Assembly: GCF_900184225.1 (NCBI RefSeq)
Contig: NZ_FXWZ01000003.1
Coordinates: 124,001-188,000 of the forward strand
Direction: 5' to 3'
DNA: 64,000 nucleotides
Origin: Brevibacterium ihuae
Lineage (GTDB): Bacteria; Actinomycetota; Actinomycetes; Actinomycetales; Brevibacteriaceae
Numbering within the stretch: the stretch's first letter is position 1; each line of letters starts with the position of its first letter. A program made the translations under genes and the position numbers. Below are positions 1 through 64,000 of the stretch, piece by piece. A model generated the notes under the pieces. It was not told the origin of the DNA, ran no database searches, and saw only the letters and a program-made list of their open reading frames with translations.

Positions 1-917
1 GCCTCCGCTCGCTCGTCAGCGTGCAGGGCTCGCTCGCGATGTTCGCGATCCACCACTGGGGCTCCGAGGACCAGAAGAACGAGTGGCTGCCGCAGATGGC
101 CGCCGGCAAGGCGATCGGCTGCTTCGGCCTCACCGAGCCCGACGTCGGCTCCGATCCCGCCGGGATGAAGACGACGGCGCGTAAGGACGGCAACGACTGG
201 GTGCTCAACGGCGCCAAGATGTGGATCACCAACTCCCCGGTGTCCGACGTGATGGTCGTGTGGGCGAAGACCGAGGAGCTCGACGACAAGGGCGCGAACA
301 TCGTGCGCGGCTTCGTCGTGCCGACGAAGACCGCCGGCGTCGAGGTGCCCAAGGTCCAGCGCAAGCTTTCGCTGCGCGCCTCGATCACCGGTGAGATCGT
401 CCTCGACAACGTGCGCCTGCCGGAGTCGGCGATGCTGCCGAAGGCCAAGGGTCTGCGCGGACCGCTGTCGTGCCTCTCCGAGGCCCGCTTCGGCATCGTG
501 TTCGGCGTCACCGGCGCCGCCCGCGACGCCCTCGAGTCGGCGATCGACTACACGAGCACCCGGATCCAGTTCCAGCGGCCGCTGTCCTCGTTCCAGATCA
601 CGCAGCAGAAGCTCGCGAAGGCCCTCGGGCAGTACTCGCAGATCACCCTGCTCGCCGCCCACATCGGTCGGATCAAGGACGAGAAGGGCGCCCGGCCGGA
701 GCAGATCAGCCTCGGCAAGATGGTCACCGTGGACACCGCGATGAACATCTGCCGCGACCTCCGCGCGCTGTTCGGCGGCTCCGGCATCACGAGCGAGTAC
801 TCGCCGCTGCGCCACGCGATCAACCTCGAGACGGTCCTCACCTACGAGGGCACCCACGAGGTCCACCAGCTCACGCTGGGACGCGCGATGACCGGGATCA
901 ACGCCTTCGCGAACTGA
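1..917 (+). CDS. Acyl-CoA dehydrogenase, glutaryl-CoA dehydrogenase-like (5' partial)
   Basis: This is the 3' part of a flavin-dependent acyl-CoA dehydrogenase. The frame is open from base 3 to the window edge, so the true start lies outside; an in-frame GTG at 21 is not taken as the start because the protein reads through it. The visible part has the flavin-contact region CFGLTEPDVGSDP and, near the C-terminus, TYEGTHEVH, whose Glu matches the catalytic base of the glutaryl-CoA dehydrogenase branch (YEGTHDIH in that family). That branch oxidises and decarboxylates glutaryl-CoA to crotonyl-CoA in lysine and tryptophan breakdown. The substrate is inferred from family resemblance; another short- or branched-chain acyl-CoA is possible. 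The next gene, DinB-like, begins about 130 bp downstream and is probably separately expressed. Confidence 0.85.
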   Translation, partial: LRSLVSVQGSLAMFAIHHWGSEDQKNEWLPQMAAGKAIGCFGLTEPDVGSDPAGMKTTARKDGNDWVLNGAKMWITNSPVSDVMVVWAKTEELDDKGANIVRGFVVPTKTAGVEVPKVQRKLSLRASITGEIVLDNVRLPESAMLPKAKGLRGPLSCLSEARFGIVFGVTGAARDALESAIDYTSTRIQFQRPLSSFQITQQKLAKALGQYSQITLLAAHIGRIKDEKGARPEQISLGKMVTVDTAMNICRDLRALFGGSGITSEYSPLRHAINLETVLTYEGTHEVHQLTLGRAMTGINAFAN

Positions 918-1046
918 TCCGCAGACCGCACCGCGCGGATCCGCCCAACGCTGATCCGCACCCGCACCGCACTCGACCGGGGCGTCGACCTCCGGGTCGG
1001 CGCCCCGGTCCGATTCCCGCCCGCCGCAACGAAGGAGACAGCCCCG

Positions 1047-1547
1047 ATGGATCTCAACGCCCTGCTCATAGACGCCTACGACCGCTCCGTGGATGGATGC
1101 CGAACGATCCTGAACGAGATCGATGACGACACCCTCCACGCGCGGCTCACCGGGAGCAGCAATTCGATCGCATGGCTCGTGTGGCACATCGCGCGGGAGC
1201 AGGACCTCCAGATCGCCCACGCGGCCGGCCGCGAGCAGGTGTGGACCGAGCAGGGCTGGGTGGAGAGGTTCGATCGGGGTCCGGCCGACTTCGGCCTCGG
1301 GGACTCCCCGGAGCAGGTGGCCGCCTTCCGCGTCGACGGGCCCGAGGTGCTCCTCGGGTACCTCACCGCAGTGCGCGAGGCCGCCGTCGAGTACCTCGGC
1401 ACGGTGACCGAGGCCGAGCTCGACGAGGTCATCGACGACAACTTCGACCCGCCGGTGACCCGCGGGGTCAGGCTCGTCTCGATCATCGACGACGCGGCCC
1501 AGCACACGGGGCAGGCGGCATTCATCCGGGGTGCGCTCGTCGACTGA
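1047..1547 (+). CDS. DinB/DUF664-type four-helix protein
   Basis: The 166-residue product looks like the DinB/YfiT superfamily, a four-helix bundle that holds a metal with three His. Seen: WHIAREQD (about residues 46-53), where His is a typical ligand, and AAQHTGQAAF near the C-terminus with a second ligand. In actinomycetes many relatives are thiol (mycothiol or bacillithiol)-dependent S-transferases, but nothing here shows the substrate. The ATG at 1047 follows GAAGGAG at 11-16 nt upstream. The gene is followed by a convergent gene with a hairpin between them. Function beyond the fold is unassigned. Confidence 0.75.
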   Translation: MDLNALLIDAYDRSVDGCRTILNEIDDDTLHARLTGSSNSIAWLVWHIAREQDLQIAHAAGREQVWTEQGWVERFDRGPADFGLGDSPEQVAAFRVDGPEVLLGYLTAVREAAVEYLGTVTEAELDEVIDDNFDPPVTRGVRLVSIIDDAAQHTGQAAFIRGALVD

Positions 1548-1574
1548 GGGCGTGCCGCGTGGTCACAATCATGG

Positions 1575-1599
1575 GGCGCTGCCGCGATGCGGCGGCGCC
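1575..1599. terminator. Hairpin between convergent genes
   Basis: Arms at 1575-1585 and 1589-1599 pair over 11 bp with one mismatch around a 3-nt loop. They fill the gap between the DinB-like gene (ends 1547, +) and the next gene (ends 1600, -). There is no T-tract, as is common for GC-rich actinobacterial terminators. It probably serves both strands. Confidence 0.45.
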
Positions 1600-2235
1600 T
1601 CAGTCGTCCCCGAGCATCGTCGCCACGATCGCAGGTGACCCAGCCAGCTCCCGGGCGGTCGCCTCGGTGCCGTCGGCGCGCTGCAGGACGACGAGATCGG
1701 CGGGGAGGGCTGCGGCCGCGGCCGGCTCGATGCGCGCGTCGCGCATCACCGGGTCGAGGTCGACGGGAGTGTCCTCGCCGTCATGGTCGACGACCGCGAC
1801 CCCCACGAACCAGCTCGGCAGGCGCCGGACGGGCTTGTCGAACGCCTGATGGACATCGCGCGGCGCCTCGGCCGCGGCGGGGACGAACTCGATCCGCCCG
1901 ACCTCGTCCTCGACGAGCAGCCCGCCCAGGCGGAGCACCGCGAGGCGGGAGAGCACAGCACCGACCGGGGGCACCTCGGCGGCGACCCGCACCCGCACCC
2001 CGGGGCCCACCTCGAGCAGGCGCAGCACCCCGGCGAGCTTGGCGACCCGGTCGAGCGCGACCTCGTGGGTGAGCTCGACGGGCCGGCCTGCGCGGTCGGC
2101 GGACGTGATGACGGGATCGTCGGCGCGGCCGAGCACGATGGGGTGGTCGAGCAGCTCGTAGACGGGGTTGAGCGTGCCCGGATGGTCCGGTCCGATCGCA
2201 CCAGGGCGGCGGAACCAGTGGATCTCAGTCGACAC
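1600..2235 (-). CDS. Small protein resembling the N-terminal lobe of acyl-adenylating enzymes (TIGR03089-like)
   Basis: The product is 211 residues from a GTG at 2235. That start overlaps the last codons of the DivIVA-domain gene, so the longer upstream reading is rejected because it would run through that gene. Residues about 45-100 (ELTHEVALDRVAKLAG, then VGPGVRVRV, then LAVLRLGG) resemble the early part of AMP-binding acyl-CoA synthetases, where the N-terminal lobe begins. The adenylate motifs (TSGTTG-type P-loop, later ATP and hinge motifs) are absent, so it cannot be a complete ligase. It matches my memory of the short actinobacterial family TIGR03089, whose role is unknown. Last gene of the rlmN run. 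Confidence 0.6.
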   Translation of the reverse strand: MSTEIHWFRRPGAIGPDHPGTLNPVYELLDHPIVLGRADDPVITSADRAGRPVELTHEVALDRVAKLAGVLRLLEVGPGVRVRVAAEVPPVGAVLSRLAVLRLGGLLVEDEVGRIEFVPAAAEAPRDVHQAFDKPVRRLPSWFVGVAVVDHDGEDTPVDLDPVMRDARIEPAAAAALPADLVVLQRADGTEATARELAGSPAIVATMLGDD

Positions 2236-2803
2236 TGGCCATGACCTCGACGACGCGGTCGATGAACGCATCGACCTGGTCCTCGTCGTAGGCCCTCTCG
2301 CCCTTGCGGACGCGGAAGAGCACACGCCGGACCTCGTCGACGCTCATCGCCTGGCCCTGGGTGAAGTAGCCGTTGATCCGGTCGCACAGCTCGTCGACCT
2401 CGATGACGTCGTAGCCGACGACGCCCTTCTCCGGATGCTTGAAGCGCTCGCCCGCAGGACGGGTGAGGCGACCGCGCAGCGAGGCGGCGGCCCGGGTGAG
2501 CTCCTGGACCCACGAGTCCTGGCCGGACTTCTCGACGAGGCGGTCGCGGGAGCGCTTGGCGAAGGCGTCCTCGAGGCGGTCGAGGGCGGCATCGACGACG
2601 CCCACGTGGTAGCCCTTGCGCACGAGGTCGAACCCGACGGTGCGGACGGCGCGCGCATCGAGGTCGCCGGGCTGCGGGTGCTCGCGCTCGAACGATTCGC
2701 GCGCCCGCTTGAAGAAGCTGTCGACCTGCATCGGGTCGTACCCGTTCTTCCAGCCCGACATCCTGGGGAAGTTCGTCTCCACCGTCGTCCTCTCCTCGGT
2801 CAT
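2225..2803 (-). CDS. DivIVA domain-containing protein
   Basis: The product is 192 residues. It contains two copies of the short DivIVA-type motif: GYDPMQVDSFFKRA near residue 21 and a C-terminal YDEDQVDAFIDRVVEVM. A similar GYDVIEVDELCDRI segment lies between. DivIVA-domain proteins bind curved membrane or scaffold polar growth, but this one lacks the long coiled coil of Wag31/DivIVA, so it is a small relative of unknown role. The start is the ATG at 2803, which overlaps the rlmN stop as ATGA, so translation is probably coupled to rlmN. Confidence 0.75.
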   Translation of the reverse strand: MTEERTTVETNFPRMSGWKNGYDPMQVDSFFKRARESFEREHPQPGDLDARAVRTVGFDLVRKGYHVGVVDAALDRLEDAFAKRSRDRLVEKSGQDSWVQELTRAAASLRGRLTRPAGERFKHPEKGVVGYDVIEVDELCDRINGYFTQGQAMSVDEVRRVLFRVRKGERAYDEDQVDAFIDRVVEVMASVD

Positions 2804-4101
2804 TCCGCGGCGGCCAGCTGACCGCACGCCCCGTCGATGTCCTTGCCGCGCGTGTCGCGGATCGTCGTCGGCACCCCGGCGTTCTGCAGCCGCCGGACGA
2901 ACTCCCGCGCCACCTCCGGCTCCGATGCGGTCCACACCGAGCCGGGGGTCGGGTTGAGCGGGATCGGGTTGACGTGGACCCAGCCCCGGCCGCGCGCATT
3001 GAGCTTCTTCGCGAGCAGCTCCGCCCGCCACGCATGGTCGTTCATGTCCTTGATGAGCGCGTACTCGATGCTCACGCGGCGCCCGGTGGTGCGGTAGTAG
3101 TTGTAGGCCGCATCGATCGCCTCGTCAGCCTTCCACCGGGTATTCACCGGGATCATCTCGTCGCGCAGGCCGTCGTCGGGCGCGTGGAGGCTGAGCGCGA
3201 AGGTCACCGGGATCTCCTCCGCGGCGAGCTTGTCGATGCCGGGGACGAGGCCGACCGTGGAGATCGTGATCCGCCGCGCGCCCATGCCGAGGCCTGCCGG
3301 AGCGGGGTCGACGAAGCGGCGCACCGCTCCCATGACGCGCTTGTAGTTGGCCAGCGGCTCGCCCATGCCCATGAAGACGATGTTCGTCACCCGCTCGGCA
3401 CCTGACGAACCGGTCCCCGAACCGGCACCCGCGGGTTCACGGCCCTGCTCCTCGTCGGCCTCGGAGCCGACGGCGGCCGCCGGGTTGCCGAGCATGTCCG
3501 CGTCGACTCCGGACACCTCGGCGAGCTCGCCGGCGGCGATAACCTGGTTCGCCCGGATAACTTGCTCGACGATCTCGGCGCTCGACATGTTCCGGGTGAG
3601 GCCCTGCTGGCCGGTGGCACAGAACGGGCAATTCATGCCGCAGCCGCACTGCGAGGACACGCACAGCGTGATCCGGTTGCGGTAGCGCATGAGGACGGAT
3701 TCGACGAGCGCGCCGTCGAAGAGCCGCCACAGGAACTTGATCGTGTCGCCGTTCTCCGTGCGCAGGCGGTGGACCTCGGTGAGCAGCGGCGGGAAGAACC
3801 GTTCGACGAGCTCGGCCCGCCGGTCCTTCGGCAGATCGGTCATCGCCTCGGGGTCGGTCGTGTGATGGACGAAGTAGTGCGTCGAGAGCTGCTTGGCGCG
3901 GAAGCCCGGCAGGCCCATCTCCTTGACCGCCGTGATCCGCTCGTCCATGGTCATGTCCGCGAGGTGCTGGGGCGGCTGGGTCACACGCGGGGACCGGAAG
4001 TTCAGCAGCGGTCGGCCGTCGCGGGTGGGCGTGCGCGAGGTCGTCCCGTCGGGATTCTCGACGACGGGACGGACCTGTCTGCGGGGTCTCTGCTCAGTCA
4101 T
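2800..4101 (-). CDS. rlmN: 23S rRNA (adenine-2503-C2)-methyltransferase RlmN
   Basis: Radical-SAM methylase that puts a methyl group on C2 of A2503 in 23S rRNA and of A37 in some tRNAs. Seen: CGCGMNCPFC with the CxxxCxxC cluster Cys at about 154, 158 and 161, the FMGMGEPL loop, and the C-terminal GACGQL with the second catalytic Cys. The length, 433 residues, exceeds the usual 350-390, mainly because of a basic N-terminal extension and a roughly 40-residue Ala/Gly/Glu-rich insertion at about 192-235. First gene of a run that continues by ATGA overlap into the DivIVA-domain gene. Upstream it is separated by 64 bp from the FAD-linked oxidase. Confidence 0.95.
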   Translation of the reverse strand: MTEQRPRRQVRPVVENPDGTTSRTPTRDGRPLLNFRSPRVTQPPQHLADMTMDERITAVKEMGLPGFRAKQLSTHYFVHHTTDPEAMTDLPKDRRAELVERFFPPLLTEVHRLRTENGDTIKFLWRLFDGALVESVLMRYRNRITLCVSSQCGCGMNCPFCATGQQGLTRNMSSAEIVEQVIRANQVIAAGELAEVSGVDADMLGNPAAAVGSEADEEQGREPAGAGSGTGSSGAERVTNIVFMGMGEPLANYKRVMGAVRRFVDPAPAGLGMGARRITISTVGLVPGIDKLAAEEIPVTFALSLHAPDDGLRDEMIPVNTRWKADEAIDAAYNYYRTTGRRVSIEYALIKDMNDHAWRAELLAKKLNARGRGWVHVNPIPLNPTPGSVWTASEPEVAREFVRRLQNAGVPTTIRDTRGKDIDGACGQLAAAE

Positions 4102-4165
4102 GTGGCCACCAGTATCGCACGGACGCCCGGGATCCGGCCCGCTCGGCCGCAGCGCGGGAGCCGGG

Positions 4166-5551
4166 TCATCCCGCTGCGGGCATCTCGAAGACCTTGCCCG
4201 GATTCATGATCCCGTGGGGGTCGAGCGCCCGCTTGATCGCGACGTGCATGTCGATGACGTCCGTCGACAGCTCGGCGGCCAGGCCCTCGCGCTTGAGCAG
4301 ACCGATGCCGTGCTCCCCGCTCACCGTGCCGCCGGCGGCGAGTGCGACGGCGATGATGTCCTCGAACGCGGCCTGCGCCCGGCGGCGCGCGTCCTCGTCC
4401 CCCACCGGGGTGACGAGCAGCGGGTGGAGGTTGCCGTCGCCGGCGTGGGCGATCTGCGCGAGCACGGTATCGTGCCTCTCCCCGATCTCCTGGATCGCGG
4501 CGAGCACCTCGGGGACCTTCGAGCGGGCGACGCAGATGTCCTCGGTGAGCACCGGGCCGAGGCGCTCCAGGGCCGGGTAGGCAAGGCGACGGGCGGCGAA
4601 GAAGGCGTCGGCCTCCTCGGCGTTCTCGCTCACCGCGGCGAAGGTGGCGCCCGCCTCCTCGAAGGCGTGCACGATGGTCCGGGCCTCCTCCTCCCCGGCG
4701 GCCCCGGGGACGTCGGTGGCGGCGAGGAGGATGACCTCGGCCTCGGCGGACAGGCCCATGTTCTTCCACTCGTCCACCGCCCGCAGGCAGTACGAGTCGA
4801 CGAGTTCGAGAGCGGACGGGATGACGCCGGCCACGGTGACGTTCGCGACCCCCTGGCCGGCTTCGACGAGGCTGTCGAAGTACCCGACGATCGCCGTGGC
4901 GGCGGGCGGCAGCGGGAGCAGCCGGACGGTGATCTCGGTGATGATGCCGAGCGTGCCCTCGGAGCCGACGAGGAGCGCGCGGAGGTCGTAGCCGGCGACG
5001 TCCTTCGCGGTGCGCTTGCCGATGCGCACCAGCTTCCCGGTCCCGGTGACGACCTCGAGGTCGAGCACGTACTCGCTCGTCACCCCGTACTTGACGCAGC
5101 AGAGTCCGCCGGCGTTGGTGGCGACGTTGCCGCCGATCGACGACCACGGGGCCGAGGCGGGGTCGGGCGGGTACCACAGACCGTTCTCGGCGACGCGCTT
5201 CCGCAGGTCGTCGTTGATGACCCCAGGCTGGACGCGGGCGGTGCGCTCGACGGGGTCGACCGCGAGCACCTGGTCCATCGCATCGAGCGAGACGACGAGG
5301 CAGCCGGCGAGCGCGTTCGCCCCGCCGGACAGCCCGGTGCCCGAACCGCGCGGCACCACGGCGACGCGGTTCTCGATGCACCAGCTCACGGCGGCGACGA
5401 CCTCGGCGGTCTCCCGCGGGCGGATGACGGCGAGCGCGGTGCCGTAGGGCGCCCACTCCGCGTCGTCGTGGAGATAGCGGTCCATGACGTCGGGGTCGCT
5501 GATGATGATGTCGGCGGGCACGGCACGGGCGAGCGATTCGAGGGTGGTCAC
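4166..5551 (-). CDS. FAD-linked oxidase, GlcD/D-lactate dehydrogenase type
   Basis: The product is 461 residues of the vanillyl-alcohol-oxidase fold (FAD_binding_4 plus FAD-oxidase_C). Seen: the pyrophosphate-binding VPRGSGTGLSGGA, VGSEGTLGIITE, and the C-terminal GDGNLHPL and SGEHGIGLLK motifs typical of GlcD and D-lactate dehydrogenases. It probably oxidises a 2-hydroxy acid such as glycolate or D-lactate and passes electrons to the respiratory chain; no GlcE/GlcF partner is next to it. The GTG at 5551 is chosen because it has GGAG about 10 nt upstream and lies 17 bp past the cdsA stop. The much longer open frame upstream runs antisense-like through cdsA and is not used. Confidence 0.88.
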   Translation of the reverse strand: MTTLESLARAVPADIIISDPDVMDRYLHDDAEWAPYGTALAVIRPRETAEVVAAVSWCIENRVAVVPRGSGTGLSGGANALAGCLVVSLDAMDQVLAVDPVERTARVQPGVINDDLRKRVAENGLWYPPDPASAPWSSIGGNVATNAGGLCCVKYGVTSEYVLDLEVVTGTGKLVRIGKRTAKDVAGYDLRALLVGSEGTLGIITEITVRLLPLPPAATAIVGYFDSLVEAGQGVANVTVAGVIPSALELVDSYCLRAVDEWKNMGLSAEAEVILLAATDVPGAAGEEEARTIVHAFEEAGATFAAVSENAEEADAFFAARRLAYPALERLGPVLTEDICVARSKVPEVLAAIQEIGERHDTVLAQIAHAGDGNLHPLLVTPVGDEDARRRAQAAFEDIIAVALAAGGTVSGEHGIGLLKREGLAAELSTDVIDMHVAIKRALDPHGIMNPGKVFEMPAAG

Positions 5552-5568
5552 GGTGCTGCGGACTCCGA

Positions 5569-6897
5569 TCAGGTGATGTAGCCGGGCAGGAAGCTGAAGA
5601 GGATGAGGGCGATCGGGGCGGTCGGCAGGATCGAGTCGAGCCGGTCCATGACGCCCCCGTGGCCGGGCAGCAGGGTGCCCATGTCCTTGAGGTCGAGGTC
5701 GCGCTTGATCATCGACTCGGAGAAGTCGCCGAGGGTGGCGAAGGCGGGGATGACGACGCCGAGCGCGATCCCGGTCCACAGCGGGGCGTCGAACACCCAG
5801 AGTGCCATCGCGGTGCCGACGAGGGTGGCGACGATCGCGGAGCCCGCATAGCCCTCCCAGGACTTCTTGGGTGAGATCCGCGGGGCGATGGGGTGCTTGC
5901 CCCAGAGCACGCCGAACGCGTAGCCGCCGACGTCGGAGGCGACGACGAGGGAGAGGAAGCACACGACGAGGAGGTTGCCCTGCTCGAAGGTGAGCATGTG
6001 GACGATGAACGACGCCATGAGGCCCACGTAGGTCAGAGCGAAGATGCTCAGGCAGACGTCCTTGACCGCATTGGCACGCCGTTCGAAGAGCGTGAAGAGG
6101 AGGATCGCGCCGGCGCCGGCGGTGAAGGTCACCCACAGCGCCTCGCGGCCGCCGAAGTACGTCGCGAGCAGCATGAGGCCCGCGGTGACCATGGTGGGAA
6201 CGCGCGCGACGACTGCGCCGGAGCGCGAGAGGGCGTTGGCGAGCTCCCACATCGCGGCGACGATGCCGACGAGCGCGACGCCGAGGAACGACGGCGGATA
6301 GAAGAGGAGCGAGGCGAGCACTCCCCCGCCGAGCAGCACGCCGACGCCGATCGCGGCGGGCAGGTTGCGGCCGGCGCGGCCGTAGTCCTTGGCGCCGTCC
6401 GGGGCGTCCTGCGGAGCCTCCGGGTGGGCGATGGGGGTGACGAAGCCGTGCCCGTAGGCAGAGCCGTTCGGATCGTCCTGCGCATCCTCGATCGTCGCCA
6501 CGCCGCCGCCGGCGTCCGGCCAGGAGGACCCGTCGGGTTCGCCGGACTTCGTGGAGGGAGGGGCGGAGGCCGCGGAGTCGGCTGCGAGCATGCTCGCGGT
6601 GACGACCGGGATCGGGCCGGACACGCGCTCGGCCTCGGCCGCCTCCCGGCGGGCGGCGGCGGCCTGTCGGCGCGGGGAGTCCGCGCGCGACCGGCGGCGG
6701 TCCGCAGGAGCGGTGTCGGCCGCCTCGGCGTCCGGTCGGTCCGCGGACGGTCCGGCTGCCGGCGGCGGGGCGCTCCGACCGCGTCGCAGGTCGCGGCGCC
6801 GCGGGAAGGGAGCCGGGTCCGAGGCGCCCGCAGAGTCGCCGGAGTCGGCGGGGGAGGTCTCCCCCGCCGGCCGGCAGCTGCTCTGATCCTCGGCCAT
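5569..6897 (-). CDS. cdsA: Phosphatidate cytidylyltransferase
   Basis: Makes CDP-diacylglycerol from phosphatidic acid and CTP at the membrane. The last 270 residues hold about eight hydrophobic segments and end with the CDS signature: SPKKSWEGYAG, then GDFSESMIKRDLDLKDMG and LPGHGGVMDRLDS. The first 165 residues are a charged, Pro/Ala/Arg-rich cytoplasmic extension of low complexity, which makes the protein 442 residues against the usual 270-300. The ATG at 6897 is preferred over an in-frame codon at 6933 because the latter lies inside frr. The gap to frr is 4 bp. Order frr-cdsA-rlmN is the common actinobacterial one. Confidence 0.92.
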   Translation of the reverse strand: MAEDQSSCRPAGETSPADSGDSAGASDPAPFPRRRDLRRGRSAPPPAAGPSADRPDAEAADTAPADRRRSRADSPRRQAAAARREAAEAERVSGPIPVVTASMLAADSAASAPPSTKSGEPDGSSWPDAGGGVATIEDAQDDPNGSAYGHGFVTPIAHPEAPQDAPDGAKDYGRAGRNLPAAIGVGVLLGGGVLASLLFYPPSFLGVALVGIVAAMWELANALSRSGAVVARVPTMVTAGLMLLATYFGGREALWVTFTAGAGAILLFTLFERRANAVKDVCLSIFALTYVGLMASFIVHMLTFEQGNLLVVCFLSLVVASDVGGYAFGVLWGKHPIAPRISPKKSWEGYAGSAIVATLVGTAMALWVFDAPLWTGIALGVVIPAFATLGDFSESMIKRDLDLKDMGTLLPGHGGVMDRLDSILPTAPIALILFSFLPGYIT

Positions 6898-6901
6898 CGA
6901 C

Positions 6902-7459
6902 TCAGACCTCGAGGAGTTCGGCTTCCTTCGCATGGAGGAGCACGTCGATCTCGTCGACCTTCTTCTTCGTCAGATCCTCGAGCTCGTGGATGGCGCTGCG
7001 CACCTCGTCCTCGCCGGCCTCGCCGTCCTTCTGGATCTTCTCGAGGGTCTCCTTGGCCCGGCGGCGGACGTTGCGGATCGAGACCTTGCCCTCCTCCGCA
7101 TTGCCCTTGACGATCTTGACGTACTCGCGGCGGCGCTCCTCGGTGAGCTCCGGGAGCACGACCCGGATGATGTTGCCGTCGTTGGCCGGGTTGGCGCCGA
7201 CGTCGGAGTTGCGCAGAGCGGTCTCGATCTCACCGAGGGCGCTCCGGTCGTACGGGGTGATGAGCAGGGTGCGGGCCTCGGGCACCTGGAACGAGGCGAG
7301 CTGCTGCATGGGGGTCGGGGCGCCGTAGTAGTCGACGAGGATGTTGGCGAACAGGGCGGGGTTCGCCCGACCGGTGCGCACATTGCCGAAGTCGTCCTTG
7401 GTGACCTCGATGGCCTTGTCCATCTTCTGCCGGGCCTCGGTCAGGGTGTCCTTGATCAC
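6902..7459 (-). CDS. frr: Ribosome recycling factor
   Basis: The 185-residue product has the standard family length and reads as RRF along its whole length, e.g. VRTGRANPALF, the LPELTEERRREYVK segment and the C-terminal three-helix bundle part. It splits post-termination ribosomes with EF-G. The start is GTG at 7459, with GAAAGG about 10 nt upstream. It lies 109 bp downstream of pyrH and 4 bp upstream of cdsA. Confidence 0.97.
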   Translation of the reverse strand: MIKDTLTEARQKMDKAIEVTKDDFGNVRTGRANPALFANILVDYYGAPTPMQQLASFQVPEARTLLITPYDRSALGEIETALRNSDVGANPANDGNIIRVVLPELTEERRREYVKIVKGNAEEGKVSIRNVRRRAKETLEKIQKDGEAGEDEVRSAIHELEDLTKKKVDEIDVLLHAKEAELLEV

Positions 7460-7568
7460 TGCTTACCCTTTCGGTGGGTCTGGGGGTTGTGGTCTCTGCT
7501 GTCCATTCTAGGCGCGACGGGGCGCGGGCGCGCACCCGCGGCGGGCGCGCGATCCCCGGTGCGGGAGC

Positions 7569-8327
7569 TCAGTCCCCGGTGACGATGGTGCCGATGCGCT
7601 CGCCGGCGATCGCCCGGCGGAGGGTCTCGTCGCCCTCCATGCCGAACACGACCATGGGGAGCCGATTGTCCATGCAGAGCGAGAAGGCGGTGGCGTCGAC
7701 GACCTTGAGCCCGCGGGCCAGGGCGTCGCGGTAGGTGATGCGGTCGATCTTCGTCGCCGTCGGGTCGACCTTGGGGTCCGCGGAGTACACGCCGTCGACG
7801 CCGTTCTTGGCGATGAGCACCGCGTCGGCGCGGATCTCGAGCGCGCGCTGGGCGGCGACGGTGTCGGTGGAGAAGAACGGCAGCCCGGCCCCGGCGCCGA
7901 AGATCACGACCCGGTCCTTCTCCATGTGGCGGATGGCGCGGCGCGGGATGTAGGTCTCGGCGACCTGGGTCATGGGGATCGCCGACTGCACGCGGGTGTC
8001 GACGCCGGCCTGCTCGAGGAAGTCCTGGAGCGCGAGGCAGTTCATCATCGTGCCGAGCATGCCCATGTAGTCGGCGCGGGTGCGGTCCATGCCGCGCTGC
8101 GAGAGCTCGGCGCCGCGGAAGAAGTTGCCGCCGCCGACGACGATGCTCACCTCGACCTCGGGGACCGCCTGCGCGATCTGCCGCGCCACGGCGGATACGA
8201 CATCCGGGTTGACTCCCACGTCGCCGCCGCCGAAGACCTCGCCGGAGAGCTTGAGGAGCACGCGCCGGCGATGCGTGCGCAGCGGGTTGTCCTGGAGGGG
8301 CGAGGTGCGCGCGGTGGTGTCCGACAT
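7569..8327 (-). CDS. pyrH: UMP kinase
   Basis: Phosphorylates UMP to UDP for RNA, DNA and UDP-sugar supply. The 252-residue product shows the amino-acid-kinase fold signatures [21 protein letters not shown], the uridylate-site TADYMGML-like stretch ([13 protein letters not shown]) and [11 protein letters not shown]. An N-terminal extension of about 20 residues precedes the first strand. Lies between tsf and frr as in most actinobacteria; a strong hairpin separates it from tsf, so it may have its own promoter in the 210-bp gap. Confidence 0.97.
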
Positions 8328-8440
8328 GGCTGCCTTCCTGCTGGTGCGTGAACGACTGCTGCCCGTCGGGGTGCCGACGCGCAGGTGGGCGTACGAGCCG
8401 TCGACCAGTCTAGCGCCACCGGGTCCTCCCCGGGGACGCG

Positions 8441-8471
8441 CGAAGGGCGGGGCACACGGCCCCGCCCTTCG
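8441..8471 (-). terminator. Perfect 13-bp hairpin after tsf
   Basis: Arms 8441-8453 and 8459-8471 are exact reverse complements around a 5-nt loop. The hairpin starts 67 bp beyond the tsf stop on the minus strand. There is no U-tract, so it would act as a GC-rich U-less terminator or attenuator separating rpsB-tsf from pyrH-frr. Confidence 0.65.
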
Positions 8472-8537
8472 TCTGCGGATCAGCAGTCTGCGCTGATCAG
8501 CGACGCGCCGACCGGTGCGGTCGGCGTCGATCGGTGA

Positions 8538-9365
8538 TCAGCTGCCCACGCGGAAGCGCAGGAATCCGGTCGCCTTCACGCCGGCCTCCTCGAGGACCGA
8601 GGACACCGACTTCTTGGGCTCCTTGGCGAAGCCCTGGTCGAGCAGGCAGTTCTCCTTGAAGAACCCGCCCACGCGGCCCTCGACGATCTTCGGCAGGGCC
8701 TGCTCCGGCTTGCCCTCGTTCTTCGCGGTCTCGAGCGCGATCTCGCGCTCCTTCTCGACGAGATCCGCCGGCACGTCCTCGCGCGAGAAGTACTTCGGCG
8801 ACATCGCGGCGATGTGGACGGCGACGTCGTGGGCGACCTCGGCGTTGTCGCCCTCGTAGGCGAGGAGGACGCCGACCTGCGGGGGCAGGTCCTTGTTCGT
8901 GCGGTGGAGGTAGGACTCGACGTTCGCACCGGTGATGCGACCGACGCGGCGCAGGGCCACCTTCTCGCCGAGCGCGGCTCCGCCCTCGGTGATGAACTGC
9001 GAGACCGACTTGCCGTCGACCTCGGCCTCGAGCAGCGCCTCGGCGGACTCGGCCTCGTTCTTCGCCGCGAGGGCGAGGACCTCGTCGGCGAGCGCGACGA
9101 ACTTGTCGGACTTGGCGACGAAGTCGGTCTCCGAGTTGAACTCGATCATCGTGCCGACGCCGTTCTCGACGCGGGTGGCGACGAGGCCGTCGGAGGTCGA
9201 GCGGCCCTCGCGCTTGGTGGCGCCCTTGAGGCCCTTGACGCGGAGGATCTCGATGGCCTTGGCCTGATCGCCCTGCGCCTCCTCGAGAGCCTTCTTGACG
9301 TCCATCATGCCGGCGCCGGTCTTCTCGCGGAGCGCCTTGATGTCAGCAGCGGTGTAGTTTGCCAT
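8538..9365 (-). CDS. tsf: Translation elongation factor Ts
   Basis: Nucleotide exchange factor for EF-Tu. The 275-residue product starts MANYTAADIKALREKTGAGMMDVKKAL, the usual N-terminal UBA-like domain, and contains FNSETDFVAK, the Asp-Phe pair that enters EF-Tu. Family length and position directly after rpsB are as expected. The spacing to rpsB is 71 bp. Confidence 0.98.
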   Translation of the reverse strand: MANYTAADIKALREKTGAGMMDVKKALEEAQGDQAKAIEILRVKGLKGATKREGRSTSDGLVATRVENGVGTMIEFNSETDFVAKSDKFVALADEVLALAAKNEAESAEALLEAEVDGKSVSQFITEGGAALGEKVALRRVGRITGANVESYLHRTNKDLPPQVGVLLAYEGDNAEVAHDVAVHIAAMSPKYFSREDVPADLVEKEREIALETAKNEGKPEQALPKIVEGRVGGFFKENCLLDQGFAKEPKKSVSSVLEEAGVKATGFLRFRVGS

Positions 9366-9436
9366 GGGATCTCCTTCAGATCACGCGACGTGGGGTGTCC
9401 CGGCCCGCACGGTGGTGCGGGCCGGGAGGGGTCTGA

Positions 9437-10351
9437 TCAGGCCTCGGTGGACTCGGCGGGAGCGGCCTCGGCGGACTCGCCCTCGGTGGCCTCGGCGGCC
9501 GGTGCCTCTACGGACTGGGCCTCGACGGCGGGGGTCTCAGCTGCCGGGGTCTCCTGCGCGGAGTCGCCGGACTTGCCCTCGAGGAGCTCGCGCTCCCACT
9601 CCGGCATCGGCTCGACGTCGACGGCCGAGACGTTCTTCTCACCGGACTCGTCGCCGGACGAGTGGCGCTTGATCAGGCCCTCGGCCACGGCATCGGCGAT
9701 GACGCGGGTGAGAAGTCCGACCGAGCGGATCGAGTCGTCGTTGCCCGGGATCGGGAAGTCGACCTCGTCCGGGTCGCAGTTGGTGTCGAGGATGCCGATG
9801 ATCGGGATCCCGAGCTTCTTCGCCTCGTCGACGGCGAGGTGCTCCTTCTTGGTGTCGACGATCCACACGGCGGACGGGGTCCGCTGCATGTCGCGGATAC
9901 CGCCGAGGGTGCGCTCGAGCTTGTCCTTCTCACGACGGAGGATGAGGAGCTCCTTCTTCGTGTGGCCGGAACCGGCGACATCGTCGAAGTCGATCTCCTC
10001 GAGCTCCTTGAGGCGGCGCAGACGACCGGAGATCGTCTGGAAGTTCGTGAGCATGCCGCCCAGCCAGCGCTGGTTGACGAAGGGCTGCCCGACGCGCTTG
10101 GACTGCTCCTGGATGGCCTCCTGGGCCTGCTTCTTCGTGCCGACGAAGAGGATCGAGCCGCCGTGGGCCACGGTCTCCTTGACGAACTCGAAGGCCGAGT
10201 CGATGTAGCCCAGGGTCTGCTGGAGGTCGATGATGTAGATGCCGTTGCGCTCGGTGAAGATGAAGCGCTTCATCTTCGGGTTCCAGCGACGGGTCTGGTG
10301 TCCGAAGTGGACGCCGCTGTCGAGCAGCTGGCGGATGGTGACGACGGCCAT
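9437..10351 (-). CDS. rpsB: 30S ribosomal protein S2
   Basis: Reads as S2 from [27 protein letters not shown] through [19 protein letters not shown]. The core ends near residue 250. The remaining 50 or so residues are an Ala/Glu-rich acidic tail (304 residues in total against about 240-260 without a tail), which is seen in other actinobacteria. The start ATG at 10351 has AAAGGAGGG about 10 nt upstream. First gene of the translation-factor run. Confidence 0.98.
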
Positions 10352-10885
10352 GCCGACGCCCTCCTTTCATGGCGCGCACCCGCGGGCGCGCGCTCTTTCA
10401 GGTCGCTGGTCCGCACGCGGGCGCGGCTGCCGGGCAGCGCATCCCTGGTCCGGGGCGACGATTCGGTTGATTCCTGGTATCCGCGGCCGAATGCCCACGA
10501 ACCGCACGCTCTGCCGTGCACGCTCCTGCGCGCTGGCTGCTGTGGATTCGCACCGGTGGCACTCGATCGGTTCATCGGATACGCGTAGTCAGGGGTGGTC
10601 ACACTCCTGCTGGTGACATTCTACGACGCGGGCCCAACGCCGCCAAACTGCGGGCATGGCCGCGCAAGCGGGTGAGCACGGGGCGCCGGGAGCGAACCGG
10701 GCGGCGCGTGCCGGTGTCGGCGCGGGAAGGGTGTGCGGGTGCCGAGGCAGGCCTCCCGTCCTCGGTAGGATCCGCTGTGCACGTTTCCGGGTCGCCTGCG
10801 GTCCCGGATTGGGGATGAGCGTTCCACTCTCCCCAGGGCCGTTCAGGATCCGGCGGGGAACGCGCCCGGCCCCGACGGTGGATCC
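10352..10885. promoter_or_regulatory. Divergent intergenic region between rpsB and the M23-VanY gene
   Basis: This 534-bp stretch has no credible gene; open frames in it lack coding character. It must hold the rpsB leader and promoter (-) and the promoter of the secreted peptidase-like gene (+). Within the rpsB leader a GC-only palindrome at 10372-10392 (six-base GC arms around CCCGCGGG) could fold and may be an S2 autoregulatory structure, but I could not match it to a known S2 leader. No clear -35/-10 pair was recognised. Confidence 0.4.
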
Positions 10886-11941
10886 ATGTCGACCCGAACC
10901 CGCGCTCTCTCCCCCGGCACGATCCCCGATCTTCGACGTCCGGTGCCTCTCCGCATGTGGAACCCGGAGACGCGGACCCTGCCGGGCGCACGGGTGTTCG
11001 GGGTCCTCCTCGCGGTGGTCATGTTCCTCGGGACGCTCGCACCCGGTGCGCACGCGGCCCCGGCCCCGGACGACTGGTTCACTCCGGTGCCCGGCTTCAC
11101 CGTCGTCCGCCCCTTCGACAAGCCGGACCGGAACTGGGAGTCCGGGCATCGCGGCATCGACGTCGGAGCACTCCCCGGCGAGGAGGTCCGAGCGCCGCAG
11201 GCGGGCACCGTGCGATTCTCGGGCTCCGTTGCCGGCCGCCCGGTCCTCAGCCTCGAGATCGAGGGCCACGTCGTCTCGTTCGAGCCGGTGGAGAGCGAAC
11301 TGCGGGCCGGCGACCCGGTGTTCGCGGGGCAGCCGGTGGGAACGGTCGCCGACCCCTCGCACTGCGAGGACGGCTGCATCCACGTCGGGGTGTGGCAGAC
11401 GGGCCGGGAGAAGGACTACCTCAACCCGGCATCGTTCTTCGCCGCCGATGCGACGATCCTGCTGCCCGAGGCGCAGGCGCCCGAGGAGCTGCCTGCCGTA
11501 CCGGCCGGGGACGACGGGAGCAGCGGTGCGGGGCGATGGGGCGGGCACGAGAACGGGCGCATCCCGGCGGTCGCAATGTGCCCGCTCGCGGTTGCCCCGG
11601 GGCACCGACTGCGGTGCGATGCGGCCCGGGCGTTCGACGCCCTCGCGTCGGCGTACGCCGACGAGTTCGGCCGGCCGGTCTCGGTGACCGACTCCTACCG
11701 GGACTACGAGACCCAGGTCGTCCTCAAGCGGCGGAAGGGCCGGATGGCGGCGACGCCGGGCACGTCCAACCACGGCTGGGGGTTGGCGGTGGACCTCGGC
11801 GGCGGCATCAACTCCTTCGGCACGGTGCAGCACGAGTGGATGCGCTCGAACGGTCCGCGGTTCGGCTGGATCCACCCGTCCTGGGCGCGCAGCGGCGGCT
11901 CGCTGCCCGAACCCTGGCACTGGGAGTTCCGTGCGGGCTGA
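10886..11941 (+). CDS. Secreted fusion of a degenerate M23 (LytM-like) domain and a VanY-type D,D-carboxypeptidase
   Basis: The 351-residue product has a signal peptide: a hydrophobic stretch at about 38-55 ends in APGAHA-AP near residue 57. An M23-like domain follows (about 68-190) with HRGID, giving His88 and Asp92, but the usual H-x-H is IHVGV, with Gly168 where the second zinc His belongs, and the YxHL strand is SFEPV. A VanY/M15B domain follows (about 225-350) with SNHGWGLAVDL (His296, Asp303) and PWHWEF (His345), all three zinc ligands. So the second domain is probably an active D-Ala-D-Ala or L,D-type peptidase and the first a binding module. The ATG at 10886 is used; Met24 at 10955 is an alternative. 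Confidence 0.85.
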   Translation: MSTRTRALSPGTIPDLRRPVPLRMWNPETRTLPGARVFGVLLAVVMFLGTLAPGAHAAPAPDDWFTPVPGFTVVRPFDKPDRNWESGHRGIDVGALPGEEVRAPQAGTVRFSGSVAGRPVLSLEIEGHVVSFEPVESELRAGDPVFAGQPVGTVADPSHCEDGCIHVGVWQTGREKDYLNPASFFAADATILLPEAQAPEELPAVPAGDDGSSGAGRWGGHENGRIPAVAMCPLAVAPGHRLRCDAARAFDALASAYADEFGRPVSVTDSYRDYETQVVLKRRKGRMAATPGTSNHGWGLAVDLGGGINSFGTVQHEWMRSNGPRFGWIHPSWARSGGSLPEPWHWEFRAG

Positions 11942-12019
11942 GCCGGCGGTGCGGCCAGGCGCAGCGTGCTCTGGCGCGGTGCGGTGCGGTCAGGAGCGGT
12001 CGGCTCAGGCGCGCTGTGG

Positions 12020-13153
12020 TCAGGCGCGGGGGTGGGCCCGGAAGTAGCTCTCGGAGAGCCTGCCGAGGGAGACGTGGGTGTAGATCTGCGTGGAGCTCAG
12101 GGTCGCGTGGCCGAGGAACTCCTGCACCTGGCGGAGATCGGCGCCGTTCTCGACCATGTGGGTCGCTGCGGAATGCCGGAGCCCGTGCGGGGAGAGGTCG
12201 GCGACGCCGTCGACGGCAGAGGTGGCCCGGTGCACGACGTCACGCACCTGGCGGACGTTGATGCGACCGCCGCGCACCCCGAGGAATATCGCCGACCGGG
12301 CATCGGTCGACGGCTGCGGCGCAGCGCCGGAGAGGACGGGCCGTCCGTCGGAGATCCAGCGCGCGAGCGCCTCGGCCGCAGGCACCCCGTAGGGCACCCG
12401 GCGCTCCTTGTTCCCCTTGCCGAGCACGGTGAGGAGACGCCGCTCGCGGTCGATGTCGTCGAGGTCGAGGGCGGCGAGCTCGGAGACCCGGACCCCGGTG
12501 GCGTAGAGGACCTCGACGATCGCCGCGTCCCGGAGCGCGACCGCACGAGCGCGCGGATCGATGTCCTCGGTGCCGGTGTCCGTAATCCGCTCATCCTCGT
12601 TGCCGGCAGTACCTCGCTCGTCCACGCTGTCGTCCACGCCCCGCTCGTCCGTGCCGCCGGCGTCGGTGTGCGGCAGCTCGTCATCGCCGATGGTGCCGGC
12701 GGTCGGCCGCTCGGCGGTGCGCGTGCGATCGAGGACGGCGCCGGCCTGCGACTGCTGGAGCACGGCCGGGAGGCGGGAGCCGCGCCGCGGGCTCGCGAGT
12801 CGGGCGGCGGGGTTGCGCTCCATCCGACCGGTGCGGGTGCAGAAGAGGGAGAACGCGCGGATCGCGGCGATCCGGCGGGCGAGCGTACCGGGAGCGGCAC
12901 CGCGCCGCGACTGGTCCATGAGCCACTGCCGGAGATTCCCGAGCTCGATGTCGGCGAGCGCGAGGGCCTGGCCGTCGTCCTCGGTGAGGAAGGTCATGAG
13001 GGATCGGACGTCCGCGGTGTAGTTGCGCACGGTGTGCACCGAGGCGTTGCGCTGGATGCGGAGGTCCTCGGCGAAGGCGTCGAGCGCGTCCGCATACTCC
13101 GGCAACAGCTGGTCCGCCGTCAACGGCGCGGCGTGCGGGTGGGAAGCCGACAT
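12020..13153 (-). CDS. xerC: Tyrosine recombinase XerC
   Basis: Resolves chromosome dimers at dif together with XerD. The 377-residue product has the SAM-like core-binding domain (about 25-120) and a catalytic domain with all six residues: Arg222 (GVRVSEL), Lys246 (GKGNKE), His323 and Arg326 (PHGLRH), His349 (LGHA) and Tyr358 (QIYTH). It is about 60-70 residues longer than usual because of an acidic, Gly/Thr/Asp-rich insertion at about 146-202, at the start of the catalytic domain. The ATG at 13153 is chosen; the open frame above it runs antisense through dprA. Located after dprA, a common actinobacterial arrangement. Confidence 0.93.
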   Translation of the reverse strand: MSASHPHAAPLTADQLLPEYADALDAFAEDLRIQRNASVHTVRNYTADVRSLMTFLTEDDGQALALADIELGNLRQWLMDQSRRGAAPGTLARRIAAIRAFSLFCTRTGRMERNPAARLASPRRGSRLPAVLQQSQAGAVLDRTRTAERPTAGTIGDDELPHTDAGGTDERGVDDSVDERGTAGNEDERITDTGTEDIDPRARAVALRDAAIVEVLYATGVRVSELAALDLDDIDRERRLLTVLGKGNKERRVPYGVPAAEALARWISDGRPVLSGAAPQPSTDARSAIFLGVRGGRINVRQVRDVVHRATSAVDGVADLSPHGLRHSAATHMVENGADLRQVQEFLGHATLSSTQIYTHVSLGRLSESYFRAHPRA

Positions 13154-13194
13154 GCTCCCACTGTAGAGCACCGCAGGCGGCGCACCCGGGACCT

Positions 13195-14457
13195 TCAGCC
13201 CCTGCGCAGCTTGACCCACCCGTGGTCCCGGCGTTCGGCGAGGCCGGCGAGTTCGAGCACCGCGAGGGCTCCCATCGCCGCCGGGACCTCGAGACCGGCC
13301 CGGGAGGCGAGAGCGGCGACCTCGGTACCGCGCCGCGGGGGCAGCGCGCTGTAGATCCGCGCCTGCTCGTCGGTGAGATCGTCGGTGATCCGCAGCCGGC
13401 CCTGCTGGTCGCCTGCGCTCGTTCCCGCGGCCTCCGCGCTCAGCTCGGTGAGCGATTCGACGAGTTCGCGCACCTCGTCCGCCGTGGTGACGCAGACCGC
13501 CGCCCCCTCCCGGATGAGGCGGTGGCAGCCGGCGGAATCGTGCGCGGTGACCGGACCCGGCACGGCACCGACCGGCCGGAGGAGTTCTGCCGCACGGTTG
13601 GCGGTGTTGAGCGCCCCCGATCTCCACCCGGCCTGGACGACCACGGTCGCCGCCGCGGTCGCGGCGATGAGCCGGTTGCGCATGAGGAATCGATGCCGCA
13701 TCGCCGTGCTGCCCGGGGCGGCTTCGGAGATCACGACTCCGGTGCGCGCCACTGCCGTGAGCAGGTCGGCGTTGCCGCGCGGGTAGAACCGGTCCACTCC
13801 CCCGGCCATGAACGCGATCGTCCCCACCCCGGGCCGGTCGGAGGCGGCGAGGGCGCCGGCGTGCGCGGCGGCGTCGATCCCGTAGGCGCCCCCGGAGACC
13901 ACGCTGTGACCGGCGGCGACGAGATCCCACGCGAAGGATCGCGCGAGGTGGAGGCCGTAGGAGTCGGCGGCGCGCGAGCCGACGAGCGCGATCGATCCGG
14001 CGGTGAGAGCGGTGAGGTCGCCGTGCCCGCGGACCCACAGACCCGCCGGTTCGTCGAGGCCGAGGTCGCGGAGGCCCGCCGGCCAGTCCGGATCACCGGG
14101 CTGGATCACGCGGGCGCCGAGGGTACGCATGATCCGGAGGTCGCGGGCGCCGTCGAGGTCCGGGAGCCGGAGCGTCCAGCGGTCGATCGCCCGGTCGATG
14201 TCCTCGCTACGGACGGCGAGGCCCACCGCCCTCGCAGCCGCGTGCAGGGCGTCGGCGAGACCGGTACGCGGACCGTCGAGCAGGCCGCGCAGCGGTTCCG
14301 CCCCGCTCGTGGCCACGGCTGCTCGGAGCAGCCGGTCGCCGGGTTCGGAGATCCGCAGGAGGTCGGCGACCGCGCGCGGGTCGGCCATGGAGGGATCGAG
14401 GTCGGCCGTAGCAGTTCCGCGGTCGGCCATGTCGGGACCGGGGTCGATGGTGGTCAT
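13195..14457 (-). CDS. dprA: DNA-processing protein DprA
   Basis: Loads RecA on incoming single-stranded DNA during transformation; in actinomycetes the gene is kept with unclear use. The 420-residue product shows the Rossmann-like DprA core: ALVGSRAADSYG, SGGAYGIDAAAH, and PRGNADLL, then a C-terminal winged-helix-like domain (DEQARIYSALPPRRGTEVAAL). The ATG at 14457 overlaps the comM stop as ATGA, so the yraN-comM-dprA trio is coupled. A 41-bp gap leads to xerC. Confidence 0.94.
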   Translation of the reverse strand: MTTIDPGPDMADRGTATADLDPSMADPRAVADLLRISEPGDRLLRAAVATSGAEPLRGLLDGPRTGLADALHAAARAVGLAVRSEDIDRAIDRWTLRLPDLDGARDLRIMRTLGARVIQPGDPDWPAGLRDLGLDEPAGLWVRGHGDLTALTAGSIALVGSRAADSYGLHLARSFAWDLVAAGHSVVSGGAYGIDAAAHAGALAASDRPGVGTIAFMAGGVDRFYPRGNADLLTAVARTGVVISEAAPGSTAMRHRFLMRNRLIAATAAATVVVQAGWRSGALNTANRAAELLRPVGAVPGPVTAHDSAGCHRLIREGAAVCVTTADEVRELVESLTELSAEAAGTSAGDQQGRLRITDDLTDEQARIYSALPPRRGTEVAALASRAGLEVPAAMGALAVLELAGLAERRDHGWVKLRRG

Positions 14458-16001
14458 GCGGTCTCCCGGATGCGGAGGACGAGGGCGGACAGGAGGTCGT
14501 CGCCGGTGGGCCGCGAACGTCCGGCGAGGTCGGCGAGCGTGGTGGCGATCCGCACGACCCGGTCGTAGCCGCGCATGGTGATCGCCCCGCGTTCGAGCGC
14601 GGTGTCGAGCGGCGCGGTCTCCGTCCGGCGGAAGGCGAAGGTCTCCCGCAGCCATCCGCCGGGCGCCTGGGCGTTGAGCGCCCAGGGCATGTCTGCGTAC
14701 CGGACGGCCTGGAGCTCGCGGGCACGGGCGACGCGCGCGGCGACCGTCGCGGAGTCCTCGCGCGGCTCGAGTCCGTGGACGTCGGCGGCGACGAGCGGCA
14801 TCATCTCGAGCTGGATGTCGATCCGATCGAGCAGCGGGCCCGACAGCCGGGCGCGGTAGCGCCTCCGATCGAGCGGACTGCACCGGCACTGCGTCGCCTG
14901 TCCGACCCCGGCGCCGCACGGGCAGGGGTTCGATGCGAGGACGAGCTGGAACCGCGACGGCAGCACCACCGATCCCCAGGCCCGGTGGATGTCGCAGCGC
15001 CCGTTCTCCAGCGGCTGGCGCAGGGCCTCGAGGACGTCCCTCCGGAACTCGGGGGCCTCGTCCATGAAGAGCACCCCGCGGTGGGCCCGCGAGAACACGC
15101 CGATCGACCCCGGTCGGGACCCGCCGACCATCGCGGCGGCGCTCGTCCGGTGGTGCGGTGCCTCGAACGGGGGCGTGGTGTCGAGGCCGTGGGCCGGGTC
15201 GAGGGTGCCGTCGAGGGAGCGCAGCGCCACGACCTCGCACGCCTCGTCGATCGGCAGCCGCGGCAGGAGACCGGGCAGGCACCCGGCGAGCAGGGTCTTC
15301 CCCGCCCCCGGCGTGCCGGTCATGAGCAGGTGGTGACCGCCGGCGGCGGCGACCTCGAGCGCGTACCGGGCGTCGTCCTGTCCGTGCACCTCGGCGAGGT
15401 CATGGGTGTCGGGCACGGGCAGCGCGGCTGTTTCCGGCAGCGGGATCGGCGGCAGGCCCGGGTCGCTGATCGTCCCGCCGAGCAGGGCCACGACGCCGGC
15501 GAGGTTGGCCGCCCCGCGGACCTCGGCGCCGTCGACGAGCCGGGCCTCGGCGAGGTTCGCCTCGGGGACGACGAACCGGGTGTGGCCCGCCGCGAGCCCG
15601 GTGAGCACGCTCGGCAGGACGCCGCGGACCGGGTGGAGACGCCCGTCGAGACCGAGTTCCCCGAGGTGCACGACCCCGCGGCCCGCATCCGCCGGAACCG
15701 CTCCCTCCGCCTCGAGGATCGCGATCGCGATGCCGAGGTCGAACACCGTGCCGACCTTCTTCAGACCGCCCGGAGACAGATTCACGGTGATCCGGCGGGC
15801 GCTGAGCGTGAATCCGAGGTTGGAGATCGCCGCCCGGATCCGCTTGCGCGATTCGCTCACCGAGGCGTCGGGCAGGCCGACGATGTCGATCCCGGGCAGG
15901 CCGTCGTTGACGCTCGCCTCGATCGCCACGGGCGCCCCGGAGATCCCGTGGAGCGCGATGGCGAGCGCCCGGCCGAGACTGCGCGCAGGTGTCGGGCTCA
16001 T
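14454..16001 (-). CDS. comM: YifB/ComM-family Mg-chelatase-like AAA+ ATPase
   Basis: The 515-residue product has the ComM layout: an N-terminal Lon-like chelatase-I domain (NDGLPGIDIVGLPD, ITVNLSPGGLKK), a Walker A TGTPGAGKTLLA, Walker B FMDEAPEF, and the cysteine cluster CPCG...CRC of this family. ComM is a hexameric branch-migration helicase used in natural transformation elsewhere. Start ATG at 16001 overlaps the yraN stop by 4 bases, and its own stop overlaps dprA, making one operon. Confidence 0.94.
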   Translation of the reverse strand: MSPTPARSLGRALAIALHGISGAPVAIEASVNDGLPGIDIVGLPDASVSESRKRIRAAISNLGFTLSARRITVNLSPGGLKKVGTVFDLGIAIAILEAEGAVPADAGRGVVHLGELGLDGRLHPVRGVLPSVLTGLAAGHTRFVVPEANLAEARLVDGAEVRGAANLAGVVALLGGTISDPGLPPIPLPETAALPVPDTHDLAEVHGQDDARYALEVAAAGGHHLLMTGTPGAGKTLLAGCLPGLLPRLPIDEACEVVALRSLDGTLDPAHGLDTTPPFEAPHHRTSAAAMVGGSRPGSIGVFSRAHRGVLFMDEAPEFRRDVLEALRQPLENGRCDIHRAWGSVVLPSRFQLVLASNPCPCGAGVGQATQCRCSPLDRRRYRARLSGPLLDRIDIQLEMMPLVAADVHGLEPREDSATVAARVARARELQAVRYADMPWALNAQAPGGWLRETFAFRRTETAPLDTALERGAITMRGYDRVVRIATTLADLAGRSRPTGDDLLSALVLRIRETA

Positions 16002-16348
16002 CGGGCGTCCCGGACATGGGTGAGCTCGGGTGCGCCCCGGTTCCACAGGATCCCGATGACGTCGACGCGGAAGACGGGGAACCATTCCTCCTGCGCTGCC
16101 AGCCACCGCAGTGCGAGCCCGCGCAGGACCGCGAGCTTGCGCGGCGTGACGGCTTCGAGCGGGTGTCCGGCACGGGCGGTCGCACGGGTCTTGACCTCGA
16201 CGAAGACGACCGCCTCCCCGTCGCGGGCGACGATGTCGATCTCCCCGCGGCTGCAGCGCCAGTTCGTCGCGAGGATCTCCCACCCGCGGTGCTCGAGGTG
16301 CCGGCGGGCGCACATCTCGCCGCGGCGTCCCAGCGTCATCGTGTCCAT
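15998..16348 (-). CDS. yraN: UPF0102 (YraN) family nuclease-like protein
   Basis: The 116-residue product has the restriction-endonuclease-like core of YraN: GEIDIVARDGEAVVFVEVKTRA, with Glu, Asp and the E-x-K residues of the PD-(D/E)xK fold in place. Its molecular job is not established in the family; it is consistently linked to comM and dprA, suggesting a DNA-handling role. Coupled to comM by ATGA overlap. Confidence 0.92.
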   Translation of the reverse strand: MDTMTLGRRGEMCARRHLEHRGWEILATNWRCSRGEIDIVARDGEAVVFVEVKTRATARAGHPLEAVTPRKLAVLRGLALRWLAAQEEWFPVFRVDVIGILWNRGAPELTHVRDAR

Positions 16349-16502
16349 GGCCCCAGTCGATCAGCGGTCCCTGGGGTCGGTCAGCTGCCCGTCATGGCCT
16401 GTGGACGGCGCCTCCGCGGTCCACAGGTCCCCATCGCACGGAGCGCACCGGATTCGGGCGGGCGGTGGACCGGAGAACACCTCACCGGTGACCCGAGGCG
16501 AA

Positions 16503-16522
16503 CCGGGGGCTGCGAACCCCGG
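16503..16522 (-). terminator. Possible hairpin after the DUF2469 gene
   Basis: Six-base arms CCGGGG/CCCCGG with an 8-nt loop lie 31 bp after the DUF2469 stop on the minus strand. The flank at 16517-16536 offers an alternative pairing of the same kind. It sits in a 204-bp gap (16349-16552) that otherwise shows no gene. Short and U-less, so only tentative. Confidence 0.3.
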
Positions 16523-16552
16523 CCGCGAACCCGGGGCTGCGCACCGCGTGCG

Positions 16553-16870
16553 TCAGCGCGGGAGGGAGGACGGCGGTTCGAGATCGGACTTCGCGATCTC
16601 CTCGACGTTGACGTCCTTGAAGGTGAGCACGTGGACCTGCTTGACGAAGCGCGCTGTGCGGTACGTGTCCCACACCCAGGCGTCGCGCAGGGTGAGCTCG
16701 AAGTACACGTCGCCGGAATCGTGGTGCGCCTTGAGGTCGACCGCGTTGGCGAGATAGAAGCGGCGCTCGGTCTCCACAACGTAGGTGAAGAGTCCGACCA
16801 CGTCGCGGTATTCCCGATAGAGCTGGAGTTCCAGGTCTGCTTCGTAGTCTTCGAGGTCCTCGGCACTCAT
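16553..16870 (-). CDS. DUF2469 family protein
   Basis: The 105-residue acidic protein begins MSAEDLEDYEADLELQLYRE, which is the highly conserved signature of actinobacterial DUF2469. No signal peptide or membrane segment. The family is almost always between rnhB and yraN, as here (25 bp after rnhB), but its function is unknown. Confidence 0.93.
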   Translation of the reverse strand: MSAEDLEDYEADLELQLYREYRDVVGLFTYVVETERRFYLANAVDLKAHHDSGDVYFELTLRDAWVWDTYRTARFVKQVHVLTFKDVNVEEIAKSDLEPPSSLPR

Positions 16871-16895
16871 AGATCCATCCTAGAGCAGTCCGGAC

Positions 16896-17579
16896 TCAGG
16901 CCAGGCGGAACGACCGGCGGTGGTGCACGGAGATCCCGTGCTCGGCGATCGCGGCCCGGTGCAGCGGCGCGGGATAGCCGGCGTTGCGCTCCCAGCCGTA
17001 GACCGGGAACTCGGCGGCGAGGTCCCGCATGAGCGCGTCCCGGTCGACCTTGGCGAGCACGCTCGGGGCGGCGATGGTGACGTGGGTACCGTCCCCCTTG
17101 ACGACGGTGCGGACCTCCGGGACGACGACGTCGGCTGCCTCCCCGTAGTGCTCGAGCGCGTCGAAGGTCAGCGGACGCGAGAGCCAGTCGAAGGACCCGT
17201 CGAGGAGCACGAGGTCGGCCGCGGGCAGCGCGGAGAGCGCTCGCCTACCGGCGAGGCACAGCGCCGAGCTCATGCCGAGCGCGTCGATCTCCGCGGGGCT
17301 CGCGTACGCGACGGCGCGGTGCTCCTGCCAGGCGCCGATGACCTCGGCGATGCGGCGGCGCGAGGCGATCGAGAGCTGCTTGGAGTCGCGGATGCCGGCG
17401 GGCACCTCGGCCGCGAGGAGGGAGGCGAGGTCGAAGCGCACCGCTCCCACCGCCACCGGACCGGCGAGGCAGCCGCGGCCCACCTCGTCCATCCCGATGA
17501 TCGACCGCACCCCGGCGGCGAGGAGCTCGCGCTCGAGGGTGAGGTCGGTGAGCCCCGTGGTCGCCCGGCGCGGGCTCAT
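16896..17579 (-). CDS. rnhB: Ribonuclease HII
   Basis: Cleaves RNA in RNA/DNA hybrids and at single ribonucleotides. The 227-residue product carries GMDEVGRGCLAGPVAVGAV with the catalytic Asp-Glu pair, RDSKQLS, and LLDGSFDW with a third acidic residue. The ATG at 17579 overlaps the lepB stop as ATGA; the longer frame upstream lies antisense-like in lepB and is rejected. Confidence 0.95.
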   Translation of the reverse strand: MSPRRATTGLTDLTLERELLAAGVRSIIGMDEVGRGCLAGPVAVGAVRFDLASLLAAEVPAGIRDSKQLSIASRRRIAEVIGAWQEHRAVAYASPAEIDALGMSSALCLAGRRALSALPAADLVLLDGSFDWLSRPLTFDALEHYGEAADVVVPEVRTVVKGDGTHVTIAAPSVLAKVDRDALMRDLAAEFPVYGWERNAGYPAPLHRAAIAEHGISVHHRRSFRLA

Positions 17580-18256
17580 GGGGCGGGGACGGCGGCGAAG
17601 ACCTCGTCCGGGGTGCCGATCCCGCGGATCCGGTCGAGCGGCCAATTGATGAGGAACACCGAGCCGACCACGGCGTCCTCCGGGACGAAGGCGCCGCCGG
17701 CGGAGTCGGTGTTGAACCGGGAGTCGAGCGAGTTCGAGCGATTGTCGCCCATCACCCAGTAGTGGCCGTCCGGCACGGTGACCTCGAACGGGATGTCCGA
17801 CGGGGTGATCCCGGGATCGAGGTAGGTCTCGTCGATGGGCTCGCCGTTGACGAGCAGGCGCCCCTCCGCATCGCAGCACTCGATCGTGTCCCCGCCCACA
17901 CCGATCACGCGCTTGATGAGCTGGGTGCCGGCATCGGCGGGCACGAGGCCGAGGAACTCGAGCACCGGATTGGGCGAGTACTGCTGGGTGACGGAGGAGT
18001 CGAGCCAGCCGCCGGGATCGTCGAACACGATGATGTCGCCGCGCTCGACCGCCGGCCACGGCAGCTGGTTGACGAGGATCCGGTCGCCCACCTGGAGCGT
18101 CTGCTCCATCGAGGCCGAAGGGATGTAGAACGAGCGGACCACCCAGGTGCGGACGACGGTGGAGATCACGAGGGCCACGACGATGATGATCGCGACCTCT
18201 TTGAGGAACGCCGGGATACGGCCGGGTCGCCGGGTCTCTGGGCTGTTCGTCGTCAC
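17576..18256 (-). CDS. lepB: Signal peptidase I (first copy, coupled to rnhB)
   Basis: The 226-residue S26A peptidase removes signal peptides outside the membrane. One transmembrane segment (about residues 18-38) precedes SASMEQTL, whose Ser is the nucleophile, and KRVIGVGGD supplies the general-base Lys. The GDNR box (VMGDNRSNSLDSR) is present. It differs from the neighbouring copy in having a 20-residue longer loop after the GGW segment. Translation is coupled to rnhB. Confidence 0.95.
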   Translation of the reverse strand: MTTNSPETRRPGRIPAFLKEVAIIIVVALVISTVVRTWVVRSFYIPSASMEQTLQVGDRILVNQLPWPAVERGDIIVFDDPGGWLDSSVTQQYSPNPVLEFLGLVPADAGTQLIKRVIGVGGDTIECCDAEGRLLVNGEPIDETYLDPGITPSDIPFEVTVPDGHYWVMGDNRSNSLDSRFNTDSAGGAFVPEDAVVGSVFLINWPLDRIRGIGTPDEVFAAVPAP

Positions 18257-18280
18257 GTCCGGCAGTCTATCGCCCGCGCC

Positions 18281-18931
18281 TCAGCGGCGAAGCACCTCGT
18301 CGACGGCGGACCCGTGGCCGATGACCGTCCCGAGGACCCGCTCGACCGGGATCATGCCGCCGCCGGGCCTGCCGAGCAGCGCGCGCGAGTCCGTGGAGTC
18401 GGCGCGGTTGTCACCCATGACCCACATCCGGCCGGCCGGGACCTCGACGACGAAATCGGTGTCCGAGGCCGGCATGCCCTCCGGGACGTAGGACTCCTCG
18501 AGCGGTTCGCCGTTGAGGAGCAGCCGGCCCTCGTCGTCGCAGCATTCGAGGGTGTCCCCGCCGAGCGCGACGACGCGCTTGACGTAGAAGACGGTGCGCG
18601 GGCCGATCCCGAACCACGAGCCCACCTGGGCGGCGCCGCTCGGAGGCGCGGTGGCGATGAAGGACCCGCGGCCGTCGAACACGACGACGTCGCCGCGGTG
18701 CACGGAATCCGCCAGCGCGTCGGGCCGCCACACTGTGACGGTGTCGTCGACGGCGAGCGTGGGCTCCATCGAGGCGGACGGGATGCCGAAGGTCTGCACG
18801 CCGACCGCACGGATGAGGCCGGCGGCGAGGAGCGCGCCGACGAGCACGAGCGCGAGCGGACGCACGAACCTCCGGGCACGAAGAAAGCGCGGCCCGCCGG
18901 GGGCCGCGCCTGTCCTCGATCCGTCGGTCAT
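18281..18931 (-). CDS. lepB: Signal peptidase I (second copy)
   Basis: The 216-residue product has the same plan as the downstream copy: one membrane segment, SASMEPTL with the Ser nucleophile, VKRVVALGGD with the Lys, and MGDNRADSTDSR. Both catalytic residues are intact, so it is probably active, not a decoy. The ATG at 18931 is preferred to an in-frame GTG at 18970. Tandem lepB copies between rplS and rnhB occur in actinobacteria; the two share about the same core but have diverged clearly, so this is an old duplication. Confidence 0.93.
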   Translation of the reverse strand: MTDGSRTGAAPGGPRFLRARRFVRPLALVLVGALLAAGLIRAVGVQTFGIPSASMEPTLAVDDTVTVWRPDALADSVHRGDVVVFDGRGSFIATAPPSGAAQVGSWFGIGPRTVFYVKRVVALGGDTLECCDDEGRLLLNGEPLEESYVPEGMPASDTDFVVEVPAGRMWVMGDNRADSTDSRALLGRPGGGMIPVERVLGTVIGHGSAVDEVLRR

Positions 18932-18995
18932 GACCGGGTGCGCGTCGTCCGCACGTCGTGGTCCGGGCACCGGGGTGACCGACGCACGACTGTGC

Positions 18996-19337
18996 TCAGC
19001 GCTTCTCGCGGATACGAGCAGCCTTGCCGCGCAGCTTGCGGAGGTAGTAGAGCTTCGCCCGGCGGACGTCGCCGCGGGTGAGGACCTCGATCTTCTCGAT
19101 CACCGGGGAGTGGACCGGGAAGGTGCGCTCCACACCGACGCCGAAGCTGATCTTGCGGACGGTGAAGGTCTCGCCGATGCCGCCGCCGTGGCGACGGATG
19201 ACGATGCCCTTGAACACCTGGGTACGCGTGCGGTTGCCCTCGACCACGCGGACGTGGACGTTGAGGGTGTCGCCGGAGCGGAACTCCGGGACATCGGACT
19301 TGAGCGACTGTGCGTCGAGTGCATCAAGCTTCTGCAT
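18996..19337 (-). CDS. rplS: 50S ribosomal protein L19
   Basis: Full-length L19 of 113 residues, from [19 protein letters not shown] through the [17 protein letters not shown] and AKLYYLR segments. It is located at the 30S-50S interface. It follows trmD in the usual rpsP-rimM-trmD-rplS order, with an unusually long 177-bp gap, so a promoter or processing site may lie in between. Confidence 0.98.
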
Positions 19338-19514
19338 GATTCGTCATTCTCCTGTGTGCGCGCCTCGGGTCGGCACGACATTGCTCGGACCGGCCGGAGC
19401 CGGATGAGGTGGGGTCGTCTGCCGGAACGCTCCCGCGGCGGTGGGCCGGCGGGTGGTCCTGGCGGCATCGATCCCCCCGAGGCAGGACGATGCCAGCAAA
19501 CGCAAGAGCCCAGT

Positions 19515-20414
19515 CTAGTCGGGCCGGTCCCCCCACGCCAATCCGGACGGGTCGGCGTTCGCGATCTCGTCGAGCACCGCGCGATCGCGCCGGTCGAGCG
19601 CGGCCGGGTCGAGCGCGGCGATGAGGTCGGGCCGGACCTCGGCGGTGCGGCGCAGGCGCTCGTCTCGGCGCCACCGTGCGATCGCGGCGTGGTTGCCGCT
19701 GAGCAGGATGTCCGGCACCGCGCGGCCGCGCCAGGCGGCCGGCTTCGTGTAGACGGGGTACTCGAGGAGCCCGTCCTCGAGGGACTCCTCGGTGAGCGAT
19801 TCGGGATTGCCGATGATGCCGGGGACGAGGCGGGCGATCGCCTCGGTCATGACGAGCGCGGCGACCTCGCCGCCGTTGAGCACGTAGTCCCCGATCGAGT
19901 GGAGCCGCACCTCGGCGTGGTCGCGGGCCCACTCGACGACGCGCTGGTCGATGCCCTCGTAGCGGCCGCACGCGAACACGAGGTGCTCGCGGCCGGCGAG
20001 CTCGGCGGCGTGGGCCTGGGTGAACGGGGTGCCCGCGGGGCTCGGGACGATGAGGAGCGGACGGTCGCCCGCGGGGCGGTCCTGGCGGCCGGCGGGAGCG
20101 GCCGGCTCGGGGCCGACGGGCCCGGATTCCGCGGAGGCGGGGGCTGCGGTCGGCGAGCCCTCGGGGCCGTCGGGCACCTCGGACCCGACGCCGAGGATCG
20201 CGGTGAGCGCCTCGGCCCAGGGCTCGGGCTTCATCACCATGCCCGCTCCCCCGCCGTACGGGGTGTCGTCGACGGTGCGATGGCGGTCGTGCGTCCAGTC
20301 GCGCAGATCGTGGACGCCGAGGTCGATGATCCCCTTCTCCACCGCGCGCCCGATGAGCGAGAGCCGCAGGGGCGAGAGGTACTCGGGGAAGATAGAGACG
20401 ACGTCGAGGCGCAT
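19515..20414 (-). CDS. trmD: tRNA (guanine-37-N1)-methyltransferase
   Basis: SPOUT methylase that makes m1G37 and prevents +1 frameshifting. Seen: [23 protein letters not shown], the trefoil-knot [10 protein letters not shown] and [10 protein letters not shown], and [11 protein letters not shown]. At 299 residues it is about 40 longer than typical because of an Ala/Gly/Pro-rich insertion at about 75-118, ahead of the knot. The start shares one base with the rimM stop (TGATG). Confidence 0.96.
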
Positions 20415-20908
20415 CAGGCGTCCTCGATGAGTCCGGGCGGCGGGTCGAGGACGATCCGTCCGGCCTCGAGGTCGACCTCGGGCACGATCTGCTCGACGAA
20501 CGGGACGAGCACCTCGGCGCCGGACCCGAGCGTGATGTGGAGGAGGTCCTGCGCCGCACCCGGGGTCACGGCGCTCACGGTGCCGATGCGCAACTCCCCG
20601 ACGAACGCGGCGGCGCCGACGAGATCGTCGATGTACCAGGCATCGTCGTCGTCGAGGGTCTCCTCGACGGAGATCAGGGTGTTGCGGATCTCCTCGGCCC
20701 GGGTCCGGTCGGCGACCTCGCCGAAGGTCAGCAGCAGGCGGTCGCGGTGCCAGCGGGCACGGGTCAGGGTGAGGGTGCCGATGTCGGGCTCGGTGGTGAA
20801 CACCGCACCGGGGACGAAGCGGTCATCGGGCACGTCGGTGCGCACCTCCACGGTGAACTCCCCGCGGATGCCGTGCGGCTTGCCGAGGCGGGCGACCACT
20901 GTGCTCAC
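20414..20908 (-). CDS. rimM: 16S rRNA maturation factor RimM
   Basis: Two-domain RimM of 164 residues: the N-terminal barrel begins [18 protein letters not shown], and the PRC-barrel part has [15 protein letters not shown] and [14 protein letters not shown]. It helps assemble the 30S head with S19. A 166-bp gap upstream to khpA contains a long perfect palindrome, unusual inside this operon. Confidence 0.95.
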
Positions 20909-21006
20909 GCTTCACTCCTTGATCGGGGTACTGCTCGGGACGCGCACACCGGTGCGCAGGATGTCGGTCCCCGCCGGACCGCGATCAGCGGCGGCGAATC
21001 CGGGCC

Positions 21007-21061
21007 GACAATGCAATTTCCCAAGGTTCTGTTCACAGAAACCTTGGGAAATTGCATTGTC
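21007..21061. repeat. Perfect 22-bp-arm palindrome (element 1 of a repeat family)
   Basis: Arms 21007-21028 and 21040-21061 are exact reverse complements with an 11-nt loop (21029-21039). The outer part contains GCAATTTCC/GGAAATTGC and the loop reads, on the minus strand, TCTGTGAACAG. The same layout recurs at 49308-49348 with different middle stem bases. It lies between khpA and rimM in a co-transcribed run, 13 bp beyond the khpA stop. Confidence 0.9.
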
Positions 21062-21074
21062 AGGAGAGGGGGTG

Positions 21075-21305
21075 TCAGGCCTCGACGAGGTCGATACGGA
21101 CGCTCTGCCGTCCGGCCAGCGCTCCGATCACGGCCCGCAGGGCCTTCGCGGTGCGCCCGGACCGGCCGATCACACGGCCGAGGTCGTCGGGGTGCACGCG
21201 CACCTCGAGCGAGGTCCCGCGGTGGCCGCTGCGGCTGCGCACCGAGACGTCCTCCGGGTTGTCGACGATGCCGCGGACGAGGTGTTCGAGAGCGTTGGCG
21301 AGCAT
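21075..21305 (-). CDS. khpA: KH-domain RNA-binding protein KhpA
   Basis: The 76-residue single KH domain carries the GxxG loop as VIGRSGRTAKALR. KhpA family proteins bind RNA, often with KhpB/EloR, in wall-growth control and translation; the gene normally follows rpsP as here, only 2 bp downstream. Confidence 0.95.
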   Translation of the reverse strand: MLANALEHLVRGIVDNPEDVSVRSRSGHRGTSLEVRVHPDDLGRVIGRSGRTAKALRAVIGALAGRQSVRIDLVEA

Positions 21306-21307
21306 GA

Positions 21308-21766
21308 TCAGGCTTCCGCCTTCTCCTCGGCACCGTCGGCCGACTCGTCGGTCGCGGCGTCCTCGGCGGGAGCCTCCTCGGCCGACTCGTCAGCGGACTC
21401 GGCCTTGCCGCCCTTGGGCGTCGTGGCCTCCTTGATGACGGAGCCGGTGGCGGGCGCCTCGAAGGCGGCCTTCTCCTGCTGCGGCTTGACGGAGTTCACG
21501 GCCTCGCCCTCGCCGGTGTGCTTCTGCCAGTCGCCGGTGAGCTTGAGGAGGGCCTTGACCTGGTCGGTCGGCTGGGCGCCGACGGACAGCCAGTAGAGCG
21601 CGCGCTCGGAGTCGATCTCGACGAGCGAGGGCTCCTCGAGCGGGTGGTACTTGCCGATGTCCTCGATGGTCTTGCCATCGCGGCGGGTCCGCGAGTCGGC
21701 GACGACGACGCGGTAGAAGGGTGCATGGACCTTGCCCATGCGGGTGAGGCGAATCTTGACTGCCAC
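21308..21766 (-). CDS. rpsP: 30S ribosomal protein S16
   Basis: The first 80 residues are standard S16 ([26 protein letters not shown], then [16 protein letters not shown]). A C-terminal extension of about 65 residues, rich in Ala, Glu and Asp, brings it to 152 residues. The start is a GTG at 21766 because the conserved N-terminus begins exactly there; the open frame continues upstream without resemblance. First gene of the khpA-rimM-trmD run. Confidence 0.97.
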
Positions 21767-21920
21767 TGTAGTGGTGTCTCCTTTGGAAGATAGGGTGCGC
21801 TTGCCGCTCGCCGTTCCGTGGGGCTGGAGCGGGCGGGCGTCATCGCGTGGACACAACCGACGCGGCGGTTGAGAGGGTCCGCCGCGGGTCGAGTACAAGG
21901 GTCAATTGTGCCAGAAACCG

Positions 21921-23534
21921 CTACTTGCTGCCACCCGAGCCGAACATCCCGCCGAAGCCCTTGGGCAGCTTGCTGAGGTCGAACTCCTCGTCCCCGCCGA
22001 GGTCGATGCCGCCGAACGCGGAACCGGTGGGCTCGGGCGCCTTGCCCTGCCTGCGGAGCTCGGCCTGCTTCGCCTGCTCGGCGCGCTTGGCCGGGTTGCC
22101 GGACTTCCCGGCGGCCTTCTTCTTCCCCTTCTTCTTCCGGTTCCCGCCTCCCCCGGCACCGCCGCCGGGCATCTGGGGCATCCCCGGCATCTGCGGCATC
22201 CCGGGCATCCCGCCGCCGGCGCCGCGCCCGCCGCCCCGGCTCATCTGGCGCATCATCTTCTGCGCCTGGACGAAGCGCTCCATGAGCTGGTTGACCGCGG
22301 TGACCGTGGTGCCGGAGCCCTTGGCGATGCGCTGCCGGCGCGATCCGTTGAGGATCCGCGGGTTCGCCCGCTCGTAGGGGGTCATGGAGCGCACGATCGC
22401 CTCGACGCGGTCGATCTCGCGCTCGTCGAACGCCTCGAGCTGCTCCTTGTACTGGGACATGCCGGGCATCATGCCGAGCATCTTCTTGAGCGACCCCATC
22501 TTCTTGATGGCGGCCATCTGGGTGAGGAAGTCGTCGAGGTCGAAGTCCTCGCCGGACTCGACCTTCTTCGCGAGCTTCTCGGTCTCCTTCTCGTCGAAGG
22601 TCTTCTCCGCCTGCTCGATGAGCGTGAGGATGTCGCCCATGTCGAGGATGCGGTCGGCCATCCGGTCGGGGTGGAACTGCTCGAAGTCGGTGAGGCCCTC
22701 ACCGGTGGAGGCGAACATGATCGGCCGGCCGGTGACCTGCGCGACGGACAGCGCGGCGCCGCCGCGGGAGTCGCCGTCGAGCTTGGACAGCACCACGCCG
22801 GTGAAGTCGACGCCGGCGAGGAACGCCTCGGCGGTGGTGACGGCGTCCTGACCGATCATCGCGTCGATGACGAAGAGGACCTCGTCGGGGTCGACCGCGA
22901 CGCGGATGTCCGCGGCCTGCTGCATGAGCACCTCGTCGATGCCGAGGCGACCGGCGGTGTCGACGATGACGACGTCGTAGAGCTTGGCGCGGGCGACGTC
23001 CATCGCATCGGTGGCGACCCGCACCGGGTCTCCCACCCCGTTCCCGGGCTCGGGGGCGTAGACGAAGGCGCCGGCGCGCTCGCCGACGATCTCGAGCTGG
23101 TTCACCGCGTTGGGCCGCTGGAGGTCGGCGGCGACGAGCATCGGGCGGTGGCCTTCGGACTTGAGCCAGTGGGCGAGCTTGCCGGCGAGCGTCGTCTTGC
23201 CCGCGCCCTGGAGGCCGGCGAGCATGATCACCGTCGGCGGGCGCTTGGCGAAGCGCAGGCGCCGGGTCTGGCCGCCGAGGATCCCGACGAGTTCGTCGTT
23301 GACGATCTTGACGACCTGCTGACCCGGGTTGAGCGCCTGGGACACCTCGGCCGACAGCGCGCGCTCACGGACCTTCCCGGTGAACGTGCGGACCACCGGG
23401 AGCGCGACGTCGGCGTCGAGCAGGGCGCGCCGGATCTCCCGGATCGTGGCGTCGACGTCGGCCTCGGACAGCCTGCCCTTGCCGCGCAGGTTCTTGAAGG
23501 TCGAAGTCAGCCGATCGGAGAGAGAATTGAACAC
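21921..23534 (-). CDS. ffh: Signal recognition particle protein Ffh
   Basis: The 537-residue GTPase has the NG domain with P-loop GLQGAGKTT at about 107-115, DTAGRLGIDE and TKLDGDSRGG-like motifs (SKLDGDSRGGAAL), then a Met/Gly-rich M domain that binds 4.5S RNA and signal peptides, with the RIAKGSGTTVTAVNQLM helix-loop-helix. A Gly/Met-rich and then Lys-rich tail follows. Works with FtsY, encoded in the same strand block about 2.5 kb upstream. Confidence 0.98.
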   Translation of the reverse strand: MFNSLSDRLTSTFKNLRGKGRLSEADVDATIREIRRALLDADVALPVVRTFTGKVRERALSAEVSQALNPGQQVVKIVNDELVGILGGQTRRLRFAKRPPTVIMLAGLQGAGKTTLAGKLAHWLKSEGHRPMLVAADLQRPNAVNQLEIVGERAGAFVYAPEPGNGVGDPVRVATDAMDVARAKLYDVVIVDTAGRLGIDEVLMQQAADIRVAVDPDEVLFVIDAMIGQDAVTTAEAFLAGVDFTGVVLSKLDGDSRGGAALSVAQVTGRPIMFASTGEGLTDFEQFHPDRMADRILDMGDILTLIEQAEKTFDEKETEKLAKKVESGEDFDLDDFLTQMAAIKKMGSLKKMLGMMPGMSQYKEQLEAFDEREIDRVEAIVRSMTPYERANPRILNGSRRQRIAKGSGTTVTAVNQLMERFVQAQKMMRQMSRGGGRGAGGGMPGMPQMPGMPQMPGGGAGGGGNRKKKGKKKAAGKSGNPAKRAEQAKQAELRRQGKAPEPTGSAFGGIDLGGDEEFDLSKLPKGFGGMFGSGGSK

Positions 23535-23608
23535 GAGGTTTCGCAGCTTTCGTCAGGGATGCCGAGCAGTTCGACCTCCCAGGGTACCAAGTCCGGGTGC
23601 ATGAATGA

Positions 23609-23646
23609 TCCCGGGGCGGGCGCCGTGATCGGCACCCGCCCCGGGA
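23609..23646 (-). terminator. Hairpin after glnB
   Basis: Arms 23609-23624 and 23631-23646 pair over 16 bp with one mismatch around a 6-nt loop, beginning 27 bp after the glnB stop. It ends the amtB-glnB unit before ffh. Confidence 0.7.
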
Positions 23647-23672
23647 CTTTCCTGCGCTGCAGCCGGCTGGGT

Positions 23673-24007
23673 CTACAGGGCAGCCTCTCCCTCGCTCTTG
23701 TCGGAGACCCGGATGACCTGCTCGACGGCGGTGATCCAGATCTTGCCGTCACCGGGCTGCCCGGTGGCGGCCCGCGCGAGGAGCACGTCGCAGATCAGCG
23801 GTGCGGCCTCCGAGGTGGCGAGCACCTCGATCCGCAGCTTGGGGACGAGGTCCTGCGTGTACGCGGCACCTCGGTAGAACTGCTTGTGGCCCTTCTGCCG
23901 TCCGTAGCCGCTGGCTTCGGAGACGGTCAGACCCTGGACTCCGAACTCCTCCAGGCCGTCGCGGACGTCCGCGAGCTTGTCGGGTCGGACGATGGCGGTG
24001 ATGAGCT

Positions 24008-24011
<4 letters not shown>
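23673..24011 (-). CDS. glnB: Nitrogen regulatory protein PII (GlnB/GlnK)
   Basis: The 112-residue PII protein senses 2-oxoglutarate and ATP/ADP. Seen: the start MKLITAIVRPDKL, the T-loop with GYGRQKGHKQFYRGAAY, where Tyr51 is the classical modification site, and the B-loop ATGQPGDGKIWI. It is coupled to amtB by an ATGA overlap, so the product probably blocks the ammonium channel. No glnD (PII-modifying enzyme) follows, whereas many actinobacteria have amtB-glnB-glnD. Confidence 0.96.
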
Positions 24012-25324
<1,313 letters not shown>

Positions 25325-25434
25325 GTCTGTGTTCCAGCCGTGAGATATTCAGGACCGGTGATCGGGCCGCGAGGTCGGCGATCCCGGTCCGCGGAGATCC
25401 GTGGCTCCGCTGATGAACATTCTCGAATCTCGGT

Positions 25435-25472
25435 GTTTCGAGACGGATCGTCCCGAGTTTCGGCTGTGTTAC
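25435..25472 (-). promoter_or_regulatory. Putative GlnR-type box upstream of amtB-glnB
   Basis: On the minus strand, 5-mers with 6-bp spacers read GTAAC, GAAAC, CGATC, GAAAC at plus-strand positions 25468-25472, 25457-25461, 25446-25450 and 25435-25439. This matches the published actinomycete GlnR layout gTnAC-n6-GaAAC repeated twice, with three of four half-sites matching and the third degenerate. It ends about 110 bp before the amtB start. That fits nitrogen control, by activation or repression. Confidence 0.6.
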
Positions 25473-25506
25473 AGGTGCGCCGCTCGTGTTTCCTCGGTGT
25501 TTCGGG

Positions 25507-25944
25507 TCACATCCCGATGCGGGGATCAGGGTCGGTCTCGCGGAGCAGCCGCACGGCCCGCGCCGCCCAGGCCCGCTGCCACGGCGTCTCCACCGCTCGC
25601 CGGTGGTAGTGGGCGCGCACCCAGTCCACCGCACTCGTGCTCGGCTCTCCCCCGAGGCCTGCGAGGACCGCGAGCGCGGTGCCGGTCCGACCGAGTCCAC
25701 CCCGGCAGGCGATCTCCATCCGCTCACCGCGCAGGATCCGCCGATGGGCGTCGCGCAGCGTCGCGAGGCATGCGCGCCGATCCTCAGGCAGGCCGAAGTC
25801 CGGCCAGGCGAGTGCGACATGCGGCCAGGGCGGTCGGATCCCGCCGCCGAGGTAGACGCCGAGATCCGGCGGGACCCAATCCGCGCGGGCGCGTCTCCAG
25901 GACCGCGCCTCGACCCGGCCGCCGCCCGGCAGATCGACGATCAT
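25507..25944 (-). CDS. Protein tyrosine phosphatase-like protein
   Basis: The 145-residue protein has MEIACRGGLGRTGTALAVLAGL, the Cys-x5-Arg loop (C-RGGLG-R) followed by TG, typical of dual-specificity or tyrosine phosphatases. The usual WPD-type acid is plausibly in the WPDFGLPED region at about residues 47-55. Soluble, no signal peptide. The target is unknown. Lies between ftsY and amtB, 42 bp after ftsY. Confidence 0.8.
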   Translation of the reverse strand: MIVDLPGGGRVEARSWRRARADWVPPDLGVYLGGGIRPPWPHVALAWPDFGLPEDRRACLATLRDAHRRILRGERMEIACRGGLGRTGTALAVLAGLGGEPSTSAVDWVRAHYHRRAVETPWQRAWAARAVRLLRETDPDPRIGM

Positions 25945-25986
25945 CGCACCGGGGAGCCCGGCGACGGGATCACCGCGCGGCTCGCA

Positions 25987-27168
25987 TCACTGCTCGGCGA
26001 GCAGCGCGTCGACGAAGCCGGCGGCGTCGAAGGGCGCGAGGTCGTCGGCCCCCTCGCCGAGCCCGATGAGCTTGACCGGCACGCCGAGCGCGCGCTGCAC
26101 CGCGACGACGATGCCGCCCTTCGCGGTGCCGTCGAGCTTGGTGAGCACGATGCCGGTGATGTCCACGGCCTCGGAGAAGACCTTGGCCTGCTGCATTCCG
26201 TTCTGACCGGTGGTCGCGTCGAGCACGAGGAGGACCTCGTCGACGGAATCGTGTCCGTCCGACAGCGGCCGCGCGGCGACGCGCTTGACCTTGCCGAGCT
26301 CGTCCATGAGGCCCTTCTTGTTCTGCAGGCGGCCGGCGGTATCGATGAGGACGACGTCGGTGCCCTCCTGCATCCCCCGCTCGACCGCGGTGTACGCGAC
26401 CGAGGCCGGGTCGGCGCCCTCGAGGCCGCGCACGGTCTCGACGCCCACGCGCTCGCCCCACGTGGTGAGCTGTTCGGCGGCGGCGGCGCGGAAGGTGTCG
26501 GCGGCGCCGAGCAGCACCGAGCGGTCCTCGGCGACGAGGACGCGGGCGATCTTGCCGACGGTCGTCGTCTTGCCGGCGCCGTTGACGCCGACGACGAGGA
26601 CGACGGCGGGGTCGGAATCGTCGCGGCGGACGTTGAGGCCGCGGTCCATCGTCGGGTCGACGACTGCGATGAGCTCCTCACGCAGGAGGTCGCGGACGGT
26701 CTGCGGATCGCGGGTGCCGAGCACCCGCACCCGCTCGCGGAGCCGGTCGACGAGCTCGGTGGCGGGGTCCACCCCGAGGTCGGCCATGATGAGCGTGTCC
26801 TCGATCTCCTCCCACGTCGACTCGTCGAGGGTGTCGCGGGAGAGCAGCGAGAGCAACCCGCGGCCCAGGGAGGAGTTCGACTTCGCGAGGCGCGCGCGGA
26901 GCCGGGCGAGGCGGGTGCGCGGCTCGGTGGGGGTCTCGAGCTCGCGCGCGGGCTCCTCCGGGAGCGGCTCGACGACGACGTCCTCGGGCACCTCCTCGAC
27001 CTCCGGCGGCGCCTCTGCGGTGTCCGGCGGGGACGTGAGGTCGGGGGTCGTGGCCGGCAGGTCGCGCGGCGGACGCTTGGTGCGCGGCGGTCCGTAGAGC
27101 GCGATGCCCGACACGACGAGCACGAGGACGAGGGCGCCGAGGAGGGCGATGAGACTGATGGGATCCAC
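25987..27168 (-). CDS. ftsY: Signal recognition particle receptor FtsY
   Basis: The 393-residue SRP receptor starts with a membrane segment (about residues 5-25) followed by an acidic Pro/Glu-rich stretch (about 35-85). The NG domain follows, with P-loop GVNGAGKTT at about 194-202, DTAGRLQNKKGLMDEL, and LDGTAKGG. GTG start at 27168 with GGAG 8 nt upstream. Partner of Ffh; usual place after smc, here separated from it by a small membrane-protein gene. Confidence 0.97.
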   Translation of the reverse strand: MDPISLIALLGALVLVLVVSGIALYGPPRTKRPPRDLPATTPDLTSPPDTAEAPPEVEEVPEDVVVEPLPEEPARELETPTEPRTRLARLRARLAKSNSSLGRGLLSLLSRDTLDESTWEEIEDTLIMADLGVDPATELVDRLRERVRVLGTRDPQTVRDLLREELIAVVDPTMDRGLNVRRDDSDPAVVLVVGVNGAGKTTTVGKIARVLVAEDRSVLLGAADTFRAAAAEQLTTWGERVGVETVRGLEGADPASVAYTAVERGMQEGTDVVLIDTAGRLQNKKGLMDELGKVKRVAARPLSDGHDSVDEVLLVLDATTGQNGMQQAKVFSEAVDITGIVLTKLDGTAKGGIVVAVQRALGVPVKLIGLGEGADDLAPFDAAGFVDALLAEQ

Positions 27169-27235
27169 GATCAGCTCCTAAGTGGGGTTGCAGCGGGTCC
27201 GGGACGGTGTGAGGCGGATGGGGCCGCGGCGCCGC

Positions 27236-27628
27236 TCAGCCGAAGAGCAGGACGACGGCGGTGCGGAAGCCGGTGCCGGTCTCCGGCACCTTCCAGTGAC
27301 GGGTGCGGGGCCGGAAGGTCAGCAGCGGCGGCGAGGCGTGACGACGGGGCTGCGGGCGCAGGGCGTAGGAATGCTCCTGCATCGCGGTGACGGCGGCCTG
27401 TTCACGGGTCGCGAGGTGCGAGGTGTCCCCGTCGTGGCCGAAGAACCCGTGGACGTCGTCGTCGAAGCCGGTCCATTCCGTCGGCAGGCGGAACCGCTGG
27501 CGGCCGCCGGGCTTGATCCTGCCCTCGGCCCGCAGACCGGGCAGGGCGACGAGGAGGACGATGACGAGGCCGATCCCGAACGAGATGCCGAGACCGATGA
27601 GGATGACGATGCCGGCGCCTACATCCAT
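27236..27628 (-). CDS. Hypothetical single-pass membrane protein
   Basis: Not recognised. The 130-residue protein has one N-terminal hydrophobic segment (about residues 5-32, with no cleavage site) followed by an Arg/His-rich soluble part with FRLPTEWTGFDDDVHGFFGHDGD and a Phe-rich end. Start ATG at 27628. It sits between smc and ftsY, a slot in which many actinobacteria have nothing or unrelated small genes. No nearby system explains it. Confidence 0.6.
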   Translation of the reverse strand: MDVGAGIVILIGLGISFGIGLVIVLLVALPGLRAEGRIKPGGRQRFRLPTEWTGFDDDVHGFFGHDGDTSHLATREQAAVTAMQEHSYALRPQPRRHASPPLLTFRPRTRHWKVPETGTGFRTAVVLLFG

Positions 27629-27755
27629 CGGGTGCCCCGCGTGGCGGTAGGTGAGGACATCGGCCGGTCGCTCCTTCTGAGGTTCGTCGTGCAGGGGGAT
27701 GAGGGGTCACCGGCCAGTGTATCCGCACCGACGGACGCAGCCGGTCCGCCGCGCG

Positions 27756-30700
27756 TCAGGCCGGCGGGTGAATTCGCTGAGAGATGACCTCGGAGATGCC
27801 GCTGCCGGCCATCGTCACGCCGTAGAGCGCGTCGGCGATCTCCATCGTGCGCTTCTGGTGGGTGATGACGATGAGCTGCGAGGACTCCCGAAGCTCGCGG
27901 AACACGGTGAGTAGGCGCGAGAGGTTGACGTCGTCGAGCGCGGCCTCGACCTCGTCCATGACGTAGAAAGGGCTCGGCCGGGCCTTGAAGATCGCGACGA
28001 GCATCGCGACGGCGACGAGCGAGCGCTCCCCGCCGGACAGCAGCGAGAGCCGCTTGACCTTCTTGCCGGCCGGGCGCGCGTGGACCTCGACGCCGGTGGT
28101 GAGCATGTCGTCGGGCTCGGTGAGGGTGAGCGCGCCCTCGCCGCCGGGGAACAGCCGGGTGAAGATGTCGGCGAACTCGCGCTGGGTGTCGGCGAAGGCT
28201 GCGGCGAAGACCTCCTTGACGTGGTCGTCGACCTCGCGCACGAGTCCCATGAGGTCGCGCCGGCTCACCTCGATGTCGGTGATCTGCTTCTCGAGGAAGT
28301 CGTGCCGCTCGGTGAGCGCGGCGTACTCCTCGAGCGCGAGCGGGTTGACCGCGCCGATCGACCTGAGGCTCCGCTCGGCCGCCGCGTGCGCCTTTTCCAC
28401 CGCGGCGCGGACGAACGGGGTCTCCGGGTCGTCCGCCGCGGCACCGGGCACCGGCAGGTGGGGCCCGAACTGCTCGACGAGGTGGTCGACGGAGAGCCCG
28501 ATCTCCGCCTGCGCGCGGCGGGTGAGCTCGTCGAGGTGGATGACGTGGCGCTCCCGGGCGAGCTGCGCCTCGTGCTCGACCCGGGTGAGCTCGGCGAGGC
28601 CGTCGGCCCGCTCCCGGCGCCGGGTGCGCGCTTCGGCGAGCGCGGACTCGAGCCCGGCCCGGCGCTCCCGCGAGGCGGCGAGCTCCTCCTCGGCACCGGA
28701 TTCGAGGTCCGTGAGGTGAGCGGCGAGCGACGCCGCGATGCGGGCGAGCTCCCCGGCGCTCGCGGCCTGGGCGCGGCGCCGGGCGGCGGCGCGGGCGGCC
28801 TGTTCGCGGGCGGCCTCCTCGGCCTCGGCCTGGCGGCGCAGTGCCGCGACCCGGTCGGTGAGGAAGCCGGCGCGGTCCTCGACCGAGCGCAGTGCGATCC
28901 GGGCCTCCATGGCCTCCTCGCCGAGCTGTCGGACGGCGGCTGCGAGGGCGTCGCGCTCCCCGGTGTCCGGTTCCGCGTCGACGGTCTCGGAGTTCTCCGC
29001 GAGCGCGGTGTCGGCGTCGGCGAGTGCGGTGCGGGCGGCCCCGGCGTCGGCGGTGAGGCGCTCGCGGGAGGCCGCGAGCTCGCGCAGCCGGGAGTCGAGC
29101 GCGTCGACCGCGGCGGCGGCGCGAGACAGCTCCTCGCCGGCGGTGACGATCCGGGCATCGGATTCGTGGAGGGCAGTGAGCGCCGCGTCGACGGCGGCGC
29201 GGACCCGCTCCTGCTCGGGGGCGAGCTCGGCCGCGGCGGCGGCGAGCTCGGTGCGGCGGATGCGGAGCCCGTCCAGGACCTCCTCGGTCTCCGCGAGCGC
29301 CGCCCGGGTGGCGATCCGCGCGGCCTCTGCGGAACCGGCGCGGCGGATGCCGCGGGCACTGACGACCTCGCCGGTCGGGGTCACGGACACGGCCCGCGGG
29401 TCCGCGCGGAGGGCGGCGAGGGCGTGCGCGAGGTCGGGGGCGGTCATGACGCCGGCGAGCAGGCTGTCGAGGAGGGACGCGAGGCCGGCGTCCGGGGTGG
29501 TGACGAGTGCGCGTAATGGGCGTGGACCCGACGCCGAGGCGCCGGTCGGCACCGGTGCGTCCGCTCCCTCGCCCGCGGGGGCTGACGCTGCGGCGGGATC
29601 GGCGATGACGACGTCGACGAGGGTGTCGGGTCCGACGTGCTCGAGAACGGCGAGCGCCGCGTCCGGGGCGTCGACGAGGATGGCCTCCGCGGCGTGGTCG
29701 AGGACGGCGGTGACCGCGGTCTCGTACCCGGCCTCGATGGTGAGCAGGTCGCCGACGGCTGCGCGGACGCCGGGGATGTCCGCCTCGAGGATCTCCGCGG
29801 TCGCGGCGGCGAGCCGGGTGCCGATCCGCAGCGCCTCCGCGCGCGCCTCGGCCTGTCCGATGTCGGTGTCGACCTCCCGCAGCTCGGCGCGGAGCGCGTC
29901 CGTGCGCTGGGTGAGCGCCGTCTGCTCGGCGAGCGCGGCTTCGTGGGCGGCGTCGAGCTCGGTCTCCCCCGACTCCGAAGCCTCCGCCGCGGACTGCGCC
30001 TCGGTGAGCCGGGTGCGGGCCGCGGTGAGCCTTTCGGTGAGATCGGCCTCCGTCGTGTCGAGTGCGGTGAGACCGGTCTGCGCGTCGGTGAGCGTCTTGT
30101 GGGCGACCTCGCGCGCGCTCTGCAGGTCGGCCCGCGAGCGCAGCTGGGCGGAGATGCGGGCGCGCTCGGCCGTGAGGGCGGCTTCGGCCGCGGTGAGACG
30201 GGCCTGGCTCTCCTCGCGGCGCTCGGTGAGCGCGGTGAGGGTCTCGGCGGCGTCCGTGACCTCGCTGCGGACCTTGCTGAGGTCGGAGGCGTAGCGCTCG
30301 GCGCGCTCGCGCAGCGCGGCCGGGGTCTCGCCGGTGCGCTCGGGCGGGGCCTGCTGCAGGTAGTGGACGCGGTCGCCGGCGCGCTGGGCGAGCGCGGTGG
30401 CGCGGGCCGCCTGGGTGCCGGCGGTGCGGAGCCGGCGGCGGATCTCCTCCGTCCCGGCCTCGTGGCCGGTGAGCTCCGCCTCGAGCTCGCCGATCCGGGC
30501 GTCGAGCGCGGCGACCTCGGCTTCGAGCTCGGCGGTGCGCGCCGCGGCGTCCGCGGGGCCGGCCGCGGAGGCGAGGCGGGCCTGCGCCTGGACGATATCG
30601 TCGGCGAGCAGGCGGGCGGCGGTGTCGCGGAGGGTCGCCTGGACGACGGCGGCGCGCTTGGCGGCCTTCGCCTGTCGGCCGAGCGGCCCGAGCTGGCGGG

Positions 30701-31295
30701 CGAGCTCGGCGCGGAGGTCGGAGAGCCGGTCGAGGTTGGTCTGCAGCCCGGTGAGCTTCCGCAGCGCCTTGTCCTTGCGGCGGCGGTGCTTGAGGACCCC
30801 CGCCGCCTCCTCGATGAAGCCGCGCCGCTCGAGCGGGTCGGCGTGGAGGATCTGGTCGAGCCTGCCCTGGCCGACGATGACGTGCATCTCCTTGCCGAGC
30901 CCCGAGTCGTTGAGGAGCTCCTGGATGTCGAGGAGGCGCGCCGGTGCGCCGTTGACCGCGTACTCGCTGCCGCCGGTGCGGAAGAGCGTGCGGGAGATCG
31001 TCACCTCCGTGTACTCGATGGGGATCGCGCCGTCGGTGTTGTCGATCGTCAGGCTGACCTCGGCGCGGCCGAGCGCCTGTCGCTGGGCGGTGCCGGCGAA
31101 GATCACGTCGTCCATCTTGCCGCCGCGCAGGTTCTTCGCCCCCTGCTCCCCCATGACCCACGCGAGCGCGTCGACGACATTGGACTTCCCCGACCCGTTC
31201 GGTCCGACGACGCAGGTGATCCCCGGCTCGAGGTCGATGCGCGTGGCGGACGCGAACGACTTGAAGCCGCGCAGGGACAGGGACTTGAGGTACAT
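27756..31295 (-). CDS. smc: Chromosome segregation protein SMC
   Basis: The 1179-residue SMC ATPase organises and segregates the chromosome with ScpA/ScpB. Seen: N-terminal LRGFKSFASATRIDLEPGITCVVGPNGSGKSN (Walker A), two long Ala/Glu/Arg-rich coiled coils, a hinge at about 510-640 (VRAAVGDLLTIEAGYETAVTAVLD), and a C-terminal LSGGERSLVAVAML signature with Walker B FYVMDEVEAALDD. Seven bp downstream of mutM, so probably co-transcribed. The large reverse-frame open reading in the same span is a shadow. Confidence 0.98.
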   Translation of the reverse strand: MYLKSLSLRGFKSFASATRIDLEPGITCVVGPNGSGKSNVVDALAWVMGEQGAKNLRGGKMDDVIFAGTAQRQALGRAEVSLTIDNTDGAIPIEYTEVTISRTLFRTGGSEYAVNGAPARLLDIQELLNDSGLGKEMHVIVGQGRLDQILHADPLERRGFIEEAAGVLKHRRRKDKALRKLTGLQTNLDRLSDLRAELARQLGPLGRQAKAAKRAAVVQATLRDTAARLLADDIVQAQARLASAAGPADAAARTAELEAEVAALDARIGELEAELTGHEAGTEEIRRRLRTAGTQAARATALAQRAGDRVHYLQQAPPERTGETPAALRERAERYASDLSKVRSEVTDAAETLTALTERREESQARLTAAEAALTAERARISAQLRSRADLQSAREVAHKTLTDAQTGLTALDTTEADLTERLTAARTRLTEAQSAAEASESGETELDAAHEAALAEQTALTQRTDALRAELREVDTDIGQAEARAEALRIGTRLAAATAEILEADIPGVRAAVGDLLTIEAGYETAVTAVLDHAAEAILVDAPDAALAVLEHVGPDTLVDVVIADPAAASAPAGEGADAPVPTGASASGPRPLRALVTTPDAGLASLLDSLLAGVMTAPDLAHALAALRADPRAVSVTPTGEVVSARGIRRAGSAEAARIATRAALAETEEVLDGLRIRRTELAAAAAELAPEQERVRAAVDAALTALHESDARIVTAGEELSRAAAAVDALDSRLRELAASRERLTADAGAARTALADADTALAENSETVDAEPDTGERDALAAAVRQLGEEAMEARIALRSVEDRAGFLTDRVAALRRQAEAEEAAREQAARAAARRRAQAASAGELARIAASLAAHLTDLESGAEEELAASRERRAGLESALAEARTRRRERADGLAELTRVEHEAQLARERHVIHLDELTRRAQAEIGLSVDHLVEQFGPHLPVPGAAADDPETPFVRAAVEKAHAAAERSLRSIGAVNPLALEEYAALTERHDFLEKQITDIEVSRRDLMGLVREVDDHVKEVFAAAFADTQREFADIFTRLFPGGEGALTLTEPDDMLTTGVEVHARPAGKKVKRLSLLSGGERSLVAVAMLVAIFKARPSPFYVMDEVEAALDDVNLSRLLTVFRELRESSQLIVITHQKRTMEIADALYGVTMAGSGISEVISQRIHPPA

Positions 31296-31302
31296 GGTGG
31301 GC

Positions 31303-32307
31303 TCAGCTTATCCGGGACGGCCGCGGCGTCCGCTGGCATGCGGGGCACACGTGCGAGGACCGGCCGCCGACGACGAGCCGGGTGATCGGGGTGCCGCAGC
31401 GCCGGCAGGGCTCCCCGGTGCGGCCGTAGACCTGGAGGCTCCGCGCGAAGTACCCCGACTCCCCGTTGACGTGGACGTAGAGGGAGTCGAAGCTCGTGCC
31501 GCCCTGGGCGAGGGCGGCGCGCATGACCGCCGCGGATTCGGCCAGCACCGCCCGGATGCGCGAGATCCGCGTCGTGCGGGTGGGCGCGAGCGGATGGACG
31601 CCGGCGGCGAAGAGCGCCTCGTCGGCATAGATGTTCCCGATCCCGCTCACCGTCGTCTGGTCGAGGAGAGCGGCCTTGAGCACGGTCCGCTTCCGCTGGA
31701 TCCGCCGGGCGACAGCCTCGGCGTCGAACCCCGGTTCGAGGGGGTCGGCGGCGATGTGCGCGGCCGAGGCGGGCACGTACCGGTCCCCCGCGGTCCACCG
31801 GTCGGGGACGAGCGGCTCGACGCCGAGGTGCCCGAAGATGCGCTGGTCGACGAACCGGAGCTCGGATGCCGCGGGCCGACCGTCGACGTCCGCCGGGTCG
31901 GAGTCGACGTCCGCCGGGTCGAGGTCGAGGATCGCCCGGGTGTGGCGGTGGAGCGGGTCCGCAGCCGTGTGGACGCGGAATTGGCCGCTCATCCCCAGAT
32001 GGACGGACAGCGCGAGCGGTGGAGTGCGCAGATCGCGGTCATCGGCAGTCCTCGCCCAGGGCTGCCAGGGAGTCGCGGCGTGCGTGTCGAGCGGCAGCCA
32101 GAGGAACTTGCCGCGGCGCTCGACGGAGGCGAGGACGTGCCCGGCGAGCAGTTCGGCGAAGTCGGCTGCGGCACCGGGGGCGATGACCCGCTGCGAGGTC
32201 GTGCCGAGGATCCGCGGTTCGAGGACCCGCACTCGGGCAACGCGGCGGCCCCGCGCCCACGTCTCAAGTCCTCGGCGGACGCTCTCGACCTCGGGGAGCT
32301 CAGGCAC
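31303..32307 (-). CDS. mutM: Formamidopyrimidine-DNA glycosylase
   Basis: Removes 8-oxoguanine and FaPy bases. The product starts PELPEVESVRRGLE with catalytic Pro2/Glu3, has the HLGMSGQFRV segment with a Lys/Met loop, IGNIYADEALF and the C-terminal zinc finger CRRCG...CPAC. At 334 residues it is longer than usual (270-290) owing to insertions near residues 85-150. Located rnc-mutM-smc as in most actinobacteria. Confidence 0.95.
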   Translation of the reverse strand: MPELPEVESVRRGLETWARGRRVARVRVLEPRILGTTSQRVIAPGAAADFAELLAGHVLASVERRGKFLWLPLDTHAATPWQPWARTADDRDLRTPPLALSVHLGMSGQFRVHTAADPLHRHTRAILDLDPADVDSDPADVDGRPAASELRFVDQRIFGHLGVEPLVPDRWTAGDRYVPASAAHIAADPLEPGFDAEAVARRIQRKRTVLKAALLDQTTVSGIGNIYADEALFAAGVHPLAPTRTTRISRIRAVLAESAAVMRAALAQGGTSFDSLYVHVNGESGYFARSLQVYGRTGEPCRRCGTPITRLVVGGRSSHVCPACQRTPRPSRIS

Positions 32308-32358
32308 GTCCGGTCTCCCGCAGGCCTGCGACCGTCCGGATCCGGGCGGACGCCGCCA

Positions 32359-33066
32359 TCAGCGGCGGGCGCCCGGGTGCTGCTCGACGATGGTGCGGAC
32401 CGCGGCCTCGGCGGCCCGGGCCTCGGCCGCCTTCTTCGAGCTCCCTTCGCCGCTGCCCCACGCGGCCTCGCCGAGCACGGCGACCGCGGTGAACACGCGC
32501 GCGTGGTCGGGCCCCTCGGAGGTGATCGTGTAGGTCACCGGGCCGAGCTTGAGGTCCGCCGCGGCCTCCTGGAGCGTGGTCTTGTAGTCCATCCCGGCAC
32601 CCAGGCGGACCGCGTCGTGGAGCATGGTGTCGATGAGGCGGTGGACGAGCGCGAAGGCGTCGTCCGGGCCGCAGCCCACATAGGCCGCACCGATGAGCGA
32701 TTCGACGGTGTCGGCGAGGATCGAGTCCTTGTCGCGTCCCCCGGTGAGCTCCTCGCCCTTGCCGAGGAGCACGAACTCCCCGATCCCCAGGCGGCGGCCG
32801 ATCGCGGCGAGCGCGCGGGTGTTGACGACGGCCGAGCGCATCTTCGCCAGCCTCCCTTCGGGGAGGTCGGGGTTGTCGAAGAACAGCGATTCGGTGGCGA
32901 CGAGCTGGAGCACCGCGTCGCCGAGGAACTCGAGCCGCTCGTTCGTCGGGATGCCGCCGTTCTCGAACGCGTAGCTCCGATGCGTGAGAGCACAGCGAAG
33001 CGTCTCGGGGTCGATATCGACCCCGAGACGCTCGGTGAGATCACCGAAGTCCGGTCGGGACTCCAC
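32359..33066 (-). CDS. rnc: Ribonuclease III
   Basis: Double-strand-specific RNase that processes rRNA. The 235-residue product has the NERLEFLGDAVLQL signature, with catalytic Glu/Asp, DTVESLIGAAY, and a C-terminal dsRNA-binding domain (DYKTTLQEAAADL...). The start is taken as GTG at 33066 with AGGAA about 8 nt upstream; a longer open frame reaches into rpmF and is rejected. Confidence 0.95.
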   Translation of the reverse strand: MESRPDFGDLTERLGVDIDPETLRCALTHRSYAFENGGIPTNERLEFLGDAVLQLVATESLFFDNPDLPEGRLAKMRSAVVNTRALAAIGRRLGIGEFVLLGKGEELTGGRDKDSILADTVESLIGAAYVGCGPDDAFALVHRLIDTMLHDAVRLGAGMDYKTTLQEAAADLKLGPVTYTITSEGPDHARVFTAVAVLGEAAWGSGEGSSKKAAEARAAEAAVRTIVEQHPGARR

Positions 33067-33097
33067 GGATCGGTTCCTGATCAGCCGTGCGGCGTGA

Positions 33098-33301
33098 TCA
33101 GATGTCGGCGACCTTGCGTCCCTTGTACTCAAGGAACAGCGGGGTGCCGGCCGAATCCTCGACGACCTTGGCCTGGTGGGGGCGCGAGTACACAACGCGA
33201 CCGTTCTCCACAGTCTTGACCAGGGTCGGAACCTGGGCCTTCCACTGCGAACGACGGTGGCGGGTGTTGCTGCGCGACATCTTGCGCTTCGGAACAGCCA
33301 C
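33098..33301 (-). CDS. rpmF: 50S ribosomal protein L32
   Basis: The 67-residue protein begins [20 protein letters not shown], the invariant L32 N-terminus. The start is GTG at 33301 immediately before it. It has no CxxC zinc pairs, so it is the Cys-minus form. Only 2 bp follow the DUF177 stop, so the two are expressed together as in many bacteria. Confidence 0.97.
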
Positions 33302-33303
33302 GT

Positions 33304-33825
33304 CTAGCTCTCTTTCTTCTCGTCCAACACGGTCTTTAGAGCCGCCCAGCGGGGGTCCGTCTCCGGCACGCTCTCGGGCAGATCCTCGCCCAGCGTGTAC
33401 CGGAAGTCCTCCCCGTCGTCGTCCTTCACAGGACGGAACGGCAAAGCCATCACGACTGCGTCCCGAATCGCCGGTTCGAGGTCGAGCCGGTCGCGATCGA
33501 CCGTGTACGACTCCTCGTCCCCGGGCTCGAGCTCGTAGACGAAGAGTTCCGTGATCGCCACATCGAGCGGCAGCTCCAGGTCCTCGAGCGTCCGGGCATC
33601 CTGCCCGTGCGCCACAGCACGGACGCTGCCGGAGACATAGATCCCCTCGACAACGCTCTCGAGCTGGAGCGCGAGCTCCATCGGTGCGCCCTCGGGCACG
33701 CCGATCATTTCGATTCGCAGGTCCTCGGGGGCCGGAACCGTGGTGTCCAGCCGCGACCATTCGCCGGGTCTGTCGATGAGACCCAGTTTCCGGAGGTCGA
33801 GCACGAGCTCGGATCTGTTCCGCAT
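33304..33825 (-). CDS. DUF177 (YceD) family protein
   Basis: YceD proteins are needed for 23S rRNA processing in E. coli and its plastid relatives; the gene nearly always precedes rpmF, as it does here. The 173-residue product has the overall YceD profile ([34 protein letters not shown]). It lacks the CxxC pair usual in the middle; the corresponding segment reads [12 protein letters not shown], with no Cys in the protein. Start ATG 33825 has GGGAGGTG just upstream; an in-frame codon at 33852 is less likely. Confidence 0.85.
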
Positions 33826-33889
33826 CTGCACACCTCCCGGTCGACGCTGCACACGACGGGGACGGACCCCGCGGATGACACGCGAGACA

Positions 33890-35119
33890 CTAGTCTAGGT
33901 GCTTGCGCCGGGAAGTTCCAGTCGGCGGGGAGCCGCGCAGCGCGGTCGACGCCGCGGCCGTGACGAGGATCGCGCCGGACAGGCCGAACACCGATCCGGT
34001 GGTCCCGAGGACCGCGACGCCGGCCGCGAGGCTGGGGATCGCGACCTGGCTCAGCCGGTTGCCGGCGAGCCGGATGGAGAGCACCGCGGCGCGGTTGGCG
34101 GGGTCGGCGAGCGTGGACACCCAGGTCATCGTCAGCGGCTGGGTGAGGCCGAACGCGAAGCCGGCGCAGGCCATGAGGACCGCGAGCCCCCAGAAGCCGG
34201 GCACCACCGGCACGAGGAGGAGCGCGATGCCGCCGGTCAGGCTCGCGAGCGCGAGCAGCGCGACGAAGGGTACGCGGGGGGTGAGCCGGCCGATGAACAT
34301 CCGCGACACGATCGAGGCGAGGGTGCGCACGGTGAGGAGCAGGGTCACCGTCTGCACCCCGAGCCCGTGGCGCTGACCGATGAGCGGCAGATAGGCGGTC
34401 ATGATGTCGACGGCGGCGAGGGTCGCCATCGAGGCGAAGATCGCCGGCTTCATGCCCTGCGTGCGGAGGATGGTGAGCGGGGACTGCACGCTCGCGCGCG
34501 CCTCGGCCCGCGGGACGTGCCGGACGGCGGGCCGGCGCGCGACGCCGATCATCGCCGGCACCGCGAGCGCCGCCACCCCGGCCATCGCCCACATCGCCGG
34601 CTGGATGTGCGCATCCGCACCGGTGCCGGCGATGAGCCCGGCGAGCGGGACGCCGATCGCCTGCCCGGTCGACACCCCGATGGTGAGCGTGCCGAACCGC
34701 CGGTTGAGGTCGGACACCGGGAAGCTCTGCGGGATGAGCGCCTGTCCCGACACCGTGGTGAGGACCTGCCCCATGCCGAGCGCCATGTTCGCCGCGATGA
34801 GCAGCGGGATGCTCGGCGCCCAGGCCGCGCCGGCCGCGGGGAGGATCGTCAGCGCGGTGCCGAGCCACATCACCGGCATCGCGTACCCGCGGTCGACCCA
34901 GCGGCCGATCGGGATCGCGGCGAGCAGCGGCGCGAGCGAGAAGGTCGCGGTGACGAGGCCGAGCACGGCCGCGCCCCCGCCGAGCTCGAGCGTGCGGTAG
35001 GAGATGAGGACGCGGATCCCGTTGTAGGCTGCGTGGACGACGAGCGTGAAGAGGATGAGCGCGGTGAACCAGCCGGGACCGCGCTCCCGGGCGGGTGCGG
35101 GTCCGGAGCCCGCCGTCAT
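33890..35119 (-). CDS. MFS-type transporter
   Basis: The 409-residue protein has about twelve hydrophobic segments, with the MFS inter-helix motif in IPIGRWVDRGYAMP (a G-x-x-x-D-R-like loop) and a second copy near FIGRLTPRVPF. No substrate-specific features were recognised. Its start overlaps the coaD stop as ATGA, and it sits between coaD and DUF177. That slot is normally empty in this conserved block, so it is probably a later insertion that became coupled to coaD. Confidence 0.85.
   Translation of the reverse strand: MTAGSGPAPARERGPGWFTALILFTLVVHAAYNGIRVLISYRTLELGGGAAVLGLVTATFSLAPLLAAIPIGRWVDRGYAMPVMWLGTALTILPAAGAAWAPSIPLLIAANMALGMGQVLTTVSGQALIPQSFPVSDLNRRFGTLTIGVSTGQAIGVPLAGLIAGTGADAHIQPAMWAMAGVAALAVPAMIGVARRPAVRHVPRAEARASVQSPLTILRTQGMKPAIFASMATLAAVDIMTAYLPLIGQRHGLGVQTVTLLLTVRTLASIVSRMFIGRLTPRVPFVALLALASLTGGIALLLVPVVPGFWGLAVLMACAGFAFGLTQPLTMTWVSTLADPANRAAVLSIRLAGNRLSQVAIPSLAAGVAVLGTTGSVFGLSGAILVTAAASTALRGSPPTGTSRRKHLD
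33892..33925 (-). promoter_or_regulatory. Possible promoter for DUF177-rpmF
   Basis: On the minus strand TAGACT (plus 33892-33897) resembles a -10 hexamer; 17 bp upstream lies a weak TGGAAC-like -35. It begins at the end of the MFS gene and about 70 bp before the DUF177 start. The -10 is decent, the -35 poor. Confidence 0.25.
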
Positions 35120-35607
35120 CCCCGCTTCGCGTCCATCGCCCGGAGCACGGCATCGGGCACGAGGCCGGAGACGTCGCCGCCGAGCGCGTGGACCTCGCGG
35201 ATGAGGGAGGAGGACACGTGCTCGTAGCGCGGGTCGCCGGGGACGAAGATCGTCTCGAGCTCGGTGAGGTGCCGGTTCATCAGCGCCATCGGCAGCTCGT
35301 AGGCGAAATCGGTGCCCGAGCGCAGGCCCTTGATCACCGCACCGGCCCCGATGTCCCGGCAGTAGTCGACGAGCAGCCCGCCCGGCACGTCGTCGATGGC
35401 GATGTTCTCCGCGCCCGCGGTGCGCGGGTCCTCGTCGAGCCCCGCGGTGATGAGTTCGATGCGCTGGGCGAGCGGGAAGTTGCCGGTCTTCGACGGATTG
35501 TGGACGACGGCGATGACGACCTCGTCGAACAGCTTCGCCGCCCGGGCGGCGACATCGATGTGGCCGACGGTGACGGGATCATAGGAGCCGGGGAGTACGA
35601 CCTTCAT
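35116..35607 (-). CDS. coaD: Phosphopantetheine adenylyltransferase
   Basis: Fourth step of coenzyme A synthesis. The 163-residue product has VVLPGSYDPVTVGHIDV (nucleotidyltransferase T/HxGH motif) and a conserved EPRYEHVSSSLIRE-like tail (DPRYEHVSSSLIREV). Ten bp downstream of rsmD and coupled to an MFS gene downstream. Confidence 0.97.
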   Translation of the reverse strand: MKVVLPGSYDPVTVGHIDVAARAAKLFDEVVIAVVHNPSKTGNFPLAQRIELITAGLDEDPRTAGAENIAIDDVPGGLLVDYCRDIGAGAVIKGLRSGTDFAYELPMALMNRHLTELETIFVPGDPRYEHVSSSLIREVHALGGDVSGLVPDAVLRAMDAKRG

Positions 35608-35616
35608 CCCGCCATC

Positions 35617-36177
35617 CTAGTCGGCGGTGAGCTGGAGGAACCACAGCCGGGTCTCCCCCATCGTCCGGTCGCGGAAGATCTCGAGGCCTTCGGGCAGGGT
35701 CGGCTCCGGGGAGCGGGACGAGCGCTCGAGGACGACGACGGCCTCGGCGTCGCGGAGCACGGGGACGAGCAGCGCGAGGATCCCGGTGACCTCGGCCTCG
35801 CCGAGCGGATAGGGCGGATCGACGAGGACGAGGTCGGCGGAGGCGGGCGGCCGCTCGGCGAGCGCGGCGGCCGCTGCGCGGGTGATGACCTCCGCGCGGT
35901 CCCCGACCCCGAGGGCGCGGACGTTGGCGGTGATGATCCGGCTCACCGGCTGGGCGCGCTCGATGAACACCGCACTCGCCGCTCCCCGGCTCAGCGCCTC
36001 GAGTCCGAGGGCCCCGGAGCCGGCGAACACGTCGAGGACCGCCGCCCCGTCGAGCACGCCGAGGGACGCGAGGCTCGAGAACAGCGATTCGCGCACCCGG
36101 TCCGAGGTGGGCCGGGTGGCGTCGCCCGCCGGGGTCCGCAGCGGGTGGCCGCGGTGGGCGCCGGAGATGATCCGCAT
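35617..36177 (-). CDS. rsmD: 16S rRNA (guanine-966-N2)-methyltransferase RsmD
   Basis: The 186-residue methylase starts MRIISGAHRGHPLRTP and has the SAM-binding VLDVFAGSGALGLEALSRG and the catalytic LVDPPYPL. ATG at 36177 shares one base with the recG stop (TGATG). Standard recG-rsmD-coaD order. Confidence 0.96.
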   Translation of the reverse strand: MRIISGAHRGHPLRTPAGDATRPTSDRVRESLFSSLASLGVLDGAAVLDVFAGSGALGLEALSRGAASAVFIERAQPVSRIITANVRALGVGDRAEVITRAAAAALAERPPASADLVLVDPPYPLGEAEVTGILALLVPVLRDAEAVVVLERSSRSPEPTLPEGLEIFRDRTMGETRLWFLQLTAD

Positions 36178-38396
36178 CAACCCGCCTCGATCCAGTCCTC
36201 GTCGGGGTCCCCGAGCAGCCGGTCGACGTACGCCCGCAGCACCGGGCTGCCGGTGAGCCCGGGGTCGGCGAGCACGGTCTGCGCCGCGGCCTCGCGCGCC
36301 GCCTCGATGATCCCGACGTCCCGGATCACCGACAGGTAGCGCAGCGAGGTGCCCCGGCCGGACTGGGCGCGGCCGAGCACGTCCCCCTCCCGCCGCTGCT
36401 CGACGTCGTACTCGGCGAGCGCGAACCCGTCGAGGGTGGCGGCGACGGTCTCGAGCCGCTCCATCGCATCCGAGCCGGCCGGCTGCCGACTGACGAGGAA
36501 GCACGTCGCCGCCGACCCGTCGCGCCCCACGCGGCCGCGGAGCTGATGGAGCTGGGCGACGCCGAAGCGGTCGGCGTCGTAGACGACCATGGTGCGGGCG
36601 TTGGGCACGTCGATCCCCACCTCGATCACCGTGGTGGCGACGAGGACGTCGATCTCCGCCGCCGCGAACAGCCGCATCACCGTGTCCTTGCGCCCGGGTT
36701 CCATGCGCCCGTGGAGGCTCGCGATCCGCAGCCCGGCGAGCGCCGGGTGCGCCTCGATGCGCGCGGTGAGGTCCTCGACGCCGAGGAGCTCGGGCACGGG
36801 TGCGCCCGCCTCGTCCACCGACGGCGGCTCGGTCTCGATGCGGGAGGCGACGATGAAGGTCTGCTCGCCGCGCGTCCCGCTCTCCCCCACGAGCTCGAGG
36901 ATCCGCCCGAGCCAGCGCGGGTGGGCGTCGAGGGACACCGCGTGGGTGGTGATCGAGCGCGACCCGCCGGGCATGTCGGCGAGGACGGACACGTCGAGGT
37001 CCCCGAACACCGTCATCGCGACCGTCCGCGGGATCGGGGTGGCGGTCATGACGAGGGTGTGCGGGATCCGGTCCCCGCCCTTCGCCCGGAGGCTCTCGCG
37101 CTGCCGCACCCCGAACCGGTGCTGCTCGTCGACGACGACGAGGCCGAGGCGGTGGAACATCGTCGTGTCCGACAGCAGCGCATGGGTGCCGACGAGGATG
37201 TCGATCCGGCCGGAGACGAGGTCGAGGAGCAGCCGCTTGCGCTCGGCGGCCGGCAGCGAGCCGGTGAGCAGCGCGACGCGCACCTGCCGGCCGCCGGCGC
37301 GGTCGGCGCCGCCTGCCCACACGGCGGGACCGCCCTCGGTGGTGCGCTCGGCGTCGAACAGGCCGTCGACCTCGGCGAGACCGCCGAGGTAGCGCACGAG
37401 CGAGCGGTGGTGCTGCGTGGCGAGCACCTCGGTGGGGGCGAGCAGCGCGGCCTGCGCGCCGGAGTCGACGGCCTGGAGCATCGCGCGCAGCGCGACGAGG
37501 GTCTTGCCGGACCCGACGTCGCCGTGGAGCAGGCGGTTCATCGGCTCCTCGGCGGCGAGGTCGCGCGCGATGTCCGCGCCCACCGCGGCCTGGGAGCCGG
37601 TGAGCGCGAACGGCAGGCCCCGGTCGAACGCCGCGAGCAGACCCGCCTCGCCCTCCGCCCCGGGCAGGGCGACCGCGCGGTCGTCGGCGGCGAGCGCCTT
37701 GCGCGAGAGCAGCTCGGCCTGGAGCGCGTAGGCCTCCTCGAACCTCCACCGCTGCAGCGCGGCGCGCGGCTGCGCCGCGTCGGTCGGCCGGTGCACCCAT
37801 TCGAGGGCGGTGCGGTAATCGGGCAGGCCGTGCGCGGCGCGGATGTCGCCGGCGACCGGATCCGCGAACACCTCGGGCGGGGCGGTGTCGAGGAGCACGC
37901 GGATGAGGCGCTGGATCCGCGTGGTGGCGATCGTGCCCGTCGCCCGGTAGATCGGGATCGGCACCGCGAGGTCCTCCTCGTCGAGGGATTCGGTGCCGGT
38001 GGGGTTGAGCCAGCGGGGCGAGGCGATCTGCACGGTTCCGCGGTAGAGGGTGACCTTGCCGGTGAGCGCCACGTGACGGCCGGTGGTGAGCGTGTTCGCG
38101 ATCCACGGCTGGTTGAAGAACGGCGCCTCGACCTCGGACCGGCCGTCGGAGAGCACGACGGCGGTGAGCGACTTGCGGCCGGAGAGCTGCTTGGCGGTCA
38201 CCCGCACCACCCGGGCGCTCACCACCGCGACGGTGTCGGGGACGAGCGCGTCGAGCGGGGTGACCTCTCCCGGCACGACGTAGGTCCGCGGGAAGTGGCG
38301 CAGCGCCTCCTCGATCGTCGTGATGCCGACCGTCGCGAGATCGGTGAGGTCGCGCTTGCGGGAGATCAGCCGCGACAGCGGGATGTCGGCGGTCAC
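36177..38396 (-). CDS. recG: ATP-dependent DNA helicase RecG
   Basis: Branch-migration helicase for stalled forks. The 739-residue product has a wedge/OB domain at about 50-170, Walker A GDVGSGKTLVALRA, the DEQH box VVDEQHRFGVRQ, and the conserved TATPIPRTVAM and QLRGRVGRDGS. Start GTG at 38396 is chosen because the RecG N-terminus begins there and the longer reading enters the DAK2 gene. About 23 bp after the DAK2 stop. Confidence 0.96.
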   Translation of the reverse strand: MTADIPLSRLISRKRDLTDLATVGITTIEEALRHFPRTYVVPGEVTPLDALVPDTVAVVSARVVRVTAKQLSGRKSLTAVVLSDGRSEVEAPFFNQPWIANTLTTGRHVALTGKVTLYRGTVQIASPRWLNPTGTESLDEEDLAVPIPIYRATGTIATTRIQRLIRVLLDTAPPEVFADPVAGDIRAAHGLPDYRTALEWVHRPTDAAQPRAALQRWRFEEAYALQAELLSRKALAADDRAVALPGAEGEAGLLAAFDRGLPFALTGSQAAVGADIARDLAAEEPMNRLLHGDVGSGKTLVALRAMLQAVDSGAQAALLAPTEVLATQHHRSLVRYLGGLAEVDGLFDAERTTEGGPAVWAGGADRAGGRQVRVALLTGSLPAAERKRLLLDLVSGRIDILVGTHALLSDTTMFHRLGLVVVDEQHRFGVRQRESLRAKGGDRIPHTLVMTATPIPRTVAMTVFGDLDVSVLADMPGGSRSITTHAVSLDAHPRWLGRILELVGESGTRGEQTFIVASRIETEPPSVDEAGAPVPELLGVEDLTARIEAHPALAGLRIASLHGRMEPGRKDTVMRLFAAAEIDVLVATTVIEVGIDVPNARTMVVYDADRFGVAQLHQLRGRVGRDGSAATCFLVSRQPAGSDAMERLETVAATLDGFALAEYDVEQRREGDVLGRAQSGRGTSLRYLSVIRDVGIIEAAREAAAQTVLADPGLTGSPVLRAYVDRLLGDPDEDWIEAG

Positions 38397-38419
38397 CGCG
38401 GTCCTCGCATCCGCGGCCC

Positions 38420-40006
38420 CTATTCGACGCCGAGCACGGCGTAGCCGGTCGGGTGGAGGCTGTGGAGCGTCTCGACCGACACCTCCGGATGGGCGGCGGC
38501 GAGATGCGTCGACAGTGCCTCTCCGACGGTGTCCGGCAGGCGCGCCCCGGTGACGACGGTGAGCAGCTCCCCGCCGGCGCCGAGCAGGCGCTCGGCGAGC
38601 GCGACGACGGCCTCGACGGGGTCGGTCTCGACGGCGCGGATGCGGCCGTCGATGACGGTGAGCAGGTCCCCGCGCTCGAACATCAGCGGCCCGGCCGAAC
38701 CGGTGTGCGCCTCGACGACCGCCCCGACGCGCGTGGCCGAGGCCGCCTCGGACATGTCGGCGAAGATGATCCGCGGGTCCTCGCCGGCGTCGTGGACGGC
38801 GAGCGCGGACAGCACGGCGGCGACCGAGCGGGAGCGGACGACCTCGACGCCGTCGGTCTCCGCATAGGTCTCCTGCACCGTCCGCAGCGCCGCGGCGCTG
38901 TCGGGCACGACGATCACCGGGGAGGTGGCGTCGGCGACGACCTCCGCGAGCCGGGAGTGGACGAACGGGCTGTCGGAGTCGAGCGCGACGGCGTCCTGGA
39001 GCCCGCAGGCGAACAGCAGGCCGATCCCGCTGACGAGGGCGATGACCGAGGTGCGGGCGTCGCGTCCGCCGGTCACCGAGAGGTCCTCCACGCGCAGGTC
39101 GGCGATCCCGTAGCGGGCGCACCCGCTGAGCACGGCGAGCGCGTGCTCCTCGTCGGGGACGTGGACGTGGACCATCGGCCAGGACACGACGACCGAGCTG
39201 CCGCGGGCCTTCGCGAGGAGGCGCTTGACCGGACGGGTCCGGTCCTTCTCCTCGGCGAGGTGGAACACGAGCTCGAGCGCATCCTCGCCTGCGCCGTGCC
39301 CGGAGCCGCGGAGCGTCGGCAGCTCCGCGCCGGCGGCGGCGTCGCGGGCGATGCTCCGGTCCGAGGTGGGCGCGCGGCCGGTGACGGTGAGGTAGAGGAG
39401 GTCGAAGAGCTCGACGATCCCTGTCGAGCCGGCATCGACGATGTTCGCCTCGAACAGCACGTCGAGCTGGCCCGTCGTCTCACAGAGGGCCTCCCGGGAT
39501 CGGGAGCGCACGGCCTCGATGAGCTCGATGAGCGAGTCCCCGGCCTCGGCGCTCCGGCGCGCCTCGGCGGCCATCGATTCGAGCACGGTGAGCATGGTGC
39601 CGTCGACGGGGTCGGCGACCGCGTCCCGGGCGCGCGCGGAGGCGAGTTCGAGGGCGCCGGCGAAGGTCGGGGCGTCGAGCACGGTGACGCCCTCGAGCGC
39701 ATCGGCCACCCCGCGCAGTGCGACGGAGAGGATGAGTCCGGAGTTCCCGCGGGCGCCGCGCAGCGCGCCGGTGGCCATCGCGCCGACGACCTCGGGCAGG
39801 GTGACGGACCCGGAGAGGTTCTCCACCGCGCGGTAGGCGCTGCGCACGGTGTGGTAGAGGTTCGAGCCGGTGTCGCCGTCGGGCACCGGGAAGACGTTGA
39901 GGGCGTTGATGTCGTTGCGCTCGCGCCGCAGCCGCTCGACCGTGCGGCGCGCCCAGCGGGCGGCGAGTCGGCCGTTGAGCCGGACCGGATCCTCCTCCGT
40001 GCTCAC
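38420..40006 (-). CDS. DAK2 (DhaL)-domain protein, FakA/YloV-like
   Basis: The 528-residue product has an N-terminal DhaL domain (about 1-205) with VFPVPDGDTGSNL, whose aspartates hold Mg-ADP in dihydroxyacetone kinases. A C-terminal part follows that resembles FakA. In firmicutes FakA phosphorylates fatty acids held by FakB; the same role here is an inference, as no FakB gene is near. GTG start at 40006 overlaps the thiL stop as GTGA. Fixed position between thiL and recG in actinobacteria. Confidence 0.85.
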   Translation of the reverse strand: MSTEEDPVRLNGRLAARWARRTVERLRRERNDINALNVFPVPDGDTGSNLYHTVRSAYRAVENLSGSVTLPEVVGAMATGALRGARGNSGLILSVALRGVADALEGVTVLDAPTFAGALELASARARDAVADPVDGTMLTVLESMAAEARRSAEAGDSLIELIEAVRSRSREALCETTGQLDVLFEANIVDAGSTGIVELFDLLYLTVTGRAPTSDRSIARDAAAGAELPTLRGSGHGAGEDALELVFHLAEEKDRTRPVKRLLAKARGSSVVVSWPMVHVHVPDEEHALAVLSGCARYGIADLRVEDLSVTGGRDARTSVIALVSGIGLLFACGLQDAVALDSDSPFVHSRLAEVVADATSPVIVVPDSAAALRTVQETYAETDGVEVVRSRSVAAVLSALAVHDAGEDPRIIFADMSEAASATRVGAVVEAHTGSAGPLMFERGDLLTVIDGRIRAVETDPVEAVVALAERLLGAGGELLTVVTGARLPDTVGEALSTHLAAAHPEVSVETLHSLHPTGYAVLGVE

Positions 40007-40998
40007 CTGTCCCCCGTGAAGTGTGTGAACGCCGGGTCGGTGACCGGCTCCCCGTCGAGGGTGAGTCCGCTGTCGCCCGACCGGCACGTGCCGATGCGGG
40101 TCAAGCCTACCGGAACGCTCTCAGGCGGCACGGCGGCGAGGAACCCGTGGTCCTCTCCCCCGGTGAGCACCCAGTGGAGCGCACGGGCGGCGGGGTCGGG
40201 ATCGCCGAGCGCGGCGGCGGCCGGTTCGAGGGGGCGGGCGAGGGCGGTGAGCGCGGCGCCGTCGAGCGCGATCGCCGTGCCCGAGGCGCGGGAGATCCGG
40301 CCGAGGTCGCCGGCCGGGCCGTCCGAGGCGTCGATGAGCGCGTGCGCCACCGGGGCGAGGGCGCGGGCGGCCGCTGCGATGAGCGCGTCGCGCACCGCGG
40401 CCTCGGGTCCGGGCGCTCCGGGTCGGAACCCGGCGAGGAGCAGATCGAGGCCGGCGGCCGCCCGGCCCATGGTGCCGCCGAGGACGATCGCGTCCCCGGG
40501 TCGGGCGCCGGAGCGCAGCACGGGGGCGCCGGTGAGCGCACCGAGCGCGGTGACGGAGACGACGAGGCACGGCCCGCCCGACAGGTCGCCGCCGAGCACT
40601 GCGGCTCCCGCCCGGGCGGCCTCGGCGGCGAAGCCCTCCATGATCCCCTCGAGCACGTCGACCGCGGTGGTGCCGGGGGCGGCGAGGGCGATGACGAGGC
40701 CATGGGGGGCGGCCCCCATCGCATGGACGTCGGCGAGGTTCTGCGCGGCGGCCTTGATCCCCAGGCTCACCGGATCGCACCAGTCGGCGAGGAAGTCCTC
40801 CCCCTCGACGAGCATGTCGGTGGTGGTGACGAGCCGGCCGTCCGGCTGCGAGACCGCGGCATCGTCCCCCGGGCCGACGAGGACCTCGACGCCGGCAGGC
40901 TGCGCGTCCGGAGCGGGGAGCCGGGCGAGGAGGCGTGCGAGCACGCCGTCCTCGCCGAGATCGGCGAGGGTGGGCACGGGGTCGGCGGACGGGCTCAT
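40003..40998 (-). CDS. thiL: Thiamine-monophosphate kinase
   Basis: Makes thiamine pyrophosphate from TMP. The 331-residue product has the PurM-like fold signatures GPGDDAAV, TTTDMLVEGEDF, DVHAMGA and the C-terminal TGGEDHGFLA. ATG at 40998 has GGAGG a few nt upstream. Transcribed away from the DUF3515 lipoprotein gene, 37 bp apart. Confidence 0.95.
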   Translation of the reverse strand: MSPSADPVPTLADLGEDGVLARLLARLPAPDAQPAGVEVLVGPGDDAAVSQPDGRLVTTTDMLVEGEDFLADWCDPVSLGIKAAAQNLADVHAMGAAPHGLVIALAAPGTTAVDVLEGIMEGFAAEAARAGAAVLGGDLSGGPCLVVSVTALGALTGAPVLRSGARPGDAIVLGGTMGRAAAGLDLLLAGFRPGAPGPEAAVRDALIAAAARALAPVAHALIDASDGPAGDLGRISRASGTAIALDGAALTALARPLEPAAAALGDPDPAARALHWVLTGGEDHGFLAAVPPESVPVGLTRIGTCRSGDSGLTLDGEPVTDPAFTHFTGDR

Positions 40999-41035
40999 AG
41001 TCCTCCAGTATGCCAAGCGGACTACCCTGGGAGGC

Positions 41036-41542
41036 ATGCTCCGTGATCGTCCTTCCCGCCGCGCGCTCCGGCGCGTCGTCCCGCTCGCCCTGCTCGCGCC
41101 CGTGCTCGCCGCATGCACCCCGGCGCTCATCGTCGATCCGGCGCCGAACGCCCACGATCCCGCGTGCGCCGACGTCATGCTCCGGATGCCCGATGAGATC
41201 GACGGGACCCCGGACCGGGACACCTCCTCGCAGGGGACCGAGGCGTGGGGCGATCCGGCGATCGCGATAGCGCGCTGCGGGATGGAGCCGCCCGCCCCGA
41301 CCACCGACCGGTGCGTCACCGTCGACGGCGTGGACTGGATCTCGACGGAGGAGGCCGCGGACTCGTGGACCTTCGTCACCTACGGGCGGACCCCGGCGGT
41401 CGAGGTCATCCTCGACCCGCAGAAGGTGTCGGGGGCGACGGTGCTGTCGTCGGTGTCCCCGGCCGTGGCGCTGCTCGAGGAGACGAGCGCGTGCGTGGGC
41501 GCCCACGATGCCGAGCAGGTGCCCGAGCTCCCCGAGGAGTGA
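41036..41542 (+). CDS. DUF3515 family lipoprotein
   Basis: The 168-residue product starts with an Arg-rich n-region, a hydrophobic stretch and the lipobox LAAC at about residue 27 (LLAPVLAAC), so it is probably a lipid-anchored extracytoplasmic protein. The rest contains three further Cys and matches the short actinobacterial DUF3515 family, which is typically next to thiL or ddl. Function unknown. Convergent with ddl, 33 bp apart. Confidence 0.85.
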   Translation: MLRDRPSRRALRRVVPLALLAPVLAACTPALIVDPAPNAHDPACADVMLRMPDEIDGTPDRDTSSQGTEAWGDPAIAIARCGMEPPAPTTDRCVTVDGVDWISTEEAADSWTFVTYGRTPAVEVILDPQKVSGATVLSSVSPAVALLEETSACVGAHDAEQVPELPEE

Positions 41543-41575
41543 GCGCGGGTCCGGGGCGCGACCGCAGGACGGGGC

Positions 41576-42697
41576 TCAGCCGGCCGGTGCCGCCGGAACG
41601 TCCTCGAGGGCGGTCCGGATGAGCTCGTCGACGACTGCCGGGTACTCCATGCCGCTCGCGCGCCACATGCGGGGGAACATCGAGCTCGGGGTCATGCCGG
41701 GCAGCGTGTTGATCTCGTTGATGACGACCTCGCCGTCGGGCGTGACGAAGGTGTCGACGCGGGCCAGCCCCGTGCAGTCGAAGGCCTCGAAGGCCCGCAC
41801 GGCGGCCTCGCGGACCCTGTCCCCGACCGCGGCGTCGAGCTCGGCGGGGCAGGTGAGGACGACGGAGTCGCCGTCGAGGTACTTCGCCTCGAAGTCGTAG
41901 AACTCGTGATCGCCGACCACGGTGATCTCCCCGAGCTCGCTCGCCCGCGGGGCGTCCCGGTGGAGCGAGCCGAGCACGCCGCACTCGATCTCGCGGCCGG
42001 TGACCATGGGTTCGACGATGACCTTGTGATCGTGCGCGAACGCCTCCGCGAAGGCCGCATCGAGGCCGGCGGGATCCGCGACCTTGGACACGCCCACGCT
42101 CGATCCCGCCCGCGCGGGCTTGACGAAGACCGGGTACCCGAGGGCGGAGATCCGCTCGGTCGCGACCGCCGCGTCCTCCCGCCACTCGCGATCGGTCACC
42201 TTTTCCCACGGGCACACGGGGAGGCCCGCTGCGCGGAGCACGATCTTCATGAAGTGCTTGTCCATGCTCGCCGCCGAGGCGAACACCCCGGAGCCCACGT
42301 AGGGGGTGTCCGAGATCTCGAAGAAGCCCTGGATGGTCCCGTCCTCGCCGAACGGGCCGTGGAGCATCGGGAAGTAGACGTCGACCGTCCCGAGCTCGGT
42401 GAACGCGCCGTCGGCACCGCGCTGGAGCAGCGGGGAGCCGGTCGCGGCGACGGGCGGGAGGATCTCCGTGCCGTCGTCGACCACCTCGGGCATCGCATCG
42501 GGGTCGAAGCGCATGTCCTGCCAGTCCTCGACGAGCCGCCACGTCCCCTGCCGGGTGATACCGATGGGCAGCACCCGGTACTTCTGCGGGTCGACGGCCG
42601 CGAGCACCCCGGCAGCCGTGACGCAGCTGACGGAGTGCTCGGGGGTCCTGCCGCCGAAGAGCACGGCGACGAGGGGGCGGGTGTCTGCGGGAGTCAT
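41576..42697 (-). CDS. ddl: D-alanine--D-alanine ligase
   Basis: ATP-grasp enzyme joining two D-Ala for peptidoglycan. Seen: VLFGGRTPEHSVSC near the start, MLHGPFGEDGTIQG, GVDFPVFVKPARAGSSVG-like (YPVFVKPARAGSSVGVSKV), EINTLPGMT and the closing tail. 373 residues, normal length. Together with murA, it supplies wall precursors from this segment. Confidence 0.96.
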   Translation of the reverse strand: MTPADTRPLVAVLFGGRTPEHSVSCVTAAGVLAAVDPQKYRVLPIGITRQGTWRLVEDWQDMRFDPDAMPEVVDDGTEILPPVAATGSPLLQRGADGAFTELGTVDVYFPMLHGPFGEDGTIQGFFEISDTPYVGSGVFASAASMDKHFMKIVLRAAGLPVCPWEKVTDREWREDAAVATERISALGYPVFVKPARAGSSVGVSKVADPAGLDAAFAEAFAHDHKVIVEPMVTGREIECGVLGSLHRDAPRASELGEITVVGDHEFYDFEAKYLDGDSVVLTCPAELDAAVGDRVREAAVRAFEAFDCTGLARVDTFVTPDGEVVINEINTLPGMTPSSMFPRMWRASGMEYPAVVDELIRTALEDVPAAPAG

Positions 42698-42706
42698 CCC
42701 CTCAGA

Positions 42707-43246
42707 TTACTTCGCCTCGAAAGTGGTTTCGATCCAGGCGCGCCCGATGGACTTGAAGAACAGGTTGAAGCCGACGAAGGCCGGCGAGGCGGAGTCGTCG
42801 AGGCCGAGCGGCTCCGAGAGCGCGTGCACGATGAAGAAGTAGCGGTGCGGTCCGTGGCCCTCCGGCGGGGCGGCTCCGACGAAGCGGGGCTCGCCGGCGT
42901 CGTTGCGCATCGTCACGGCCGAATCCGGCAGCAGGCCGGCCTCGGGGTTGCCGGCGTCGGTCTGCAGCGAGGTGACGTCGCCGGGGAGGTCGGTCACGGC
43001 CCAGTGCCAGAAGCCGGATCCGGTGGGGGCCTCCGGGTCGTAGCACGTCACGGCGAAGGCCTGGGTCTCGGCCGGGAAGCCGGACCACGAGAGCTGCGGG
43101 GACACGTCCTGGCCGCCGGGCACGCCCATGATCCCCGAGCGCTGGGCCTCGGCGAGCTCGGTTCCCTCGGAGATGTCCGTGCTGGTGAGCTCGAACCGGG
43201 GGACGTCCTTGAGGTTGGCGAACGGCGAGTTCTGGAATTCGGTCAT
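42707..43246 (-). CDS. YbhB/YbcL-family (PEBP) protein
   Basis: The 179-residue protein has the phosphatidylethanolamine-binding protein signature: DVSPQLSWSGFP, CYDPEAPTGSGFWHWAV, and GPHRYFFIVHAL, with the ligand-pocket Asp and His residues in place. No signal peptide. Bacterial members are of unclear function (kinase-inhibitor-like fold). Lies between gpsA and ddl, 9 bp upstream of ddl and 24 bp downstream of gpsA. Confidence 0.93.
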   Translation of the reverse strand: MTEFQNSPFANLKDVPRFELTSTDISEGTELAEAQRSGIMGVPGGQDVSPQLSWSGFPAETQAFAVTCYDPEAPTGSGFWHWAVTDLPGDVTSLQTDAGNPEAGLLPDSAVTMRNDAGEPRFVGAAPPEGHGPHRYFFIVHALSEPLGLDDSASPAFVGFNLFFKSIGRAWIETTFEAK

Positions 43247-43270
43247 GGCGACTCCTCGTAGGTCGATCGA

Positions 43271-44278
43271 CTACTGGGCGGGTCCTTCGGTCTTCCTCTT
43301 CCGAGCCAATAGCAAACCGGCGAGTTCGTCAACACGCAGGTGCCCGGCGAGGACGGCGACGACGGCCTGGGTGATCGGCAGATCGACGCCGCGCGAACGG
43401 CCGAGCTCGAGCACCGCGGACGCGGACTTCACGCCTTCGGCGGTCTGCTTCGTCCGGGCGGCGGCCTCCTCGAGGGTGAGGCCCTCGCCGAGCAGCCGGC
43501 CGAAGGAGCGGTTGCGCGACAGCGGCGAGGCGCACGTGGCGACGAGATCGCCGAGGCCGGCGAGCCCGGACAGCGTGTGGAGCTCGGCGCCCATGTCGAC
43601 CGCGAGGCGCGAGGTCTCGGCGAGCCCGCGGGTGATGACCGAGGCCTTCGAGTTGTCGCCCAGGCCCTGCCCGTCGCACATCCCGACGGCGAGCGCGATG
43701 ACGTTCTTGATCGCCCCGCCGAGCTCGACGCCGACGACATCGGTGTTCGTGTACGGCCGGAAGTAGGAGTTCGCGGTGAGGGCCGCGATCCGCTCCGCGG
43801 TGCCGGCGCACGCCGAGGCGACGACGGTGGCGGTGGGCTGGCGGGCGGCGATCTCCTTGGCGAGGTTCGGCCCGGAGACGATCGCGATGTGCTCGCGCCC
43901 GCGGCCGGACACCTCGGCGATGACCTCGCTCATCCGCAGACCGGTGTCGACCTCGATGCCCTTCATCAGGCTGACGAGGATCGCGTCGTCGGCGATGAGC
44001 GGCATCCACGCGCCGAGGTTGGCCCGCAGGGACTGCGCGGGCACGGCGACGACGACGACCTCGGCCCCGGCGAGCGCCTCGGCGGGATCCGCGGTCGCGG
44101 TGATGCGCGGATTGAGCTCGAGGTCCCCGAGGTAGGCGCGGTTGGTGTGCGCGGTGCGGATCTCCCGGGCGACCTCCTCGCGGCGGGCCCACAGCACGAC
44201 GTCGGTGCCGGCGTCGGCGATGACCGCGGCGAAGGTCGTGCCCCAGGACCCGGCACCGAGGACGGCCACGCGGGTCAT
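43271..44278 (-). CDS. gpsA: Glycerol-3-phosphate dehydrogenase, NAD(P)-dependent
   Basis: Makes sn-glycerol 3-phosphate for phospholipids. The 335-residue product begins RVAVLGAGSWGTTFA (Rossmann GxGxxG) and has SGPNLAKEIAA, LGGAIKNVIALAVG with the catalytic Lys, and GLAGLGDLVATC. Start ATG at 44278 overlaps the plsC stop by ATGA, so the plsC-gpsA pair is coupled, an apt pairing in lipid synthesis. Confidence 0.96.
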   Translation of the reverse strand: MTRVAVLGAGSWGTTFAAVIADAGTDVVLWARREEVAREIRTAHTNRAYLGDLELNPRITATADPAEALAGAEVVVVAVPAQSLRANLGAWMPLIADDAILVSLMKGIEVDTGLRMSEVIAEVSGRGREHIAIVSGPNLAKEIAARQPTATVVASACAGTAERIAALTANSYFRPYTNTDVVGVELGGAIKNVIALAVGMCDGQGLGDNSKASVITRGLAETSRLAVDMGAELHTLSGLAGLGDLVATCASPLSRNRSFGRLLGEGLTLEEAAARTKQTAEGVKSASAVLELGRSRGVDLPITQAVVAVLAGHLRVDELAGLLLARKRKTEGPAQ

Positions 44279-45063
44279 CGCTCCTCCCCCGGGTGGAGCG
44301 CGGCGCGGAACCTCTCGGGGAGCTCCTCCTCGCGCAGGCGGGCGACCCCGGCGGCGATGTGGGAGGTGATCCGGTCGGTGAGGGCGCGGATGCCCTCGTG
44401 GTCGTAGGCGAGGTCGTCGTACGGGATCGGATCGCCGATGAGCAGCGTGGTGACGTTGCGCGGGGTCGGTCGCGGGATCTTCCGCCTGACCGGCATGGGG
44501 CGGTCGAGGCCCCAGTGGGCGAGCGGGATCACCGGCGCGCGGGTCTGCAGCGCGAGCCGGGCCGCGCCGTTCTTCGAGGGCTCGGGCCACAGATCCGGGT
44601 CCTTCGTCAGGGTCCCCTGCGGGTAGATGACGACCTTCTCCCCGGCGTCGAGCGCGGCGCGCGCGTACTGGAGGGAGTCCCCGGCCTGGGCGGAGCCGCG
44701 CAGCACCGGGATCTGGCCGATCCGCTTGAGGACGGTGCCGATGGCACCGGAGAACAGGCCCGACTTCGCGAGGTAGTGCGGCAGGTTCCCGTGGCGCCAC
44801 AGCGCCAGGCCGATGAGCACGGGGTCGAGGTAGCTCGCGTGGTAGGCGACGATGATCGCCGGACCCTCCGGGATCTTGTCCATGTCGATCGTGCGCACGC
44901 GGCCGAACAGCGGGAACACCGCGCCCACCGGTCCCGCGACCCAGGGAGCAGTGCGGTACTGGCTCCGCAGCGCCTCGGTGTCGAACTCGACGTGGTACTT
45001 CGAGACGTGGGCGGGCGTCGGGCGCTCCGGGGTCTGCGCGGGGTCCTTCTCCGGGGCGCTCAT
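44275..45063 (-). CDS. plsC: 1-acyl-sn-glycerol-3-phosphate acyltransferase-like protein
   Basis: PlsC-fold acyltransferase of 262 residues. The catalytic H-x4-D is YHASYLDPV; the phosphate-binding segment reads YPQGTLTKDP where many members have PEGTRS, so the Glu is replaced by Gln. It should acylate lysophosphatidic acid, though relatives act on other acceptors. Joined to murA upstream and gpsA downstream by ATGA overlaps. Confidence 0.88.
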   Translation of the reverse strand: MSAPEKDPAQTPERPTPAHVSKYHVEFDTEALRSQYRTAPWVAGPVGAVFPLFGRVRTIDMDKIPEGPAIIVAYHASYLDPVLIGLALWRHGNLPHYLAKSGLFSGAIGTVLKRIGQIPVLRGSAQAGDSLQYARAALDAGEKVVIYPQGTLTKDPDLWPEPSKNGAARLALQTRAPVIPLAHWGLDRPMPVRRKIPRPTPRNVTTLLIGDPIPYDDLAYDHEGIRALTDRITSHIAAGVARLREEELPERFRAALHPGEER

Positions 45064-46379
45064 GCGGCGCTCACCCGGGCTCCGAGGCCGGCGAGCTTGT
45101 CGAGGAAGTCCTCATAGCCGCGGTTGATGAGCTCGATGCCGCGCACCCGCGAGGTCCCTTCGGCGGCGAGGGCGGCGATGAGGTGGGAGAACCCGCCGCG
45201 CAGGTCCGGCACCTCGATGTCGGCGCCGGTGAGCGGGGTCGGGCCGGAGATCACCGCGGAGTGGCGGAAGTTCCGGCGGCCGAACCGGCACGGAGTGCCG
45301 CCCAGGCACTCCCGGTAGAGCTGGATCGTCGCCCCCATCCTGCCGAGCGCGTCGGTGAACCCGAAACGGTTCTCGTACACCGTCTCGTGGATGATCGACA
45401 GGCCGCCAGCCTGGGTGAGCGCGACGACGAGCGGCTGCTGCCAGTCGGTCATGAATCCGGGGTGGACGCCGGTCTCGAGGACGATCGAGTGGAGCGCGCC
45501 GCCGGGGTGGCTGAAGCGGATGCCGTCCTCGGCGACCTCGAACGCCCCGCCGATCTTCCGGAACACGTTGAGGAAAGTGATCATGTCCGGCTGGTGCGCG
45601 CCCTCCACGACGATGTCGCCGCCGGTGGCGAGCGCGGCCGCGGCCCACGAACCGGCCTCGATGCGGTCGGGCAGGGCGCGGTGGACGTACCCGCGCATGG
45701 AGTCGACGCCCTCGATCCGGAGGACCCGGTCGGTGTCGACGGAGATGATCGCGCCCATCTTCTGGAGGACGGCGACGAGATCCATGATCTCCGATTCGAT
45801 CGCGGCGTTCTTGAGCTCGGTGATGCCCTCGGCGCGCACCGCGGTGAGGAGCACCTGCTCGGTGGCGCCGACGGACGGGTAGGGCAGCTCGAGCTTCGTG
45901 CCGCGCAGGCGCTCGGGGGCGGTGAGCCGGATGCCGCCGGGGGTCTTGTCGACGGTCGCGCCGAACTGCCGGAGCACCTCGAGGTGGAAGTCGATCGGCC
46001 GGTCGCCGATCCGGCAGCCGCCGAGATCGGGGATGAACGCCTGGCCGAGGCGGTGGAGAAGCGGGCCGCAGAACAGGATCGGGATCCGCGAGGCCCCGGC
46101 GTGGGCGTCGATGTCGACGATCGAGCCCTGCGACACCTGGGCCGGGTCGAGGGTGAGCTCGCCGTCGGGGAAGCCGGCGTCCGGCCCACTCGCCACCGAC
46201 ACGCCATGGACGTCGAGAAGGCCGGTGACGACCTCGACGTCGCGGATCCGCGGCACCCCGCGGAGCACCGAGGGGGTGTCGCCGAGCAGCGCGGCGACCA
46301 TCGCCTTGGACACGAGGTTCTTGGCCCCGCGGACCCGGACGCGTCCGGTCAGCGGCTGTCCTCCGTGGACCTCGAGCAT
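45060..46379 (-). CDS. murA: UDP-N-acetylglucosamine 1-carboxyvinyltransferase
   Basis: First committed step of peptidoglycan synthesis. The 439-residue product has VRGAKNLVSKAMVAALL, GGCRIGDRPIDFHL, where Cys is the PEP-site and fosfomycin-target residue, and PLTGADIEVPDLRGGFSHLIAAL. Start ATG at 46379 has AGGAGG 5 nt upstream; an in-frame codon at 46409 lacks it. Ends coupled to plsC. Confidence 0.95.
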   Translation of the reverse strand: MLEVHGGQPLTGRVRVRGAKNLVSKAMVAALLGDTPSVLRGVPRIRDVEVVTGLLDVHGVSVASGPDAGFPDGELTLDPAQVSQGSIVDIDAHAGASRIPILFCGPLLHRLGQAFIPDLGGCRIGDRPIDFHLEVLRQFGATVDKTPGGIRLTAPERLRGTKLELPYPSVGATEQVLLTAVRAEGITELKNAAIESEIMDLVAVLQKMGAIISVDTDRVLRIEGVDSMRGYVHRALPDRIEAGSWAAAALATGGDIVVEGAHQPDMITFLNVFRKIGGAFEVAEDGIRFSHPGGALHSIVLETGVHPGFMTDWQQPLVVALTQAGGLSIIHETVYENRFGFTDALGRMGATIQLYRECLGGTPCRFGRRNFRHSAVISGPTPLTGADIEVPDLRGGFSHLIAALAAEGTSRVRGIELINRGYEDFLDKLAGLGARVSAA

Positions 46380-46454
46380 GTTCCTCCTAGCGCGTGCGGT
46401 GGGGTGCACCTACGCATGCTAGCCGACCCGGGGCCGGCCCCCGGTGTGCGCGGC

Positions 46455-47054
46455 TCAAGTGCGCGCGGGCAGCGTCGTGGGCTTGAAGGCGGGCCGCCCG
46501 GACTCGAAGGCGGTGATGTCGGCCTCGTTCTGCAGGGTGAGGCCGATGTCGTCGAGGCCCTCGAGCAGGCGCCACCGGGTGTAGTCGTCGATCTGGAACG
46601 GCACGGTGAGCGTGTCGCAGCTGACCGTCCGCGCCTCGAGGTCGACGGTGACCTCAGCGCCGGGCTGGTTCTCGAGGATCTTCCAGATGAGCTCGATGTC
46701 GGACTGCTCGAGCTGCGCGGCGACGAGCCCGCCCTTCCCGGCGTTGCCGCGGAAGATGTCGGCGAAGCGGGCGGACAGCACTGCGGCGAAGCCGTAGTCC
46801 TGGAGCGCCCACACCGCGTGCTCGCGCGACGAGCCGGTGCCGAAGTCCGGTCCGGCGACGAGCACGGAGCCGTTGCGGTACACGTCGTGGTTGAGGACGA
46901 AGTCGTCCTGCTTGCGCCACTGCGCGAAGAGCGCGTCCTCGAAGCCGGTGCGGGTGACCCGCTTGAGGTAGACGGCGGGGATGATCTGGTCGGTGTCGAC
47001 GTTCGAGCGGCGCAGCGGCACGCCGACGCCGGTGTGGGTGGAGAACTTCTCCAT
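46455..47054 (-). CDS. leuD: 3-isopropylmalate dehydratase small subunit
   Basis: Swivel subunit of the isopropylmalate isomerase in leucine synthesis. The 199-residue product has [15 protein letters not shown] near the start and the [17 protein letters not shown] signature. It is 30 bp after leuC. Confidence 0.96.
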
Positions 47055-47084
47055 GGGTGGCCCCTTTCGGATCGTGCGGGTGCG

Positions 47085-48488
47085 TCAGTCGAGGTCGGCG
47101 GGCGAGGACAGGGTGCCGCGCACGGCGGTCGCCGCGGCGACGAGCGGGCTGACGAGGTGCGTGCGCCCGCCCTTGCCTTGGCGACCCTCGAAGTTGCGGT
47201 TGGAGGTCGAGGCGCAGCGCTCCCCCTCCGACAGCTGATCGGGGTTCATGCCCAGGCACATCGAGCACCCGGCGAAGCGCCATTCGGCGCCGAAGTCGGT
47301 GAACACCCGGTCGAGCCCCTCGGCCTCGGCCTGGAGGCGGACCCGCGCGGAGCCGGGGACGACCATCATCCGGATGTTCGGGTTCTTCTGCCGACCCCGG
47401 ATCACCTCGGCCGCGCCGCGGAGGTCTTCGATGCGGCTGTTCGTGCACGAGCCGAGGAACACGGTGTCGACCGCGATGTCCCGCAGCGGGGTCCCGGGGG
47501 TGAGCCCCATGTAGGCGAGCGCGTTCTGCGCCGCGGCCTTCTCGTTCTCGTCGCCCATCGCCTCGGGGTCCGGCACTGAGGCGCTGAGCGGCAGTCCCTG
47601 GCCCGGGTTCGTCCCCCACGTGACGTAGGGCTCGATGTCGGCGGCCTCGAGGACGACCTCGGCGTCGAACTCGGCGTCCTCGTCGGTGTGCAGCGTCTTC
47701 CAGTACTCGACGGCGGCGTCCCAGTCCGCCCCCTGCGGGGCGTGCGGGCGGCCCTCGAGATAGTCGAAGGTCGTCTGGTCCGGGGCGATGAGACCGGCTC
47801 GGGCGCCCGCCTCGATCGACATGTTGCAGATCGTCATGCGGGCCTCCATCGAGAGCTTCTCGATGGCCTCGCCGCGGTATTCGAGGACGTAGCCCTGTCC
47901 GCCGCCGGTGCCGATCTTCGCGATGATCGCGAGGATGATGTCCTTCGAGGTCGAGCCCTCGGGCAGCTCGCCGTTCACCGTGATCGACATCGTCTTGAAG
48001 GGCTTGAGGCTGAGCGTCTGGGTGGCGAGCACGTGCTCGACCTCGGAGGTGCCGATGCCCATCGCGATCGAGCCGAAGGCGCCGTGGGTCGAGGTGTGGG
48101 AGTCGCCGCACACCACGGTCATGCCCGGCTGGGTGAGGCCGAGCTGCGGGCCGACGACGTGGACGATGCCCTGCTCGGCGTCGCCGAGCGGGTGGAGCCG
48201 GATGCCGAACTCCTCGGCGTTCCTCCGCAGGGTCTCGATCTGGGTGCGCGAGGTGAGGTCGGCGATCGGCTTGTCGATGTCGATGGTCGGGGTGTTGTGG
48301 TCCTCGGTCGCGATCGTGAGATCCGGACGGCGCACCGGGCGTCCGGCCAGGCGCAGGCCTTCGAACGCCTGCGGGCTCGTGACCTCGTGGACGAGGTGCA
48401 GATCGATGTAGATGAGGTCGGGTGCGCCGTTCTCGCCGGCCTTGACCACGTGGTCGCCCCAGACCTTCTCGGCCAGAGTCCTGCCCAT
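47085..48488 (-). CDS. leuC: 3-isopropylmalate dehydratase large subunit
   Basis: Aconitase-family catalytic subunit of 467 residues. The 4Fe-4S ligands are FLGSCTNSR and [10 protein letters not shown]. Start ATG at 48488 has AAGGAGG about 7 nt upstream. Divergent from an IclR-type regulator with 85 bp between, the arrangement of NdgR/LtbR control of leuCD in actinomycetes. Confidence 0.97.
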
Positions 48489-48573
48489 GACTGCCTCCTT
48501 GTGAATGCTTCCTCGAAAGCGTAGACCTGCGTTCTGCATGGCGGACTTGCATCTCGATGAGTGAGACGACAGA

Positions 48574-49302
48574 ATGACACGCATGACCACTCAGAACGGC
48601 AGCGGCGTCGGTGTCATCGACAAGACCGCCCTCGTCCTCTCCGCCCTGGAAGCCGGGCCGGCTTCGCTCGCCGAGCTCGTCACGCTCACCGGACTCGCCC
48701 GGCCGACCGCCCACCGGCTCGCCGTGGCGCTCGAGTTCCACCGCTTCGTCGGCCGCGACCTCCAGGGTCGCTTCACGCTCGGCCCGCGGCTGTCCGAGCT
48801 CTCCTCGGCCGCCGGGGAGGACCGCCTCCTCGCCGCCGCCGGGCCCGTGCTCAACCAGCTCCGGGACCGTACCGGGGAGAGCGCACAGCTGTTCCGCCGG
48901 CAGGGCGACCTGCGCCTGTGCGTGGCCGCTGCCGAGCGTCCCGTGGGACTGCGCGACTCGGTGCCGATCGGTGCCACGCTGAGCATGCGCGCGGGCTCCG
49001 CCGCCCAGGTGCTGCTCGCGTGGGAGGAGCCCGACCGGCTCCACACCGGACTGCGCGGGGCGCGCTTCTCCGCGACGATCCTCTCCGGGGTCCGCCGCCG
49101 CGGCTGGGCGCAGAGCATCGCCGAGCGCGAGCGCGGGGTGGCCTCGGTGTCGGCGCCCGTGCGCGGGCCGAGCAATCTCGTCGTCGCCGCGGTGTCGATC
49201 TCGGGTCCCGTCGACCGCCTCACCCGGCAGCCCGGCCGCCTCCATGCGCAGGCCGTGCTCGAGGCCGCGAAGTCCCTCACCGACGCCCTCAACCGCTCCT
49301 GA
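48574..49302 (+). CDS. ndgR: IclR-family regulator of leuCD (NdgR/LtbR-like)
   Basis: The 242-residue regulator has an N-terminal winged helix (about 10-75; [21 protein letters not shown]) and a C-terminal effector domain (about 85-240; [21 protein letters not shown]). Related proteins divergent from leuCD in Streptomyces (NdgR) and Corynebacterium (LtbR) control leucine and other amino acid genes; the same role here is inferred from position. An alternative start is the ATG at 48583. A palindrome begins 6 bp after the stop. Confidence 0.88.
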
Positions 49303-49307
49303 GACCT

Positions 49308-49348
49308 CAATTTCCGGCGGTTTCTGTGAACGGAACCGCCGGAAATTG
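49308..49348. repeat. Palindrome with 15-bp arms (element 2 of the repeat family)
   Basis: Arms 49308-49322 and 49334-49348 are exact reverse complements around the 11-nt loop TCTGTGAACGG. The outer CAATTTCC/GGAAATTG and the loop match element 1 read on the minus strand, while the middle of the stem differs on both arms together. It starts 6 bp after the ndgR stop, so it may end that transcript. Confidence 0.9.
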
Positions 49349-49494
49349 CTGTTTCACGAGGCTCTTACCGGTCTGCGCAAGGTGTCGCCCGTCGGTTCGC
49401 GGGGGCGCAGGATACGACGCGGCTCGCGCGACGCAGCTCTCTCGTCGCGGATGAGCGGAGCGGACGCCGAGGGGACGGCCACGCCGAGGGGCGA

Positions 49495-49654
49495 GGTGCT
49501 GGTGGCGCTGTGAATCGACGTACCGGTCGCGCTGAGTGGCGGGGTGTCGGTCGCACTGAGTGGCCACCACACTGACAGGCGACGTGCCGGTTGCGCCGTG
49601 AGGTGAGGTGCCAGCCAGGTTGACAGCCGAGGTGCCGGTCACGCTGACAGGTGC
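49495..49654. repeat. Degenerate 24-bp tandem array, about 6.7 units
   Basis: Units at 49495-49518, 49519-49542, 49543-49566, a 16-bp partial at 49567-49582, then 49583-49606, 49607-49630 and 49631-49654 share a pattern close to GGTGCCGGTCGCGCTGA. Differences are spread over all units. It is a multiple of three, but neither strand shows a credible coding context. Confidence 0.7.
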
Positions 49655-49815
49655 CGCGACCGCAGCTCCGAGCTCACCTGCCGGGGTCTGAGGCGGCCGT
49701 CCGACGTGGCTCGCCGGAATCCGGGCGGCCGTTCGAGCTCGACCGCGAGAGCCCGACCTCGCCCTCCGGAGCCCGCGGGGGCTTTCCGAAGTCGACATTG
49801 CGAAAATCTGCGTCC

Positions 49816-49848
49816 CGGCTCTCAGGAACCTTCGGAAATTGCACTCTC
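49816..49848. repeat. 33-bp repeat copy A (element 3)
   Basis: This 33-bp segment is identical except for one base to 50930-50962. It carries GGAACC and GGAAATTGC of the palindrome family, with a partial partner arm CTTTCCGAAG just before it, at about 49781-49790, so it looks like a damaged or separated element. Confidence 0.8.
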
Positions 49849-49860
49849 TACGGGAACGAC

Positions 49861-49896
49861 GAAGGCCCGGAGGATCTCGCGATCCTCCGGGCCTTC
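49861..49896 (-). terminator. Terminator of the tRNA-Gln/tRNA-Glu transcript
   Basis: Perfect 16-bp stem (49861-49876 with 49881-49896), 4-nt loop TCGC. It begins 5 bp beyond the 3' end of tRNA-Glu on the minus strand. No U-tract. Confidence 0.85.
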
Positions 49897-49901
49897 CGCT
49901 G

Positions 49902-49974
49902 TACCCCCGAGCAGGTTCGAACTGCCGTTTCCGCCTTGAGAGGGCGGCGTCCTAGGCCACTAGACGACGGGGGC
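49902..49974 (-). tRNA. tRNA-Glu (CTC)
   Basis: 73 nt on the minus strand, from 49974 to 49902. The acceptor GCCCCCG pairs with CGGGGGT plus discriminator A (a G-U pair at the end); the anticodon loop is CTCTCAA between CCGCC and GGCGG, giving CTC; the T-loop GTTCGAA is present. CCA is not encoded. It follows tRNA-Gln by 22 nt. Confidence 0.95.
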
Positions 49975-49996
49975 CTGATACTCCGAGTTCGGAGCG

Positions 49997-50068
49997 CTGG
50001 GATACCAGGACTCGAACCTAGACTAAGTGAACCAGAATCACTCGTGCTGCCAATTACACCATATCCCA
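49997..50068 (-). tRNA. tRNA-Gln (CTG)
   Basis: 72 nt on the minus strand. Acceptor TGGGATA/TATCCCA with U1-A72, as expected for tRNA-Gln, and discriminator G. The anticodon loop TTCTGGT gives CTG. The T-loop GTTCGAG is present. CCA is not encoded. Confidence 0.95.
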
Positions 50069-50111
50069 CTGCGATTCGACCGCCTTGCGATCTCATCGGC
50101 AACGAGAGATT

Positions 50112-50140
50112 ACTCTACACACGTCGCCACCCGCGTGCAA
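50112..50140 (-). promoter_or_regulatory. Promoter for the tRNA pair
   Basis: On the minus strand TTGCAC (plus 50135-50140) and TAGAGT (plus 50112-50117) are separated by 17 bp. The -10 is 43 bp upstream of the tRNA-Gln 5' end. The spacing is ideal and no other candidate lies closer; the SDR gene starts 11 bp beyond on the opposite strand. Confidence 0.55.
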
Positions 50141-50150
50141 AACTGAGCGC

Positions 50151-50879
50151 ATGGATCTCTCCCTGCACAACACGGCATTCATCGTCACCGGCGGCACCTC
50201 CGGACTGGGTCTGGCGAGCGCCCGGGCCTTGAATTCCGAGGGCGCGCGGGTCCTCGTGTCCTCCCGCGACCGCTCCCGGGTCGATGCGGCGGTCGCCGAA
50301 CTCGGTGATGGAAGTCACGGGATCGTGCTCGACAATGCCTCCCCCGAGGCGCCCGCGGAGCTGTTCCGGACCGTCGCCGAGGTCTTCCCCGACTCGCCCG
50401 TGGGCGGCGTGCTGATCTCCGTCGGCGGACCGAAGAAGGGCCGCTTCTACGAGACGACGGAGGACGACTGGCGCGACGCCATCGACTCCGTGCTCCTCGG
50501 CACCCTGCGCTTGGCGCGCTATGCCGGCGAGCACCTCGGGCCCGGGTCGGCGATCGGCATGGTGCTGTCGTCCTCGGTGTGGACGCCGGTGCCGGACATC
50601 GCGATCTCCAACGGGCTGCGCCCCGGGCTCGGCATGATGGTCAAGACGCTGTCCGACGAGCTCGGCCCGCGCGATATCCGGGTCGTCGGCATCGCCCCCG
50701 GCATCATCCGCACCCCGCGGGTGGGCAACGCCGAAGTGCCCACCGACCACATCCCGCTGCGCCGGCTCGGCACCCCGGAGGAGTTCGGTCGCGTCGCCGC
50801 GTTCCTCCTCTCCCCGGCGGCCGGCTACGTCAGCGGCAGCGTGATCCCCGTCGACGGCGGGATGATCCGGGCGCTCTGA
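50151..50879 (+). CDS. Atypical short-chain dehydrogenase/reductase
   Basis: The 242-residue SDR has TGGTSGLG (cofactor motif, about residues 13-20) and the C-terminal VSGSVIPVDGG. The central catalytic Ser is in SSSV (about 140-143), but the YxxxK that should follow 13 residues later is SNGLR: Tyr is Ser153 and Lys is Arg157. Such SNxLR variants form a recurring group of SDRs whose reaction is not known to me. ATG at 50151 is used; the upstream frame overlaps tRNA DNA. Confidence 0.82.
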   Translation: MDLSLHNTAFIVTGGTSGLGLASARALNSEGARVLVSSRDRSRVDAAVAELGDGSHGIVLDNASPEAPAELFRTVAEVFPDSPVGGVLISVGGPKKGRFYETTEDDWRDAIDSVLLGTLRLARYAGEHLGPGSAIGMVLSSSVWTPVPDIAISNGLRPGLGMMVKTLSDELGPRDIRVVGIAPGIIRTPRVGNAEVPTDHIPLRRLGTPEEFGRVAAFLLSPAAGYVSGSVIPVDGGMIRAL

Positions 50880-50922
50880 AATCGCAGATTCTGAGATTGC
50901 AGGGTTTGAGATTGCAGAGAAC
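50878..50922. repeat. Three 15-bp degenerate tandem units after the SDR gene
   Basis: Units 50878-50892, 50893-50907 and 50908-50922 each begin GARATYGCAG. The first overlaps the SDR stop codon. They precede the repeat copy at 50930. Confidence 0.65.
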
Positions 50923-50929
50923 GGCGGAT

Positions 50930-50962
50930 CGGCTCACAGGAACCTTCGGAAATTGCACTCTC
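50930..50962. repeat. 33-bp repeat copy B (element 4)
   Basis: One mismatch from 49816-49848, in the same orientation, 1.1 kb away. Located between convergent genes, just ahead of a terminator hairpin. No clear partner arm was found. Confidence 0.85.
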
Positions 50963-50976
50963 GCGGGGAACGCACG

Positions 50977-51007
50977 GCGGCGGTGCCGGTTGACCCGGCA
51001 CCGCCGC
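50977..51007. terminator. Bidirectional terminator between SDR and aldehyde dehydrogenase genes
   Basis: A 13-bp perfect stem (50977-50989 with 50995-51007) and 5-nt loop lie 70-100 bp from both stop codons of the convergent pair. Confidence 0.75.
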
Positions 51008-51077
51008 TGGCGTGCTGCTGTGCGATCGCTTCGTCACCGAGAGGACGGAGCGGATCACCGCTCGGATGGGACGGATC

Positions 51078-52454
51078 TCACTCGTCGCCGACCCAGTACA
51101 GGCGCTTGTTGACGAACTCGTCCATGCCGACGGGTCCGAGCTCACGGCCGAAGCCCGAGCGCTTGACCCCGCCGAAGGGCACGTTCGCGCCCTCCGCAGC
51201 AGTGGTGTTGACCTTCGCCATGCCGACCTCGAGGCCCGCACCGACCTTCTTGGCCCGCTCCGGATCACGGCTGAAGACCGTGCCGCCGAGTCCGAACTGC
51301 GAGTCGTTCGCGAGCTCGAGCGCCTCTTCGTCGCTCGACACCTTGTAGACCGTCGCGACGGGACCGAAGAACTCCTCGTAGAAGACGTCGGAGCCGCGCG
51401 GGATGTCGGTGACCACGGCGGGCGAGACGTAGGCGCCGGAGTCCGACAGCTCTCCGCCCACCCGGATCGAGGCGCCCGCGTCCTTCGCACGCGCCAGCTG
51501 GTCGGCGAGCCGCTCGGCGGCACCGCGCGAAGACAGCGGCTGGTAGACGGTCGCGTCCTCAGCCGTGAACTCACCGGGGCTCGCGGCCTTCGCGAGCGTC
51601 TCGAGCTCCGCGACGAACTCGTCGTAGATGTCGTCCATGACGATCATCCGCTTGTTCGAGTCGCAGGCCTGGCCGGTGTTGTACATCCGCAGACCCCAGG
51701 CCGTCTCGGCCGCGGCCTTGACGTCGTCGGTGTCGAGCACGATGTACGGGTCGGAGCCGCCGAGCTCGAGGACGGCCTTCTTGAGGTGCTGGCCGGCGAG
51801 AGCCCCGACGACGGCGCCGGCCCGCTCCGATCCGGTGAGCGAGACGCCGGCCACGCGCGGGTCGCCGATGAGCGTGGCGATCTGGTCATGGTCGGCGTAC
51901 ACATTGGTGTACACCCCTGCGGGCACTCCCGCGTCGTCCATGATCTGCTGGATCGCTCCTGCGGAGCGCGGGCAGATCTCAGCATGCTTGAGGATGACGC
52001 CGTTGCCGAGCATGAGGTTCGGCGCGGCGAAGCGCGCCACCTGGTAGTACGGGAAGTTCCACGGCATGATGCCGAGCAGCACGCCCACCGGGAGCCGCTC
52101 GAGGACGGCGGAGGCCCCGTCGACGTCGAGTGCGGTCTCCTGCGAGAACTTCTCGCCGTTGTCCGCGAAGTACTGGAAGATCTCGTTGCAGTACTCGGCC
52201 TCCTCGACGCCCTCCGTGAGACGTTTGCCCATCTCCTCACCGATGATCCGGCCGAGCTCGTCCTTGCGCTCGTCGAACAGTGCGGCGACCTTGCCGACGA
52301 TCTCGGCGCGCTCGCCGATCGGGCGCTTCGCCCATTCCCTCTGTGCCTCGACCGCAGCGCTCAGCACGTCCTCGAGCTGGGCGTCGGTGGCGGTGTCGAA
52401 CGTCTCGACGACGTCGCCGGTGGCTGGATTCTCTACGCGGTAACCGGTGCTCAT
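51078..52454 (-). CDS. Aldehyde dehydrogenase, succinate-semialdehyde type
   Basis: The 458-residue ALDH has the proton-relay MPWNFPYYQV, the cofactor Lys in ILKHAEICP, catalytic Glu in LELGGSDPY, and the nucleophile Cys in NTGQACDSNKR. It resembles the shorter GabD/Sad-type succinate-semialdehyde dehydrogenases. The substrate is not certain; no GABA transaminase gene is near. Start ATG at 52454 with GGGGAGAG about 7 nt upstream is preferred to a longer in-frame reading. Confidence 0.88.
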   Translation of the reverse strand: MSTGYRVENPATGDVVETFDTATDAQLEDVLSAAVEAQREWAKRPIGERAEIVGKVAALFDERKDELGRIIGEEMGKRLTEGVEEAEYCNEIFQYFADNGEKFSQETALDVDGASAVLERLPVGVLLGIMPWNFPYYQVARFAAPNLMLGNGVILKHAEICPRSAGAIQQIMDDAGVPAGVYTNVYADHDQIATLIGDPRVAGVSLTGSERAGAVVGALAGQHLKKAVLELGGSDPYIVLDTDDVKAAAETAWGLRMYNTGQACDSNKRMIVMDDIYDEFVAELETLAKAASPGEFTAEDATVYQPLSSRGAAERLADQLARAKDAGASIRVGGELSDSGAYVSPAVVTDIPRGSDVFYEEFFGPVATVYKVSSDEEALELANDSQFGLGGTVFSRDPERAKKVGAGLEVGMAKVNTTAAEGANVPFGGVKRSGFGRELGPVGMDEFVNKRLYWVGDE

Positions 52455-52618
52455 GTCACTCTCCCCTTCTGTGGGGCGACCTCCCGAAGGCGGGAGCTGC
52501 CCCGTTCGGCGTGTGCGGCGGATCATCCGCCGCGTGCGGTACCGATTCCACCGTACGATTCACGGCTGAAGAGCACATGGGAGCGGCGTGAAGATCTCAT
52601 GGCCGCCCGCTCCCCGTC

Positions 52619-53947
52619 TCACTCCTCGTCGCGGACGAGCCCGAGGAGCCGGTCGAGGACCACCGGGCCCGAGGCGCGCAGCCCGTTGTGCTCGTACTCG
52701 TTCGTCACCCAGGTGCGCAGTCCCGGCACGAGGCCGGCGGTGGCGAGCGAGAGATCGCGGGGCACGAAGACGTCGTCGAAGTACACCGCCGCCGCGGCAG
52801 GAACCTGCGCGCGGGCGAGCGCTGCGGGGTCCCACAGCTCCGGCCAGTCGCGGGCCGCGAGCGCGTGGGTGGCCGCCGCCCACTCCCGCAGCGGTCCGGT
52901 CGTGAACATCTCCGGCAGGACATGCTCTGCGGACAGGAGTGCGGGATCCTCGGCGACCGCGCCCGGCATGGTGCGCCGCGCGGCCCAGTCGGTCCGGTGG
53001 CCGTTCGCCCAGCAGCTCTCGTGGAGGACAGCGTAGAGCGGGTTGCGGGCACCGAACGGGAGCGCGGAGAGGAGATCGGCACGGAACGCCGCGGAGTCGA
53101 TGTCGTTGTCGAGCAGGGCCAGCAGTCGTTCGGCCCCGCCCGAGGCGCCGAGCAGGTGCCCGATCGAGCGCACGTGAGCGGGCCCGGCGAGCGTGCCGTC
53201 GGACAGCGCGATGCCGGTGTCGGCGGCCCGCGCGGCGAGCTCCTGCAGACGCGGCCCGGCGTGCGGGTACCGGTCGGTGAAGGCCCGGGACCGCGCCGTC
53301 ATGGTCTCCCAGGTCCGGGCGTAGACGTCGGCGGGAGCGGGCTGCGGCTCCCCCGGTGCGCCGACGGCGGGCAGGCCTCCGGTGAAGAGCGCCTGCGCCA
53401 CGGATCCCGGGTGCGCCGCGAGGTAGCGCAGGGTGCAGAAGCCGCCGAAGGACTGGCCGAGCACGCTCCACGTATCGACTCCGAGCACCTCCCGCAGCGC
53501 CTCGGCGTCCTCGACGATCGCGTCGGCGCGGTAGTGGGCGAGATGGTCGGCGAGCGCCTCGGCCTCGCGATCCGTCCGCGGCGGAGCCGTGAGCGGTTCG
53601 GGCACACCGGTGACCCGCCCGTCGACGATCCCGATCGGGGTCGACCGCCCGGTTCCGCGCTGGTCGAGGAGGACGACGCGGTAGTCCTCGAGTGCCCGGG
53701 GCAGCCAGGCGGGGTCGGAGCGGGTGGGGCGGAATGCCTCGGCTCCGGGGCCGCCCTGGAGGTAGAGGAGGTAGGGCTTGGCCGAGCCCTGCTCCCAGGC
53801 ATCCGGCCGACCGACGATCCGGGCGAACACCTCGAGCCTTCCCGGGATCACCCCGGTGCGGTCGAGGCGCACGCTGATCGTGTGCTCCTCGATGCGCAGA
53901 CCGGGCTGGCGGTAGGTGCGGGTGCGGTGGTCCCCGGGGCCGGTCAC
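52619..53947 (-). CDS. Alpha/beta-hydrolase, prolyl aminopeptidase-like (S33)
   Basis: The 442-residue protein has the oxyanion segment [11 protein letters not shown] and the nucleophile elbow LGQSFGGFC, then FTGGLPAVG, the layout of TAP/proline iminopeptidase-like S33 enzymes, which remove N-terminal residues, often Pro. Asp and His candidates lie in the C-terminal third ([18 protein letters not shown]). No signal peptide. GTG start at 53947 overlaps the gltX stop as GTGA, so it is coupled to gltX. Confidence 0.85.
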
Positions 53948-55416
53948 TGTCCGAGGTGCGCGGCGAGCGCCCGCAGACGGGTGAGCGAGGAGCCCTTGCC
54001 GAGGATCTCCATCGACTCGAAGAGCGGCGGGGACACCCGGCGTCCCGACACCGCGACGCGCAGCGGTCCGAACGCGAGGCGGGGCTTGATCCCCAGCTCG
54101 TCGACGAGCTTCGCGGTGAGCGCGTCCTGGATCGCCGGGGTCGTCCAGGAGTCGAGCGGCTCGAGCACCTCGAGGGAGGCGGCGAGCACCTGCGGCGCGG
54201 TGTCCTTGAGCGTCTTGAGCCCGTCCTCGGTGAGTTCGAGCTCGGAGTCGGCGGTGAAGAGGAAGCCGAGCAGGTCCGGGGCCTCGCCGAGGAGGTTCAT
54301 CCGGGTCTGGACGAGCGGCGCCGCGGCTTCGAGGATCTCCTGCTCGCGCGCGTTCGGCTCGCCGTCGATGACGCCGGCGGAGTTGAGGTAGGGCACGAGG
54401 CGGGCGGTGAAGTCCGCCTCGTCGAGGGCCCGGATGTGGTCGGCGTTAATCGCGGTGGCCTTCTTGACGTCGAAGCGGGCCGGGTTGGGGTTGACGTCGT
54501 GGACGTCGAACGCGGACACGAACTCCTCGACGGAGAAGACGTCGCGGTCCGGGCCGATCGACCAGCCGAGCAGCGCGAGGTAGTTGATGAGCCCCTCGCG
54601 GATGAAGCCGTTGTCGCGGTGGAGGAAGAGGTTCGACTCCGGGTCGCGCTTCGAGAGCTTCTTGTTCCCCTGGCCCATGACGTAGGGCAGGTGGCCGTAC
54701 TCCGGCGTCCGCTCGGCCACGCCGACCGCCTTGAGCGCCTCGAAGAGGACGATCTGGCGCGGGGTCGAGGAGAGAAGGTCCTCGCCGCGGAGCACGTGGG
54801 TGATGCCCATGAGGGCATCGTCGACGGGGTTGACGAGGGTGTACAGCGGCTGCCCGTTGGCGCGCACGACGACGAAGTCCGGCACCGTGCCGGCCTTGAA
54901 GGTGATCTCGCCGCGCACGAGGTCGGTCCACGTGATGTCCTCGTCCGGCATCCGCACGCGGAGCACGGGTTCCCGGCCCTCGGCGCGGAAGGCCGCCTTC
55001 TGCTCCTCGGTGAGGTCGCGGTCGAAGCCGTCGTAGCCGAGCTTGGGGTCGCGCCCGGCGGCCCGGTGGCGCTCCTCGACCTCCTCGTTCGTCGAGAACG
55101 ACTCGTAGAGGTGGCCGCCGGCCACGAGCTTCTCGATGACCTCGGTGTAGATGTCCCCGCGCTGCGACTGGCGGTACGGTCCGTGCGGACCGCCGACGTC
55201 GATGCCCTCGTCCCAGTCGAGACCGAGCCAGCGCATCGCCTCGACGACCTGGCCGTAGCTCTCCTCGGAGTCGCGGGCGGCGTCGGTGTCCTCGATGCGG
55301 AAGACGAAGGTGCCGCCGGTGTGCCGGGCGTACGCCCAGTTGAAGAGGGCGGTGCGCACCATTCCGACGTGCGGGGTGCCGGTGGGCGATGGGCAGAAGC
55401 GAACTCTGACGTTCAC
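53944..55416 (-). CDS. gltX: Glutamyl-tRNA synthetase
   Basis: Charges tRNA-Glu, and in many actinomycetes tRNA-Gln as well through GatCAB. The 490-residue class I enzyme has the HIGH-type [18 protein letters not shown], and the KMSKS-type KKLSKRD. GTG start at 55416. The tRNA-Glu and tRNA-Gln genes lie 4 kb away, a coincidence of place. Confidence 0.97.
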
Positions 55417-55500
55417 GGGGTCTCCTCGGTGCGGTGGCGTGCTGAGACGGGTCGGGCGCCGCCGGTGAGGCGGGCGCGGCCCGGGTGGCGGACGTCCGGG

Positions 55501-56310
55501 TCAGGCGTCCATGACGGGGTTGGTGAGCAGGCCGAGGCCGTCGATCGCGATGTCGACCCGGTTGCCGCTGACGATCTGTCCGACACCGGCCGGGGTGCCG
55601 GTGAGGATGACGTCGCCGGGCAGCAGGGTGATCGTCTCGCTCAGGTGCTCGATGAGGGTGGGGATGTCGAAGATGAAGTCGTCGGTGTTCCCGTCCTGCT
55701 TGAGCTCGCCGTCGACCCACGAGCGGATGCGGACGCCCTCGGGGTCGAACTCGGTCTCGATCCATGGCCCGAGCGGGGCCGAGGTGTCGAAGCCCTTGGC
55801 CCGCGACCACTGCTTGTCGGTCTTCTGGATGTCGCGCAGGGTGACGTCGTTGCCGGCGGTGTAGCCGAGCACGTGGTCGTAGGCCTTCTCCGCCGGGACC
55901 TGCTTGGCGACGCGGCTGATGACGACGGCGAGTTCGGCCTCATAGGACACGTGCTCGCTGATCGCCGGCAGCCGGATGGGATCGCCGGGGCCGACGACCG
56001 CGGTGTTGGGCTTGAAGAACGTCAGCGGGGAGACGGGCACCTCGTTGCCGAGCTCCTTGGCGTGGTCGGCGAAGTTGCGGCCGACGCCGATGACCTTGGA
56101 GCGCGGGATGATCGGGGCGAGCAGCCGGACGTCGTCGTAGGCGAGCCGGGTGCCGGTCGACTGGGCGGGGCTGAAGAACGGGTCGGAGTCGAGGACCGCG
56201 ATCTGCAGGCCCGAGGTGTCGAGCGTCCCGTCGTCGGCGACCCCGGGCAGGTCGCCCTCGACGACGCCGTAGGCGGGTGCGTCCTCATGGATGAAACGTG
56301 CGATGCGCAT
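55501..56310 (-). CDS. Fumarylacetoacetate hydrolase-family protein
   Basis: The 269-residue FAHD-fold enzyme has VIGVGRNFADHAKELG, PLTFFKPNTAVVGPGD, YEAELAVVISR with the metal-binding Glu, GYTAGNDVTLRD and the closing LTGTPAGVG. Members act as 2-hydroxyhepta-2,4-diene-1,7-dioate isomerases or oxaloacetate/acylpyruvate hydrolases; the substrate cannot be read. ATG at 56310. Divergent from hrpB with 73 bp between. Confidence 0.92.
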   Translation of the reverse strand: MRIARFIHEDAPAYGVVEGDLPGVADDGTLDTSGLQIAVLDSDPFFSPAQSTGTRLAYDDVRLLAPIIPRSKVIGVGRNFADHAKELGNEVPVSPLTFFKPNTAVVGPGDPIRLPAISEHVSYEAELAVVISRVAKQVPAEKAYDHVLGYTAGNDVTLRDIQKTDKQWSRAKGFDTSAPLGPWIETEFDPEGVRIRSWVDGELKQDGNTDDFIFDIPTLIEHLSETITLLPGDVILTGTPAGVGQIVSGNRVDIAIDGLGLLTNPVMDA

Positions 56311-56383
56311 GGGGACCAGTCTACGCAGGGGGACGGACGCGGGCCGGGTCAGCCGTGTCCGCGCCGGGTGGGAGACTGGTCCC

Positions 56384-59029
56384 GTGCCGCTCTTCGACCT
56401 CGATTCGCTGTCCGCCGGACTGCCGGCCGCCGCTGTGCTGCCCGGGCTCGCCGCGCTCGCCCGGACCGGTCCGGTGCGCGCGGTGATCGAGGCGCCCCCG
56501 GGCACCGGCAAGACCACGCTCGTGCCGCCGGCCCTCGCCGCAGCGCTCGCTGACACCGCCGGGTTCGGGTCCGAGCAGCGCGCCGGGTCCGGGACCGGGG
56601 GCGCGCAGGGCGCCGGCCGCGTCGTCGTCGCCCAGCCGCGGCGGATGGCCGCCCGCTCCGCCGCCCGGCGCCTCGCATCGCTCACCGGCACGCGCCTCGG
56701 CGAGGACATCGGCTTCACCGTCCGCGGGGACCGGAAGGTCTGCCGGCGGACATCGGTGGAGTTCGTCACCTACGGCGTCCTCGTCCGCCGGCTCCTCGGC
56801 GATCCCGAGCTCGCCGGCACCGCGGCGGTCGTGCTCGACGAGATCCACGAGCGGCATCTCGATGCCGACCTCGCCTTCGGGATGCTCCGCGAGCTCATCG
56901 AGCTCCGCGACGACCTCTCCCTCGTCGTCATGTCCGCGACGCTCGAAGCGGCGCACTGGGCGGCGCTCCTCGACGAGGACGGCGGCACCCACGGGGAGGA
57001 CGCCGCGCCGGCCCCGGTGCTCACCGCCCGTGCCGACATCCACCCGCTCGAGGTGCGGTGGGCGCCGGCGCCCCGCCGACCGCTCGATGCGCGCGGCGTC
57101 CACCCGGATTTCCTCGCCCATGTCGCCCGGCAGACCGCCGCGGCCGCGGCGGAGCCCGATTCCGGGGACGTCCTCGTGTTCCTCCCGGGGATGCGCGAGA
57201 TCGACCGCGTGAGCGGGCTCCTCCGGAGCGCGCTGCCCGCCGGCTCCGAGGTGCTCGCGCTCACCGGCGGGACCCCGCCGGCCGAGCAGGATCGCATCCT
57301 GTCCCCTGCTGCGGCGGGCGGGGTCGGCGGACCCGGATCCGCGGGGACCGGATCCGGCACGCGCGTCGTCGTCGCGACCGCGGTTGCGGAATCGTCCCTC
57401 ACCGTCCCCGGGGTGCGCACCGTCGTCGACGCCGGACTTTCCCGGCAGCCGCGCTTCGACACCGTGCGCGGGATGAGCGGACTCGTCACGGTGCGGGAGT
57501 CGAAGGCGGCGGGCACGCAGCGGGCCGGCCGCGCCGCCCGCGAAGGCCCCGGCCGCGTCATCCGCTGTATGGCGGAATCCGATTGGGCGGGCCTGCCCGC
57601 GGACACCCCGCCGGAGGTCCGAACCGCCGACCTCACCTCCGCCGTCCTCGACCTCGCGTGCTGGGGCGCACCGGGCGGGGACGGCCTGCGGCTGCCCGAC
57701 CCGCTGCCGGAGCGAGCGCGGGAGAGCGCGGAGGCCACGCTGCGCGGTCTCGGCGCCCTCGACAGCGCCGGGCGGGCGACGGATCTCGGACGGCGACTCG
57801 CGCGGATCCCGGCCGATCCCCGGCTCGCGCGCGGGCTGCTCGCCGGGGCCGCAGTCGTCGGTGCGCGACGGGCCGCCGAGGTCGTCGCCGCCCTCGGCCT
57901 CGAGCTGCGGGCGCCCGGGGGCGATCTGCCGGCCCTCCTCCGCTCCCTGCGCCGCGACCGCGACCGCGCCTGGTCCGCCGAGGTCGACCGGTTCGAGCGG
58001 ATGGCACTGCGCGATCTGTACGAGGGGGCCGCGTCCCCGCTGGGATCGGCGGCGGCGACGGCGGACGCAGCCGTGGGCCTCGTCGCGGCTCTCGCCCGTC
58101 CCGACCGGATCGCCCGGGAACGGTCCGACGCCCCCGGCGAGTACCTGTTCACCTCGGGCACGGGAGCGGTGCTACCCCGCGATTCGCAGCTGGCCGGAAG
58201 CTCGTGGCTCGCCGTCGCCGACGTCGGGCTCGCCGGGGATCGTGCCCTCATCCGGGCGGCCGCACCGATCACCCGGGAGATCGCGGAGTTCGCCGCCTCC
58301 GGACTACGGAGCACGTCCGAAGACGCGCGTTTCGAGGGCGGTCGCGTCCGCGCGCGCCGGATCGACCGGCTCGGGGCGATCGTGCTGTCGTCGACCCCCG
58401 TCGCCGCCACCGCAGAATCCGAAGAGCTCGCCCTCGCCGCAGCGGTCGCCGAAGAGGGGCCCGCCCTGCTCGCTCCGGGAGCGGCGTTCGAGACACTGCG
58501 CCGGCGCCTCGGGCTCCTCCACGCAACTCTCGGCGATCCGTGGCCGGACGTGCGGTGGGAGGCTCTGCTCGTCCGGTTCGCGGGGCGGCTGCGCGAGCGT
58601 GCGCCGGTGGGATGGCTGCAGGAGGTCCTCCCCTGGCCGGAGGCGGCCCGGCTCGACGCGCTCGCACCCGAGCGGCTGACGGTGCCGAGCGGACGCGCCG
58701 TGCTCCTCGACTACCCGGAGCCGGAGGCGCACGACCGCGATGGGGACACCGGTGACGGGACCGGGGTCGTGCCCCCGGTGCTCGCGGTCAAGCTTCAGGA
58801 GTGCTTCGGCTGGGCGACCGGCCCGGAGGTGGCCGGCGTGCCCGTCGTCCTCCACCTGCTGTCGCCGGCCGGGCGGCCGCTCGCGGTGACGAGCGACCTC
58901 GCCTCGTTCTGGGACGGCGCGTACGCGCAGGTCCGGGCGGAGAACCGGAACCGCTACGCCAAGCACCCGTGGCCGGAGGACCCGTGGAACGCCCTGCCGG
59001 CGCGGGGGACGAAGAAGAGCGGGAGGTAG
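56384..59029 (+). CDS. hrpB: ATP-dependent helicase HrpB
   Basis: DEAH-family helicase of 881 residues. Walker A PPGTGKTT at about 38-45, the DEIH box VLDEIHERHLDADL, VMSATLEAAHW, and the motif VI-like TQRAGRAAREGPGRVIR, then the HrpB C-terminal domain ending KHPWPEDPWNALP. A Gly-rich stretch of about 22 residues is inserted before motif Ia. The cellular role of HrpB is poorly known. GTG at 56384 is the start, as the conserved N-terminus begins there. Its last 33 bases are duplicated 1.26 kb downstream. Confidence 0.93.
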   Translation: MPLFDLDSLSAGLPAAAVLPGLAALARTGPVRAVIEAPPGTGKTTLVPPALAAALADTAGFGSEQRAGSGTGGAQGAGRVVVAQPRRMAARSAARRLASLTGTRLGEDIGFTVRGDRKVCRRTSVEFVTYGVLVRRLLGDPELAGTAAVVLDEIHERHLDADLAFGMLRELIELRDDLSLVVMSATLEAAHWAALLDEDGGTHGEDAAPAPVLTARADIHPLEVRWAPAPRRPLDARGVHPDFLAHVARQTAAAAAEPDSGDVLVFLPGMREIDRVSGLLRSALPAGSEVLALTGGTPPAEQDRILSPAAAGGVGGPGSAGTGSGTRVVVATAVAESSLTVPGVRTVVDAGLSRQPRFDTVRGMSGLVTVRESKAAGTQRAGRAAREGPGRVIRCMAESDWAGLPADTPPEVRTADLTSAVLDLACWGAPGGDGLRLPDPLPERARESAEATLRGLGALDSAGRATDLGRRLARIPADPRLARGLLAGAAVVGARRAAEVVAALGLELRAPGGDLPALLRSLRRDRDRAWSAEVDRFERMALRDLYEGAASPLGSAAATADAAVGLVAALARPDRIARERSDAPGEYLFTSGTGAVLPRDSQLAGSSWLAVADVGLAGDRALIRAAAPITREIAEFAASGLRSTSEDARFEGGRVRARRIDRLGAIVLSSTPVAATAESEELALAAAVAEEGPALLAPGAAFETLRRRLGLLHATLGDPWPDVRWEALLVRFAGRLRERAPVGWLQEVLPWPEAARLDALAPERLTVPSGRAVLLDYPEPEAHDRDGDTGDGTGVVPPVLAVKLQECFGWATGPEVAGVPVVLHLLSPAGRPLAVTSDLASFWDGAYAQVRAENRNRYAKHPWPEDPWNALPARGTKKSGR

Positions 59030-59030
59030 G
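58998..59030 (+). repeat. Direct repeat, left copy (3' end of hrpB)
   Basis: This 33-bp segment covers the last ten codons and stop of hrpB. It matches 60262-60294 at 31 of 33 positions in the same orientation. The two copies bracket the TetR and RibD-like genes. Confidence 0.85.
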
Positions 59031-59042
59031 AGACGACGACGT

Positions 59043-59609
59043 TCAGGGCAGCAGTCCGGCGACGAGATCATCGATGATGTCGTCCGTCGACGTCGCAGGC
59101 ATGAGCGGAGTCGTCAGTCGGTCGAGGACAAGACCCTCGATCGCGTAGTGGAAGAGTGCGATGTGTCGGGATCCGCCGGGCAGACCCGCCGCCTCGTTGA
59201 AGGCGACGTCCTGCTCGAACGACTCGCTCCGCCATTCGGCGATCAGTCCCGCCACCTCGGGCCTGCGCGCGCTCTCCAGGCGCAGCTCGAACAGCGCCAT
59301 CGCCACATCGCGATCCTGCGTGAGCCGACGAACGAGGTCGCGCATGTAGTCGGCGAACAGCGCAGGACCCGCCGGCTGCTCGGCTCGCAGGCGGAGGTCG
59401 TCGGCACTCGGCTGCAGACGCTCCCCGATGCGCAGCACCAGTGCGCGGATGAGCTCTGCACGGGTGCGGAAGTAGTTCGATGCGGTGCCGACCGGCACCG
59501 CGGCGTCCCTGTCGACCGCGCGGTGGGTGAGACCGCGCGCGCCCTCGCGCGCCAGGATCCGCACACCCGCGTCGGCGAGCGCTCGTCGCCGTTCCTCGTT
59601 CCGCGTCAT
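59043..59609 (-). CDS. TetR-family transcriptional regulator
   Basis: The 188-residue repressor has an N-terminal helix-turn-helix (about 5-55; GARGLTHRAVDRDAAVPVGTASNYF) of the TetR type and a C-terminal ligand domain. Start ATG at 59609; a longer frame passes through its own promoter. It is divergent from the RibD-like reductase, with 74 bp and two palindromic sites between, so it likely controls both genes. Convergent with hrpB, 13 bp apart. Confidence 0.9.
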   Translation of the reverse strand: MTRNEERRRALADAGVRILAREGARGLTHRAVDRDAAVPVGTASNYFRTRAELIRALVLRIGERLQPSADDLRLRAEQPAGPALFADYMRDLVRRLTQDRDVAMALFELRLESARRPEVAGLIAEWRSESFEQDVAFNEAAGLPGGSRHIALFHYAIEGLVLDRLTTPLMPATSTDDIIDDLVAGLLP

Positions 59610-59629
59610 GTCGACGACTCTATCGCTTC

Positions 59630-59670
59630 CACTACACATGTTGTACCATGAATCCACTACACCTGCAGTG
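59630..59670. promoter_or_regulatory. Two repeated operator-like sites between tetR and ribD-like genes
   Basis: Sites 59630-59645 and 59655-59670 both begin CACTACAC and have imperfect dyad symmetry (second: CACTACACCTGCAGTG). Their starts are 25 bp apart, in the divergent promoter region, a typical setup for TetR autorepression and control of the neighbour. Confidence 0.6.
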
Positions 59671-59683
59671 ATAGGAGACCCGC

Positions 59684-60253
59684 ATGCGTGAACTCGTCTA
59701 CTACATCGCCACGTCGCTCGACGGCAGGATCGCCGGACCGCAGGGGGAGTTCGACGCCTTCCCCCTCGAAGGGGACCACATGGAGCACGTTCTCGGACGC
59801 TACGCCGACGCGCTCCCGACCTCGGCGGCCGCGCATCTCGGCATCGAGCAGGCGCGCACCCGTTTCAGCACCGTCCTCATGGGGTGGAACACCTATGCCG
59901 TCGGCCTGCCGGACGAGGTGAGTCCGTACCGGCATCTCGAGCAGATCGTGTTCTCCCATCGCGCGCATCCCGGTGCGGAGAACCTCACCGTCACGGACGA
60001 CGATCCTCGAGCCGTGGTCGACCGCTTCCGCGGAGAGCAGGGCACCGGGATCTGGCTGTGCGGCGGCGGCTCGCTCGCGGCGCAGCTCCTCGACCGGATC
60101 GACCGCATCGTCCTCAAGATCAACCCCCTCGTGCTCGGCGCCGGGGTCCCGATCCTCGAGGACTCCTCCTACCTCCCTGCGCTCTTCGAGCTCGAGGAGT
60201 CCACGGCGTTCGACTCCGGTGTGATCATCGCCGAGTACGTGCGACGACGATGA
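59684..60253 (+). CDS. RibD C-terminal-domain (dihydrofolate reductase-like) protein
   Basis: The 189-residue protein begins RELVYYIATSLDGRIAGPQGEFDAFP and has LMGWNTYAVGLP and IWLCGGGSLAAQLLD, typical of the RibD_C/YwjB-like reductase fold that binds NADPH. It lacks the deaminase part of RibD and is unlikely to be the chromosomal folA or riboflavin enzyme. Probably a small-molecule reductase controlled by the adjacent TetR. ATG at 59684 has TAGGAG about 8 nt upstream. Confidence 0.88.
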   Translation: MRELVYYIATSLDGRIAGPQGEFDAFPLEGDHMEHVLGRYADALPTSAAAHLGIEQARTRFSTVLMGWNTYAVGLPDEVSPYRHLEQIVFSHRAHPGAENLTVTDDDPRAVVDRFRGEQGTGIWLCGGGSLAAQLLDRIDRIVLKINPLVLGAGVPILEDSSYLPALFELEESTAFDSGVIIAEYVRRR

Positions 60254-60261
60254 TCGCCCGG

Positions 60262-60294
60262 CGGCGCGGGGGACGAAGAAGAGCAGGAGGCAGG
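60262..60294 (+). repeat. Direct repeat, right copy (hrpB 3' end remnant)
   Basis: Second copy of the hrpB tail, with two changes; one turns the TAG stop into CAG. It begins 9 bp after the RibD-like stop and is not translated in any annotated gene. Confidence 0.85.
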
Positions 60295-60380
60295 GCGCCG
60301 GGGCACCTCGGATCGGCCCTGCTCCGGCCGGCGGGCACCGGATTGGCCCGGGACCGGCCCCGCGCGGGACAATGGTGGCC

Positions 60381-61397
60381 ATGACCGCGCCCACCGCACC
60401 CGCACCGGCAGTCCGCACCGCGGAGACCGCCGATGGCATCCCGGTGCTCGCTGCGGCGGACTGGCAGGCACTGCGCGCCGCGCACGAGGCGACGGTCGGC
60501 GAGCGCACCGCGGCGCACCTCGCCCGGCGCTCCCGCGGGGAGACCCACCCGGTCGAGGACTTCCTCTTCACCTACTACCCCTTCAAGCCCGGTAAGCTCG
60601 CGCGCTGGCAGCCGGGCGCCCGGCGTGCGGTCGAGATCGCGACCGCGGACGACCGCGCCTCCTTCGACCGGCGCTGGTTCCGGTTCGAGACGCCGGCACC
60701 GGGAGCCTCGGGCGCGGCTTCGTCCGGCGCGCCCTCCGGCCCCGGCACCCGCTCCGCAGACGACGCGCACACCGGGACCTGCGCGCGGGTCGACCTCCCG
60801 GCCTGGCGCGCCGAGCGCGGGGACGGCGCCCGCTTCATCGCCGGCCTCCTCGCCTCGACCCTCGAGCGCGAAGCGACGCTCGGCTGCTTCGGCCTCCACG
60901 AATGGGCGATGGTGTACCGCCAGTCCGCAGAGGACCACCGCCACCGGCAGGTGCCGCTCCGCCTGTCGCAGGCCGACACGAACGCGGTCGTCGAATCCCA
61001 CCGCATCCGATGCAGCCACTTCGACGCGTTCCGGTTCTTCACCCCGGCCGCCGCACCGCTCAACACCCTGCAGCCCACCCGGGCGGGCATGCGCGCGAAC
61101 GAGCAGCCGGGGTGCCTCCACGCCGGCATGGACCTCTACAAGTGGGCGATGAAACTCGAGCCGATCGTCCCCTCGGAGACCGTGCTCACCGCCTTCGACC
61201 TCGCCTGCGGGATCCGCCGCCTCGACATGGAGGCCTCGCCCTACGACCTCGGCGCCTGGGGATACTCACCGGTGCGCATCGAGACGGCGGCGGGCAAGGC
61301 GGAGTACATGCGCAGGCAGGAGGAGTTCAGCCTCCGCGCCCAGGCGATCCGCCGCACGCTCCTCGACGACCTCGCCGCTGCGGGGATCACCGTCTGA
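60381..61397 (+). CDS. Conserved actinobacterial protein, often labelled 3-methyladenine DNA glycosylase
   Basis: The product is 338 residues from the ATG at 60381; ATG at 60372 is an alternative start. Seen: HLARRSRGETHPVEDFLFTYYPFKP, GLHEWAMVYRQ, and the CLHAGMDLYKWAMKL segment, which are strongly conserved blocks of an actinobacterial family that databases often name 3-methyladenine DNA glycosylase. I do not see a known glycosylase fold signature (no HhH-GPD), so that name should be treated with doubt. A low-complexity Ser/Gly/Ala insertion lies at about 110-135. Confidence 0.8.
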   Translation: MTAPTAPAPAVRTAETADGIPVLAAADWQALRAAHEATVGERTAAHLARRSRGETHPVEDFLFTYYPFKPGKLARWQPGARRAVEIATADDRASFDRRWFRFETPAPGASGAASSGAPSGPGTRSADDAHTGTCARVDLPAWRAERGDGARFIAGLLASTLEREATLGCFGLHEWAMVYRQSAEDHRHRQVPLRLSQADTNAVVESHRIRCSHFDAFRFFTPAAAPLNTLQPTRAGMRANEQPGCLHAGMDLYKWAMKLEPIVPSETVLTAFDLACGIRRLDMEASPYDLGAWGYSPVRIETAAGKAEYMRRQEEFSLRAQAIRRTLLDDLAAAGITV

Positions 61398-61439
61398 GAC
61401 GACGTCCCCTCCCCCGGGCCGCCGCCCTACGATGAATCC

Positions 61440-62414
61440 ATGCGCGCAGTCCACTTCGAGGCCTTCGGCACCGTCGAGGCCACCGGCCTGTGCCGCAGCG
61501 ACTGGCACGCCTGGGCGGGTCACGACGACACCGTCTCCCTCCCCCACGTCCCCGGGCACGAGCTCGTCGGACGGATCGCAGCCGTCGGCTCCGCAGTGCG
61601 CAGCTGGCGGGTCGGCCAGCGGGTGACCACGCCGTTCGTGGGCGGCTGCGGGACGTGCGAGTGGTGTACGGGCGGGAACGCCCAGGTGTGCCCGGACCAG
61701 ACCCAGCCGGGCTTCACGCACTTCGGCTCGTGGGCCGAGCAGGTCGTCATCCGGCACGCCGACCTCAATCTCGTCGCCGTCGACGACGCGATCCCGGCCG
61801 AGGCCGCCTGCAGCCTCGGATGCCGCTTCGCGACCTCATTCCGGGGCCTCCGTGCCCGGGCCCGGCTCGTCGCCGGCGAGACCCTCGCGGTGTTCGGGTG
61901 CGGCGGTGTCGGCCTCTCGGCCGTGATGATCGCCCGGGCGCTCGGAGCGCGGGTCATCGCCGTCGACATCAGCCCCACAGCCCTCGATCTCGCAGCCGAG
62001 CACGGGGCCGAGGTGCGCGTGGACTCCCGCGGGATGTCGCCCGCAGAGGTCGCCGCCGAGGTGGTCCGGGCCGCCGGCGCACCGCCGCAGGTCACCCTCG
62101 AGGCACTGGGCCGGGCGGAGACGATGAACGCGGCGCTGCTCTCGCTCGCGCCGCTCGGCCGCCATGTCCAGATCGGCCTGTTCGCCGAGCCGCCGGCTTC
62201 GGTGATCGGCCGCGTCATCTCGCACGAGCTCAGCCTCCTCGGGAGCCACGGGATGGCGGCGGCGGACTATCCGGAGCTCCTCAAACTCGTTCGCAGCGGT
62301 GCTCTCCGTCCGCAGGATCTCGTCACCCGGACGATCGGTCTCGAGGAGACTCCGGCCGCGCTCCTCGAGATGGATCGCGGGACCCGGCCCGGGATGACGA
62401 TCATCCGCCCCTGA
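61440..62414 (+). CDS. Zinc-dependent alcohol dehydrogenase, N-terminally shortened
   Basis: MDR-family dehydrogenase of 324 residues. Catalytic-zinc ligands: GLCRSDWH (Cys18) and PGHE (His40, Glu41). Structural zinc: CGTCEWC and a further Cys about 8 residues on. Cofactor motif AVFGCGGVGLSA. The N-terminus reads MRAVHFEAFGT and then directly VEATGLC; related enzymes have about 25 residues between these two blocks, so an internal in-frame loss at the N-terminal barrel is likely. Whether it still folds is uncertain. Start ATG at 61440, 42 bp after the previous gene. Confidence 0.85.
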   Translation: MRAVHFEAFGTVEATGLCRSDWHAWAGHDDTVSLPHVPGHELVGRIAAVGSAVRSWRVGQRVTTPFVGGCGTCEWCTGGNAQVCPDQTQPGFTHFGSWAEQVVIRHADLNLVAVDDAIPAEAACSLGCRFATSFRGLRARARLVAGETLAVFGCGGVGLSAVMIARALGARVIAVDISPTALDLAAEHGAEVRVDSRGMSPAEVAAEVVRAAGAPPQVTLEALGRAETMNAALLSLAPLGRHVQIGLFAEPPASVIGRVISHELSLLGSHGMAAADYPELLKLVRSGALRPQDLVTRTIGLEETPAALLEMDRGTRPGMTIIRP

Positions 62415-62587
62415 CCTGCGCCGGGGGGTCCCGGGTGGGTCGTGCCGCACGGTCGCCGCTCATCCGTGTCCGGGATCCTCGATCGGTCCGGTGCCGGCCG
62501 TGTCCCGCCGGATTCCGACCCGCGGGTAGGTCCGATGGCCCAGAATCCTTCACCCGCGTCCGGTATGACGGTAACGTGCCTTGTGAG

Positions 62588-62607
62588 AGGGAACGCAACG
62601 GTTCCCT
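62588..62607 (+). promoter_or_regulatory. Small hairpin in the leader of the acidic repeat protein
   Basis: AGGGAAC (62588-62594) pairs with GTTCCCT (62601-62607) around a 6-nt loop, just ahead of the AAGGAGAAGG ribosome-binding region. In the upstream 212-bp gap no other clear element was seen. Confidence 0.35.
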
Positions 62608-62626
62608 GACTACAAGGAGAAGGACC

Positions 62627-63703
62627 ATGAACTCTCAAGCGATCATCTGGATCGTCGTGGCCATCGTCGTGCTCCTGGCGATCATCGGCATCATCCTGTT
62701 CGCGGTGAATTCCTCGAAGAAGAAGAAGGAGCGCGAGCGGATCGAGCAGCAGCGGCGCGACGAGGAGAACCGTCAGCGCGCGGCCGAGCTCCGGCAGGAG
62801 AACAAGCAGGCCGACCTCGACGTCCGGCAGCGCGAGCTCGAGGCGGAGAACCGCAAGCTCGAGGCCGAGCGCGCCCGCGTCGACGCCGAGCGCAAGGATC
62901 AGGAGATCGCCCGCGAGCAGCAGAAGATCCAGGCCGAGCGCGACCAGCTGCGTGAGCGTCAGGCCGAGGCCGACCGCCTCGATCCCGACGTCGACACCGA
63001 CGGCCGGAACCACGGCCGAGGTGCCGGAGCGGCTGCGGGCGCAGGTGCGGCCGGAGCAGCAGGTGCCGCCGCAGCGCACGGCGGGGATCGCCGCCATGAC
63101 GATCGCGACCACGACGGCGTGCGCGACGATCGGGACGGCTTCCGTGACCGCGACCACGACGGACATCGTGATCGGCACCATGACGGGCACCGCGATCACG
63201 ACCGCGACGGCGTGCGCGATGACCGGGACGGCTATCGCGACGGCGACCACCGCGACAGGGACCACGACGGACACCGGGACGACCGGATCGGCGGTCAGTA
63301 CGACGACCGCGGTGCCGGAACCGCTGCCGGTGCCGGTGCGGCGGGCGCAGGTGCGACGGCCGCCGGATCCCATGATCGCGGACCGGTGCGCGACAACGAT
63401 CCGCGCTTCGACGCCGGTGGTCCGCAGCAGCAGGATCTCGTCGATCAGGGCCGCGGCACCGGTGCGGATCCGCACCACGCCGACCATGACCGACGCGGCT
63501 ACGACGAGCGCGGCCGCGATGGCGGGCAGTTCGATGAGCGCCGCCACGACGACGGCCGACAGGGTCAGGGCTATGACCAGCAGGACTACGACCAGCAGGT
63601 CGATCCCCGCCAGCAGCAGGGCTTCGATCAGCAGCAGGCCTTCGACGAGCACGGCCGACCGATCGACCCCCGCCACGACGGAGGGGTCGACCCGCGCCGC
63701 TGA
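62627..63703 (+). CDS. Membrane-anchored coiled-coil protein with DxDxDGxxD repeats
   Basis: Not recognised by family. The 358-residue protein has one N-terminal membrane segment (residues 6-27), then KKKKERER, predicting the rest inside by the positive-inside rule. An Arg/Glu/Gln-rich coiled coil follows (about 34-115), a Gly/Ala-rich linker (131-150), a His/Asp/Arg-rich block (155-220) with four exact DxDxDGxxD motifs at 159, 174, 190 and 210, a second Gly/Ala linker (229-247) and a Gln/Asp-rich tail. The DxDxDG pattern is that of EF-hand-like or thrombospondin-3-type calcium loops. ATG 62627 has AAGGAGAAGG upstream. Confidence 0.85.
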   Translation: MNSQAIIWIVVAIVVLLAIIGIILFAVNSSKKKKERERIEQQRRDEENRQRAAELRQENKQADLDVRQRELEAENRKLEAERARVDAERKDQEIAREQQKIQAERDQLRERQAEADRLDPDVDTDGRNHGRGAGAAAGAGAAGAAGAAAAHGGDRRHDDRDHDGVRDDRDGFRDRDHDGHRDRHHDGHRDHDRDGVRDDRDGYRDGDHRDRDHDGHRDDRIGGQYDDRGAGTAAGAGAAGAGATAAGSHDRGPVRDNDPRFDAGGPQQQDLVDQGRGTGADPHHADHDRRGYDERGRDGGQFDERRHDDGRQGQGYDQQDYDQQVDPRQQQGFDQQQAFDEHGRPIDPRHDGGVDPRR

Positions 63704-63717
63704 TCTCTGACGGCGAC

Positions 63718-63762
63718 CACGACGAAGCCCCGGGGGATCGGCTCCCCCGGGGCTTCGTCGTG
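63718..63762. terminator. Bidirectional terminator with a perfect 19-bp stem
   Basis: Arms 63718-63736 and 63744-63762 are exact reverse complements; loop 7 nt. It lies 14 bp after the repeat-protein stop and 34 bp from the stop of the opposing gene. Confidence 0.85.
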
Positions 63763-63796
63763 CGGTGGTGGTCGAGGATCGACCTCCGCCGGATCC

Positions 63797-64000
63797 TCAG
63801 TGATCGACGAGGCGGGCGAGCAGCACCGGCGCGTCCTGCCCCTCCCAGGTCCCGACGAGCCGTCCGAGCACGGTGCCGCTCGGCGCATCGGCATCCATCG
63901 CCGACGGGAAGCGGAGGATCTCGAGATCGGCGTCGCCGGCGCGCACCATCGTCGTGCCGGCCAGGGTCGTCGGGCTCGGGTTGGGGTCGAAGCTCAGGGT
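63797..64000 (-). CDS. C-terminal end of a probable maltokinase N-terminal-cap-like protein (5' partial)
   Basis: Only the last 67 codons are in the window, open to the edge. The segment contains GDADLEILRFP and ends LVGTWEGQDAPVLLARLVDH. That ending resembles the short actinobacterial maltokinase N-terminal cap-domain proteins (CG0192-like), which typically end in TW-D/E-GQ-x-PVLLA. The stretch is too short for certainty. The terminator at 63718-63762 ends it. Confidence 0.5.
   Translation of the reverse strand, partial: TLSFDPNPSPTTLAGTTMVRAGDADLEILRFPSAMDADAPSGTVLGRLVGTWEGQDAPVLLARLVDH

Follow-up and report, generated by a model that had tools for sequence, protein, structure and literature searches.

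This locus raises the question of whether joint changes in the two arms of a palindrome reveal selection on the hairpin that the arms form. The window, i.e. the whole stretch of 64,000 nucleotides that was analysed (C3:124001-188000 of the 3.10-Mb genome of Brevibacterium ihuae), holds two such palindromes, both of the perfect class defined below. Element 1 lies on the minus strand at 21002-21066 (reported core 21007-21061; 77.3 bits with the covariance model R1) and has arms of 22 nt with a complementarity of 100% and a spacing of 11 nt. Element 2 lies on the plus strand at 49296-49360 (core 49308-49348; R1 76.5 bits); its arms of 27 nt (49296-49322 and 49334-49360) have a complementarity of 85% and the same spacing of 11 nt. 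The earlier note had read from the letters that the two share their outer arms, a GGTT/AACC clamp and the loop TCTGTGAAC(A/G)G, and that the changes in mid-stem affect the two arms jointly; both observations are correct. Compensatory changes are the usual proof of a selected RNA structure, and the note took them for the mark of selection on a hairpin and not of simple copying. The first half of this proposal stands, in that pairing is maintained in a real family; that selection was at work instead of copying does not follow, and matching changes in two arms alone are not proof of selection. The answer that we consider reasonably probable from the sequences is a lineage-specific, REP-like repeat of transcript 3' ends that was perfected by arm copying through template switching, the perfect forms serving as terminator or 3'-end hairpins.

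The size of the family was determined with three kinds of searches. The pattern GGTTTCTGTGAACNGAACC, with up to two mismatches, gave 18 matches in the whole B. ihuae genome (17 members of the family and one sequence, L018, that is not) and the reversed pattern gave 0. The seventeen pattern copies align without gaps (alignment A1, from which L018 was excluded; 3 of 63 sites of other length were likewise excluded from alignment A2), and 15 of the 26 pairs carry at least one change on both sides. Model R1 gave 107 matches in B. ihuae at E ≤ 1, many of which are the same palindrome seen on both strands; once strand duplicates were removed, 55 separate sites at E ≤ 0.01 were counted, so the finding that the earlier note had named as a refutation, only two copies in the genome, did not come about. 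The 18 versus 0 matches of the pattern control and these 55 sites argue that the family is not due to chance. R1 also gave 79 matches at E ≤ 0.1 in Brevibacterium sp. CS2 (NZ_CP040020.1, genome G003), many palindromes again being counted on both strands. A sequence-only model (R2) lengthened the list of B. ihuae sites beyond that of R1, and nhmmer on the fetched loci yielded 72 sites in B. ihuae and 65 in CS2, of which 135 (70 + 65) scored above 25 bits; the 2 of the 72 B. ihuae sites below 25 bits are outside the 135-copy set. The covariance-model search of the genome and its relatives that the earlier note had proposed thus ends at about 70 copies in B. ihuae and 65 in CS2. In these counts, two B. 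ihuae copies split by an insertion sequence (IS) appear as halves, and 4 partial copies are included in the imperfect class.

The range of the family is narrow. At E ≤ 1e-4, R2 matched in 2 of 57 Brevibacterium genomes, B. ihuae and CS2 (stricter filters lose weak matches). R1 at E ≤ 0.01 matched in 9 of 39 genomes, namely B. ihuae, CS2, Brevibacterium G016 (see below) and six with one match each, which on inspection look like unrelated palindromes. Exact-pattern matches in other genomes comprised 17 stretches (9 in CS2, 3 in Microtetraspora and 5 scattered); those outside Brevibacterium miss the outer arms and were dropped as unrelated. With Rfam 15 at the gathering score only two tRNAs were matched in the window, the matches around element 1 all being below threshold. 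A plasmid, phage or viral origin was rejected, since collections of such sequences held no similar copy when queried with one imperfect copy and one exact 23-mer. Searches of the literature on Brevibacterium palindromic or REP repeats, template-switch quasi-palindromes and terminator repeats returned no paper on the family among the matches listed, and PMC12306157 and PMC2267715 make no mention of Brevibacterium. Between B. ihuae and CS2, 55 orthologous pairs of sites were found, 52 on the same strand (hand-picked from 76 flank matches) and 3 when the opposite strand was allowed; the repeat sites are therefore old. Several variants were seen along the way. A subset (B. ihuae C2 239291 and C3 355983; CS2 110211, 1383166 and 2666567) shares an extra left sequence, CATTCACCCCTCAATTT, directly behind a terminator-like stem, which suggests a subfamily with its own left end. 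Close facing copies make long, BIME-like inverted repeats (B. ihuae C2:37312/37386, C2:569262/569348 and C3:775088/775247), and CS2 1119925 (L155) carries about 20 extra loop bases with arms that still pair.

The position of the copies relative to genes was assessed with genes called by a codon-usage gene finder. The upstream gene lies in the sense of the element at 64 of 72 sites in B. ihuae (62 of 70 without the right halves of the IS-split copies) and at 57 of 65 in CS2. Random placement would give a fraction of 0.46-0.50, as estimated from 31 gaps in the window; at 0.5 the binomial P values are 3e-12 for B. ihuae and 2e-10 for CS2, orthologous sites not being independent. Sites between divergent genes number 0 of 72 and 1 of 65, the downstream gene being unknown at 4 and 3 sites, respectively. 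The core follows the stop codon at a distance of 0-25 nt at 45 of the 64 sense sites in B. ihuae and 37 of the 57 in CS2, and at 13 and 11 sites a TGA-type stop lies inside the element itself; element 2, for instance, contains the stop codon of the gene at 48583-49302 (+). The upstream gene has the opposite sense at 8 B. ihuae sites, of which 4 follow tRNA genes in sense (569262, 239291, 1512315 and window 49821); no tRNA precedes 435694, 775088, 1336307 and 1242454. Copy 778168 also follows a tRNA gene in sense.

At 15 of the 135 sites (9 in B. ihuae and 6 in CS2, some of them orthologous) a strong hairpin lies ahead of the element, with 10-25 nt from its stem to the start of the core; two imperfect copies in the window are examples. 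Element 3 (49789-49853, minus; R1 19 bits, R2 E 1.4e-13, 6 of 18 inner pairs) follows in sense a tRNA gene (49902-49974, minus) and that tRNA's terminator-like hairpin, an inverted repeat with a 16-bp stem at 49861-49896 (minus); the best fold upstream of the element is −37.1 kcal/mol. Element 4 (50903-50967, minus; R1 27.3 bits, 9 of 18 inner pairs) stands directly behind a terminator-like hairpin with 13-nt arms, read from the sequence at 50977-51007 (minus), the best fold upstream being −40.3 kcal/mol. Beside element 4, at 50879-50920 (minus), the right end of the element recurs in short repeats (TGCAATCTCA / TGCGATTTCA), TGCAATCTCA being repeated two or three times.

The copies differ widely in pairing. 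Inner pairs were counted out of 18 with a fixed 7-base loop, so that copies with loop insertions (CS2 571665 and 1119925) were scored as imperfect or dropped. The distribution is bimodal, with 23 copies at 18/18 (15 in B. ihuae and 8 in CS2) and a broad second peak at 5-9. With class limits of at least 15 inner pairs for perfect and fewer than 11 for imperfect, the 135 copies divide into 47 perfect, 28 intermediate and 60 imperfect ones. Over 65 nt, the mean folding energy was −39.9 kcal/mol for the perfect class (n = 47) versus −15.0 for shuffles of 30 sequences, and −14.5 kcal/mol for the imperfect class (58 distinct sequences) versus −13.1 for shuffles of 30 sequences; a stable GC-rich hairpin is present in the former (47/135) and absent from the latter (60/135). 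Rescue of the imperfect copies by a downstream hairpin was rejected, as no such hairpin was found above the shuffled level. The imperfect copies have one common quasi-palindromic consensus with hardly any pairing, and this form may well be ancestral; the consensus of the likely ancestral form is approximately GCAATTTCCGAAGGTTCC-TGAGAGC-GGATCCGCA-N-GC-AATCTCA.

Perfect and imperfect alleles also occur at orthologous sites. Of the 52 listed orthologous pairs, 2 were lost because the copies could not be located again within 8 nt. The 50 that were classed comprise 13 with perfect copies in both genomes, 15 with imperfect copies in both, 6 that combine a perfect with an intermediate copy and 12 of other kinds; the remaining 4 are perfect in B. 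ihuae and imperfect in CS2. Element 2 belongs to these 4 (its CS2 orthologue at 3102612 has 10 of 18 inner pairs); the CS2 orthologue of element 1 is at 3058145. Orthologues agree at 0.92-0.98 at most positions of GGTTCCTG.GA, two positions being lower (0.82 and 0.70), and at the GC of columns 53-54; agreement is about 0.6 in the variable stretch of the right arm and in the outer left arm. This unevenness along the element implies that a portion of it is under a constraint unrelated to pairing.

The way in which the arms came to match was then inferred from the states at columns 21-23 and 43-45. In the 47 perfect copies these were TGC/GCA (20), GAA/TTC (11), CGC/GCG (6), GGC/GCC (5) and five others once each. 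In the 65 copies with fewer than 12 inner pairs (the limit used for this count, the class counts being based on fewer than 11) they were GAA/GCA (26), GAA/GCG (12), GAA/GCC (11) and 16 others. TGC/GCA, CGC/GCG and GGC/GCC would represent the right arm copied leftwards and GAA/TTC the left arm copied rightwards. Mixed arm states at columns 22-23 occurred at 1 of 34 sites versus 14.5 expected (P 1.6e-7, with sites taken as independent and 2 further sites, unpaired there, excluded). Homogenisation of the arms in blocks of several bases, as expected from template switching, is therefore seen both in the scarcity of mixed states and in the perfect/imperfect orthologues. The non-Watson-Crick cells left in the perfect copies comprised 5 GU, 17 AC and 17 others; there is no enrichment of G-U, and these mismatches look like unconverted residue rather than wobble intermediates.

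The loop suggests local events. At 3 orthologous sites, found only with the opposite strand allowed, the loop is inverted between matching arms (B. ihuae C3 807038, 1512315 and 1516068 versus CS2 571665, 1294987 and 1299485), again as expected from template switching. In the fixed register these copies have 17, 18 and 16 of 18 inner pairs in B. ihuae and 6, 14 and 13 in CS2, the low score of 6 being due to an extra loop base in CS2 571665 that breaks the register. The loop inversions are a mark of arm copying that is independent of the block arm states. Arm homogenisation and spacer inversion by template switching have been described in yeast (PMC8604942), and compensatory changes in blocks in RNA genes (PMC8794818), where the evidence that short stems are maintained is itself called circumstantial. 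Arm homogenisation, multi-base compensatory changes and spacer inversion, the hallmarks of template-switch correction of quasi-palindromes, are all seen in the present family. Template switching has been described for RNA genes, coding DNA of yeast and mutation assays in E. coli; here it would concern a dispersed bacterial gene-end repeat with two directions of copying.

These data have to be weighed against ordinary compensatory evolution, in which paired changes would be fixed step by step, one base pair after another, under selection for an RNA hairpin or DNA cruciform. The covariation check that had been proposed for the family came out in the sense of this explanation, with a score of 0.255 versus 0.113 for shuffled and at most 0.083 for slid alignments (first 17 copies), and the 13 perfect/perfect orthologous pairs have double changes at 23 pair positions and one-sided changes at 15. 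The doubly changed pairs in this set were, however, adjacent 6 times versus 2.2 if scattered (P 0.009) or 2.9 if column-weighted (P 0.034). The block states, the absence of a G-U excess, the loop inversions and the 60 of 135 copies that stay in place unpaired make arm copying the better explanation of the double changes, and we regard stepwise compensation as rather unlikely, even though, with some of the cut-offs, perfect copies are under-represented after a pre-existing hairpin (see below). A second possibility is that perfect copies multiplied as subfamilies or overwrote other, dispersed copies through gene conversion, in which case sets of arm states would arise without template switching. 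That 16 of the 23 fully perfect copies share an arm with another copy, and that the 7 unique arms are 1-2 bases from another copy, fits such spreading; the 55 orthologous site pairs point to old sites, and the inversion of the loop between matching arms at orthologous sites suggests a local event, which makes dispersed copying an unlikely source of the pattern. Template switching is preferred over pairwise compensation on the strength of the block states, the residual mismatches, the loop inversions and the published arm homogenisation and spacer inversion, although orthologous copies do not count as independent events. During replication, the nascent strand would switch arms, and one arm would be copied onto the other. 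The repeat, which is about 56 bp long and lives at transcript 3' ends of this lineage, likely descends from a quasi-palindrome; by arm copying, perfect palindromes could be reached in few events, kept perfect as the sequence drifts, and occasionally be left with an inverted loop.

The family resembles REP and BIME elements, which are short palindromes dispersed at gene 3' ends, lineage-specific and present in dozens per genome, with IS elements in the loop. It differs from them in that fewer than half of the copies are near-perfect, in its strong sense orientation and in that no Y1 (RAYT-type, PF01797) transposase was matched in B. ihuae and 24 other Brevibacterium genomes; PF01797 matched in 1 of 39 genomes, in another family, and in 5 of 14 controls. 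Mobilisation of a classical REP by a RAYT would agree with the size, the 3'-end placement, the avoidance of divergent gaps and the targeting of the loop by an IS. The lack of a PF01797 match in these 25 genomes contradicts it, short of a transposase that has been lost or belongs to a different family; REP/RAYT membership was rejected and this origin is considered very unlikely. That IS elements target REPs is established (Tobes and Pareja 2006, PMC1525189). In B. ihuae an intact IS with HTH_38 and rve domains lies exactly in the loop of two copies (C2:1095875-1097137 and C3:1114799-1116026; L183 1510-2752 and L184), with apparent 2-base target duplications (TG and AG). Both full-length genome copies of this IS, presumably IS30-like, sit in repeat loops, other matches being about 50% identical or less.

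The hairpins of the perfect copies most likely act as terminators or 3'-end hairpins, which is the weakest step of the argument. The RNA of a perfect copy would form a strong hairpin just behind a stop codon or tRNA, possibly serving both genes of a convergent pair. Three observations point to this role: the copies stand at 3' ends in the sense of the gene, those of the perfect class form a strong hairpin, and in a gap between convergent genes one CS2 copy takes the place of two facing B. ihuae copies (C2 838415/838596). With intrinsic terminators the family has in common the strong, sense-oriented hairpin close behind the stop codon, and also behind tRNAs; it differs in its conserved loop and core, its unpaired class at equivalent places and the lack of a strict T-tract. 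No terminator-like site with a strict T-tract was found at element 1, and the 8 nt past the inner stem contain 1-4 T in all 47 perfect copies, which is not a T-rich tract. TRIT terminators are known from mycobacteria. That terminators can derive from repeats is illustrated by those made of DNA-uptake sequences (PMC2267715). Unrelated intrinsic terminators that are alike by chance would account for hairpins directly behind stop codons, but the loop and core conserved over 135 copies, the imperfect copies that have this sequence but form no hairpin, and the 18 versus 0 control make this explanation hardly credible.

Where a terminator-like hairpin already precedes the site, perfect copies are less frequent (1 of 15 versus 46 of 120; P 0.019 at −30 kcal/mol, a cut-off chosen afterwards, with P 0.112, 0.053, 0.057 and 0.057 at −26, −28, −32 and −34). 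At −30 kcal/mol the P values are 0.068 for B. ihuae alone and 0.327 for CS2 alone. In a separate comparison with near-stop sites only, P = 0.17. The scarcity speaks, weakly, for selection of a hairpin at sites that had none, and some selection on the hairpin may thus remain.

Element 1 lies between two genes that we take, from their protein sequences, to be khpA (21075-21305, minus) and rimM (20414-20899, minus). A strong hairpin of other sequence is present 3' of khpA in 10 other Brevibacterium loci (the best matches after B. ihuae and CS2; 57 genomes searched), and khpA and rimM are about 0.9-3.6 kb apart in Brevibacterium genomes G016, G018 and G056 (match coordinates). Because of these different hairpins and the separation of the genes in relatives, the position of element 1 is probably a transcription-unit boundary; the earlier note, which placed this copy inside a khpA-rimM operon, was right about the neighbours and probably not about the operon. 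The khpA site suggested that the element replaces terminators generally. This was rejected for other orthologous gene ends: in the relatives G015 and G043, which are without the family, hairpins of −30 kcal/mol or lower were present at 7 of 30 element-orthologous ends (22 chosen sites requested, 19 found) versus 5 of 27 in a set of ordinary gene ends from the B. ihuae window, which is no clear excess. Like the missing T-tract and the unpaired class in equivalent positions, this speaks against the terminator role.

Brevibacterium G016 has a palindrome family of its own. In that genome its arm GAGTGAGCGGTTTC was matched 17 times, at 16 sites of which one has both arms; G004 has 1 match and the remaining 55 Brevibacterium genomes have none. 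The arms vary together and the loop is present in both orientations (loci L236-L240 and L242-L259, L243 excepted); the design, with a similar skeleton, resembles that of the B. ihuae family, by whose model the G016 copies were first picked, so the likeness need not reflect homology. Tentatively, then, a repeat that colonises 3' ends (stops, tRNAs and terminator hairpins), nearly always in the sense of the gene, might have been made into working terminators by template switching, more than once within Brevibacterium, each lineage using a sequence of its own.

The findings place REP-like repeats, and an IS that targets their loops, in a genus in which no RAYT was found (25 genomes). With 135 copies in two species and 55 orthologous pairs, the family lends itself to a natural test of how frequently template switching imitates covariation, and also of how new terminators could arise. 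If the proposed route is true, ready-made perfect hairpins would be supplied by mutation rather than by stepwise selection.
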